A stretch of 40,631 nt of DNA, taken from IMG/VR virus record IMGVR_UViG_3300047666_000570, positions 1 to 40,631 of that record. The stretch is one strand, 5' to 3'. A model generated the notes under the pieces. The model ran no database searches, was not told the origin of the DNA, and saw only the letters and a program-made list of their open reading frames with translations. Shown here piece by piece: positions 1-40,631 of this stretch. Position numbers and translations under genes: made by a program. The stretch comes from a virus. The stretch's first letter is position 1; every line of letters starts with the position of its first letter.

Positions 1-57
1 GTAGCCATAGCGCTTAGATCTGTGGGCAGGTATAGCTATGGAAGCTTGGCCCATTGA
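1..57 (+). CDS. C-terminal end of C5-methylase-like gene (junction fragment)
   Basis: Open from the first base in the same frame as the 39798-40547 gene and ending at TGA 55-57. It encodes the same last 18 residues (VAIALRSVGRYSYGSLAH). It has no start of its own and is the redundant end of the gene that crosses the contig junction. The two base differences from the other copy are synonymous (GCC/GCT Ala, CTT/CTC Leu). Confidence 0.85.
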   Translation, partial: VAIALRSVGRYSYGSLAH

Positions 58-76
58 ACCCCATGGCCCCACTGCA

Positions 77-100
77 ATACCTTAGGTATACCTTAGGTAT
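77..100. repeat. Tandem 11-bp repeat, ATACCTTAGGT x2
   Basis: Two exact copies of ATACCTTAGGT (77-87, 88-98) followed by AT. Each unit is an odd-centre palindrome around CCTTAGG. Similar CCTTAGG and ATTAGG units lie beside the dyad at 36937-36954, so this element is part of a flank shared in inverted orientation by the two operon-start regions. Function unknown; a protein-binding site is possible. Confidence 0.7.
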
Positions 101-111
101 CACGGGGCTAT

Positions 112-168
112 CCTATTCTAGTAGTGGCCGGTATGAATAGTTATACCAGCCACCTACTGACTACAAAA
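112..168 (+). promoter_or_regulatory. Composite operon-start element A with 18-bp dyad (130-147)
   Basis: The core is the dyad GGTATGAATAGTTATACC (130-147), extended to a 9-bp imperfect stem by GGCC and AGCC on either side. The upstream flank CCTATTCTAGTAGTGG (112-127) is the exact reverse complement of 36957-36972. The downstream flank CCTACTGACTACAAAA (153-168) closely matches 3089-3104. It sits directly before the first gene (ATG 180). I infer a promoter for the phage RNA polymerase or an operator; the dyad symmetry could also form an RNA hairpin. Confidence 0.55.
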
Positions 169-179
169 AGGAAATTAAC

Positions 180-383
180 ATGAGAAGTATTATCATTCGC
201 CCCCATTTCGGACCAAATAGCGGCTATGCCACAGTAGCCCTGTATTCTATGGGATCCCCTGTTTCTGTGGAATGCTACACTTCCCATGGTGACGCGCGCG
301 CGGCCGCTGAAAGGCTACGAATAGGGCGCGATACTATGGACTGCAGAGTTATTGACAAGCTACCTACTGAGGGCTCCGTATGA
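180..383 (+). CDS. Small early protein, 67 aa, unknown
   Basis: The start is ATG 180 with a good ribosome site (AAAGGAAATTAAC) in front. The product has 67 residues, no membrane segment and no motif I recognise. Its second half is basic, with an alanine- and arginine-rich helix-like stretch (DARAAAERLRIGRD). It lies directly after composite element A and before the RNA polymerase gene, where T7-type phages keep small host-takeover proteins. That role is inferred from position only. Confidence 0.7.
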   Translation: MRSIIIRPHFGPNSGYATVALYSMGSPVSVECYTSHGDARAAAERLRIGRDTMDCRVIDKLPTEGSV

Positions 384-520
384 TCACGTTACGCCATTTT
401 ATACGCTCGCCTATACCATCGTCAGGGGTCAATCTATCGTGCCGCACAGGGGCTCCTAGAGGCCTTCTCGAGCGGTATAGTATGTTGAACCGGGATGAGT
501 CGAGAATGATTCTCATCTAG
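380..520 (+). CDS. Possible 46-aa protein, translationally coupled
   Basis: ATG 380 overlaps the previous stop as ATGA and the frame stays open to TAG 518-520. The product is small, basic and has no recognisable motif. The overlap argues for a real gene. Against it, the frame contains an 18-bp regulatory dyad (474-491) and a partial copy of a non-coding repeat (about 448-470), so the region may instead be a leader for the polymerase gene. Confidence 0.4.
   Translation: MITLRHFIRSPIPSSGVNLSCRTGAPRGLLERYSMLNRDESRMILI
474..491. promoter_or_regulatory. 18-bp dyad GGTATAGTATGTTGAACC
   Basis: Member of the 18-bp dyad family found in the 37.4-37.8 kb origin region, for example GGTATAGTATGTTAAACC on the minus strand at 37718-37735 (one mismatch). 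It lies about 100 bases before the RNA polymerase start, which suggests an operator controlling that gene. Confidence 0.55.
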
Positions 521-594
521 GTAGAGACAGGACCTACGCCCTCGGGCGGTTAGGGACCCAACCCTTAAGCACTTAGGAAAAAAAGGATTATCAA

Positions 595-3060
595 ATGGTA
601 TCACCCGTTTACGATATGACCCACGATCAGGTCATGGCTACCCGTCCGGATCTGGTAGAGCGTGAAATTGCACTTGAGGAAGAGGCCGCTGACGTTGGGG
701 CTGTGAGAGTAATCAAATCAATTGACCAAAAGGGATACGCTACAGGGTCCCGCTCTGGCATGCGTACGCTTAAGGCCGCCACCATGCAAACGGCTGCAGG
801 TATACGTGGTTGGATTGCAGGGCGTGAGAAGCTAAACCGTAAGCACCCGCTGCTAAAACATATGACCGCGCTGGATCCAGAACAAATGGCCTTTATCATA
901 TCGCGCATTGTGATTGACACTGCAGTAAAAGAGCGCATAGCCTACACTACGGTATGCGTGGACGCTGGCCGCAGAGTTGAGCAGGTCATTGAATACGGGA
1001 TCTTTAAAGAGGCTAACGAAGGCCTAGCAGTTAAGCTAGAACGTCAACTTGAAAGCTCTACCAGCGTGGGCCATAGGCGCGCAGTGCTGTCTAAGGCCTT
1101 CAAGTCAGCCGACTTCGAGGGGATGAAGTGGGACGAAGAAGAGCAGGCCGGAGTTGGGCACCTGCTATTGTCCGCATTCATAGATGCAAGTGGGCTCTTT
1201 GAGCGCGTTGTAGTGCGCCGTAAGAAGCGCAGCGTAGCATACTGTACCCCCACTGAGGCCATGGTAGAAATACTCGCCAGCGGTGAACTGACGGATGCCC
1301 TGACTATGCCGTACCACTACCCCATGGTCATCCCACCGCGCGACTGGTCGTCAGTCTTCGAGGGCGGATATCTGGACTCGCACCTGCACTCTCTGGACCT
1401 TGTGAAGACAGACCGCTCTGGTCTATCCCAACTCGACGCCACAGATATGCGGGATGTTACGGACGCTATCAATCAGATACAAGCGACCCCTTGGGCTGTG
1501 AACACTAAGGTGCTAAAAGTTTTAGACTTCTTGAATACCTTGGGCGGAGACGTGGCAGGCCTTACGTCAAGCGTTATACCTGACCTCCCTGTGAAGCCAT
1601 GGGGCGAGCTCGAGGACGACGCATGGGAGGCCTTTCGGACTGACCCCGCCAACGCTACGATAGTTAAGGAATACAAACGCGACGCTGCGAGGATCTATCA
1701 GGCGCGCGTCAAGTGGACCTCTAAGCGCTTAGTGCAAAAGCAACAGATCACTATAGCGGAACGCTTCAAGGATGAAGACGCGATCTACTTCCCGCACACC
1801 TGTGACTACCGTGGGCGGATCTATCCGGCTGCAGGTCTGGGCTCTGTGAATCCTCAGGGCAACGACGCAGGCAAGTCCCTGCTACAGTTCGCACGCGGTA
1901 AGGCTCTGGGTGAGACCGGTGCTGCATGGCTGGCTATCCACTGCGCGAACGTGTGGGGCAACGATAAGGTCTCAATGGATGATCGTATTCTGTGGGCTCA
2001 CATGAACTCTGACATGATGCTGGCTTGCGCTGCAGATCCTATGGCTAGCAATAGCTGGATGGACGCAGACAAGCCGTTGCAGTTTCTAGCCGCCTGTTAT
2101 GAGTGGGAAGGTTATACGCTGAATGGTGACGAGCACGTATCACACCTCCCAATAGCCCTCGACGGTACCTGCAGTGGAATGCAACACTTTGCTGCTATGG
2201 TGCGTGATCCTGCCAGCGCGCGCAGTGTGAACGTCGAGCAGGTGGGCGACGTACCAGCTGACCTGTATACGCGAGTTCTCGAGCAGGTCCGTAAGGATCT
2301 ACCTGCAGACTCCGAGTGGTTAACACGCCTGACGCGCAGAATCGTTAAGCAGCCTGTAATGACCACGCCCTATGGTGTGACCAGCGCAGGGATCCGCGAC
2401 CAGATAAAGAACTGGACCAGACGCGCCCTGGATGAGGGCTCCTGTGAGCCGTTCTCAGTGGACATACAGGAAGCCGTAGGTGAGGTAGCCCCCGTGGTAG
2501 CAAATGCCATACGGGGCACTGTAGGAGCTGCAGGGGCTGTAATGGACTGGCTGCAAGAGGTGGCACGTATTACCTCGAAGGCTGGTCACGGTATCCACTG
2601 GACCACTCCCAATGGCTTTAGGGTCCGTCAGGAGTATATGAAGAGCATGGGCACAGAGGTACGTGTCTCTTGGGAAGGCAAGACTACTAAGATGTCATTG
2701 CTTAAGGGTACGGATGTTTTAGACGCTGGCGGTCAGATCCGTGGCATAGCGCCCAACTTCGTGCACAGCTTCGACGCGTGCCACCTGCAGGTCACGGTAG
2801 CTAACTGTGCCAACGAGGGTATGCGTGATTTCGCAATGATCCACGATAGCTACGCAGTGCACGCTTGTGATACGCAAACACTGGCGGCAGTGCTCCGTGA
2901 GAGCTTCATAGCGATCTACAGCGGCGATACTCTGGGTGACCTTATGGTAGAGCTCAGCGAGCAACTGCCTGCAGACGTCTTCTCAGAGCTCCCAGCGCCA
3001 CCTGCAATGGGTACACTGGATCTGAACTGCGTGAGAGAGTCGGAGTTCTTCTTCGGCTAG
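595..3060 (+). CDS. Single-subunit phage DNA-directed RNA polymerase
   Basis: An 821-residue T7-family RNA polymerase (T7 enzyme 883) that transcribes phage middle and late genes from phage promoters. Visible motifs: DYRGRIYPA near residue 403; motif A DGTCSGMQHF, with D523 matching T7 D537; motif B RRIVKQPVMTTPYG, with K585 matching K631 and the Tyr that selects NTPs; motif C IHDSYA, with D751 matching D812. The chain ends FFFG, comparable to the FAFA foot of T7 polymerase. The start ATG 595 follows AAAAAAGGATTATCAA. The spacing between motifs A and B is about 30 residues shorter than in T7. A dyad element follows the stop directly and begins the replication operon. Confidence 0.97.
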   Translation: MVSPVYDMTHDQVMATRPDLVEREIALEEEAADVGAVRVIKSIDQKGYATGSRSGMRTLKAATMQTAAGIRGWIAGREKLNRKHPLLKHMTALDPEQMAFIISRIVIDTAVKERIAYTTVCVDAGRRVEQVIEYGIFKEANEGLAVKLERQLESSTSVGHRRAVLSKAFKSADFEGMKWDEEEQAGVGHLLLSAFIDASGLFERVVVRRKKRSVAYCTPTEAMVEILASGELTDALTMPYHYPMVIPPRDWSSVFEGGYLDSHLHSLDLVKTDRSGLSQLDATDMRDVTDAINQIQATPWAVNTKVLKVLDFLNTLGGDVAGLTSSVIPDLPVKPWGELEDDAWEAFRTDPANATIVKEYKRDAARIYQARVKWTSKRLVQKQQITIAERFKDEDAIYFPHTCDYRGRIYPAAGLGSVNPQGNDAGKSLLQFARGKALGETGAAWLAIHCANVWGNDKVSMDDRILWAHMNSDMMLACAADPMASNSWMDADKPLQFLAACYEWEGYTLNGDEHVSHLPIALDGTCSGMQHFAAMVRDPASARSVNVEQVGDVPADLYTRVLEQVRKDLPADSEWLTRLTRRIVKQPVMTTPYGVTSAGIRDQIKNWTRRALDEGSCEPFSVDIQEAVGEVAPVVANAIRGTVGAAGAVMDWLQEVARITSKAGHGIHWTTPNGFRVRQEYMKSMGTEVRVSWEGKTTKMSLLKGTDVLDAGGQIRGIAPNFVHSFDACHLQVTVANCANEGMRDFAMIHDSYAVHACDTQTLAAVLRESFIAIYSGDTLGDLMVELSEQLPADVFSELPAPPAMGTLDLNCVRESEFFFG

Positions 3061-3065
3061 CTCCC

Positions 3066-3104
3066 GGTACAATTATTCATACCGGCCCCCTACTGATACT
3101 AAAA
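3066..3104 (+). promoter_or_regulatory. Operon-start element B with 18-bp dyad (3066-3083)
   Basis: GGTACAATTATTCATACC (3066-3083) is a dyad of the same family as 130-147, read on the other strand as GGTATGAATAATTGTACC. It is followed by CCTACTGATACTAAAA (3089-3104), nearly the same as 153-168. It lies 6 bases after the RNA polymerase stop and before the replication genes. No T-run follows the stem, so a simple rho-independent terminator is unlikely. I infer a phage promoter or operator for the replication block. Confidence 0.55.
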
Positions 3105-3126
3105 CACTCAACCAAAGGAATACATT

Positions 3127-3255
3127 ATGTACACTATGAACTACGACAGAGACACCATGCAGTACATCATCTTCTTAGATGGTGTTCAGGTGTGTGAAAA
3201 CCCTAACCGCCAGCAAGCTGGTGACTATGTACGAATGATGAACCGAGGAGTATAG
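3127..3255 (+). CDS. Small protein, 42 aa, unknown
   Basis: ATG 3127 follows AAAGGAATACATT and the frame ends TAG 3253-3255, four bases before the SSB start. The 42-residue product begins MYTMNYDRDTMQYIIFLDG and is rich in Tyr, Asp, Met and Arg. It has no membrane segment. The good ribosome site and tight spacing support a real gene. Function unknown; it is the first gene of the replication block. Confidence 0.65.
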   Translation: MYTMNYDRDTMQYIIFLDGVQVCENPNRQQAGDYVRMMNRGV

Positions 3256-3259
3256 AAAC

Positions 3260-3943
3260 ATGGCAAGAGAGAAGCTTAAGAAAGTAGTATCACCACGAGG
3301 CATTGCAGCCCCGTACCCTAAACTGATCACACCTGACGAGTACGAAGGTGACCACGCCTTTAAGTGTGGACTGATCCTAGACCCAGCTGATGAAGGCGTA
3401 CAGGCTTTCGTTGATATGCTGAAGAATGAAGCGCAGAACGCGTTTGACACGGGTATGGGTGACCTTAAGGCTCAGTTGGCTGACGCTAAAGGCGCTAAGA
3501 TTGCTAAGCTTAAGGAAACGATAGCTAACATGGAGCTCTTCCTGCCGTTTGCTAAGAGCTACAACGATGATGGCACCGAGGACGGACGCTACGTTGTAAA
3601 CTTCAAGCGCAAGGCACAGGGACAGTATCCTGACGGCAAAGCTTGGGTCCACAATCTTCCTGTCTTTGACGCGAAGAAGAAGCCCCTTGCTGAAGGTGTC
3701 GATATCTGGGGCGGATCCGTATTACGCTTGCAGACTGAGCTAATGCCGTGGTTCCAAGCTGGACTCAAGAAAGGTGGCGTATCTTGCCGTCTGTTCGCCG
3801 TTCAGGTGATTGAGCTCGAGTCTGGATCTGCAGATAGCTCTGATGGCTTCGACGTTGAGGACGGGTATGAGTCAGCTGAAATGGCTGCAGCCCCCGCCCA
3901 GGTTGAGTCTCAGGAAGACACAGCGGATGTTGAGGACTTCTGA
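3260..3943 (+). CDS. Single-stranded DNA-binding protein (T7 gp2.5-like)
   Basis: The 227-residue protein (T7 gp2.5 is 232) has the expected plan: an OB-fold-type body with GDHAFKCGLIL and DGRYVVNFKRKAQGQ segments, then a long acidic tail (from about residue 185) that ends in Phe (VEDF). In T7 the acidic tail and its terminal aromatic residue contact polymerase and helicase; the same role is inferred here. The position directly after the RNA polymerase and before the nuclease and gp3.5-like gene matches T7 order (1, 2.5, 3, 3.5). It overlaps the next start by one base (TGATG). Confidence 0.9.
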   Translation: MAREKLKKVVSPRGIAAPYPKLITPDEYEGDHAFKCGLILDPADEGVQAFVDMLKNEAQNAFDTGMGDLKAQLADAKGAKIAKLKETIANMELFLPFAKSYNDDGTEDGRYVVNFKRKAQGQYPDGKAWVHNLPVFDAKKKPLAEGVDIWGGSVLRLQTELMPWFQAGLKKGGVSCRLFAVQVIELESGSADSSDGFDVEDGYESAEMAAAPAQVESQEDTADVEDF

Positions 3944-4323
3944 TGCCTAAGCCCAGAGTGCCCCGTACGCGGGGTGATGGGACTCTGACCGAGGCTGCAT
4001 ACTGGGGTAAGATTCGGGGCGCTCTGCGCTCTGGGTCTCTCAAGTACGCTAGTCGCTACGCAGCATTAGCTAAGGCTAAGCACCCTAAACCTAAAGCAAC
4101 CGCAGGACGCCACCGAGTAGAGTTTCGGTGCGCGGCTTGTAAGGGTAGCTTTGAAGGGAAAAACGTAGAGGTAGATCACATTGTCAGGGCCGGTAGTCTC
4201 CGGTGCTATGAGGATCTAGCAGGATTCGTAGAGAGACTTTACTGCGAGTCAAGTGGGCTACAGGTACTCTGTAAGCCTTGCCATAAACTAAAGACAGCTA
4301 AAGACAGGGAAGAAGCAAAATGA
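3943..4323 (+). CDS. HNH endonuclease in the T7 gene 3 position
   Basis: 126 residues with a basic N-terminus and a Cys4-type HNH domain from about residue 60: CAAC, then VDHI (the HNH His), then a final VLCKPCHKLKTAKD block with the second CxxC and HNH His. T7 places endonuclease I (gp3) here; this HNH enzyme probably takes over host DNA breakdown or branch cleavage, but that substitution is inference. It begins at the base where SSB ends and overlaps the next gene as ATGA. Confidence 0.85.
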   Translation: MPKPRVPRTRGDGTLTEAAYWGKIRGALRSGSLKYASRYAALAKAKHPKPKATAGRHRVEFRCAACKGSFEGKNVEVDHIVRAGSLRCYEDLAGFVERLYCESSGLQVLCKPCHKLKTAKDREEAK

Positions 4324-4709
4324 GGCGCGCAAAATTAGACCCAGATGAGGTCCTTTATGTCGTCGTAGGAAGCACCATGACCGCGCCCGATGAGCCCTTC
4401 ACGGATGAGGACGGAATGCACTTCTACATTAACGCTGAAGGTACCGTGACCACACCGGTCCCTGACGATGAGCGAGGAAACTTTTTACCACGATACGGCC
4501 ACAACTCTATTGTCATAATTATTGAAGGAGGATACACGGACGATGGGATACCATCAGCCAGATCCTACTACAGAAACCAGCTATTATCTGTGCAATTTAT
4601 TAGCAGGATGATGCTGCGGAAATACCCAAATGCCAGACTAACCATGTGGCATGAACTTAAGAAAGGAATTAACCCAATACTAACCAGAGAGGACTTATCT
4701 AATGGATGA
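4320..4709 (+). CDS. T7 lysozyme (gp3.5)-like pseudoenzyme, probable RNA polymerase regulator
   Basis: 129 residues. It aligns with T7 gp3.5 through YVVVGST (T7 FVHCSAT), MHFYINAEGTV (T7 YHFIIKRDGTV), HNSIVIIIEGG (T7 HNSIGVCLVGG) and LTMWHELKKGINP (T7 LRAHHEVAPKACP). Every zinc or catalytic residue is replaced: H17 by V15, Y46 by M33, H122 by W110, K128 by G116, C130 by N118. T7 gp3.5 is both an amidase and an inhibitor of T7 RNA polymerase, so I infer that only the polymerase-binding function remains. Position 3-3.5-4 matches T7. The start overlaps the nuclease stop (ATGA) and the end overlaps the reductase start. The homology rests on my own alignment from memory of T7 gp3.5. Confidence 0.7.
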   Translation: MRRAKLDPDEVLYVVVGSTMTAPDEPFTDEDGMHFYINAEGTVTTPVPDDERGNFLPRYGHNSIVIIIEGGYTDDGIPSARSYYRNQLLSVQFISRMMLRKYPNARLTMWHELKKGINPILTREDLSNG

Positions 4710-6579
4710 GTATCAGAAGTTCATTGCATCCAGCAGATACGCCCGATGGCGTCCTGAGGACTCCCGCCGTGAAACGTGGAGCGAGACAGTAACACGCTAC
4801 ACTGACTACTGGACCGCAGAGGCTCCAGAAGGGCTAAGCAATAGGGATCTTAATGAGATCCACAGTGCCATCGAAGGCCTCCACGTGATGCCATCTATGC
4901 GCTGCCTGATGACTGCAGGTCCTGCACTCACGCGGGATAACGTAGCAGGATTCAACTGCGCCTATCTCCCTATAGACAACGTGCGTGCATTTGACGAGAC
5001 CATGTACATACTAATGTGTGGCACTGGTGTTGGATTCAGTGTGGAGCAGGCAGGTATCGACAAGTTACCCATGGTAGCTGAGGAACACCACCTCACAGCC
5101 TCTGTAATCGTCGTAGCGGACTCTAAAATAGGTTGGGCCGCTAGCCTTAAGGAGCTCATAGCGTCTCTGTACGCGGGTTCTGTGCCCTCGTGGGACGTGT
5201 CCAAAGTTAGAGGTCCCGGAGCACGCCTAAAAACTTTCGGCGGGAGGGCCTCTGGTCCCCAGCCCCTAGTGGACCTTTTTGAGTACGCTGTGGAGACCTT
5301 TAAGAAAGCAGCGGGACGCCGACTTACGGCCCTTGAGTGCCATGACCTAGTGTGTAAGATCGCTGAGGTTATCGTAGTCGGAGGTGTCCGTAGGTCAGCA
5401 CTGATATCGCTAAGTGATCCTAATAGCTTTGAGCTCCGTGGAGCTAAGACAGGCCTCTGGTGGCTGGAGAATCCACAACGTGCGCTAGCAAATAACTCCG
5501 CGTCATACAATGAAAAGCCAGCATTTGAGTTCTTCCTCTCCGAGATGAAAGCTATCCACGAGAGCAAGAGCGGTGAACGCGGCATGTTCTCCCGTATGGC
5601 ATGCGAAGCTATTGTAGCTAAGAATGGACGCCGTGAGACAGGACACGCATGGGGTACTAACCCCTGCAGTGAGATCATCCTACGGCCCAACCAGTTCTGT
5701 AACCTGACGGAGGTAGTGATACGCCCTGAGGACACCATTAAGGATCTGACCCGTAAGGTCCGTATAGCAACCATAATGGGAACTGTGCAGGCATCACTCA
5801 CGAACTTCCGCTATCTTCGCAAAGTGTGGAGCGACAACACAGCTGAGGAGGCCCTGTTAGGTCTCTCACTGACCGGCATAATGGACCATCCCGTACTCTC
5901 TAAGCCCACAGATCGGTGTGCAGAGTGGCTCTCAGAGCTCCGTGGAGTAGCTATCATAGTTAACCGGCAGTACGCAGAGAAGATGGGCATTAAGCAGGCC
6001 GCTGCTATCACCTGTGTGAAGCCCAGTGGGACAGTAAGTCAGCTAGTGAATAGCGCCTCTGGTATCCACCCACGCTTTGCCCCATACTATATAAGAACTG
6101 TACGCGCGGATAAGAATGACCCGTTGGCTCAGTATATGGAGAAGGTAGGGTTCCCCTGTGAGACAGACGTTACGAAAGACAGCACGCTGGTCTTCTCGTT
6201 TCCCGTCAAGGCTCCAAAGGGCAAGACCGTGAAGGATGTAGGAGCCCTAGAGCAGTTAAAGCTTTGGAAAACCTACCAAGAGCACTGGTGTGAACACAAG
6301 CCCTCTATCACTGTCTACTACACAGATGATGAGTTTCTGCACGTATGCGCTTGGATGTGGGACAACTTTGATCTACTTAGCGGCATTAGCCTGCTACCAG
6401 TATCAGAGCACACCTACGCTCAGGCACCATACCAAGAGATAGGCAAGGAGTCCTATGAGGCAGCTGTTAAGGCCTTACCGGCGTTCAACGTGGCGGACCT
6501 AGAAGCATTTGAAAGTGATGACCAGACCATAGGCAGCCAAGAGCTAGCGTGTGCTGGAGGATCCTGCGAGCTTCCATAA
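4702..6579 (+). CDS. nrdJ: Class II (adenosylcobalamin-dependent) ribonucleoside-triphosphate reductase
   Basis: A 625-residue monomeric-type class II ribonucleotide reductase that makes deoxynucleotides from ribonucleotides using B12. Visible: FNCAYLPIDN with the first redox Cys, CGTGVGFSVE, GGVRRSALISLSD, the finger-loop thiyl Cys motif NPCSEI, CVKPSGTVSQ, and a C-terminal CAGGSC pair of redox cysteines like CEGGAC in the Lactobacillus enzyme. It is shorter than the roughly 740-residue Lactobacillus protein. No class I beta subunit gene is present, as expected. The host must make or import cobalamin. ATG 4702 overlaps the preceding gene by 8 bases. Confidence 0.93.
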   Translation: MDEYQKFIASSRYARWRPEDSRRETWSETVTRYTDYWTAEAPEGLSNRDLNEIHSAIEGLHVMPSMRCLMTAGPALTRDNVAGFNCAYLPIDNVRAFDETMYILMCGTGVGFSVEQAGIDKLPMVAEEHHLTASVIVVADSKIGWAASLKELIASLYAGSVPSWDVSKVRGPGARLKTFGGRASGPQPLVDLFEYAVETFKKAAGRRLTALECHDLVCKIAEVIVVGGVRRSALISLSDPNSFELRGAKTGLWWLENPQRALANNSASYNEKPAFEFFLSEMKAIHESKSGERGMFSRMACEAIVAKNGRRETGHAWGTNPCSEIILRPNQFCNLTEVVIRPEDTIKDLTRKVRIATIMGTVQASLTNFRYLRKVWSDNTAEEALLGLSLTGIMDHPVLSKPTDRCAEWLSELRGVAIIVNRQYAEKMGIKQAAAITCVKPSGTVSQLVNSASGIHPRFAPYYIRTVRADKNDPLAQYMEKVGFPCETDVTKDSTLVFSFPVKAPKGKTVKDVGALEQLKLWKTYQEHWCEHKPSITVYYTDDEFLHVCAWMWDNFDLLSGISLLPVSEHTYAQAPYQEIGKESYEAAVKALPAFNVADLEAFESDDQTIGSQELACAGGSCELP

Positions 6580-6590
6580 CGAGGATTATT

Positions 6591-7646
6591 ATGAAGACGA
6601 TTATAGTAGCAGCATCCTTTGCAGCCCTAGCAGGCTGTGGAGGCGGCGGCGGTGGTGCATTCGAGCCACGGACCGTAGTTGATATACCCCCAGTGGTCGT
6701 AGAGCCACCAGTTGTTGTGCCTCCAGTGGTCGTAGTGCCTCCTGTAGTGCCTCCTGTGGTAATTCCCGTGGAGCCAGTACAGATGAGTAAGCCTACTGAG
6801 TGCCTCACTGTAGCGAGCGATACGGGCCTCTCAGAGTTCCCCTATATCACCTGTGACGGTGTGCCCACGAGTGGCCCTCAGAGCTACCCCTATGACCCTG
6901 AAAACACTGAGATTGCATTGATCGACGTGTTGGCAGTGGTAGATACCAAGGTAGAGCTGAACGGCCTGACTGTTGAGGAGTTCGTTAAGAAGCAATACGA
7001 CTTTGCTAACGCTATCTACGCTGAGTCTGGCGTGTACATCGTCCTGCAGGTCGCAGGGATCCACATGGTAGACGTTGCAGCTGGTGATCTATTACGCCAG
7101 TACCGCTACTTCACTGGAGCCCGTGGTGAGTTCAGGGGCTTGGAAGACGTGGAGAACGCTAACGACGCTGACTTCTCATTCTTGTTCAAGGATAGGGCAG
7201 CTGAGCCGTGGGCCTGTGGCGTTGCGTCACTGGTAAACGACCGGTCAGACCCTGAGAAGCGCAGAGGTGTATCACAGTGTCACGTTGGTGAAGAGTTCAA
7301 CACCACTGAGACCACTAGGTACTACGAGCGCGCCAGCATTACGTTCATCCACGAGATGGGTCACCTGTTTGGCTTAGAGCATAACATCGAGAGTGCTACA
7401 CTCACCCCTGTCTTTCCGTTCTCTTACGGCTACCTGCTGCCAGAGTACGAAGATGATAAGACAGATGAGTGGAACGGCTATGGCTCAGTAATGAGTTATT
7501 CGGACAAGCCCACCCACAGGATGTCAGACCCTGACGCTACCTTCGAGATCCCCGAGTTGGGCATCGTGGTACCTGTGGGCAGTGAAGTGGCTGATTCAGT
7601 ACGCCACCTCAACCGAGTAAGATACTACATGAGTCAACTTAACTAG
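6591..7646 (+). CDS. Secreted lipoprotein zinc metalloprotease (metzincin)
   Basis: From ATG 6591 the protein has 351 residues. It starts with a lipoprotein signal MKTIIVAASFAALAGC (acylated Cys16), a run of six glycines, then a Pro-Val linker of PPVV repeats (about residues 30-65). The catalytic domain carries HEMGHLFGLEH (254-264), the HExxHxxGxxH zinc site, and a Met-turn candidate SVMSYS 35 residues later. Gly rather than Asp after the Cys predicts outer-membrane sorting in the Lol system. The substrate is unknown. It could act on surface proteins of the infected cell, help release, or alter receptors; these are guesses. Such a gene inside a replication block is unusual and suggests acquisition. 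Confidence 0.85.
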   Translation: MKTIIVAASFAALAGCGGGGGGAFEPRTVVDIPPVVVEPPVVVPPVVVVPPVVPPVVIPVEPVQMSKPTECLTVASDTGLSEFPYITCDGVPTSGPQSYPYDPENTEIALIDVLAVVDTKVELNGLTVEEFVKKQYDFANAIYAESGVYIVLQVAGIHMVDVAAGDLLRQYRYFTGARGEFRGLEDVENANDADFSFLFKDRAAEPWACGVASLVNDRSDPEKRRGVSQCHVGEEFNTTETTRYYERASITFIHEMGHLFGLEHNIESATLTPVFPFSYGYLLPEYEDDKTDEWNGYGSVMSYSDKPTHRMSDPDATFEIPELGIVVPVGSEVADSVRHLNRVRYYMSQLN

Positions 7647-7655
7647 GAGTACACC

Positions 7656-7850
7656 ATGACGCTATTATCAGATATCCAAGGGACCGCCATTGAGATCCGC
7701 AGGGCTCACCCAGAGGCAAGTATCGACCTGATAGCGGAATGGATGGTTGAGATATATGCACCCGCTAAGGAACACAGCAGGTACGTGTCACGGCACCTTG
7801 TACGGGCAACAACCCGCAACACGCTGAGGAGAGATTACGATGAGCTATAG
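7656..7850 (+). CDS. Small protein, 64 aa, unknown
   Basis: ATG 7656 follows TAGGAGTACACC. The 64 residues look helical and charged (SDIQGTAIEIRRAHPEAS and a basic C-terminal stretch with several Arg and Thr). There is no membrane segment. It overlaps the next gene by 11 bases. Function unknown. Confidence 0.7.
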   Translation: MTLLSDIQGTAIEIRRAHPEASIDLIAEWMVEIYAPAKEHSRYVSRHLVRATTRNTLRRDYDEL

Positions 7851-8046
7851 CAAACTGTACGAATTAAAGAAGACAGCGTATGGCTATACTGTTGTCTGGG
7901 GCTGCGATGTTATTCACCATGTGTCTAAGACAGGGGATGATAAGCGGGACTTTCAACTGGCGTGGGACTTTATGCTGGCACACTCCGTGGGTCGAAAGCT
8001 GGGGGAATTCGATGACGTAATGATATCACTTGATGACTTAACTTAA
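7840..8046 (+). CDS. Small protein, 68 aa, unknown
   Basis: ATG 7840 lies inside the end of the previous gene after GAGGAGAGATTACG, a strong ribosome site. The 68-residue product has a Trp/Tyr-rich first half (YGYTVVWGCDVIHHV) and an acidic C-terminus (FDDVMISLDDL). No family recognised. It forms a tight unit with its neighbours before the primase-helicase. Confidence 0.7.
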   Translation: MSYSKLYELKKTAYGYTVVWGCDVIHHVSKTGDDKRDFQLAWDFMLAHSVGRKLGEFDDVMISLDDLT

Positions 8047-8062
8047 ACTAAAGGAAAACAAA

Positions 8063-8206
8063 ATGCCTATACAAACTTTTATAGACGCAGTTACTGGTAA
8101 GACAAGGAAAAGGCAAATACAAGAAATTGAAGACAAGGCTAGTGGAAAGAAAAAGCCTAAGAAGCCACCAAATCCACTCACTCCACCAAAGACCCTGAAG
8201 CCCTAA
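8063..8206 (+). CDS. Lys/Pro-rich small protein, 47 aa
   Basis: ATG 8063 follows AAAGGAAAACAAA and the frame ends TAA 8204-8206, next to the ribosome site of the primase-helicase. The C-terminal half is a basic Lys-Pro stretch (KKKPKKPPNPLTPPK). It is probably disordered and perhaps nucleic-acid binding (inference). The good ribosome site and fit between neighbours support a gene despite its size. Confidence 0.6.
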   Translation: MPIQTFIDAVTGKTRKRQIQEIEDKASGKKKPKKPPNPLTPPKTLKP

Positions 8207-8216
8207 GGAGAAAACA

Positions 8217-9821
8217 ATGGCCTGTATAGCACATGAACCATGCCCCAAGTGTGGCAGTAAGGACAACCTTGCACGTTACGCTGACGGCGGGGCTCACTGC
8301 TTTACAGGTACTTGTAAGCACTGGGAGCCTGCTGACGCAGACTACGTAGTACCACCTGGAGGTGAAGGCAACGCAACCAAGAAGGCCAAACTGCCTAACC
8401 TTGGCGATTACCTCCCATTGACCGCCCGTGGAATCTCAGCTGAGACCTGTAAGAAGATGCGCTATAGCGTGGGCTCTTATTTTGTCAAAGGCGAGGATGA
8501 CAACTGGGTACCTAAGACGGCTCAGCTAGTACACGTCACGGACCAAGACGGAGTTCCTGTAGCAGCGAAGGTTCGCATGGCTAACAAGGACTTTCGGTAC
8601 GTTGGTGACACGAAGAACGCTGGGCTCATATTCCAAAACGTATGGCCTGCTGGTGGCCTAAAGCTTGTCATCTGTGAGGGTGAAATTGACGCCCTTTCAG
8701 TAAGCCAGATACAAGGTAACAAGTATCCTGTGGTCTCCCTGCCTAACGGCGTGGACTCAGCCATGGACGTGTGTGGTCGCTCTCGTGACTACATCAATAG
8801 CTTTAAGGAAGTAATCCTTATGCTAGATCAAGATGAGGCTGGTGCGGCATGTGCACGTGAGCTCACTACCCTGTTCCCCAACGCAAAGATCGCTAGCCTT
8901 CCTCTTAAGGATCCTAACGATATGCTGCAGGCGGGACGCGGTAAAGAGATCATCAATGCAATCTTCAATGCACAGCCTTGGAGCCCCGATGGAATCATCA
9001 AGCTAAGCAGTCTGAAAGAAGCTATGTCTAAGCCAGTAGAGTGGGGCCTCCCTTGGGGAATGCCTCAGTTGAACGCTCTGACCTACGGACGGCGTGCTGG
9101 TGAGCTTTACTTCATCGGGGCTGGCACTGGGATCGGTAAGACCGACTGGTGCTTACAACAGATCGTAGCGGACGCTAAGCTGGGTGAGAAGACTGCGTTG
9201 TTCCTTCTGGAGCAGCCTGTCGTCGAGACCGGTAAGCGCCTTGCAGGTAAGCTAGTCGGGAAGATGTTCCACTTGCCACCTGACGCTGGAAACTACACGC
9301 AGGATGATTTGAATTCTGCAGTAGACGACCTGATCAACCTGTACGACGTGGACCTGTACGACCACTTCGGTGGTAAGGACTGGGAAGCCATATCTGATAA
9401 CATCAGGTGGCTATCTACTAAGGGTGTTAAGCACTTCTGGGTAGACCACATCACAGCACTTGTAGCTCACGCGGAAGACGAGCGGCGAGCCATTGAAGCC
9501 ATGACCGAAGAGATGAGCAGCCTCTGCCAAGAGTGCGATATCAATCTCTACGTGGTCAGCCACCTAGCGACCCCCGAGGGTAAACCTCACGAAGAGGGCG
9601 GCAGGGTAATGGCGCGGCATTTCAAGGGCTCCCGCTCTATAGCTCAGTGGGGACACTACATGATAGGATTCGAGCGGAACACACAGGCTGAGGACGCCTT
9701 CGTGAAGACCGTTACGACTCTGAGGGTAGTCAAGGGGCTGCAGTATGAACTGTCAGCTGAGGAGATCGCTAAGTACCATGGGGATAGCACTGATGCTGTC
9801 TCATACGGAGGTGAGTTCTAA
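8217..9821 (+). CDS. DNA primase-helicase (T7 gp4-like)
   Basis: 534 residues (T7 gp4A 566). The N-terminal zinc finger has CPKC at residues 10-13 and a CFTGTCKHW pair; a TOPRIM primase core follows with ICEGEIDALS and LMLDQDEAG. A linker leads to a RecA-type helicase with Walker A GAGTGIGKTDW (near residue 302), Walker B FWVDHITAL, the SHLATP segment and a GSRSIAQWG arginine-finger region. It unwinds DNA ahead of the family A polymerase and makes primers. It lies before the polymerase as in T7, but the pair is separated by spanin- and holin-like genes. Confidence 0.95.
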   Translation: MACIAHEPCPKCGSKDNLARYADGGAHCFTGTCKHWEPADADYVVPPGGEGNATKKAKLPNLGDYLPLTARGISAETCKKMRYSVGSYFVKGEDDNWVPKTAQLVHVTDQDGVPVAAKVRMANKDFRYVGDTKNAGLIFQNVWPAGGLKLVICEGEIDALSVSQIQGNKYPVVSLPNGVDSAMDVCGRSRDYINSFKEVILMLDQDEAGAACARELTTLFPNAKIASLPLKDPNDMLQAGRGKEIINAIFNAQPWSPDGIIKLSSLKEAMSKPVEWGLPWGMPQLNALTYGRRAGELYFIGAGTGIGKTDWCLQQIVADAKLGEKTALFLLEQPVVETGKRLAGKLVGKMFHLPPDAGNYTQDDLNSAVDDLINLYDVDLYDHFGGKDWEAISDNIRWLSTKGVKHFWVDHITALVAHAEDERRAIEAMTEEMSSLCQECDINLYVVSHLATPEGKPHEEGGRVMARHFKGSRSIAQWGHYMIGFERNTQAEDAFVKTVTTLRVVKGLQYELSAEEIAKYHGDSTDAVSYGGEF

Positions 9822-10018
9822 TGTATACAATCAAGTATGAGCGCGAAGGCAGGCGACCTAGGACCCTGCAGTACGCAACCCGTGATAGCGCGATGAAGTC
9901 TTGGGATAAGTTCTGTGACGTTGCCGTTGGCGGTGACAAGCTAACGCTTGAGCATCCTAAGGGCTCCATTATATCGCAGTATGAACCTGCGCGGGAGGAA
10001 GACCGTGGGTTGGCGTAG
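9821..10018 (+). CDS. Small protein, 65 aa, unknown
   Basis: ATG 9821 overlaps the helicase stop by one base (TAATG). The 65-residue product is basic, with Tyr/Arg-rich ends and a segment YATRDSAMKSWDKF that looks like a helix. Members of this size often sit next to phage helicases, but I do not recognise it. It overlaps the following lipoprotein gene by 14 bases. Confidence 0.65.
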   Translation: MYTIKYEREGRRPRTLQYATRDSAMKSWDKFCDVAVGGDKLTLEHPKGSIISQYEPAREEDRGLA

Positions 10019-10406
10019 AGGCTTACTCGTCGCTGTACTGCTCGCCATGGGCGCCTGTGGCGCTCTACCTAAGCTATCCGTAACGCCTATTAGCGTGGAT
10101 AGCACTATGGGTGGCGAGCACGAGACAGCAATCGACGAGGATAATATGGTTAAGGTACAGACCGGTGACAGCAGTACCACTCGGTATGAATCAGACACCG
10201 TAGAGCAGATCTACAATGACGTGCAGGAGTACCCGCTGTGGCTCGTGTTGGCATTCGCTATTGCAGTTGGAATAGCCTTACCATCACCTGTGGCCGCTTG
10301 GGGCAACTACCGTCGTCGTAGGTTACTAGAGAAGCAGATAGAGGCCTTAACGAAGGCCCTGTCCAAATCAACCCCGCACTATCAATCAGATATGGAGAAG
10401 ACCTAA
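10005..10406 (+). CDS. Lipoprotein with C-terminal TM segment, candidate unimolecular spanin
   Basis: I choose GTG 10005 because GGGAGG stands 6 bases before it and because it gives a clean signal peptide, MGWRRGLLVAVLLAMGAC, with acyl Cys18 (lipobox MGAC, somewhat relaxed). An in-frame ATG at 9981 is the alternative. The 133-residue protein then has a polar stretch of about 65 residues, a TM helix WLVLAFAIAVGIAL and a cytoplasmic-type NYRRRRLLEKQ end. An outer-membrane lipid plus an inner-membrane TM in one chain is the plan of u-spanins (T1 gp11, 131 aa), which fuse the two membranes at lysis. The next gene is a small membrane protein. The function is inferred from topology. Confidence 0.6.
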   Translation: MGWRRGLLVAVLLAMGACGALPKLSVTPISVDSTMGGEHETAIDEDNMVKVQTGDSSTTRYESDTVEQIYNDVQEYPLWLVLAFAIAVGIALPSPVAAWGNYRRRRLLEKQIEALTKALSKSTPHYQSDMEKT

Positions 10407-10537
10407 TGATATTTTTAGCAATCGGAATCTTAGCATGCACACTGTACCCACCAGCCGTGATCTACATCGCTTCAACGTGGGCCGTGATCTACGTGGTCAC
10501 CTTCACTGCATCGGTTATCAGTGGGCTCTCTAAGTGA
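10406..10537 (+). CDS. 43-aa membrane protein, candidate holin or pinholin
   Basis: ATG 10406 overlaps the lipoprotein stop (TAATG) and the frame ends TGA 10535-10537. The 43 residues are almost wholly hydrophobic: IFLAIGILACTLYPPAVIYI, then WAVIYVVTFTASVISGL, giving two possible TM helices broken at PP, with a single Lys at the end. Its coupling to a spanin-like gene makes a holin role attractive. A second holin candidate exists at 22763-23044, so the assignment is open. Confidence 0.5.
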   Translation: MIFLAIGILACTLYPPAVIYIASTWAVIYVVTFTASVISGLSK

Positions 10538-10809
10538 GCGTAAAGTCTGACCATAGGGTGGCGCTGATTGAGGACCATAACCGGTCCCATGAAAGCGTCA
10601 CCGATGCTGAGATGGTACGCATCAAAGATGAAGTGGTAGAGATACTCGTTGGTGAGTATGAGGACCACGTTAAGGAAATGAACGAGAAGTACATCGACTA
10701 CGTGAATATGGATCAGTGGTTGAAAGCTAAGAAGGCTATAGAAAAGAGAGTTACACGTTCGCTGAACTTACGATCTAAGTATCGGAGTGACGGCTCATTG
10801 AGGAGTTAA
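10534..10809 (+). CDS. Charged helical protein, 91 aa, unknown
   Basis: The start is GTG 10534, overlapping the preceding stop as GTGA. The 91 residues are rich in Asp, Glu, Lys and Arg and look wholly helical (VEILVGEYEDHVKEMNEK, then AKKAIEKRVTRSL). There is no membrane segment or known motif. It ends 4 bases before the DNA polymerase start, so it is probably co-translated with it. Confidence 0.65.
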   Translation: MSVKSDHRVALIEDHNRSHESVTDAEMVRIKDEVVEILVGEYEDHVKEMNEKYIDYVNMDQWLKAKKAIEKRVTRSLNLRSKYRSDGSLRS

Positions 10810-10813
10810 GAAA

Positions 10814-12790
10814 ATGCTAATATTCGATTTAGAGACAGACGGCTTGTTAGACACCGTTGAGTTCATACACTGCGTCCACATACTTGATACAGATGGTGAT
10901 AAGGACGTAGAGCGCTATAACGACCACGGGTACAAATGTGCCGGTACGGTTGCTGAGGGCGTTGCACGCTTAGGTGCTGCAGATCGAGTATTAGCGCATA
11001 ACGGGATTGGGTACGATTATCAGGTCCTAGACAAGCTTTACCCCTCATGGAAAAATGGACAAAATCCGATTTTGGAAGATTCAATCGTAATGAGTTCCGT
11101 AATCTTTCCAGATCTCAAAGAGAAAGACTTTATGGCACGGAAGGCCGGTGGATGGAAGATTTTAGGCAAATGGTCACCTACCCCAGAGAAGATGGGTGGT
11201 ATTATAGGCAGCCACAGCCTGAAGGCTTGGGGCATCCGTTTGGGTGAGTTCAAAGATGACTACGACCCCCGCACTGAGACAGGCTTAGATCTTTCAGTCT
11301 CAATGGCGTGGAAGCTCGTGGGCTGGACCTCACGCATGGATGACTACTGTGTACAGGATGTACTGGTCACTGCAGCTCTTGTGGGCCTCTTAGAGAGCAA
11401 GCAGTACAGCCAGCAGTGCCTAGACCTAGAGCACGCCTTCGCTACCATCATGGCCCGACAGGAGCGCCGAGGGTTCACCCTTGACGTGGAAGCTGGCCGC
11501 CGGTTGGAGCAAGAGCTGCTGGTCCGTCAGGCAGAGCTAGAAGATGAGCTACAGGCGCAATTCCCTCGCTGGTATGAGGCGGACAGCACTGGGGCTGACC
11601 CTGAGGTTGCCTACAGGATGCCTAAGGTCAAGAACGGCCCACGGCATGAGACTGCAGGCGCTGCCTTCACTAAGGTACGCTGCTGCACGTTCAACGCAGG
11701 TTCCACTGCACAGATAGCCGCACGTCTTATGGCGCTGTACGGCTGGGTCCCTACGGTTGTCTCTGCGACCGGTGAGCCCTCATGTACTGATGAGATCCTA
11801 GCAACACTATCTTACCCTCCTATAGCTGCGCTCCGAGAGTACCTCGTGATCGCTAAGCGATTAGGTCAACTGTCCCACGGGACCCAAGCGATCCTAAGGA
11901 AGGTGAAAGATGATGGACGTGTTCATGGACGTGTTAAGACAAATGGTGCCTCTACTGGGCGGTGTACTCACAGCAATCCTAACGTGGCGAACACACCTTC
12001 TGTCGGGGCTGCATACGGCCATGCATTTAGGAGCCTATACACTGCAGGTAGTGGCTATGTTCTTGTTGGTAGTGACGCTAGTGGTCTGGAGCTGCGCTGC
12101 TTGGGGCATTACATGGCTCTCTATGACGATGGCGCGTATAGCGCAGAAGTTGTAGGTGGTGACGTGCACTGGCTCAACCTGCAGGCTATCGGTATCGCAA
12201 AGGGTCCTATGGATAAGAACAATCCTAACCACAAGCAAGCTAGAGCGCTTGGTAAGACGTGGACGTATGGTTACCTGTACGGTGCTGGTGAGTCTCTGTC
12301 TGGTGTTCACTACGGCGCAGCCCTCGCGGCCTATGAAGGTAGGGACAACCCCTCACCCAAAAATGGCAGAAAAAGTCGGACGGCATTCAAGGCCAACCTC
12401 CCTGCCCTTAAGACCCTAGAGGACAACGTGAAGGCGAAAGCTAAAGCGACTAAGGTCATCAAGGGATTGGACGGAAGGCTTGTGCCTATACGTAGCGAAC
12501 ACTCAGCGCTAAACGCTCTGCTGCAGTCAGCGGGGGCTATCATTATGAAGCAGGCACTTGTCTGTTTGGATGAAAGCCTTGCCCGGCTTGGCCTGGAGGC
12601 CGGTGTGGACTATGAGTTCGTTGCCAATGTGCACGATGAATGGCAGGTCGAGGTGAAGGATGGAGACCTACCCCAGTTGGTAGCTGATGAATCACTCAAA
12701 GCTTTTAACAAAGCTGGTGAGATACTAAAATTGAGGGTGGCTATAGATGGAGAATCCAAGGTTGGAAGAAACTGGGCCGAGACTCACTAA
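10814..12790 (+). CDS. Family A DNA polymerase with 3'-5' exonuclease
   Basis: 658 residues (T7 gp5 704). The N-terminal exonuclease has Exo I DLETDGL, Exo II AHNGIGYDYQ and Exo III YCVQDV. The polymerase domain has motif A GSDASGLELRCL, motif B QARALGKTWTYGYLYGAG and motif C VHDEWQ. The Tyr of KTWTYG stands at the position of T7 Tyr526, which admits dideoxynucleotides. All metal-binding Asp residues are present, so it should be an active proofreading replicase working with the gp4-like helicase. The end overlaps the endonuclease gene by 44 bases. Confidence 0.96.
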   Translation: MLIFDLETDGLLDTVEFIHCVHILDTDGDKDVERYNDHGYKCAGTVAEGVARLGAADRVLAHNGIGYDYQVLDKLYPSWKNGQNPILEDSIVMSSVIFPDLKEKDFMARKAGGWKILGKWSPTPEKMGGIIGSHSLKAWGIRLGEFKDDYDPRTETGLDLSVSMAWKLVGWTSRMDDYCVQDVLVTAALVGLLESKQYSQQCLDLEHAFATIMARQERRGFTLDVEAGRRLEQELLVRQAELEDELQAQFPRWYEADSTGADPEVAYRMPKVKNGPRHETAGAAFTKVRCCTFNAGSTAQIAARLMALYGWVPTVVSATGEPSCTDEILATLSYPPIAALREYLVIAKRLGQLSHGTQAILRKVKDDGRVHGRVKTNGASTGRCTHSNPNVANTPSVGAAYGHAFRSLYTAGSGYVLVGSDASGLELRCLGHYMALYDDGAYSAEVVGGDVHWLNLQAIGIAKGPMDKNNPNHKQARALGKTWTYGYLYGAGESLSGVHYGAALAAYEGRDNPSPKNGRKSRTAFKANLPALKTLEDNVKAKAKATKVIKGLDGRLVPIRSEHSALNALLQSAGAIIMKQALVCLDESLARLGLEAGVDYEFVANVHDEWQVEVKDGDLPQLVADESLKAFNKAGEILKLRVAIDGESKVGRNWAETH

Positions 12791-13265
12791 GCAGTGCAGT
12801 AAGTGCCTCATGGTTAAGTTGCCCTCTGAGTTCCATAAGAGTAAGGGGAAGAAGTTTGGTCTGCAGCACTACTGCAAGACTTGCAGGCTAGGTGAGGACT
12901 TTCAGCGTAGGTACGGCATCACTATGGATCAGTGGAATCAGATGTTTATTGATCAGTGCGGACGGTGCGTGATCTGTGAGGTAGACCTACCCCCTATGGG
13001 TAAAGGTGTACACACGGATCACTGCCACACACACGGTGCTGTCCGTGGACTGCTGTGCAGCCACTGCAACACAGGCCTAGGTACGTTTAGCGACAACCCC
13101 AACATACTACGCAAAGCAGCGGAGTACATCGAAGACAACGTGGAGAAGGTATATGAAAGACATATTCCTATGGATGGCTTTGGCGATAGTGGTTTACGTG
13201 GTTATGGCGCTAGGCTCAGGGGCCGATGGTCACGAGGCCGTAGTTATAGACGTAGCAAACGGTAA
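12747..13265 (+). CDS. Endonuclease VII-like (recombination endonuclease / junction resolvase)
   Basis: 172 residues. Zinc-binding CSKC (near 17) and CKTC (near 43) come first, then CVICEVDL and the nuclease block HTDHCHTHGAVRGLLCSHCN, the His-Cys layout of T4 endonuclease VII-type enzymes that cut branched DNA before packaging. ATG 12747 lies inside the polymerase gene; a later ATG (12810) would remove the first CxxC. The last 38 residues, which are Arg/Gly-rich, overlap the following gene in another frame. Confidence 0.85.
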   Translation: MENPRLEETGPRLTKQCSKCLMVKLPSEFHKSKGKKFGLQHYCKTCRLGEDFQRRYGITMDQWNQMFIDQCGRCVICEVDLPPMGKGVHTDHCHTHGAVRGLLCSHCNTGLGTFSDNPNILRKAAEYIEDNVEKVYERHIPMDGFGDSGLRGYGARLRGRWSRGRSYRRSKR

Positions 13266-13410
13266 CGGTGTGCTGGCTCAGATCTGCACATCATACGCCA
13301 AAGAAAAGTATCCCAATGACCCCGAGGCAGCCAAGGTAGAAGCACAAGAGTGCTACGACTGGGCAGCTCGAGAAATGTACCCAAAGGAGTATACGCATGA
13401 GCATTCGTAA
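13153..13410 (+). CDS. Small signal-anchored protein, 85 aa
   Basis: ATG 13153 follows GGAGAAGGTAT and lies 113 bases inside the endonuclease gene. Residues 4-20 (IFLWMALAIVVYVVMAL) form a signal or anchor helix. The rest is soluble, with two cysteines and many Glu, Lys and Tyr, and would lie in the periplasm. No family recognised. It is followed by another membrane peptide, so the two may act together at the envelope. Confidence 0.6.
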   Translation: MKDIFLWMALAIVVYVVMALGSGADGHEAVVIDVANGNGVLAQICTSYAKEKYPNDPEAAKVEAQECYDWAAREMYPKEYTHEHS

Positions 13411-13510
13411 GAAGATCAAAATTGTAACGGAGTGCGTGACGTGCTCACTGGTAGCAGCAGCCATAGTGGTTGCTCTATTAACAATCATCGTAAGCTTAGG
13501 GAGTGTGTGA
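13397..13510 (+). CDS. 37-aa single-TM peptide
   Basis: ATG 13397 is preceded by AAAGGAGTATACGC, a strong site, and overlaps the previous stop. The product has a basic N-terminus (MSIRKKIKIV) and one hydrophobic helix CSLVAAAIVVALLTIIVSL. The stop TGA 13508-13510 overlaps the next ATG by one base. The tight coupling on both sides supports translation. A small membrane effector or lysis modulator is possible; function unknown. Confidence 0.55.
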   Translation: MSIRKKIKIVTECVTCSLVAAAIVVALLTIIVSLGSV

Positions 13511-14229
13511 TGCAGAACATTAGACTGGACTACTACGCAGCACGCCTGTGTATGGCAGCCGCATCTGATAAGCCCATGGAGCGCGTTGTTAACCTGATGG
13601 ATAACCACATCGAGACAGTTGATAAGTCTGGCGTCAAGGTCTACGTGGGAGATACACCGAGCCATAACGTGGCTGTGTTTGACATGCACCAAGACCTCGG
13701 TAAGGTTACATTCAAGCAGATCATGCAGTCCATCAAGGATGCACCGACTGATCAGAATGAGAACCCTTACCAGATCTCTAAGCCTCTGTACGACAAGTGG
13801 GCGTTCGTAGGCCCTTCAGCCTATTCTGCAGTCAACACCATCCACTACGCGCAGGCTTACGATGATAAGAGGACCAAGCCGTGGATGTTCACGGGTCATG
13901 GTACGGGTGGACAACTGGCTCAGCTGGCAGCTGCATCGTACATGCCTGCCACACTGATTACCTTTGGATCACCCAATGCTGGTGGTGATCTGCTGCTTAA
14001 GGCTGTGGATGATGCCTGCATGTGGACCCGATGGGAAGTAGTTGGTGACTGGACGGCGAAGCTACCGTTGCGCCTATGGAATACCAAGGGCGGGTGCAGC
14101 CGGTACATCACAGAAGATGGTGAGCTAGAACTAAAGCCTCAGTCTACATTCTTTAGACCACAGGACTGGTTCCAGAGAGCCCCGATTAACCTCTATCACG
14201 ATTGGATAGAAGAAGCGTTACAGAACTAG
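13510..14229 (+). CDS. Class 3 lipase-like alpha/beta-hydrolase lacking its nucleophile serine
   Basis: From ATG 13510 the product has 239 residues. It carries the class 3 lipase elbow with context MFTGHGTGGQLAQLAA (127-142) followed by LITFGSPNAGG. The usual TGHSLGG is TGHGTGG here, so Gly131 stands in the place of the catalytic Ser. The other triad candidates remain: Asp180 in VVGDWTAKLP and His230 in NLYHDW. There is no signal peptide, so it would be cytoplasmic. It is either a pseudoenzyme (binding or scaffold role) or an enzyme using another residue. The GGT codon at 13900-13902 is one base from the AGT serine codon. An earlier in-frame start (13432) would swallow the TM peptide gene and is not preferred. 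Confidence 0.75.
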   Translation: MQNIRLDYYAARLCMAAASDKPMERVVNLMDNHIETVDKSGVKVYVGDTPSHNVAVFDMHQDLGKVTFKQIMQSIKDAPTDQNENPYQISKPLYDKWAFVGPSAYSAVNTIHYAQAYDDKRTKPWMFTGHGTGGQLAQLAAASYMPATLITFGSPNAGGDLLLKAVDDACMWTRWEVVGDWTAKLPLRLWNTKGGCSRYITEDGELELKPQSTFFRPQDWFQRAPINLYHDWIEEALQN

Positions 14230-14238
14230 GAGTAAGGT

Positions 14239-14985
14239 ATGAGGACAGCACTAATAGATGCAGACATCGTTGCGTTTCAAGCAGCGGCTCGCCATGAGAC
14301 TTGGACGGACTTCGGACGCACTGTTGGTGACCTGTCCGAGGCGCAGGCTGACGTGGATGAGATGATAGATAAGCTGATGGCAATGACAGGTAGCACTAGG
14401 TCTATACTGGCACTGACCTGTAAGCAGAAGAACTTCCGCAAGGATATACTTCCCACTTACAAGTCCAACCGAGCTGGTACAGTAGACCGTAGACCTGAGA
14501 TGCTTCAGGCCATGAAGGACTACATGACGCTCAACTATCACACGGACGTGCGCCTAGGCCTAGAGGGTGACGACGTGCTGGGTATCCTACAGGGTAACCA
14601 CATAGACACCATCATCATCAGTGAGGACAAGGACCTGAGGACCATAGCTGGTTCCCTGTACGCTCCCCACAGACCAGAGGTAGGTGAGATAGAGATCACT
14701 AAGCTACAGGCTGACGCATTCTTATGCTATCAGACCATCGTAGGTGACTCTACTGACGGATACAAAGGTGCAACAGGTGTTGGGCCTAAGAGCCTGTACG
14801 CACAGGAAGTCCTTTTGTGCGACAAGGAAGAGCTCTGGGACATAGTGCTTGAGGCCTATGGTAGCGTAGGACTAAACGAAGATGAAGCGTTAGTGCAGGC
14901 ACGTTGTGCACGCATACTGACAGCTGACCATTACAACGAGCGCACAGGTGAAGTGATCCTGTGGACACCGGAGGATATGCTATGA
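14239..14985 (+). CDS. 5'-3' exonuclease (FEN/PIN superfamily, T7 gp6 role)
   Basis: 248 residues. Motifs of the 5'-nuclease family: ALIDADIVAF at the N-terminus, a basic arch region (KNFRKDILPTYKSNR), LEGDDVLG, ISEDKDLRTI, then VGDSTDGYKGATGVGPKSL, the helix-hairpin-helix-like DNA-binding segment with the distal metal-binding Asp. In T7 gp6 this enzyme removes primers and degrades host DNA. It comes after the polymerase as gene 6 does in T7. The end overlaps the next start as ATGA. Confidence 0.93.
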   Translation: MRTALIDADIVAFQAAARHETWTDFGRTVGDLSEAQADVDEMIDKLMAMTGSTRSILALTCKQKNFRKDILPTYKSNRAGTVDRRPEMLQAMKDYMTLNYHTDVRLGLEGDDVLGILQGNHIDTIIISEDKDLRTIAGSLYAPHRPEVGEIEITKLQADAFLCYQTIVGDSTDGYKGATGVGPKSLYAQEVLLCDKEELWDIVLEAYGSVGLNEDEALVQARCARILTADHYNERTGEVILWTPEDML

Positions 14986-15527
14986 GAAGTATCAATGATC
15001 CAACCCCCGATGAGTGGGACTCAGTGCGAGCAATTATAAATGCTAAGGTGCCTGAGCCTAAGTGGACCAGACTGGATCGTAAGGACCAGCCAGAGGTAGG
15101 CACCCGTGAGTGGTATCAGGATAAGTCCCCGTTCAAGGAGGGCTTCTACAAGGGCGGCCGCAAGGTTGCTAAGTTCGATGGCAGCGGGAACCCTAAGGCT
15201 CGTGTGGGCTCCTTAAAGGCCCCTCTCCACCTCGTACCGCCAGCCCTTAGCATTGGGGTAGCTTACGCTTTAAAGGACGGAGCGGCCAAGTACGGAGCTT
15301 ACAACTGGCGTAGTGAGGAGATCAATGTATCTACATACGTTGGTGCTATGTTGCGTCACCTGTATGCCTACCAAGATGGTGAGGATGACGCGCAGGACTC
15401 TGGGCTCAACCACGTGGCTCACGTAGCCTCCTGCTGTGCCCTGCTTATGGATAGTAAGGCCCACGGTAACCTTGTGGATGACAGAAGCACCGGACCAGCT
15501 GCTAGTGTACTTAAGGAGATGTTATGA
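14982..15527 (+). CDS. DUF5664-like (dATP/dGTP diphosphohydrolase N-terminal) nucleotide hydrolase
   Basis: ATG 14982 overlaps the exonuclease stop (ATGA); it gives 181 residues. The core DGAAKYGAYNWR, YVGAMLRHLYAYQDGED, then DSGLNHVAHVASCCALLMD matches the family annotated in phages as dATP/dGTP diphosphohydrolase (DUF5664), with metal-binding His, Glu and Asp in an all-helical MazG-like bundle. It probably tunes nucleotide pools alongside the ribonucleotide reductase. The family call is from motif memory; the substrate is not proven. Confidence 0.75.
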   Translation: MRSINDPTPDEWDSVRAIINAKVPEPKWTRLDRKDQPEVGTREWYQDKSPFKEGFYKGGRKVAKFDGSGNPKARVGSLKAPLHLVPPALSIGVAYALKDGAAKYGAYNWRSEEINVSTYVGAMLRHLYAYQDGEDDAQDSGLNHVAHVASCCALLMDSKAHGNLVDDRSTGPAASVLKEML

Positions 15528-15808
15528 GCAGCATGAACCCCACACCGGACAACTACTTCGAGCCAGACCTTAGCTCCATCGTCCCACAGCAGGAGCATAT
15601 AGTTAATATGTTCCCTGAGATGCAGTATTGGACTCACCCTGATGACCTGATCCTACCCCCCGCAGTATGCGAGAACGGACAGCACACAGGCAATCCCCAC
15701 TGCCCCGTGATAGAGACACCTGACGTAAGCGCAGTGCCCCTGCCAGCAGCCTTATGGTTGTTTATGTCAGCAGTGGTGGGGCTAGTTTGCGTAAGGAGAA
15801 GGAAATGA
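15524..15808 (+). CDS. Protein with C-terminal VPLPA/PEP-CTERM-type sorting signal
   Basis: 94 residues. Positions 71-94 start VPLPAALWLF, continue as a hydrophobic helix and end VRRRK: the three-part VPLPA-CTERM signal that bacterial exosortases recognise (VPLPA motif, TM, basic tail). The first 70 residues are acidic and Pro-rich with two cysteines (PAVCENGQHTGNPHC). No N-terminal signal peptide is present, unlike cellular PEP-CTERM proteins, so it may be a tail-anchored membrane protein. It implies a host with an exosortase or mimicry of its substrates. The start overlaps the previous stop and the end overlaps the next start (ATGA). Confidence 0.75.
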   Translation: MSSMNPTPDNYFEPDLSSIVPQQEHIVNMFPEMQYWTHPDDLILPPAVCENGQHTGNPHCPVIETPDVSAVPLPAALWLFMSAVVGLVCVRRRK

Positions 15809-16158
15809 AGCTACCTGATACAGACATATCCCCACTGATGTGGATTGAGCTAGACGATGGTATAGGTGCTATACATAGTGCCACCATCATGTGCATCATA
15901 CCGGACACCAGTGCCCCCAAGACCAAGAGCCTGATGATCACTACGATGTTCCCCGATGGGATCACAGTGAAGGGCAAGGCCATGGACGTACTGATGGGCT
16001 GGTGGGAGTTGATCCAGCAGGGTGAGGATGAGGATGAACTGGAGATAGATGGCATGACCTACCAGACCATAGGTGACATCATAGCTGAGCACTTTGCCGA
16101 GGACATAGAAGATGAAGTGCTGGACGGACTGAAGCTAGTACCTAAGGATAACGACTGA
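15805..16158 (+). CDS. Acidic protein, 117 aa, unknown
   Basis: ATG 15805 follows AAGGAGAAGGAA and overlaps the previous TGA. The product has 117 residues and is strongly acidic, with runs such as QQGEDEDELEIDG and AEDIEDEVLDG. No membrane segment or recognised domain; a DNA-mimic or inhibitor role is possible only as speculation. It is the last gene of the rightward arm; a terminator follows 8 bases later. Confidence 0.75.
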   Translation: MKLPDTDISPLMWIELDDGIGAIHSATIMCIIPDTSAPKTKSLMITTMFPDGITVKGKAMDVLMGWWELIQQGEDEDELEIDGMTYQTIGDIIAEHFAEDIEDEVLDGLKLVPKDND

Positions 16159-16165
16159 GCGAAAG

Positions 16166-16197
16166 ACAGATGGGGCCTAAACCCTCATCTGTTTTTT
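16166..16197 (+). terminator. Rho-independent terminator ending the rightward arm
   Basis: ACAGATGGGG (16166-16175) pairs with CCCTCATCTGT (16182-16192) with one bulged T and a 6-base loop. Together with the last T of the stem, six Ts follow (16192-16197). It lies just after the last plus-strand gene and before the end of the minus-strand arm, so it separates convergent transcripts. Confidence 0.85.
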
Positions 16198-16245
16198 CGA
16201 TAAAAATAGAATGGCAAACCCGAGGAAGCCCACCACCCCAAAACT

Positions 16246-16884
16246 TTAAGGCTTCATCTTCACTCGTCTTCCATGTTTCGCTAACATTCTGGCACCATCT
16301 TCTAGCCGTCCTGCTATCGAACCATTCCCTTTCTTGCTTGCACGATAGTCGTCATTGTCTAGTAGTTCTACACTAGCCTCCTGCCAACGTCCCGCTATGA
16401 TGTGGTCACGCGTGTCTTTGCTCCACCCAAGGTCTCCCCTGTATGCTAGGACAATAAGTTCAGCCTGTAGATCCTCTGGATAGGTGTCCCAGTCCTTGAA
16501 GTATCCCTTAGCCTGATCCTCGTGCGCCTTGAAGGTCTCGTCAAAGGACATATCCTGATAGTCCCCTGTCTGTCCTACGCCTGCTGTAGCTATGTTCTTG
16601 GTGTCCATATAGATACCATCCACATAGGCTTCTTCTTCAACCACGCGCTTCTCAGCGAGTGTCAGCGTACGTCCTTCCATCTGTTCTACCTTAGCTATGG
16701 CGTCCTTACCGTAGTAGGTAGCTGCTGCTAACTCTTTCTTACCTGTTAGCGTCTTCCACTTGGGAGCCGTAGAGGCCGGAGAGCTACGGTCAAAGCCTTG
16801 GTCAAGACTAGCACTGGGGTTGCCAGCGTAGTCATTCCTTAGCTCAACCGTGTTCTCATCTATTGGCTCATCTACGGCTGGGTC
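16246..16884 (-). CDS. GH24 (T4-type) lysozyme domain, reached by -1 frameshift
   Basis: The frame is open from 16896 to TAA 16246-16248 with no start codon before ATG 16680. Read after slippage at 16884-16890 it adds 212 residues to the upstream protein, giving a 903-residue fusion. The domain has the T4 lysozyme triad with exact spacing: EAYVDGIYMD then TKNIATAGVG, so Glu, Asp (+9) and Thr (+15) match E11, D20 and T26. A C-terminal IAGRLEDGARML resembles the end of GH24 folds. It would cut peptidoglycan during DNA entry. ATG 16680 (with AAGG 8 bases before it) could also give a separate 144-residue lysozyme (E17, D26, T32), which would serve as the endolysin; no other endolysin is evident. 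Confidence 0.75.
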   Translation of the reverse strand, partial: DPAVDEPIDENTVELRNDYAGNPSASLDQGFDRSSPASTAPKWKTLTGKKELAAATYYGKDAIAKVEQMEGRTLTLAEKRVVEEEAYVDGIYMDTKNIATAGVGQTGDYQDMSFDETFKAHEDQAKGYFKDWDTYPEDLQAELIVLAYRGDLGWSKDTRDHIIAGRWQEASVELLDNDDYRASKKGNGSIAGRLEDGARMLAKHGRRVKMKP

Positions 16885-18956
16885 TTTCCCACAGCATCAG
16901 ACTCAACAGTATCATCGTTATCACCACGGACATAACTCCTTATCAGATTGTTAATGATCCCACTGTGCCTATCAATAATGGCAGGAGATAGGTTCTTCTT
17001 GAACTCTTCGATGAGCTCATTCTCTAACTCTATCTTACCTTCAGCCGATAGCTTACCAGACTGTCCCATCTGTGCTGCTTCAGAGATCTTGCGTGCGTTA
17101 CGCCGCTGAAAGAACTGACCTATGAAAGGTACTGTAGCGAGCACGTCACCTCCAGCCCCACGGGATGCCATTAGTCGAACGGCGCCCTGTAGTGCAGCTC
17201 TGGCTGTGCCGCTTACGTTAGCCTGCCCTCTGGTGCTTGTGGTACGACCACGCTCACTCCATCTCTCAGCTGCCTTCTGCATCTTAGCTGCCTTGTCTTT
17301 ACCAAACAAAACCTCTTGGCTCTCAGTGTCCATCTTGTTGATACGGGTGTTGAAAGCTTTACCATCGACTACATCCTGTAATCCATCAGCCTTCTTACGA
17401 GCCTTGATAGATGGCATGGCCTTCTCTAGGGCCTCAAAGATCTCGCTGGCTTCAATGTCTTTCCACACCTGCCTACCTTCAGCTGTCTGGTTCAACATCA
17501 ACTTGACCTTGCGTAAGTCTTTGTAGTTACCCTTAGCCTTAAGTGCTCTGATACCGTCCAGTGCCCTCAGTGAGTGCTCCGTGCTACCCTTAGGGATCTT
17601 AGTGATCTTGTCTAGGATGTCACCACGGTTCCATGCGTCGTTCATAGCCTTAGCTTTGACACGTGCTTCCTTACCGAGTCTCACAGGATGGTTAGCTGGC
17701 AGGTTAGTTATATCACCAAAGCCGTCTATCACATACTTATCGAGCGCTTCCTTGTAGGCACCTGCTGCTTGGTTAAACTGCGGGGTGGCCGAATCCCAGT
17801 GGCTGTTAATATCTATGATGATATTCTCAACCTGATCAATTGACATAGGCTTTCCGGGTTTGACGCCGTTCTCTTCTAGCACCTTGTCGATAGTCTTCTT
17901 GAATTCCTTCTGCTTACTGTTTAGCTTGACGCTATCCAGCGTGTTAAAGAATTCACCAGTGTCTACCTTGGTATTCGATCCGTGACTAGCTCGCCACAGG
18001 TCGTACGCCTCATCAACCTGCTTAAGGTCTCCGTCACGTAGGTCCGTGAGTGCCTTCTGCACCCCTTCGCCCTGCTCAATGTCAGTCCTACGGAACCCAC
18101 CGTTCTCAGACGCGAAGCCCTCAGCCTTAGCTTGTATGTCAGCCTCTTGTTTAGCTTCAAACTCTAACGTACTACGGTCACCAGCACCACGAGCATTGTC
18201 GCGGTAGTCTATAGCAGTCTGTGAGCCAGTCATGTCAGCCACGTCCTGTGTGTAGCCACCCTCTTCTTCTACGAGGGCACGCTGTTTAGCTATCCTAGCT
18301 TCCTCAGCTACTACACCATCTGCCATGGCTGTTTTGCCTTGTCGAGCCTGACGGAAGTAACCGCCAACGCCGTCACCGACTGCCTGCATGGTGCCACCAA
18401 GACCAGCTTCAATGATGCCGCCCTTGAGTCTATCTTCCATATCACCACGAGTACCCACTACACCTGTAGCTAAGCCCTCACCTGCAGCGACACCAAAGGA
18501 TGCGTTACGGGTCAAAGCTGCGCCACCACGTGCAGCCAAGAGGCCCCCACGGGCTAACAAGCCTACAGGTGCAATGGCTGCTGTCTCTCCAACGATCTGT
18601 CCGACCGTGGAGATAGCCTTTTGCTCATTGTGGAACTTCTCATACAGTGCGTCTTCTTTCTCACGCCTAGAGTTAAGTGCAGACAGGGCATCCTCATTAC
18701 CAGTAGCCCTGTAGTACCCATCCTTCACGTTGTCTACCATGTTGCTCATACCACGTCCTGTGGCAATCGCAGCGTTCCCTACGAAGTCCTGTGCGCTCTC
18801 ACGGAAGCCTTCGCCCCCAGTGTAGCTCGCAGTACCCATCATCTCATCTGTGTCAGCCTGGATCTGAGCCTGACGTTCCTCTTCTGAGGGACCACTGGAC
18901 TGTGCTGCTTGATACTCTAGGTACTGTTGCCGTCTCTGGTACTCTTTGTAATTCAT
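16872..18956 (-). CDS. Large internal virion protein (gp16-position), zero-frame product
   Basis: 694 residues, the last large virion gene, in the place of T7 gp16 (1318 residues), which enters the cell with the DNA and carries a transglycosylase. Residues about 110-190 form a Gly/Ala-rich hydrophobic stretch (APVGLLARGGLLAARGG), the middle is charged and helical, and a second Arg/Ala-rich segment lies near residue 590. No lytic domain is present in this frame; the GH24 domain lies in the -1 frame beyond it. The start overlaps the preceding gene by one base. Membrane-channel or DNA-ejection function is inferred from position and composition. Confidence 0.75.
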   Translation of the reverse strand: MNYKEYQRRQQYLEYQAAQSSGPSEEERQAQIQADTDEMMGTASYTGGEGFRESAQDFVGNAAIATGRGMSNMVDNVKDGYYRATGNEDALSALNSRREKEDALYEKFHNEQKAISTVGQIVGETAAIAPVGLLARGGLLAARGGAALTRNASFGVAAGEGLATGVVGTRGDMEDRLKGGIIEAGLGGTMQAVGDGVGGYFRQARQGKTAMADGVVAEEARIAKQRALVEEEGGYTQDVADMTGSQTAIDYRDNARGAGDRSTLEFEAKQEADIQAKAEGFASENGGFRRTDIEQGEGVQKALTDLRDGDLKQVDEAYDLWRASHGSNTKVDTGEFFNTLDSVKLNSKQKEFKKTIDKVLEENGVKPGKPMSIDQVENIIIDINSHWDSATPQFNQAAGAYKEALDKYVIDGFGDITNLPANHPVRLGKEARVKAKAMNDAWNRGDILDKITKIPKGSTEHSLRALDGIRALKAKGNYKDLRKVKLMLNQTAEGRQVWKDIEASEIFEALEKAMPSIKARKKADGLQDVVDGKAFNTRINKMDTESQEVLFGKDKAAKMQKAAERWSERGRTTSTRGQANVSGTARAALQGAVRLMASRGAGGDVLATVPFIGQFFQRRNARKISEAAQMGQSGKLSAEGKIELENELIEEFKKNLSPAIIDRHSGIINNLIRSYVRGDNDDTVESDAVGKTQP
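16884..16890 (-). promoter_or_regulatory. Slippery heptamer G GGA AAG for -1 ribosomal frameshifting
   Basis: Minus-strand bases 16890 to 16884 read GGGAAAG, in phase as G GGA AAG in the 694-residue gene. This is the same heptamer used for -1 frameshifting in lambda G/GT. The zero-frame stop is 3 codons later (TAG 16874-16872). The -1 frame continues directly into the lysozyme domain. I see no strong downstream pseudoknot. Confidence 0.7.
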
Positions 18957-19951
18957 TATGGCAACTCCGGCTTATCTGCTTCCCACGTTAGCATGTAGTC
19001 GTCGAACTCCTGAGGGGTCATACCTTTGGGCATGTTGTCATAAGGACTAGCTTCTGCTGCTGGTTTGTCGGTAGCCCATGAGGACCCTATGTCGAATGAA
19101 TCAATACCCGTCTGATCCCTTGGGACCCCGTAACTATTGATCTGTGCTTCAAAGGGCTTAAGCTTGCTCTGGAAGTCTGCTTCTACATTCCTAAAGCCGT
19201 CAGCTGCAAGCGCCACCATCTGTTCTCGCTGCTCAAGTAACAGTGTACCGTCACCCTGTGACTTCTGCATAACAGAGGCAACTATTGAGGGCACAGTCCA
19301 GCCTTCGTTACCTTCCTTAGCACCATACTCAGAGAACCATTGACGAGCCTCAGCCATTGTCTTGAACTCACTCTCACGTACAACAGAGGTGGGGTCCAGT
19401 GCCTTCATAGTGTAGAAGACCATAGCGACGTCAGTGATAGCGTTACCTTCCTTAGCTGCATAGAGTAGCTTATCGTAGCCAAACTTAGCCTCAGTGTACC
19501 CTAGGCGCTTGTCGAGGGCGGCTATACCTTTCTGTATAGTACCGGCCATCTTAAAGTTGTCAGGTATACCTTCGTTAGCGTCGTATTTCAGCCCAGTGTC
19601 GAACTCGTCACCGTTGCTGTCGATCTTCCAGATGTTCCCATTGTCTCCCTTGACGTTGGCACCTGTCATAGTAGGATTAGCTACTTTGAAGTCTTGGTCT
19701 TCTTGCATATTGGCTGTTCGTAGATCCGCCTTGGTCTGTGCATCTATGATCTTCTGGTTCTCTTGGTACGCTCGATCATCTATAACCTTCTGGTCTGCCC
19801 TACCTTCTGCGCGGTTGCGGTCCTCAATGAACTCGCCACGGGCCTGCGCCAGACGATCATCCTTTATCTTCTGGGAGTTAACTTGTCCGAAGTAGTTCCC
19901 AGCTCCTTGTGCTGCGGTGCCTAGTGCACCTATTGCTGCCCAGTTAGCCAT
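18956..19951 (-). CDS. Internal virion protein, 331 aa
   Basis: 331 residues with a short Gly/Ala-rich hydrophobic start (AAIGALGTAAQGAGNYFGQV) and then a long charged helix with many Arg, Asp, Gln and Lys. The C-terminal half includes TPQEFDDYMLTWEADK. I recognise no domain. It stands between a 232-residue acidic protein and the large gp16-position protein, so a role in the internal core or ejection complex (gp15-like position) is likely but inferred. Confidence 0.7.
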   Translation of the reverse strand: MANWAAIGALGTAAQGAGNYFGQVNSQKIKDDRLAQARGEFIEDRNRAEGRADQKVIDDRAYQENQKIIDAQTKADLRTANMQEDQDFKVANPTMTGANVKGDNGNIWKIDSNGDEFDTGLKYDANEGIPDNFKMAGTIQKGIAALDKRLGYTEAKFGYDKLLYAAKEGNAITDVAMVFYTMKALDPTSVVRESEFKTMAEARQWFSEYGAKEGNEGWTVPSIVASVMQKSQGDGTLLLEQREQMVALAADGFRNVEADFQSKLKPFEAQINSYGVPRDQTGIDSFDIGSSWATDKPAAEASPYDNMPKGMTPQEFDDYMLTWEADKPELP

Positions 19952-19952
19952 G

Positions 19953-20651
19953 TTATATCCTCGCTATCGGTGGGGATGTGTTCTCAATTTCAGCCGCACC
20001 AGCTACTGCTGCCTGATCTGGCTTAGGTTGTTCCCCTTGGTTCTCGTTGGTGACTTCAGCATTAGGACGTCCACCTGTCTGTGCAGGTGCCGCTCCAGCG
20101 CTAAAGCCGTTCATGGCTTCGTTGTCTACAGCATCGGGGTGAGCCTTTGTGTAATCAGTGATTGCTATGGAGAATGCCTCAGCCATCTGGTCATCGTTAA
20201 GCTGTATAGTATCGTCAGCACTCTCGGCTAGGTCAACCATCTGTTCAACTGCAGTCTCAATGAGGGCCATGTGTAGCTCGTCTTCAAGCTCACCATATTC
20301 CTCTACCATAGTCTCCATCATCTGGTTGGCTAGCGTACCGACGTTCTTTACTACGTCTCCACCAACCTGAATGGCCTTGACGATCTCGTTGCTGGCAGCC
20401 TGCCCGTAGATCTTCTCGGCCATAGCCCTTTCGATCTCAGTGAACTTCTTCTGCTCCTCGGGGCCAGCTGCCTCGTCTTCTAGCTCTTCATCAGCGCCTT
20501 CAGCGATAGCTTGGCTGTAGGCGTTACGGCCCTCAGCAGCTACCTGTCCTGCGTCTGGCTTAGTCGCTGCTACTTCAGCGTCTACCTGTTCGCTCTGCTT
20601 ATTTGCCTTCGCAGCCCCTTGGGACTCCGCTATGCGTGCTAATAGGCTCAT
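19953..20651 (-). CDS. Acidic Ala/Glu/Gln-rich virion protein, 232 aa
   Basis: 232 residues, very acidic and helix-forming, with EGADEELEDEAAGPEEQKKF and a region ETMVEEYGELEDELHMAL followed by a low-complexity Ala/Gly/Pro/Gln C-terminus. No domain recognised. Its place among the internal virion genes suggests a minor virion component. Confidence 0.65.
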   Translation of the reverse strand: MSLLARIAESQGAAKANKQSEQVDAEVAATKPDAGQVAAEGRNAYSQAIAEGADEELEDEAAGPEEQKKFTEIERAMAEKIYGQAASNEIVKAIQVGGDVVKNVGTLANQMMETMVEEYGELEDELHMALIETAVEQMVDLAESADDTIQLNDDQMAEAFSIAITDYTKAHPDAVDNEAMNGFSAGAAPAQTGGRPNAEVTNENQGEQPKPDQAAVAGAAEIENTSPPIARI

Positions 20652-20652
20652 G

Positions 20653-21330
20653 TTATCGTCCCTTGTATGAGTTAGTGGAGGTGTCGTAATACTTCTGACC
20701 CTCCATCTTCTCTACGTTAGAGATGTTCTGGACGGGTGTGTTAGCGTACTGGGTATTGCCACCTGCATCTGTCTGTACATTACCTGAATCATTCTCTACA
20801 CCGCCGTCTCCGCCTGATGAGGTAGACTGGCTACCACCTCCGTCTCGACCCTTCATACGCAGCTTGTATGAACCGTTCTTGTCCAGACGATCGCGCTCTT
20901 TCTCTTCGGCTTCTTCTTCAGCCTTGGCACCAGCATAACCAGACAACATCTGTCCGCCAGTGGTGAGAAGCGCTGAGGTGATTCCGGGGTTGGCGACTGC
21001 CGCACTACCAAGAGCTGCTGCTCCAGATGCTATGCTGCCCATGATGCCAGTACCTGTGGCTGCTGCTGTGCTTACCAGTCCTGTTCCTACTGTAGTGGCC
21101 GCTGTAGACAACACAGGGACCGCTGCTGCACTTGCTGCTGCTGCTGTAGCTGAGGATGCCGCCGTAGCTGCAGCCGCCTGAGAAGCCGCTAAGGCCCCAG
21201 ACACTGCCCCTGCTGTGTATATAACCAGAGCCGCTATGACAATGGCCTTGAATATCTTAGACTTGACGATCTTCTTTACTACCTTTACTACCTTCTTGAC
21301 CTTTTTCTTTAGCTTAGAAAAGAATCCCAT
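20653..21330 (-). CDS. Internal virion protein with Lys-rich start and Ala-rich TM region (gp14-like position)
   Basis: 225 residues. The N-terminus is a Lys/Val amphipathic run (FFSKLKKKVKKVVKVVKK), then a hydrophobic segment AIVIAALVIYTAGAVSGAL and a long Ala/Thr/Ser stretch to about residue 130. The C-terminal part is Gly/Ser/Asn-rich. Similar small Ala-rich proteins (T7 gp14) insert in the outer membrane during DNA ejection. The basic amphipathic start could aid membrane insertion. Assignment is from composition and order. Confidence 0.65.
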   Translation of the reverse strand: MGFFSKLKKKVKKVVKVVKKIVKSKIFKAIVIAALVIYTAGAVSGALAASQAAAATAASSATAAAASAAAVPVLSTAATTVGTGLVSTAAATGTGIMGSIASGAAALGSAAVANPGITSALLTTGGQMLSGYAGAKAEEEAEEKERDRLDKNGSYKLRMKGRDGGGSQSTSSGGDGGVENDSGNVQTDAGGNTQYANTPVQNISNVEKMEGQKYYDTSTNSYKGR

Positions 21331-21776
21331 TAGCTATGCTCCTTAATGTATGTGGTACACGCCGTATACCCTTCGCGTTCAGCGGCTGGTTCAACGGACT
21401 GTGCAGTACCCAGCTGGCTTGTGCCCAGTGTAGATACTATTAGATTTGGTATACGCATACACCAAAAGGCGTAGCATTCTGTGAGACTGTACATCGCCTC
21501 AGGTGTCCTGAAGGCTGGCTTGATATAGATGAAAGAGTCCTCAGCTATAAGGCCCTTGGCGAACGGGTGTGACCCCACTTCACCAATGACCACACCTTTG
21601 GCCCTCCCATTGATGCAGGCCACTACACACAGCTGGTGATCATCACGCACCATTCGAGAGACATACTGGTTAACAGCATCCTCGTCTATGGTGGCTCTGG
21701 TCTGTTCCCTGAGGGAAGCCATGATTAGCTTCTGTATCTCCGGTATTCTGCTGGGTAGGGCTGCGACTAATTGCAT
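21330..21776 (-). CDS. GNAT-fold-like protein, 148 aa (gp13-like position)
   Basis: 148 residues with the outline of an N-acetyltransferase: a helical start, VVACINGRAKGVVIGEV as the central strands, and an AEREGYTACTTYIKEH end. The acetyl-CoA loop (R/QxxGxG/A) is not clear, so activity is doubtful. It lies at the head of the internal virion block, as gp13 does in T7-type phages, where GNAT-like folds are often annotated. Confidence 0.55.
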   Translation of the reverse strand: MQLVAALPSRIPEIQKLIMASLREQTRATIDEDAVNQYVSRMVRDDHQLCVVACINGRAKGVVIGEVGSHPFAKGLIAEDSFIYIKPAFRTPEAMYSLTECYAFWCMRIPNLIVSTLGTSQLGTAQSVEPAAEREGYTACTTYIKEHS

Positions 21777-21777
21777 G

Positions 21778-22749
21778 TTAGCTCCAAGCGTTTATTGCTG
21801 CGTTACCTGTGTTGAACACAGTCTCAAGGCGGTCATACTGCTCTTGCTGTGTGGGTCCACTGGCTGTCTGGTCTATGTTAGCTACTCCAGTCATAAAGGC
21901 ACCTTGGTTAGAAGAGTAGGCAGTAGCCTTGTTACCCTTGTCGAGGTCCTGTGAGCGTATCTTTGCGATAGACTGCTGTGACTTGTAGTCAAGGACAGAC
22001 GATACTAGGTCAACCTGATGACCAATTAGCTTGTTAGCTTCAGCAGCTGCAGAGATCTTCTCATTGGAAGTAGCTGCGATAGACTGAGCCCTAACCTGAG
22101 CGGCTGCAGAGATCTGTGAGGACCTCACTGAGGCAGCTGCTTGGATACTAGATGCCTTAACCTGTGCCGCACCAGCGATCTCAGAGGACCTTACAGATGC
22201 CAAGGCGCTAGCCTTAGTCCCTGCTAAGCCCATATCAGCTGTGTACTTAGAAGCGTCAGCGCTAACGTCAGTACCATACTTGCTTGTGACTGCTCGCAAG
22301 GACTCCGTTTTGCGGTTGTTGTAGGCGTTAGCGTCAGTAGTTGCCCACTCACCAGCCTTATCAAGAACCTGCCCCATGGCACCCTGTGCCGCTAAGGAGC
22401 TGTTAGACAGCCCACGGCCTGCTGCTTCATCCCTACCCTTCTGAGCGATACGCTTCATCAAGGGGTCGTTCATATCGGTGTACTTGTCGAGGTGCGAACT
22501 TACCATATCGGTGGACTCATCCACAGTGTAGAGCTCAGCGCTGTCTACTGTAGGTACGCCGCCATTCTCCGCAGTGGTTCCACGGGTGGTAGTGTTTTCC
22601 TTAACAATGTTGTTGCCTTGGTCAGCTATGTCTACCTTAGCGCGGATAGCGTTAGCCATAGGGCTATCGTCTCGCTTGGTTCCATTACCTGACTGAGTGC
22701 GGATTTGTGCGCCCATAGCACCGCCGCCATAAGTTGTTGGTGTAGCCAT
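21778..22749 (-). CDS. Virion protein with hendecad coiled-coil repeats, 323 aa
   Basis: 323 residues: a polar, probably disordered N-terminus, a middle helix, and a repeated Ala/Ser/Gln section at residues 185-228 made of two 22-residue units that start SVRSSEIAGAAQV and SVRSSQISAAAQV. The 11-residue period suggests a long parallel coiled coil. It lies between the coiled-coil/TM protein and the internal virion genes. A tail or internal virion role is inferred; no family recognised. Confidence 0.65.
   Translation of the reverse strand: MATPTTYGGGAMGAQIRTQSGNGTKRDDSPMANAIRAKVDIADQGNNIVKENTTTRGTTAENGGVPTVDSAELYTVDESTDMVSSHLDKYTDMNDPLMKRIAQKGRDEAAGRGLSNSSLAAQGAMGQVLDKAGEWATTDANAYNNRKTESLRAVTSKYGTDVSADASKYTADMGLAGTKASALASVRSSEIAGAAQVKASSIQAAASVRSSQISAAAQVRAQSIAATSNEKISAAAEANKLIGHQVDLVSSVLDYKSQQSIAKIRSQDLDKGNKATAYSSNQGAFMTGVANIDQTASGPTQQEQYDRLETVFNTGNAAINAWS
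22066..22197 (-). repeat. Two tandem 66-bp in-frame repeats
   Basis: They encode residues 185-206 and 207-228 of the 323-residue virion protein. The two units share most residues (SVRSS, I, AAQV, A, SI). Each divides again into two 11-residue blocks, so the array probably grew by in-frame duplication of a coiled-coil hendecad. Confidence 0.75.
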
Positions 22750-22762
22750 TAGTTAATCTCCA

Positions 22763-23044
22763 TCATATTATATCCCTAACCACCCAAGTACACAGCGCGA
22801 AAAACGCGGATACACCTACCCATAGGAATCGCTCGTAGCCCCCAAGGGTCTTAGAGTTAATCAGCGATGTTTGCTGTAGTTCCATAATTATGTTCCCTTG
22901 TTTGTGAACGCGGTCACCTAGGCCGTCCACACGGTCAGAGAGGCCGTTGTGCTTCTCTTCTAACCGTATGATGTTGTCAAACTTATCGTTCATCCTAACA
23001 AGCTGAGCTTCAATAGCTCTCAGCCTGCCGTCATCAGGGGTCAC
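22763..23044 (-). CDS. Coiled-coil protein with C-terminal TM (XhlA-like), second holin candidate
   Basis: 93 residues: a heptad-rich helix (LRAIEAQLVRMNDKFDNI and GLSDRVDGLGDRVHKQG), then one C-terminal TM helix FLWVGVSAFFALCTWVV ending RDII. This is the layout of XhlA-type phage membrane proteins that work with holins. It sits in the tail part of the structural operon, so it would be made late. ATG overlaps the stop of the anchor-domain gene. Holin, holin partner or virion membrane protein all remain possible. Confidence 0.55.
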   Translation of the reverse strand: MTPDDGRLRAIEAQLVRMNDKFDNIIRLEEKHNGLSDRVDGLGDRVHKQGNIIMELQQTSLINSKTLGGYERFLWVGVSAFFALCTWVVRDII

Positions 23045-23325
23045 GGAGCGTTCTCCAGAACTACAATTCGTACCTCCAGTGCATCAAGAGCTGTCTGTGC
23101 GGCAGCGCTGACGTTAGAATTCATGTATTGTACTGTAACGGCGTCCGTGGGGTTCACTGGGTCAGAGCAGGCGAAAGGCGTATTAACACCCTTCAACGCA
23201 TCTGACCTAGCGTCACCTAGTTTAGTAAAGGAAGCGACCAGAGCCAGTTGCATCTGGGTCCAGTCGTCCGCAAGTATTGTTGTCGCTGGTCTAAAGACCT
23301 TGAAGACGTTGAATATATTAGCCAT
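23041..23325 (-). CDS. Stand-alone paralogue of a tail-protein N-terminal domain, 94 aa
   Basis: 94 residues that align along their whole length with residues 1 to about 95 of the neighbouring 516-residue protein: ADDWTQMQLALVASFTKLGDA against ADDINLAQREVSAAFAKLGEA, then GVNTPF/GVGGTF, DPV/TPV, AV, and LDALEVRIVVLE against LDALIIRVSALE. It contains nothing beyond this domain. I infer a tail-attachment domain that was duplicated, or a fibre that lost its distal part, kept perhaps as an adaptor or cap. Confidence 0.65.
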   Translation of the reverse strand: MANIFNVFKVFRPATTILADDWTQMQLALVASFTKLGDARSDALKGVNTPFACSDPVNPTDAVTVQYMNSNVSAAAQTALDALEVRIVVLENAP

Positions 23326-23334
23326 AAGGCCTCC

Positions 23335-24885
23335 TTACGAAGTCTTGTCGTATATTTGAATGTAAGTATCAGAGCCTACCTCTGGCATATCGAAATTTAA
23401 GTTAGAGGCGCTCTCGTCCATCAGTTGCCATACGACAGCGTATGCTTCCCCGTATTCACCGTCAGCTATGTCAAAGCCGCCCCATGGGGTCCATCGAGTG
23501 CCTGTGTCTCCATCGGGAGCCACTGGGCTATCAATGACTACCACTGGAGTATTGGCGTTATCTTGGAACACCTGACCAGGGCCGGACTCATAGTAGTGGT
23601 GATATGGGTAAATGCTGTCGTACTCGTTGGCCCCACATCTCTGATAAGCATTGATGTACGAAAAGGTCCCCAAAGGTCCTTCCTTAGATCCTTGTTGCCA
23701 CTCATCATCATCATCGTCATACCAGAACCTTATGGTCTCACCGAGTCTATTCATTACAAGGAATTCGTTGTTTTCACCTACGAACTCAACAGACGAGCCG
23801 AAGTATTCATTAGTGCCACCTGAGGAATCGTTGAAATACCCGCTGAGCACTAGCGAAGTGCTTACACGCTTGAGTACCATTATGTAACCAGCCTGAGCGT
23901 CACCAGTCATAGTAGCTCCGCCCTTAGCAAAGGGTGTCCCACAGACTATCCAAGTTCCAGATGGGGAAATTGCCATTACCTCTGACCCGAAGTTGTTACC
24001 GTAGTTAGCTATCCTAGCATCAGAGTAGCTATCGACTAAGCTAAAGGCACCACTGCCGCCATTGTCCTGAAACAAGTCAATGTGAAGCATATTCTTTGAG
24101 CCGCCATAGTTGTAGTAACCGAAAGCCCCGTAGCTTGAGTCCCTAGCGAGCTTAAGGCCTTTAGGATACTGTCTGCTTGAGGGTGAAACGGATGCAATCA
24201 AGCCAAGGGAAGTCTGCTTTGGTACCCAACCGCTGTTCTTGCCCCACGCCATCATCGCCACTTGCCGAGGATAGTAGCCCTGATATAGCGTATTGATCTG
24301 AAGCGCAGCGAACACATCACTGACCAGCGATGGGTGACTATAGTCGTAGTATACGGCACGCGCTGGTATGTCCCATGCCGCATCATAGACGTAATTAGAG
24401 GAGCTGTGGGCAAGACCACTTCTGTTGTAGAACTTGTAGTGGGATCCCGTGTTCAAGCCACCGTTGCCTATTGCTGCATTAGAGCCGCCAAATTGAACGC
24501 CTACAGAGTTACCATACAACTTACAGACTGCTAGCTCGTCTCCAACGATGCCACCGGTCCATGGTATGACGATGGTGTTCTTTAAGCTGAATTCAGCCGT
24601 AGCGACTGCTGGCTCAAGAGCACTTACCCTGATAATAAGCGCATCCAATCTGTCCTGCACATCTATTCCAACGGTAAGATCATAGGCAGTCGTATTCACT
24701 GCGTGTTGTTGCTCTACGGGTGTACCTACAGAAAACGTACCACCCACCCCTTGCCGAAACTCGGGGTGAGCTTCGCCCAACTTAGCGAAAGCTGCACTAA
24801 CTTCCCTCTGTGCCAAGTTAATATCATCAGCATCAACTGTTACTTGAGCTGCCCAATTTACTGTGGGTTGTAGTAAGTCTGCCAT
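23335..24885 (-). CDS. Tail fibre/receptor-binding protein with beta-propeller-like body, 516 aa
   Basis: 516 residues. The first roughly 95 form the anchor domain shared with the next gene. After that comes a beta-rich body with repeated patterns such as NFGSEVMAISPSGTWIVCG and YFGSSVEFVGENNEFLVM, typical of FG-GAP/beta-propeller blades (GSSV...DG...L-V). An Asp run (DDDDDE) lies near residue 395. Aromatic Gly/Tyr/Ser-rich surface loops suggest binding to a cell-surface polymer. It starts at the base where tail tube B ends. The receptor role is inferred from position and fold type. Confidence 0.7.
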   Translation of the reverse strand: MADLLQPTVNWAAQVTVDADDINLAQREVSAAFAKLGEAHPEFRQGVGGTFSVGTPVEQQHAVNTTAYDLTVGIDVQDRLDALIIRVSALEPAVATAEFSLKNTIVIPWTGGIVGDELAVCKLYGNSVGVQFGGSNAAIGNGGLNTGSHYKFYNRSGLAHSSSNYVYDAAWDIPARAVYYDYSHPSLVSDVFAALQINTLYQGYYPRQVAMMAWGKNSGWVPKQTSLGLIASVSPSSRQYPKGLKLARDSSYGAFGYYNYGGSKNMLHIDLFQDNGGSGAFSLVDSYSDARIANYGNNFGSEVMAISPSGTWIVCGTPFAKGGATMTGDAQAGYIMVLKRVSTSLVLSGYFNDSSGGTNEYFGSSVEFVGENNEFLVMNRLGETIRFWYDDDDDEWQQGSKEGPLGTFSYINAYQRCGANEYDSIYPYHHYYESGPGQVFQDNANTPVVVIDSPVAPDGDTGTRWTPWGGFDIADGEYGEAYAVVWQLMDESASNLNFDMPEVGSDTYIQIYDKTS

Positions 24886-26987
24886 TATAAGGTTACCTTG
24901 CCTCTCGGAGTGTATCGCATTGAGTAGCCAGTGAGGGTTACTTGAGCCTCAGTGGTGCTTTCACGGTTGAATATTACTTGTATGTTATAGCCGGTGCCCT
25001 TGAGCTTAGCCTTGACCCTGCCAAGTCGCTCAGAATTGAAGAGAGCTGTGCCGAACTTAGCCTTGTTGTATAGGGCTGTGCCACCGTTCCTGTAGTACAG
25101 GTCACGAGAGCTATAGGTCTTACTGCCATCATTGAGTGAGTGCCAAGTCTGTACAGTAGTAGGGCCGTTAGCTCTAGCTTCTACTGTGATACCCTCAAAG
25201 CGCTTCTTCTGTGCAGTGCCACCTAAGTGATTGAATGCCAGCTTAACTGTACTGTCTATAGACTGACCATCGAAGGTAGTACCTATATCCATTTCGTACA
25301 CGTAGCCATCATCGCACCCAAACCAAGTCCTTTCGACTCCGAAAGCGTCCTCACCTGTGGACACACAGATTACAGAGTGGTCCAGCTTAAGGGTTGTCAT
25401 ACCATAGCGTACAGTGTCGTTACCGTTAGCTGACTGGTAGGCTATCCTAGAGGCCACTACGGCTTCCCGATCGAAGAAATATCGCATCTGTTCCTTAGCA
25501 CGTATGCTAGTAGAGCAGCTTATGTTCTTCGCCAAGCCAGCGTATAGCTCCTGCATGTTGTTAGTGATAGTAGATGACTGCATACCACCTAGTTGATCCG
25601 TTCTGTTGATCTGTACGATACCTACATCGTCCCCAGAGAACACCTGATCGAGCCTAGTGACAGTAAAGGGCTTTGACCCACTACTATCAGTCAGTAAGCG
25701 GAACTGCCATGTAGCGACTGTGGTACCCTCTAGGCCCCATGTTTGACGCGCAGTGAAGACAGCGAGTAAGTTAGCACTGATCTTGCTAAAGGCTGTAATA
25801 ACACCCCCGACGCCTACCTCAATGGATCCTAAGGTGCCGTCAATCAGATCTGGTTCACCTGTAACAGAGGTAATAAAACCTCCATAGTTGGTAGATGCTA
25901 TTAGTCTGTTCTGGTACTCAGCTACGTGGCTAGATACATCCTGTTGTTCGTTGTAGCTAGTGAAGATAGGTACGATAACGTGCTGCTGTGGGTCGTAGTA
26001 CATGGGACAGTTAACACCGTCAGCGATGTACACCCTGTCAGTCGTTAGACCAGCGTAGAAGTTGAAGTTAATCATATCCTGACGGCCACCATTCGATGGG
26101 CTCCAAGGGTAGTTAGAGACCACTGTGCCCCTATTGATAGAGCCCACGTCAGTGGTGAGGACACCAGACACTACGGCTGCGCTGTTCCTTAAGACATACA
26201 TAGCCTTGGTGGTGCCGTTAGTTATAACACCTTCTACTACCTTATCGAATACACCTAGGACGTACTGTCCGTCTGTGTTGAATGTATCACCAACCTTAGC
26301 TCTGTTTGCTACGGCTATAGTGACTTCATATATCTCTGCTGTGTCTGCAGCGTTCCAGCCTCCTACACCGTTGTACTGCCTGTAGCATACACTCTCTGTA
26401 GAGTTATCCCTGAAGCACAGGAGGTCACCATTGGTCATAACCTGTATGCCAGTGACTTCATCAGTACCCACGGGCGCCTGTATGAGGGCTCGTTGAATAT
26501 TCTGTGGGACCAGTATGTACTCATCGTGTGTCAGTACCTCAAAGGTCTCCGTTGGCTCTCCCTGTGCGATCATGTGCTTGAGGTTGTAGTCACCTGACGG
26601 TGCGAAGTAAGTTATAGGGTAGTCTTCAGCCACCGGAGGGCCAGTTCCGTCACCCTTGAGCAAGACAGCTACTGTGTCAACGCCATCATTTATCTGGTAT
26701 AGCGAAGTCGTTACGTTACCATTGATAGTGTGTGTGGTGCCTACAGCGAAGTCAGACGCCATATCTAGCGGCCCACCATCACCAGCCCCATTGTCAAAGA
26801 CTACCTGATAGTAGCCTTCTTCAGAGGGCCGTTCTTGTCCGTCGTAGCGCTCATAGCCTGCCACTGTGGTGTATCCACCTTTTACGGACTCGTACACGTT
26901 CTCAGCAAGCAATGCTGTACCTGCACCAACGGTGACCGGAGGTGTCTCAAGGTCTAATCCGCCTGATAATTCTACGTACTGATCCAT
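24885..26987 (-). CDS. Tail tubular protein B (T7 gp12-like nozzle)
   Basis: 700 residues (T7 gp12 794). It begins VELSGGLDLETPPVTVGAGTA and contains AENVYESVKGGYTTVAGYER, the opening typical of podoviral tail-nozzle proteins that state where the genome exits. The body is beta-rich, with blades such as VGVGGVITAFSKISANLLAV. It follows tubular protein A directly. Together they form the short tail. Confidence 0.85.
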   Translation of the reverse strand: MDQYVELSGGLDLETPPVTVGAGTALLAENVYESVKGGYTTVAGYERYDGQERPSEEGYYQVVFDNGAGDGGPLDMASDFAVGTTHTINGNVTTSLYQINDGVDTVAVLLKGDGTGPPVAEDYPITYFAPSGDYNLKHMIAQGEPTETFEVLTHDEYILVPQNIQRALIQAPVGTDEVTGIQVMTNGDLLCFRDNSTESVCYRQYNGVGGWNAADTAEIYEVTIAVANRAKVGDTFNTDGQYVLGVFDKVVEGVITNGTTKAMYVLRNSAAVVSGVLTTDVGSINRGTVVSNYPWSPSNGGRQDMINFNFYAGLTTDRVYIADGVNCPMYYDPQQHVIVPIFTSYNEQQDVSSHVAEYQNRLIASTNYGGFITSVTGEPDLIDGTLGSIEVGVGGVITAFSKISANLLAVFTARQTWGLEGTTVATWQFRLLTDSSGSKPFTVTRLDQVFSGDDVGIVQINRTDQLGGMQSSTITNNMQELYAGLAKNISCSTSIRAKEQMRYFFDREAVVASRIAYQSANGNDTVRYGMTTLKLDHSVICVSTGEDAFGVERTWFGCDDGYVYEMDIGTTFDGQSIDSTVKLAFNHLGGTAQKKRFEGITVEARANGPTTVQTWHSLNDGSKTYSSRDLYYRNGGTALYNKAKFGTALFNSERLGRVKAKLKGTGYNIQVIFNRESTTEAQVTLTGYSMRYTPRGKVTL

Positions 26988-26996
26988 AATGATTCC

Positions 26997-27629
26997 TTAG
27001 TTAGTCAGCCCAACCTTAGGCTCCATGCGGGGCATGTAACGGTTAGTCATCGTGCTATATATTTGGTTGTACTCACGGTTGGCTGTTACGTACAAGCCAG
27101 CCCACTCCGCACCCTGCTCTCTAGCGTAGTTGCTAATGGCAAGCCACACGATAGCCTTGTGAAACTGTGTGTCCAACGCGGGTACATCAGTGTCTAAGGT
27201 CAGCGTAACTGGCTTAGAGTAGCAGTCAGCTGTGATTGTGTACACTGCGTCAGGTATAGGTGAGAACACGAGGGAGCGATTGGGTAAGTAAGCCACCTTA
27301 GAGGGGCTCCCGGTGGCCGTGTCGAAGCGTATAGCCTCTATGCCGTACTCGTGGATGTACTTAGACTCAGCGGGGAGTCTCAAGGAGCTCCTATCGAGGT
27401 CGTCAGTGGTTATATCTGTGTACACGTATGTACTCTGTGATGCTACTGTAGTGAGCGTGCCCTCATACCAGAGCCATTCCCACTTCTCATTGCGCTGTAT
27501 CTGCAACCATGCGTCACGGATCCAAATGGTTGCCTTCAGCCCGTCATCAATCTGACCTGTGACAGTAACTATCTGGTCGTCCATATCTGTTTCTATCATA
27601 AAGTCATTAACGAGTTGAAGGTAGTTCAT
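26997..27629 (-). CDS. Tail tubular protein A (T7 gp11-like adaptor)
   Basis: 210 residues (T7 gp11 196). A helical start, then WIRDAWLQIQRNEKWEWLWY, the Trp-rich segment usual in this family, and the C-terminal part FHKAIVWLAISNYAREQGA. It connects the portal to the nozzle. AAGGAATCCT precedes the ATG. Order capsid - unknown - A - B matches podophages. Confidence 0.88.
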   Translation of the reverse strand: MNYLQLVNDFMIETDMDDQIVTVTGQIDDGLKATIWIRDAWLQIQRNEKWEWLWYEGTLTTVASQSTYVYTDITTDDLDRSSLRLPAESKYIHEYGIEAIRFDTATGSPSKVAYLPNRSLVFSPIPDAVYTITADCYSKPVTLTLDTDVPALDTQFHKAIVWLAISNYAREQGAEWAGLYVTANREYNQIYSTMTNRYMPRMEPKVGLTN

Positions 27630-27637
27630 AGGATTCC

Positions 27638-28090
27638 TTACTTAGTAATAAAGCGGATGATAGAGATGGGCAACCCGCTCTTGGGTATGCGTTGCTCATC
27701 AGGTGATATTTCACCCATATCCGTTAGTGTCTTTAGTGTATAGCCTGCTCTGTTCTGTGAAGACCTGATGGCCTCATAGAACTTCATAGGTATGATGACT
27801 TTCTCATCTCTCTTGATGGAAAACATCTCGCCATTAGCACCGCCACGGTAGGGAAAGTTTCCTGTGACTCCGGGTTCACGGGCTATGATAATCTCTACGT
27901 GAGTAGCGCCTTCTTCACGGTCTTTGATCATCCAACCACGTGCACTGACTATCTCATTGATCATAGTGTCGCGTGCTGCATGCTCTTCAAACTCAATACC
28001 ACACTCTGCGAGTCCGTAAGCTCTTATTTCTGAGCTCGACGCTTCGTAGATTGTATTCTGATTGAGGTCCTTAATCTTTGTTGTAGACAT
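27638..28090 (-). CDS. Unknown structural-operon protein, 150 aa
   Basis: I start at the ATG at 28088-28090 (MSTTKIKDLNQ), preceded by GAGGATATATT, because the longer frame would run back over the basic 35-residue gene. 150 residues, with a central HVEIIIAREPG and GGANGEMFSIKRDEKVIIP, mixed alpha/beta. Between capsid and tail adaptor, so a head-completion or decoration role is plausible. I do not recognise the family. Confidence 0.65.
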   Translation of the reverse strand: MSTTKIKDLNQNTIYEASSSEIRAYGLAECGIEFEEHAARDTMINEIVSARGWMIKDREEGATHVEIIIAREPGVTGNFPYRGGANGEMFSIKRDEKVIIPMKFYEAIRSSQNRAGYTLKTLTDMGEISPDEQRIPKSGLPISIIRFITK

Positions 28091-28115
28091 AATATATCCT
28101 CGTCCAATATTTGGT

Positions 28116-28223
28116 TCAATAACTGGGTTTAGTTTTCTTACTTTTAGCATTGGTGCTTGCTCTACCGCCTCGCTTGGGAAGCTTAGTAGTGTCTTTATTT
28201 GTGGCCTTCTTTTTAGACGACAT
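28116..28223 (-). CDS. Basic 35-aa protein
   Basis: Start ATG at 28223-28221 after ATAAGGAGAAATC, a strong ribosome site. 35 residues, strongly basic (MSSKKKATNKDTTKLPKRGG and then AKSKKTKP), with no hydrophobic segment. It lies just after the major capsid gene. A DNA-binding minor head protein is possible, as in small basic core proteins of other phages; that is speculation. Confidence 0.6.
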   Translation of the reverse strand: MSSKKKATNKDTTKLPKRGGRASTNAKSKKTKPSY

Positions 28224-28282
28224 GATTTCTCCTTATTAAAGAAAGAGCCACCCAAATGGGCAGCTCCGTCAAAGTTTAACTA

Positions 28283-29284
28283 CTAATCAGAAGCACCAGC
28301 TTCAACTACAACGATCCAGTCACTGTTAAGAATGACTTCAGCGCTGTACATCTTCCAACCAACAGAACCCTGCTGACCCAAGGGATCAGAGATTGAAGGT
28401 TGACCGACAGGTACAACAACGGGAGTGAACACGCCTTTACCAGCGAGGTTCAAGCAACCGTACGCGTCCATACCAACATAGATCACAGAGTAGACGTCAA
28501 TGTTAGTGGAGTTGTCAGCGATCATGCCAGTAGAGCCAACGGCTACACCAGCAGCCTGTTGTGGCGCAAGGTCAGCAGACAGTACATAACGTACTGAGTC
28601 AACTGTTCCGAGCTCCATCTCGTGAACTGGCTTCTGGCTACCGTAACGGGCAACTGGAACGAATCCAGCCAAGCCACGAATGTCAGCTTCCTGATCAGTG
28701 TGAGCGAAGGCAATGTAAGAAGCTTCAACAGGGAAGGTTCCCTGCTTAACTCCACCAGTAACAATGCTGGTGAACTTCTTAGCTTTGTTAGCGTTCAAAG
28801 TACGGACAGCTTTGTGCTGCAGGGCCAGAGTAATTTCTGACGCAACTGATGCAGTAGCAGTTCCACCTGCCCAGTAAGTTACGGTAGCGCCCTGAAGAAT
28901 ACCCCATAACAGAGATTCTTTAGTCTTAGCCGCTTGCTCAGCGTTTAGCATGTTGATGTCGCTCAGTACCGGAGTAGTGTGCAGATCAACCAATACGTCA
29001 GTGACACGAGTGAACGCGCCATACTGCAAGAGAGCCAGATCGACTTCTACGTATGTGTGAGCAGTAGCTGTAGGTGCAGTACCTTCGGTGAGTGCAGTAG
29101 TTGCAGCTGCGTAAGGAACATTCTGACGGCACCGGAGTGTCTTCGTGTTGTTCTGTGGCAGGGAGAACTTCTTAGCACCCATAGAGAGTACGAGAGTAGG
29201 CTGTGCGTGACGCAAAGCTTGTTTTTCCAGTTTGGCAGCGATTGTGCCCCAGTCGGTTACTGTATAGGGAGTTGGATCAGCCAT
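28283..29284 (-). CDS. Major capsid protein
   Basis: 333 residues. It directly follows the scaffold gene, has a strong site (AAAGGAG) and an HK97-fold-like composition. The N-terminal part is hydrophilic (WGTIAAKLEKQALRHAQPTL) and the core includes LRGLAGFVP-type and YVGMDAYGCLNLAGKG segments seen in N4/T7-like phage coat proteins (P22-coat-like family). It forms the icosahedral shell with the scaffold. Family placement by motif memory, but the position is clear. Confidence 0.85.
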   Translation of the reverse strand: MADPTPYTVTDWGTIAAKLEKQALRHAQPTLVLSMGAKKFSLPQNNTKTLRCRQNVPYAAATTALTEGTAPTATAHTYVEVDLALLQYGAFTRVTDVLVDLHTTPVLSDINMLNAEQAAKTKESLLWGILQGATVTYWAGGTATASVASEITLALQHKAVRTLNANKAKKFTSIVTGGVKQGTFPVEASYIAFAHTDQEADIRGLAGFVPVARYGSQKPVHEMELGTVDSVRYVLSADLAPQQAAGVAVGSTGMIADNSTNIDVYSVIYVGMDAYGCLNLAGKGVFTPVVVPVGQPSISDPLGQQGSVGWKMYSAEVILNSDWIVVVEAGASD

Positions 29285-29295
29285 GATAGGCTCCT

Positions 29296-30135
29296 TTAAT
29301 AATCATCATCGAGTTCCCACTCTTGATCGTATTTCTCCGCTTCGGTCATCTGGCCGGACGTCCGCATATCAACCTTGTTGCCCCGAGAGGTGTTGGGTTG
29401 CATTGCTTCTAGTCCGCCATGTGGAGCCTTGGAGTCTACAGAGTGGATGGTTTTGTAATAGTCCAGCGCCGTAATAACGTCTGCTGGATCGTTGCTGTGG
29501 ATGGTTTCACTGAACAACTGTGCTTTCCCGTTGACTTTCATCACTGGGTCGTCATTGAGTAAGGTCTTCATAGAATCAGAGTTGTACATATCACCCGCCA
29601 TAGGGTGAGCCTGAGTGATAGCGTCATAAGTGAGCTGATCTACCTCAGTCTGTTCAACTACTGGTACCACAGGGAGCCTCTCGTCTAGCTTCTGTTGAAT
29701 CATTTGATTCACATCTGCAGCATAGACTTCGTGCTCTGTTTCAAACTCTGTGCGTGTCCTGTGTGTCTCCCGCAGCTCGTGCGTTTCGTCACGAAGTGCT
29801 TTGAGCTCACGGCCCCGCTCTGCTAACTTATCAGCATTGAGTTTCGCCCTGTTGTCTGCCGACACCTTCTCGTTCTCAGCACGTCGAAATGCTTCCTTCT
29901 GGGCTTCGCTAGCGTCTGCCCACACGTCCACGTCTTCCTGCACCTCTGCAGTAGTTTCGTTTGGTCTTGGGGGAGGCTCGTTGCCTAGTGGAGCTTCGTT
30001 CTCGAATTGGTCGTCCGAGTAAGAAGTCTGTTGGTCTACGTTTGAGTCTTTCGATGATGGTGATGGGTTGTCATCTTCGAGTTCCCATTCCTTGTCGTAT
30101 TCTGAAACGCTTTCCTGTTGAGTATCGTTGTTCAT
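29296..30135 (-). CDS. Scaffolding protein
   Basis: 279 residues, acidic, with a disordered start and a long central coiled coil (about 85-150: RAENEKVSADNRAKLNAD and ELKALRDETHELRETH), directly before the capsid gene. This is the standard scaffold layout. The motif YDKEWELEDD near residue 14 recurs as YDQEWELDDDY at the very C-terminus, and the DNA repeats with it (29297-29325 against 30070-30098). In phages the C-terminus of scaffolds binds the coat protein, so two such sites could contact two coat subunits (inference). Confidence 0.85.
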   Translation of the reverse strand: MNNDTQQESVSEYDKEWELEDDNPSPSSKDSNVDQQTSYSDDQFENEAPLGNEPPPRPNETTAEVQEDVDVWADASEAQKEAFRRAENEKVSADNRAKLNADKLAERGRELKALRDETHELRETHRTRTEFETEHEVYAADVNQMIQQKLDERLPVVPVVEQTEVDQLTYDAITQAHPMAGDMYNSDSMKTLLNDDPVMKVNGKAQLFSETIHSNDPADVITALDYYKTIHSVDSKAPHGGLEAMQPNTSRGNKVDMRTSGQMTEAEKYDQEWELDDDY

Positions 30136-30180
30136 GTGTAACCCTCGTTGTTCCCCAGTCCTTAGAGAGGGGAGTAATTA

Positions 30181-30369
30181 TCAGAGTGTCTTAGACTTCT
30201 GTTCTATGAAGTCCTTGACCGCCGTGAGTTGTAGTCGCTGTGCTCGAGCTACTGTAGTTTGATTGTGATCAGCCTTGAGGTTATAGCAAGTGTTGTTGAG
30301 AACCTCCAGCCGCGCATCAATAGCACTGCACAGTGATATCATTATGGTTGGGTAATCATATTGGTTCAT
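30181..30369 (-). CDS. Small protein, 62 aa, unknown
   Basis: The ATG (30369-30367) overlaps the portal stop by four bases (ATGA type). 62 residues, helical and polar, including ISLCSAIDARLEVLNNTC and a basic second half. It lies between portal and scaffold. It may be a small head component; no family recognised. Confidence 0.65.
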   Translation of the reverse strand: MNQYDYPTIMISLCSAIDARLEVLNNTCYNLKADHNQTTVARAQRLQLTAVKDFIEQKSKTL

Positions 30370-32672
30370 ATACCTTGATTTCCTGTCCTCTCTTTGTAAG
30401 ACATTTCACGCTCTTTGTTAGCTATTTCGCGTTCTTTAATATCCGATTCGCGCCTCTTAGTTGAACCGTCACCGCCGACCTTAGCCGCTGCTATATCACG
30501 TTGAGTCTGGTTAGTAGTCTGTAAGGCTTCCATACTGGCAACTCTCTTAGCTTCTAGCTCAGACATCTTAGTGTTATAGCCATCAAGTCTAGCTTGAGTC
30601 TGTTGGTCACTCATGTTCATAGCGAGTGCATCCTCTAACTGGAATCTCTGGGCATCCATTTCAGCCTTGTTCATCTCAACCATCTCGTTAAACTTATCAC
30701 GAGCCATTTTGAGTTCAACCTCAGCTTCCAATACTTCGATCTTGCGTTCCTCAATAGCTACCATAGGATCAGGTACATCACCTGCTTCTGCGGCTTCCTG
30801 CTCTGATTGTTCGCGTGCTGCCTGTTCTTCAAGTGATTCTACATAAGTACCAGCCGGTATCTGCATCGCCGCCTCAAGCCCACGAAGGATTTCTATCCCT
30901 TTGGCGCCTGCTGCTTCCCCTCCACCTGTCATCTGAAACAGTTGGATGGTGTTCGTTGCGGTAAGTTCTTTTGCTAGTAATACTGTAGCTCCCCTTGGTT
31001 CAACCTCCATGTTAGCTTTGTTATCTTCGTTCTCATCGAACTGCATGAAGTAGTCGTAAAAACGAGTAACAAGTCCAAGCGTAATCCGGTCGTCCCATCT
31101 CCGAGCTTGGCCCCTTCGGGACACTGTGCTGTTGTTCTGGAGGATCTGTGTGGCACCCAAGGTCACTGGGGTATTATTCAGTCCACCTTGGTTGTCCACA
31201 CGAGTCACACCAGTGACGTCGTAGGCGTCAGCTACACTTCTATCCATCATCACAAAGATCTCAGCAAGGTTCTGCTTGATCTCTACAACCTGGAATGGAG
31301 GTGACTGGCTGCCTACTTCGTAATTGTTTTCCTTTATGTACCACTCCTTGCCGCCGTGCATCTGCCACTTGCCATCTACCGGTGTGATCATAGAGCGATC
31401 TATAAGTACCTGTGGTGCTGCAGAGAGTCCGCCGTTGTCCAATGCCATGCGCCATGAGGCGACATAAGAAGCCTGCTGGTCCTGCATTAGCCATGGGATA
31501 CCATATCCGAATATGTTGAGAGGATCTTCATCCCAGCAATACACACTATATAGACTGTCATCACTTTCATACTCAACGATGACTGCCTTAAGGATCTCCT
31601 TTTCGCACATGGTGATAATAGAGTTGAAATAAGTCCTATCACCCTTAGGAACCTTGACGTCCAAAGCTTCGAGGTCTTCGCGCTTCATTACACCGTGGCG
31701 TTCCCAGCACAGGTATCGACCGGTGACACGGCCTTCACTGTTGACAGGTGCCTTAGCTTCATCAACGGCGTCTGAGCCGTCCGTAGAGCCCTGTACAGGC
31801 ATTCCACCCAACACCCTACGTACTGCATCGGAGTTGTACTTAAGCTCGTCTATGGCCCTCTCAAGGTCCTGTGGCTGCATAGGGATACGTTCCCATGTGT
31901 ACCTGCAGTCTTCGATAGTGATAGCCGTGGCATCTGGATAGAAGTCCATGGGATTCACTACGGTGACATTGGGGTACATTGGGATATCTTTGTTCAACGC
32001 GTACCCGCCACCCTTCTTAGCCCAACGACCCTTACGGCTCTTAGTTGGAAGTGGACCTTTCAAGATCCCAGCCCCGTATATGGCACCATGTTTGATGCAC
32101 TCTCGGGCCTTTGAAGGATAGCGTGCTGCTACCAGTGCGGCGTCCAGCTGTGTGAACATCCGCTTAGTCTTCTTTGCAGCACGCTTAACTCGACGTGTAT
32201 GCGCTTGTATGTTTGTAACAGGGTTGCCCTCTTGGTCCACGAGCTGTTTGCCCTTGGAATCCGTAGCGGGTTCTGCTTCGATAGCCAACGGTGGTGCAGC
32301 GATACCGATAGGCTTTAGGCCGTAGTTCCTGTCATCATTAGGAAACAGAAGGTCACCTATCTGGTGAGCTCCGTCGTTGGTGATCTGCCTACAGATGTTT
32401 GTGTAAGCGCGAGATCCGATGTTGACAGCGGCGACGTCAGAAGTCCATGTCTCACCGCCGTTAGTGTCCCGCGAGCCCTCAAAGAGCTGATAGGATCGCA
32501 CAAGGCGATCATCGACCCCAGAGGCTCTCCGTTCAGAGACAGCTAGTGATCTCTCAGTTTCCAACTGTCCGCCTATGTCGCTTCTCTTAATTAGAGCGCG
32601 TTGCTCCGGGGTGCGGTCTCCGTCCTCAGTATCTCTTGCGAACTCTAAGTTGTAGCTGTCTTTCTCATTCAT
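30366..32672 (-). CDS. Portal protein (head-tail connector, T7 gp8-like)
   Basis: 768 residues, well above T7 gp8 (536). The N-terminal two thirds are portal-like: RAYTNICRQITNDGAHQIGD, MYPNVTVVNPMDFYPDA, and WLMQDQQASYVASWRMALDN (near 420), as in podoviral connectors. The last roughly 160 residues are a long Gln/Glu/Met-rich coiled coil ending in KEREIANKEREMSYKER, probably the barrel or an internal extension. It forms the ring through which DNA is packaged by the large terminase encoded just before it. AAGGA precedes the ATG. Confidence 0.9.
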   Translation of the reverse strand: MNEKDSYNLEFARDTEDGDRTPEQRALIKRSDIGGQLETERSLAVSERRASGVDDRLVRSYQLFEGSRDTNGGETWTSDVAAVNIGSRAYTNICRQITNDGAHQIGDLLFPNDDRNYGLKPIGIAAPPLAIEAEPATDSKGKQLVDQEGNPVTNIQAHTRRVKRAAKKTKRMFTQLDAALVAARYPSKARECIKHGAIYGAGILKGPLPTKSRKGRWAKKGGGYALNKDIPMYPNVTVVNPMDFYPDATAITIEDCRYTWERIPMQPQDLERAIDELKYNSDAVRRVLGGMPVQGSTDGSDAVDEAKAPVNSEGRVTGRYLCWERHGVMKREDLEALDVKVPKGDRTYFNSIITMCEKEILKAVIVEYESDDSLYSVYCWDEDPLNIFGYGIPWLMQDQQASYVASWRMALDNGGLSAAPQVLIDRSMITPVDGKWQMHGGKEWYIKENNYEVGSQSPPFQVVEIKQNLAEIFVMMDRSVADAYDVTGVTRVDNQGGLNNTPVTLGATQILQNNSTVSRRGQARRWDDRITLGLVTRFYDYFMQFDENEDNKANMEVEPRGATVLLAKELTATNTIQLFQMTGGGEAAGAKGIEILRGLEAAMQIPAGTYVESLEEQAAREQSEQEAAEAGDVPDPMVAIEERKIEVLEAEVELKMARDKFNEMVEMNKAEMDAQRFQLEDALAMNMSDQQTQARLDGYNTKMSELEAKRVASMEALQTTNQTQRDIAAAKVGGDGSTKRRESDIKEREIANKEREMSYKERTGNQGI

Positions 32673-32682
32673 GCGTTTATCC

Positions 32683-34218
32683 TTAGTAATTTATCACCTT
32701 GTCTACCACTTCCCTCGTAACGAAGCTGGTGTGCTTCACGAGCTCGTTGTACTTAGGGTGGGCTTCCAAGCATATATACTGGAGGCTATCGTGTGGGTGA
32801 GAGAAATCATTCTTGTCGGGCTTGTCCTTGTAACGAGCGTCACCTGACACCTGCATGCGCTTGTAAGCGTAGCCTGCGTTGAACCCTCTACGTAGCTTAC
32901 CGCACTCCTTGTTGAGCTGGAATGCTGGTGCGCCTGAGGTAGTGCTGCCCGTCAAGTAGTACCTGACTGCGTTTAGTCGTAGCTCAATGTGGTTAGACTT
33001 AGCTGGTCGAGTTGTAAACCAGTTACCAAACACTCCGTCCTTAGAGTTATTCAGTACGTCAAAGTAATTGAGCGTATCTTTGGATAGGCCATGGGAGCTG
33101 ACGCCGCTGGGGTCACCTACGGAGATAATGCTCGTCATGGGCCATTCTTCTTTTGGGTAATACTTGTCCATGTGTGGCTTTACTATGTTCTTAGCAAAGT
33201 CATGCAGGCCAATGTTCTCTGCTACCAGTGAGGCCAACACCCGCATACATCCCGTGGGAGTCTTCTGGGCTATGGTGAGTGCTTCACCGCCCTTACCAAA
33301 GTCCCATCCGAGGTATAGCTTCTGTCCTTTTACTGCTCTCAGCTTGCTATTGCTCACGTGCATATCATCATTGAACTGGCGTCTGTACACAGCCTTGCCG
33401 TGTGACGTTACACCAAACTTACCTTCAAAAAGTACACGTATTTGTTCCCTAGTCATTCCTGAGACTTTATCCAGATAGTATTTCTCTGGTCCAACTCCGA
33501 GGTACTTGAAGTTCTCTCCCTCTGGATTAAGCTTCCAGCCGACATCGCTATTAGAGTCTTCGAGTATAGCTGCGGGTTGTTTCCAAAGGTCCCAGTGCTG
33601 AGGGGGGTTGTCGAATGCCTTTGACATCCAGCTGTCCTCGTCGGGAGGGTTGCTGTCGATGAGCAGTGCTGTTTGTGTGATGGGTGCGTCTTCATCAACT
33701 GCGTCCACCGGAGGAGGAAAGCGTCCGATCCTCGAGTTAACAACTGACACCACATCATAATCCATGGCTCCAGCTTCGTTAATAAATGCCCCTGTGATTT
33801 CAAACGATTTAACATTCTCATAGTCACTTGGATCCTTTACGGCCAAGAAGATAAACTCTGCGTTCATCTTAGAGCCGTCTGATAATCTATCCGTCCATCG
33901 AATCCTCATTGGTGCGCTCTCTGTATAACGGACTGTTGTTCCGTTGGGGCGCAACCACATCTTGAATGATTCAAAGACAGTGTTTCGTAATTGTGGGTAG
34001 GTCTCTCGCACAATAAGCCACTTAGAGGTACGTTCACCCCACTTATCGGGGACTTGTTGTACCGCTAGCATGATCAATTCGTTGATCGCCATCGTGGACT
34101 TACCTGATCCTACCGGACCCATGACCATGCGCGTATCAGCGCTTGACCTATGGAACTTCCTACCGGTTGGGGAGGCTTCGTACTTGACTACCACTGGCTT
34201 GCTATTAAAGCGAGACAT
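32683..34218 (-). CDS. terL: Terminase large subunit
   Basis: 511 residues. ATPase: Walker A MGPVGSGKSTMA (near residue 35), Walker B GAFINEAG and the coupling region LIDSNPPDEDSW. Nuclease: YLGWDFGKGGEALTIA and SVGDPSGVS with the metal-binding Asp residues. It packages DNA into the prohead with the small subunit (36308-36889). The two terminase genes are separated by a tail fibre gene and a GNAT-like gene, an unusual arrangement. Confidence 0.95.
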   Translation of the reverse strand: MSRFNSKPVVVKYEASPTGRKFHRSSADTRMVMGPVGSGKSTMAINELIMLAVQQVPDKWGERTSKWLIVRETYPQLRNTVFESFKMWLRPNGTTVRYTESAPMRIRWTDRLSDGSKMNAEFIFLAVKDPSDYENVKSFEITGAFINEAGAMDYDVVSVVNSRIGRFPPPVDAVDEDAPITQTALLIDSNPPDEDSWMSKAFDNPPQHWDLWKQPAAILEDSNSDVGWKLNPEGENFKYLGVGPEKYYLDKVSGMTREQIRVLFEGKFGVTSHGKAVYRRQFNDDMHVSNSKLRAVKGQKLYLGWDFGKGGEALTIAQKTPTGCMRVLASLVAENIGLHDFAKNIVKPHMDKYYPKEEWPMTSIISVGDPSGVSSHGLSKDTLNYFDVLNNSKDGVFGNWFTTRPAKSNHIELRLNAVRYYLTGSTTSGAPAFQLNKECGKLRRGFNAGYAYKRMQVSGDARYKDKPDKNDFSHPHDSLQYICLEAHPKYNELVKHTSFVTREVVDKVINY

Positions 34219-34234
34219 GCAGTTTCCTCGTTAT

Positions 34235-34627
34235 TTAAATTGGTCTTGTCATCACAGTATACTTCTCCGTCATACCGTAAGATTTGAAGGCGCGGAGAAA
34301 TCCCCTACGCCCTCTAAACTCATAACTCGTGCATCCCTTATCTTTGCACAAGGATACAAAGCCTTCATCCAGTTGTTCCCACTCTCCCATGACGTCACCC
34401 GCTGCACCGTCGAGACATAAGGTGTCACCCCTAACCATCAGAGTAACTATCCCTATGCACCTATTGTCCAGCCCGTAGCAGTAGTAGAGCTCGTGCTCCC
34501 CTCTTCCGAGGGAGTCTATGAGCCCTTCCATTACTATGTTGGGGTCAGTGGCTACTATATCAGCTAGCCACCCTTCCGTCTCATGGAGCAGGCGTGTCAC
34601 CAGTTCCTGCGAGGATCTTTTCAACAT
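34235..34627 (-). CDS. GNAT-like acetyltransferase, 130 aa
   Basis: Start ATG 34627-34625 (MLKRSSQEL), which overlaps the fibre gene by 47 bases; a longer in-frame start at 34651 is less likely. 130 residues with a GNAT outline: CIGIVTLMVRGDTLCLDG as central strands, GC.SYEFRGRRGFLRAFKSYG as the C-terminal helix-strand pair (a pattern common in phage GNAT proteins). It lies between the fibre and large terminase. Substrate unknown. Confidence 0.65.
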   Translation of the reverse strand: MLKRSSQELVTRLLHETEGWLADIVATDPNIVMEGLIDSLGRGEHELYYCYGLDNRCIGIVTLMVRGDTLCLDGAAGDVMGEWEQLDEGFVSLCKDKGCTSYEFRGRRGFLRAFKSYGMTEKYTVMTRPI

Positions 34628-36296
34628 TGCGTATCCTCTCCTCCATTTCATCTTTCATAGCTTCACGTTCTTCTTCAAGGTATCGTACAGCATTGATCAA
34701 GTCCCACACCATATCGCCATTGCTAGCCGTTAGTAGGCTATCAGGGTCATCAGGTGACATCATTCCAACTGAGCTGGGAAATGGAACCTGTAGCTCCTGT
34801 GCGATAACTCCGCGTACTCCGGTGGCTAGTGGATCTGTGGTCTCACGGTTCCAGATGTGCTCATACATATCGTAGTCGCATACCCGCACCTGCTTGATCA
34901 GAGCCATGGAAGCCTTAGGGTCCACAGTGACAATGTTCTCCTTCAGTCGCGCATCTGATGGCGCAACGAATTTAGGGATACTAGCTAGCTTTACCTGCAT
35001 ATTACCCACGGTGGAGCCAGCGCTGTTTGAGAAGGTTTGTACAGCTTCATACACAGCGGCTGTTCCAATGGTCGCTTGGTCGAAAGGGGTTATACCACTG
35101 ACGCTAGCAGTCGGTCTTATGAGAATCTTGCCCAAGATATTGATACCAAAGGCGTCCGTGGTGAGTCTTTTGTACTCAACGTCATTATTAGCAGTTGCCC
35201 ACAGTTCAGCTCTTGCTCCACCGTTGGTGGTAGTACCATCAATACCACCAGATACAGCCCGAACTGGGTACCTCCGTGGCGAACCTGCAGCGTGTGTGTC
35301 CGTGGCTCCCAAAGAGACACCCTTAGCAGTGGTATTGTCATACGAACTGATTAAGATATTCTGCGCCGATGATTGGATGTACTGGTCTGCCCCTTGATTG
35401 AGCTCTACAGTGTTACCAAGATTCACAGTGTTGTTAAAGGTGTTAGACGCGCCACTCCACGTGTTAGCTAGTGGGAGTAGGTCTGTGCCCGAAGGGCCTT
35501 CAGGGCCTTGAATGTTACCAAGGAGGAACCACTGGTTTAAGGCACATGCGTAGGTGTCACCGTTGGAACTGTCCAAGTATTGGTCACCACTTCTGTGTGC
35601 AGTACCATCGTACACGGGTGGTCCTGAACCTTGAAGCCAACTGGAACCGGGAGACCCAGTAAGGCCGTCTTCACCATCAATACCATCTAGGCCTTGCAGG
35701 CCTGCCTGACCCTGTGCGCCCTGTGCGCCAACCAGAGAGACTCCTGCAGGCCATACACCGCCGTCTTTAGGTCCGAATATGGTGTCAGTAGCGTCATTGA
35801 AGTAGTGGTCACCATCCTTGCCTATGGAGCCTGTAGGGTCCTCATAGCCGGATAATAGGCTACTTCCAGCCTTTCCTTCGGGTCCCGCCATGCCCACTTG
35901 GCCCTGTAGGCCGTCCACACCGTGGATTCCAGGAATGCCGTCCTTTCCGTTGGCCCCGTTGGCCCCGTTGGCCCCCATAGGGCCGCGCACGGTGCTATCA
36001 GCGCCTTTTGGCCCTGTAGCGCCCATATACTCCTTAGCGGCAATTGTAGCGTCCATAATAGTGATTGTAGACTCACCATTGCGCTTAAATGCAACCATGT
36101 CTTCCAGAGCGATGTTAATTGACTCTTTTTCGGCCTTTTTGAGCTTCTTGATCTTCTCATCGAGCTGTAGGGCCTCTTTTTCGAGCTTTTCGGACTCAGT
36201 ACCGCTATATCCGATCTTACCCGTGTTTTCCTTCAGACCGTGGAGGTGAGAATGGCGTTCCAGAGCTTTTAGTGCCTTATCGCGTGCTGTAGACAT
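34581..36296 (-). CDS. Collagen-like tail fibre with S74 self-cleaving chaperone
   Basis: 571 residues. Residues 1-75 are a charged helix, probably a trimeric coiled coil. Two collagen-like Gly-X-Y tracts follow (about 93-145, including GANGANGANGKDGIPGIHG, and about 188-220). A beta-rich shaft or tip comes next. The C-terminal chaperone begins near residue 447 at SDARLKENI: the Ser and Lys 5 residues apart match the peptidase S74 dyad, so about 125 residues would be cut off after trimer folding. It recognises the host surface (inference). Its position between the terminase genes is odd. Confidence 0.88.
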   Translation of the reverse strand: MSTARDKALKALERHSHLHGLKENTGKIGYSGTESEKLEKEALQLDEKIKKLKKAEKESINIALEDMVAFKRNGESTITIMDATIAAKEYMGATGPKGADSTVRGPMGANGANGANGKDGIPGIHGVDGLQGQVGMAGPEGKAGSSLLSGYEDPTGSIGKDGDHYFNDATDTIFGPKDGGVWPAGVSLVGAQGAQGQAGLQGLDGIDGEDGLTGSPGSSWLQGSGPPVYDGTAHRSGDQYLDSSNGDTYACALNQWFLLGNIQGPEGPSGTDLLPLANTWSGASNTFNNTVNLGNTVELNQGADQYIQSSAQNILISSYDNTTAKGVSLGATDTHAAGSPRRYPVRAVSGGIDGTTTNGGARAELWATANNDVEYKRLTTDAFGINILGKILIRPTASVSGITPFDQATIGTAAVYEAVQTFSNSAGSTVGNMQVKLASIPKFVAPSDARLKENIVTVDPKASMALIKQVRVCDYDMYEHIWNRETTDPLATGVRGVIAQELQVPFPSSVGMMSPDDPDSLLTASNGDMVWDLINAVRYLEEEREAMKDEMEERIRNVEKILAGTGDTPAP

Positions 36297-36307
36297 GCTT
36301 ATTTCCT

Positions 36308-36889
36308 TTAGTCACCCTTCAGACCTGAAAAGTCGAAGGTAATAGGCGGTGCAGAGAAGGCTTCCTCTCTATCCCACTTCATGTATGAGGCCAAAAGCTT
36401 CCTAGAGGAGGCTTGGGCTGTATTATTGAAGATTATCTCACCTTCACGGCTCTTATGGACCATACCGACACACCTACGGAACGCGGGGTCTATGTCTTTT
36501 AGTGATCTCATCACCAGTTTATCTTCAGAGGGGCACCAGTTGGTGAAGTCCTCGAGAGAGCACGTAGCATCCGCTGTGAGAGCAATGATAACCTGACAGC
36601 GCTTATGCTCTGCGTGTCTCATCTCGCGGTCTACGAGCTCTCTGGTGGCTTCTACGATGTCTGGGCGCCTAGCCAGTGTCCAGCCTCTGTGCTGAGCAGT
36701 GTTAGCTCCATAGCCAGAGTTGATTGCTGCCTGACGGTGATCCGCAGTCCTTAGGTGCTCTATGACAAACTTCTGCCACTGGGGCTTTAGTCCGTCAAAA
36801 GCGGGGGTGCGGTACTCATCTTCCTGATCCTCAGCGGCCCATGCTGCAGGCATTTCTGAGATCTGAATAGATCCTTTACTCTCGTTCAT
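36308..36889 (-). CDS. terS: Terminase small subunit
   Basis: 193 residues with a helix-turn-helix-type DNA-binding half: QWQKFVIEHLRTADHRQAAI then SGYGANTAQHRGWTLARRPD, as in terminase_2-type small subunits (xxAGYS...A...G.x.L..pdV). The C-terminal part likely oligomerises and binds the large subunit. First gene of the structural arm, 22 bases downstream of the regulatory element that ends at 36911. Confidence 0.85.
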   Translation of the reverse strand: MNESKGSIQISEMPAAWAAEDQEDEYRTPAFDGLKPQWQKFVIEHLRTADHRQAAINSGYGANTAQHRGWTLARRPDIVEATRELVDREMRHAEHKRCQVIIALTADATCSLEDFTNWCPSEDKLVMRSLKDIDPAFRRCVGMVHKSREGEIIFNNTAQASSRKLLASYMKWDREEAFSAPPITFDFSGLKGD

Positions 36890-36910
36890 TCTAGCCTCCG
36901 AGGACTTTGG

Positions 36911-36972
36911 TTTTGTAGTAGGTTGGAGTGGTGGCCGGTATGAATAGTTATACCAGCCACTACTAGAATAGG
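36911..36972 (-). promoter_or_regulatory. Composite operon-start element C with 18-bp dyad (36937-36954)
   Basis: The dyad GGTATGAATAGTTATACC (36937-36954) is identical to that at 130-147. On the terminase side, minus-strand CCTACTACAAAA (36922-36911) recalls the downstream flank of elements A and B. On the other side CCACTACTAGAATAGG (36957-36972) is the exact reverse complement of 112-127. So the element has a gene-facing and a rear-facing flank, in the orientation of the structural operon. I infer the late promoter for phage RNA polymerase. Confidence 0.6.
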
Positions 36973-37030
36973 CTACCCTTTGGATCTATAAGAACCTTAG
37001 GCTAGGTATCAGTAGGAGCTATAGCCCTTA

Positions 37031-37050
37031 GGATACATTAGGATACATTA
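37031..37050. repeat. Tandem 10-bp repeat GGATACATTA x2
   Basis: Two exact copies (37031-37040, 37041-37050), preceded by CCTTA and followed by GGCTAGGTA. It resembles the CCTTAGGTAT tandem at 77-100, which lies at the same relative place behind operon-start element A. Confidence 0.7.
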
Positions 37051-37159
37051 GGCTAGGTACTACCAGAGGGAGTCCAGAGGGTTGCATTGGGACACAGAGA
37101 CCACCCTATGTGCTTAGTTCTTATACATGCTAACAACTATAGGGTCGCATTGACGCCCA

Positions 37160-37186
37160 CGGGCTCCTGTAAGCTCTTCTAAGGCC
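37160..37186. repeat. 27-bp repeat, copy 1
   Basis: Starts CGGGCTCCTGTAAG and ends CTTCTAAGGCC. It matches 37744-37770 with two differences. A shorter related block, GGGGCTCC then GAGGCCTTCT, lies at about 449-467. Contains AGGCC-type palindromes. Function unknown; one copy lies on each side of the DnaA-box and dyad cluster. Confidence 0.75.
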
Positions 37187-37385
37187 TCCCGACCCCATGG
37201 TACCCTACCGTAGCCCCTGGGCCTGGGAATGCTCTTAGAATGCAAGGAGAGGCCTCTGGGGCCTATGTGCACGGTTAGTCAGCAGGAGCCGGGGTGCCCC
37301 TGAGGGATCTCTGAGATAAAATATGCGTGGGCATGCCGCTGCAGCGCTGCACCAGCACAGCCAAAGGGGGGAGGGGGGTCAGCCC

Positions 37386-37533
37386 TGTGGATAACCTATG
37401 GTACCCCCAAGGCCTTGCTACCAAAGGGCTACAGCTTGTTATCCACAGGGTTATCCACATTGGAATTCATTCGGTATAGCATAGTGTACCACGGGACGCC
37501 ATGGGGTACGCTTGTGGATATCCCTGTGCATAA
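37386..37533. other. DnaA-box cluster, probable replication origin
   Basis: Three exact DnaA boxes TTATCCACA: 37439-37447 (+), 37451-37459 (+) and 37386-37394 (-). Two more are near or degenerate-consensus matches on the minus strand: ATATCCACA (37513-37521) and TTATGCACA (37525-37533), the latter fitting TTATNCACA. The two plus-strand boxes are 12 bases apart, about one helical turn. Host DnaA binds such sites to open origins. T7 itself starts replication by transcription and does not need DnaA, so this is unusual for a T7-type replisome. Confidence 0.75.
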
Positions 37534-37735
37534 GTCGGCATCCGGCCGTGCATAGCTGTAGCCTATGGTATCCTATGGACCTATAGCCTCAGCCTATGGT
37601 ATAGCCAGCTGTACCACGCGTGTGATATAACCTGACGTTATACCATGGGATCCAATAGGCGCATAGTATAGCCTATCATACCGGCTTCACAGTGGTACAA
37701 CATGCTATACCAATCCTGGTTTAACATACTATACC
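37473..37735. promoter_or_regulatory. Cluster of five 18-bp dyads
   Basis: GGTATAGCATAGTGTACC (37473-37490, +), GGTATAGCCAGCTGTACC (37598-37615, +), AGTATAGCCTATCATACC (37665-37682, weakest), and on the minus strand GGTATAGCATGTTGTACC (37711-37694) and GGTATAGTATGTTAAACC (37735-37718). The last two are 24 bases apart. The same family occurs at 130, 474, 3066 and 36937. Outer halves GGTA and TACC are inverted repeats, so a dimeric DNA-binding protein is likely; iterons for replication or promoters are the alternatives. Confidence 0.65.
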
Positions 37736-37743
37736 GTAGCCTA

Positions 37744-37770
37744 CGGGCTCCTGTAAGGCCTTCTAAGGCC
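37744..37770. repeat. 27-bp repeat, copy 2
   Basis: Starts CGGGCTCCTGTAAGG and ends CCTTCTAAGGCC. Two mismatches from 37160-37186. It starts 8 bases after the last 18-bp dyad. Confidence 0.75.
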
Positions 37771-38023
37771 CACTATGTAATTCACAGTAGGTCGGATCAA
37801 AAAGAGCGCTAACGTTGGACGTTCTGAGCCCCTTAATGACCCGCTGACGGCCCGTTTGATAATCTAATGGCATAGCATAGCCTGACGACTAAATGGCTTA
37901 CAGGGCATTCTAGGGGGCTTCTCGAGGTCCTGCAGGATAGCCCAAACGGGCCCCATTTAGCCCCATTTCAGCCCCTTATTTTTACGCGTATATATAGACG
38001 GCTCAAATGGATTAAATAAAAGC

Positions 38024-38051
38024 TTGCACTCTGTGAAATACGTGATATTGT
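38024..38051 (+). promoter_or_regulatory. Host sigma70-type promoter for the early genes
   Basis: TTGCAC (38024-38029), 16-base spacer, TATTGT (38046-38051) with an extended -10 TGA directly before it. An AT-rich stretch with TATATATAG and TTAAATAAAAG lies upstream. It is 38 bases before the first early gene. It would allow host RNA polymerase to transcribe the early genes and the phage polymerase gene across the contig junction. Confidence 0.6.
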
Positions 38052-38089
38052 GGCGTCTCATTCAGCAAACACGACGAAAGGAAAAAACA

Positions 38090-38185
38090 ATGGATTACCT
38101 CGAGACCTTCATAGCCAGTACAGTAGTGATCACAATCACCTTCGTACTGCCAGCAATCACCATCTTTAACTTTTACGGGGCATAA
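38090..38185 (+). CDS. 31-aa single-TM peptide
   Basis: ATG 38090 follows AAAGGAAAAAACA. 31 residues, mostly one hydrophobic helix (IASTVVITITFVLPAITIF). First gene behind the early promoter. A small membrane effector made at the start of infection is plausible; function unknown. Confidence 0.6.
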   Translation: MDYLETFIASTVVITITFVLPAITIFNFYGA

Positions 38186-38189
38186 GGCA

Positions 38190-38312
38190 ATGACGATAAA
38201 ATGCGAATCAATAGTAGATCTAGCGACAATATGCGCTCAGTTAGCGCGTGAATGCATACAGTTTGAAGCGCACCAATTTGATTTAACTATTACACTTACA
38301 GGGGGCTACTAA
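38190..38312 (+). CDS. Small protein, 40 aa, unknown
   Basis: ATG 38190 lies four bases after the previous stop, with AAGG close in front. 40 residues, starting MTIKCESIVDLATICAQLAR, with three Cys and a Thr/Leu-rich end. No motif recognised. Stop TAA 38310-38312, one base before the next ATG. Confidence 0.55.
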   Translation: MTIKCESIVDLATICAQLARECIQFEAHQFDLTITLTGGY

Positions 38313-38313
38313 T

Positions 38314-38412
38314 ATGAACAATGAAGACACAATGCTAGATCTGAATGAAGAGCTTGATATACTTATAGCGGCTCTATCCGATGAAATTATCTATATAACT
38401 GCAGGGGCATAG
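38314..38412 (+). CDS. Acidic 32-aa protein
   Basis: ATG 38314, stop TAG 38410-38412. 32 residues with ten Asp/Glu and no Lys or Arg (MNNEDTMLDLNEELDILIAA...). No clear ribosome site beyond GGGGG upstream. The tight spacing with neighbours supports it. Very acidic small early proteins often bind host DNA-binding proteins; that is only a possibility here. Confidence 0.5.
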   Translation: MNNEDTMLDLNEELDILIAALSDEIIYITAGA

Positions 38413-38415
38413 ATC

Positions 38416-38640
38416 ATGGCTAAAACAATCACGATAGGAAAAGAACGTAAAGATGGGAAATTTCCCGTCGTATACTGTTACAAGGGCGCGCCTAATATGT
38501 TTGGCGGCTTTGATCACAGTCTAACGTATCGCAAGCTTCACACTATGGAACGGATCCAGACACACACAATGGGGCCTGACGATACACTTATTAATAATAG
38601 CCAATACACTGACGATTGCTTTTTTGAAGCCGGAGTATAA
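38416..38640 (+). CDS. Small early protein, 74 aa, unknown
   Basis: ATG 38416 lies three bases after the previous stop. 74 residues, basic first half (KTITIGKERKDGKFPVVYCY) and acidic end (SQYTDDCFFEAGV). Two cysteines. No membrane segment or known motif. Stop is four bases before the next ATG. Confidence 0.65.
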   Translation: MAKTITIGKERKDGKFPVVYCYKGAPNMFGGFDHSLTYRKLHTMERIQTHTMGPDDTLINNSQYTDDCFFEAGV

Positions 38641-38644
38641 GACA

Positions 38645-39523
38645 ATGAAAACATTACCTACAGTTACACTCGAATTACTTGAGACTACTACACTGATCAA
38701 TGTGCAAGCTAAAGAATGGGCACGTGATAACCTCGAGTATCTCAATAGCGGCAATAGGCTACTAGGTACCAGCACCAAACTGGAAAAGGGGGCAGACAAA
38801 TTTAGCAGTTACGTACTGTACCTGCAACCGGCGGACAAAATAGCTACACACACACTATGCCCCATGGCAGAGACTGCAGGGTGCAAGGCCCCTTGTCTGA
38901 TCACTAGCGGCCGGTTGGGAATGAAGGGGGCTCAGTCTGCAGCTACTCGCCGTACTATCTTAATGCTACTGCAACCGGTCTATTTTATGTCTAAGCTACT
39001 GAGCGAAATAGACGCGGCAGAACGCAAGGCCTTGAAAACCGGCATTCCCGCGCTCTTTCGTCTCAATGGCACGTCAGATATACCTTGGACTAAAGTAATA
39101 GACGCGCGGCCCGACTCAATGTTTTATGACTACACTAAAAACGTCAGCATACTACGGCATGCGGCCCGTCGTGCTAACTATGACGCCACCTATTCAGGCT
39201 CAATGTATAGCGACCGGTCGCGCTCAGATCTACGCTTGGCAGTGTTGCGAGGGGACCGCGTAGCTATGGCGTTCAATACCAAAAACATACAGTCAGACAC
39301 ACTGACGACCGGCGGACACTATAGCTTTGATATCACAGACTTGCGTCATATGGACCCTATAGGAATAGTGGGCTCTCTTACCTCGAAAGGATCCAGCAAG
39401 GCAAGACGGGCCGCTGAGGATCTGCAGGCTAATAGTTTCTTTGTTACCAGCGCTAACCTTCATACATTCCGCGATTTAATAGCCACCGACAGCTATGACG
39501 TCGCAAACACTCGAGGTATATAA
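38645..39523 (+). CDS. Cys-rich phage protein resembling the GP88 family, 292 aa
   Basis: I start at ATG 38645 (MKTLPTVTLELLE), just after the preceding stop; the upstream start would overlap it. 292 residues. A Cys cluster CPMAETAGCKAPC (near 70-82) is followed by LFRLNGTSDIPW and MFYDYTKN, a pattern I associate with phage GP88-like proteins of unknown function. The order suggests an alpha/beta barrel with a possible metal or Fe-S site, but no CxxxCxxC radical-SAM motif is visible. Early location suggests a host-takeover or nucleotide-related enzyme. Confidence 0.5.
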   Translation: MKTLPTVTLELLETTTLINVQAKEWARDNLEYLNSGNRLLGTSTKLEKGADKFSSYVLYLQPADKIATHTLCPMAETAGCKAPCLITSGRLGMKGAQSAATRRTILMLLQPVYFMSKLLSEIDAAERKALKTGIPALFRLNGTSDIPWTKVIDARPDSMFYDYTKNVSILRHAARRANYDATYSGSMYSDRSRSDLRLAVLRGDRVAMAFNTKNIQSDTLTTGGHYSFDITDLRHMDPIGIVGSLTSKGSSKARRAAEDLQANSFFVTSANLHTFRDLIATDSYDVANTRGI

Positions 39524-39525
39524 CC

Positions 39526-39801
39526 ATGCAAACCATTAACGAAACTATCCTGACTACTGTAGTTAATACTATGGTGGAACGTAACAAAGCTCTCGAGGTA
39601 CAGTTAGCGGCCGCGTACGAAGAGCTTGCAGAGTCTAGGCGTGAATTTAACATTGTCGAGGGTGCACTAGATTTTTGGCACGACGAAAGCGACCGTAAAC
39701 AGGGTCTAATTGTACGTCACTTGGCGGACCTAAAATTGGCCCGTACTGTGATCAGTGAATACAATAAATTCTATGATAGAAAAGAGGGATTGAACCAATG
39801 A
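39526..39801 (+). CDS. Coiled-coil early protein, 91 aa
   Basis: ATG 39526 follows CGAGGTATATAACC. 91 residues, wholly helical and charged, with a heptad-like region RNKALEVQLAAAYEELAESR. No membrane segment. It overlaps the next start by four bases (ATGA). Function unknown. Confidence 0.65.
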   Translation: MQTINETILTTVVNTMVERNKALEVQLAAAYEELAESRREFNIVEGALDFWHDESDRKQGLIVRHLADLKLARTVISEYNKFYDRKEGLNQ

Positions 39802-40547
39802 AGCCCACAATACTGTTTTTGTTTAACTCTTCTGACTACGGGCCTGCCCCTTGGATAGCTGACGGCCGCTTTAACGTAGTCTCAATCGACTATGACGACA
39901 CTGATCATAGTGGGACCACGCGCGCGACGGCAGGCAACCATATACACCTAAACATAGATCTATCATTGCCTGACTCGCATGGTGCTGTAATGCGTCACCT
40001 CGACGCGCTAGGGCTAGGTCCTATTGGCTTCATATGGAGCTTTGCCCCGTGCACAAGTTTGGCAGTCAGCGGGGCCGCGTGGTTCAAATCTAAGGCCCTA
40101 GTGGATCCAGAATTCCAGACTAAAGCCATAGCTATGGCGCGCATTGTCGAGGCCTTTGATTGCCCCGCGATAGTTGAAAACCCTGTGAGTGTATTAGCGA
40201 CCGCGTGGTTTAAACCGGTCTACGTCCAACCGTATCAGTTTGGCTACCTGTTAGGCTATGACGATACACACCCCCAATTCCCTGACGTGATACCGGCCCG
40301 TGATAACTACAGCAAGAAAACGGGGCTGTGGTGCGTTGGTGGTGCCGTCGCGCCTATAGGTGACACTACGGCCGTCAGGCCTGCAGGGGATAGCCCATTA
40401 CACACTAAACTTGGCGGTAAGAGTGCACGTACCAAATACATACGGTCTCTTACACCTCGAGGGCTAGCTTTAGGTGTGTATCATACTAACGTAGCTATAG
40501 CGCTCAGATCTGTGGGCAGGTATAGCTATGGAAGCTTGGCCCATTGA
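39798..40547 (+). CDS. C5-cytosine DNA methyltransferase-like protein, 249 aa
   Basis: ATG 39798 overlaps the preceding stop (ATGA). 249 residues. The N-terminal strand ends SIDYDD, then FIWSFAPCTSLAVSG with the Pro-Cys of C5-methylase motif IV (Cys85), IVENPVS as the ENV-like motif VI (127-131), and SLTPRGLALGVYHTNV as the terminal motif. It is much shorter than ordinary C5-methylases and lacks a clear target-recognition domain, so it may modify free nucleotides or DNA in a way I cannot define. The last 57 bases lie in the terminal redundancy, so the gene crosses the contig junction. Confidence 0.6.
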   Translation: MKPTILFLFNSSDYGPAPWIADGRFNVVSIDYDDTDHSGTTRATAGNHIHLNIDLSLPDSHGAVMRHLDALGLGPIGFIWSFAPCTSLAVSGAAWFKSKALVDPEFQTKAIAMARIVEAFDCPAIVENPVSVLATAWFKPVYVQPYQFGYLLGYDDTHPQFPDVIPARDNYSKKTGLWCVGGAVAPIGDTTAVRPAGDSPLHTKLGGKSARTKYIRSLTPRGLALGVYHTNVAIALRSVGRYSYGSLAH

Positions 40548-40631
40548 ACCCCATGGCCCCACTGCAATACCTTAGGTATACCTTAGGTATCACGGGGCTA
40601 TCCTATTCTAGTAGTGGCCGGTATGAATAGT
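40491..40631. repeat. Right copy of 141-bp terminal redundancy
   Basis: Repeats the first 141 bases of the window with two mismatches, both at third codon positions of the methylase-like gene that ends at 40547. The copy stops inside the 18-bp dyad that is complete at 130-147 in the left copy. This shows that the molecule continues from here into position 142. Confidence 0.95.

Follow-up and report, generated by a model that had tools for sequence, protein, structure and literature searches.

A programmed -1 ribosomal frameshift very probably joins a T4-type lysozyme to the end of a late virion-type protein in the phage genome analyzed here. Most ribosomes would stop at the TAG at 16872 and release a 694-aa virion protein of the ejection type, while a presumed minority would pause at a predicted RNA structure 5 nt past the heptamer G GGA AAG, shift into the -1 frame on this heptamer and read 212 more codons. 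The resulting 903-aa fusion would carry a linker and a C-terminal T4-type (GH24) lysozyme, and would probably be present in the virion as a minor form that cuts peptidoglycan during genome entry. Taken as a whole, an explanation in which programmed frameshifting supplies a minor lysozyme-bearing virion protein for entry appears quite likely. A sequence-only reading of the same DNA had proposed the frameshift that joins the lysozyme to the late protein, and this proposal is borne out by conservation, by selection on the -1 frame, by the predicted RNA structure and by the architecture of relatives.

Genome setting and the slippery site

The window, i.e. the whole 40.6-kb stretch of DNA that was analyzed, comprises positions 1-40,631 of the IMG/VR virus record IMGVR_UViG_3300047666_000570 and belongs to an uncultured podovirus-like phage that resembles T7. 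A T7-type RNA polymerase and replication genes are encoded on the plus strand, and the minus strand carries the late run in the order terminases, portal (SU10-like), capsid, adaptor (SU10-like) and tail genes, followed by the 694-aa ORF. A megablast search of GenBank phages with the 14-26 kb part of the window gave no match, a near relative being absent from GenBank. Other plus-strand genes include possible spanin/holin genes at 9948-10537, which encode small membrane proteins, among them one whose N-terminus is lipobox-like and whose C-terminus has a membrane stretch; a Reprolysin (M12B)-like metallopeptidase of 365 aa at 6549-7646, 92% conserved in the relative G001; and a 94-aa protein at 15524-15808 with a C-terminal VPLPAALWLFMSAVVGLVCVRRRK, a PEP-CTERM-type sorting signal in a phage genome (PF07589, E=7e-4, just under the cut-off). 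The features of the frameshift locus are as follows.

16872..18956, minus strand: zero-frame gene for the 694-aa presumed internal or ejection protein, last of the late structural run
16892..16912, minus strand: SD-like GAG (window) or GGAG (relatives L009 and L010), about 10-11 nt 5' of the heptamer, a possible extra stimulator
16884..16890, minus strand: slippery heptamer G GGA AAG, in phase for -1 slippage and invariant in relatives L008, L009 and L010
16872..16874, minus strand: zero-frame stop TAG, three codons past the heptamer and within the 5' arm of the core RNA stem
16681..16884, minus strand: transframe linker, made up of the 68 -1 frame codons that precede ATG 16680 and reaching into the lysozyme domain, whose first helices it encodes
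16766..16878, minus strand: predicted RNA stimulator, whose core stem GCCGUAG (16878-16872) / CUACGGC (16772-16766) encloses further paired elements
16806..16833, minus strand: nested 11-bp hairpin GACUACGCUGG/CCAGUGCUAGUC within the larger fold, in all three distinct sequences
16678..16680, minus strand: first in-frame ATG of the -1 frame, a possible internal start with TAAGG upstream, in the helix at model residues 60-71
16246..16710, minus strand: putative GH24/T4-type lysozyme domain in the -1 frame, running to the stop, with catalytic E, D and T at fusion residues 776, 785 and 791

The heptamer GGGAAAG (16890-16884) is read in the zero frame as G GGA AAG, followed by ACC CAG CCG TAG. After a -1 slip the reading becomes AAA GAC CCA GCC GTA GAT and stays open for 212 codons up to the stop at 16248-16246, which accounts for a product of 903 aa against the 694 aa of the zero frame. 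The -1 frame has many stops immediately 5' of the heptamer; past the heptamer, ATG, GTG and TTG are all absent for 68 codons. Among the 32 genes of the window (11,405 codons), heptamers of the type X XXA AAZ or X XXT TTZ occur in phase only six times, and the one at 16884-16890 is alone both in sitting 12 codons or fewer from a stop and in having a -1 frame that is open for more than 60 codons. The combination of heptamer and open -1 frame is not due to chance. The duplex energy of the SD-like element with the anti-SD is weak in the window (-2.2 kcal/mol) and reaches -5.9 kcal/mol in L009 and L010.

As originally given for this site, the coordinates, the phase, the stop codon, the length of the fusion and the spacing E-(8)-D-(5)-T all proved exact on rechecking. 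The 68-codon run put forward as unexpected for non-coding DNA was likewise confirmed as open and start-free, but is weak evidence if taken alone; the case for frameshifting is strong because of conservation, dN/dS and RNA structure, rather than because of this run. Slippage of RNA polymerase also yields -1 products in some bacteria and might shift the frame in the transcript instead of on the ribosome. It typically requires longer homopolymer runs, however, and the run here is just GGG AAA, placed in an in-phase heptamer with a downstream fold that suits ribosomal slippage, which leaves transcriptional slippage with next to no probability.

Conservation of the site and selection on the -1 frame

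Close relatives of the lysozyme that include the site were found on three IMG/VR contigs from other metagenomes, L008, L009 and L010 (L016, L019 and L018, respectively, in the motif search). All three retain GGGAAAGAC[A/C]CAGCCGTAG, that is, the heptamer followed by AC[AC]CAGCCGTAG, together with the stop and the open -1 frame. L008 and L009 are the same in the linker and count as one sequence, and L010 is another, so that with the window the site is represented in only three distinct sequences; the distant pair L041 and L064 encodes the lysozyme separately. A pattern search of IMG/VR for GGGAAAGAMNCARCCNTAG returned ten contigs, three of which have a long zero-frame ORF before the match and a long -1 ORF after it. 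The remaining seven, without ORFs on both sides, were discarded as chance matches.

An alignment of relatives had been named as the comparison by which the frameshift proposal could be judged, and in it the heptamer and the -1 frame are conserved together in L008, L009 and L010, with no stops in the linker. Peptides that span the junction into the linker would read VGK-DPAVDEPIDENTVELR. Pairwise comparison of the three sequences gives linker dN/dS values of 0.40, 0.26 and 0.27 in the -1 frame, derived from small counts (11 to 16 changed codons per pair); stops are absent from the -1 frame in the three sequences and number 8 and 11-13 in the other frames, and the sole difference in linker length is six bases, a multiple of three. 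These comparisons indicate purifying selection on the 68 linker codons that acts on the -1 frame alone. Another conceivable origin of the arrangement is a single in-frame gene that was split by a sequencing or assembly indel. In-frame C-terminal fusions do exist (L059, L081, L092 and L096), but the same arrangement, heptamer and stop recur in three diverged contigs from other metagenomes, by which an indel is refuted in practice and has a negligible chance of being correct.

Between the window and L008, L009 and L010, identity is 38-40% for the zero-frame protein, 97-98% for the lysozyme and 95% for the portal, and it changes abruptly close to the frameshift site. The site, the RNA fold and the lysozyme therefore behave as one block placed on diverging bodies.

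Predicted RNA structure downstream of the heptamer

A predicted RNA fold, a feature that the sequence-only reading had missed, follows the heptamer in all three sequences. Its 7-bp core stem, GCCGUAG/CUACGGC, begins exactly 5 nt past the heptamer in each of them and has pair probabilities of 0.98-1.0. The fold energy 3' of the heptamer is -51.1 kcal/mol in the window (z -4.9), -48.9 kcal/mol in L008 (z -4.5) and -50.0 kcal/mol in L010 (z -5.4), with z-scores taken against dinucleotide shuffles, and 166 windows of the late region gave a background mean of -0.5 (sd 1.2, lowest -4.4). None of 300 protein-preserving synonymous permutations or resamplings folded as well, in each of the three sequences. 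The modeled fold, at the ideal 5-nt spacing, is thus not explained by the encoded protein. The nested hairpin differs by a single G-U to A-U change among the three sequences; compensatory base changes were not seen in the fold among these sequences, whose pairs are mostly invariant, and the structural support rests on energy and spacing because covariation neither supports nor opposes the fold. The site thereby combines a heptamer in phase before the stop, a -1 ORF under coding selection, conservation and a predicted RNA structure at 5 nt. Elsewhere in the late region, the RNA fold that ranks next in strength (z -4.4) lies at 26716-26839 on the minus strand, inside the tail gene 24885-26987.

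A T4-type lysozyme domain and the internal ATG

Judged by its fold and catalytic triad, the -1 frame encodes a putative GH24/T4-type lysozyme for which muramidase activity is predicted. The Glu-8-Asp-5-Thr triad is invariant in 42 sequences and is surrounded by a conserved GVGQTG region. While the lysozyme sequence of the window has no Pfam match by itself, a profile of six relatives matches P22 lysozyme (2anv, E=7e-4) and T4 lysozymes, and the relative L096 matches Phage_lysozyme (PF00959) above the cut-off. The AlphaFold model of the extension is confident from about residue 45, with pLDDT >90 over most of the domain, and its best PDB fold matches are T4 lysozymes and P1 Lyz (E-values 2e-3 and above, probability 1.0). 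The domain thus resembles the T4 and P22 lysozymes in its E-8-D-5-T triad, its TxGxGQ motif and its fold, but it has extra N-terminal helices, is only ~15% identical overall and would be made as an extension of another protein. In bacterial genomes a single match, in Actinomycetes, came up and was no more than distant.

ATG 16680 had been taken for the only in-frame ATG and for the possible start of a free endolysin; it is in fact the first, and others follow. If internal initiation at this codon gave a free 144-aa endolysin, the heptamer would be fortuitous. The SD-like TAAGG is at usable spacing for such a start, but the 68 codons before it are conserved as -1 frame protein without start codons. 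The product would keep the catalytic helix and a core of T4-lysozyme size, yet the lysozyme domain starts ahead of the ATG, which falls inside a conserved N-terminal helix. The distant relatives L041 and L064 do have a separate lysozyme gene at the same place, in L041 with a signal-peptide-like start, but the uncut relatives with separate genes all start before the position of ATG 16680, L064 and L097 by GTG/TTG. No other active muralytic enzyme was recognized in the genome, which favors a free endolysin; this origin accounts, however, for neither the conserved heptamer nor the RNA fold. Initiation at ATG 16680 in place of frameshifting is thus not favored, despite the TAAGG and the retained core, and we regard it as very unlikely.

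The 694-aa protein and the lysozyme in relatives

The zero-frame partner in the preferred frameshift reading had been called an internal virion protein. Its gene follows the head and tail genes in the late operon, a position expected of T7-type internal virion proteins, and its homologues (38-40% identical in L008, L009 and L010, ~37% in L041 and 29-30% in L064) all lie directly 5' of a lysozyme. The 694-aa protein has no Pfam or PHROG match even at E=1, and tblastn against GenBank phages gave none, so that homology to known internal virion proteins was not found in these three collections. In an hhalign comparison its body did not resemble that of the Vibrio phage VPMCC5 in-frame fusion, and its AlphaFold model (pLDDT 44) was too poor for a fold search. 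The label therefore holds as far as late gene order and relatives with a lysozyme on virion proteins go, but finds no counterpart in Pfam or PHROG matches of the body; a virion role is presumed from gene position and by analogy with other families.

Among 80 IMG/VR loci, the lysozyme is in some cases an in-frame N-terminal domain of very large proteins, in some an in-frame C-terminal domain and in many a short gene. In Vibrio Schitoviridae it forms the N-terminal domain of the virion RNA polymerase, by annotated coordinates. The L092 protein, in which the lysozyme is C-terminal and in-frame, matches phrog_342, 'internal virion protein with endolysin domain'; phrog_37474, in which the domain is N-terminal, matches the same L092 body. 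In L041 and L064 the homologue of the 694-aa protein is followed by a separate lysozyme that starts at a GTG overlapping the stop (GTGA), with the signal-peptide-like start in L041. The Foturvirus H4/4 and also R8W have A AAA AAG within about one codon 5' of the stop. In H4/4 the first 88 codons of the -1 frame contain no start codon; in R8W an SD-like sequence accompanies an ATG a short way past the heptamer, and a separate start is therefore possible there. In the lysozyme tree, H4/4 stands next to the in-frame fusion L040 and away from the window clade, and the joining of this lysozyme to virion proteins by frameshifting seems to have had at least two origins, which differ in the order of the two parts. 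The stretch past the frameshift in H4/4 (L002, 3480-6443) has a sub-threshold match to a staphylococcal nuclease domain (PF00565, E=0.0026), and the large internal virion protein follows it.

Entry or lysis

The presence of the lysozyme on virion proteins in several families argues for an entry role, and by this analogy incorporation of the fusion into the virion and a function in entry are likely, if a little less so than the explanation as a whole. With the frameshift itself accepted, the fusion could instead act mainly as the lysis endolysin, alone or with a minor product from ATG 16680. Its lysozyme is the only intact muralytic domain recognized in the genome, but an unrecognized endolysin may hide among the unassigned genes; L041 encodes an apparently exported endolysin at the same locus, but virion RNA polymerases and phrog_342/phrog_37474-type proteins have the lysozyme as one domain of a large virion protein, and a 903-aa fusion to a late virion protein would be an odd endolysin. 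A predominantly lytic function is hence unlikely, and an endolysin role for either the fusion or the ATG 16680 product keeps a small share of probability because no other intact muralytic enzyme was recognized.

Two other candidates for a lysis enzyme were considered. The plus-strand gene at 4320-4709 encodes a T7-lysozyme-like protein (1lba, E=1.8e-5), but, by our reading of the alignment, neither this protein nor its counterparts in the relatives G001 and G004 have the residues that correspond to two zinc ligands of T7 lysozyme; the protein was dropped as a separate amidase endolysin and is perhaps a polymerase regulator only. The PHROG 2252 label 'endolysin; inhibits RNA polymerase' on 14961-15527 (plus strand) is spurious, the Pfam assignment being a dATP/dGTP diphosphohydrolase domain.

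Comparison with known systems

In the lambda G/GT system, as in tail-chaperone frameshifts, the same heptamer G GGA AAG lies shortly 5' of the stop and a minor, C-terminally extended form is made. The window gene differs in that it does not encode a tail chaperone, its extension is an enzyme domain and a strong downstream RNA structure is predicted. G GGA AAG is reported to be highly shift-prone in E. coli and to be used for g-t in HCTV-5 (PMC5009743). For Alteromonas phage vB_AspP-H4/4 (MF278336), a slippery sequence has been predicted between endolysin gene 39 and internal virion protein gene 40 (PMC5658483). The two cases share a lysozyme of the same domain family (48% identical), a -1 heptamer near the stop and the joining of lysozyme to an internal virion protein. 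In H4/4, however, the zero frame gives the free lysozyme and the extension is the virion protein, the heptamer is A AAA AAG, and the case was published as a prediction only. T7 gp16-type proteins and phrog_342 are likewise late virion proteins that include a muralytic domain for entry; there every copy bears the enzyme, whereas in the window only frameshifted copies would, and no sequence similarity was found between the 694-aa body and these proteins. Frameshift-extended phage virion proteins are thus already known, and one predicted lysozyme case exists; to our knowledge, within a limited literature search, what is new here is the order of the two parts, the heptamer, the RNA fold and the evidence from conservation.

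Implications

A phage must open the cell wall for DNA injection, and excess enzyme would harm the cell it needs. If the proposed mechanism is true, frameshifting sets the share of ejection-protein copies that bear a lysozyme by sequence alone. A bolder extension, to which we give a low but not negligible probability, is that the lysozyme, together with the slip site and the RNA fold, has been placed as a portable cassette behind diverging virion proteins, in which the frameshift product would be the sole peptidoglycan hydrolase, at a dose set by the shift rate, and serve both entry and lysis. Such extensions are overlooked by annotation pipelines, which would report here only a truncated 144-aa gene for the lysozyme. 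As its members occur as genes of their own, as in-frame domains at the N- or C-terminus of other proteins and, in either order, as parts of frameshift fusions, this lysozyme family would offer a natural series for the control of enzyme dose in the virion.
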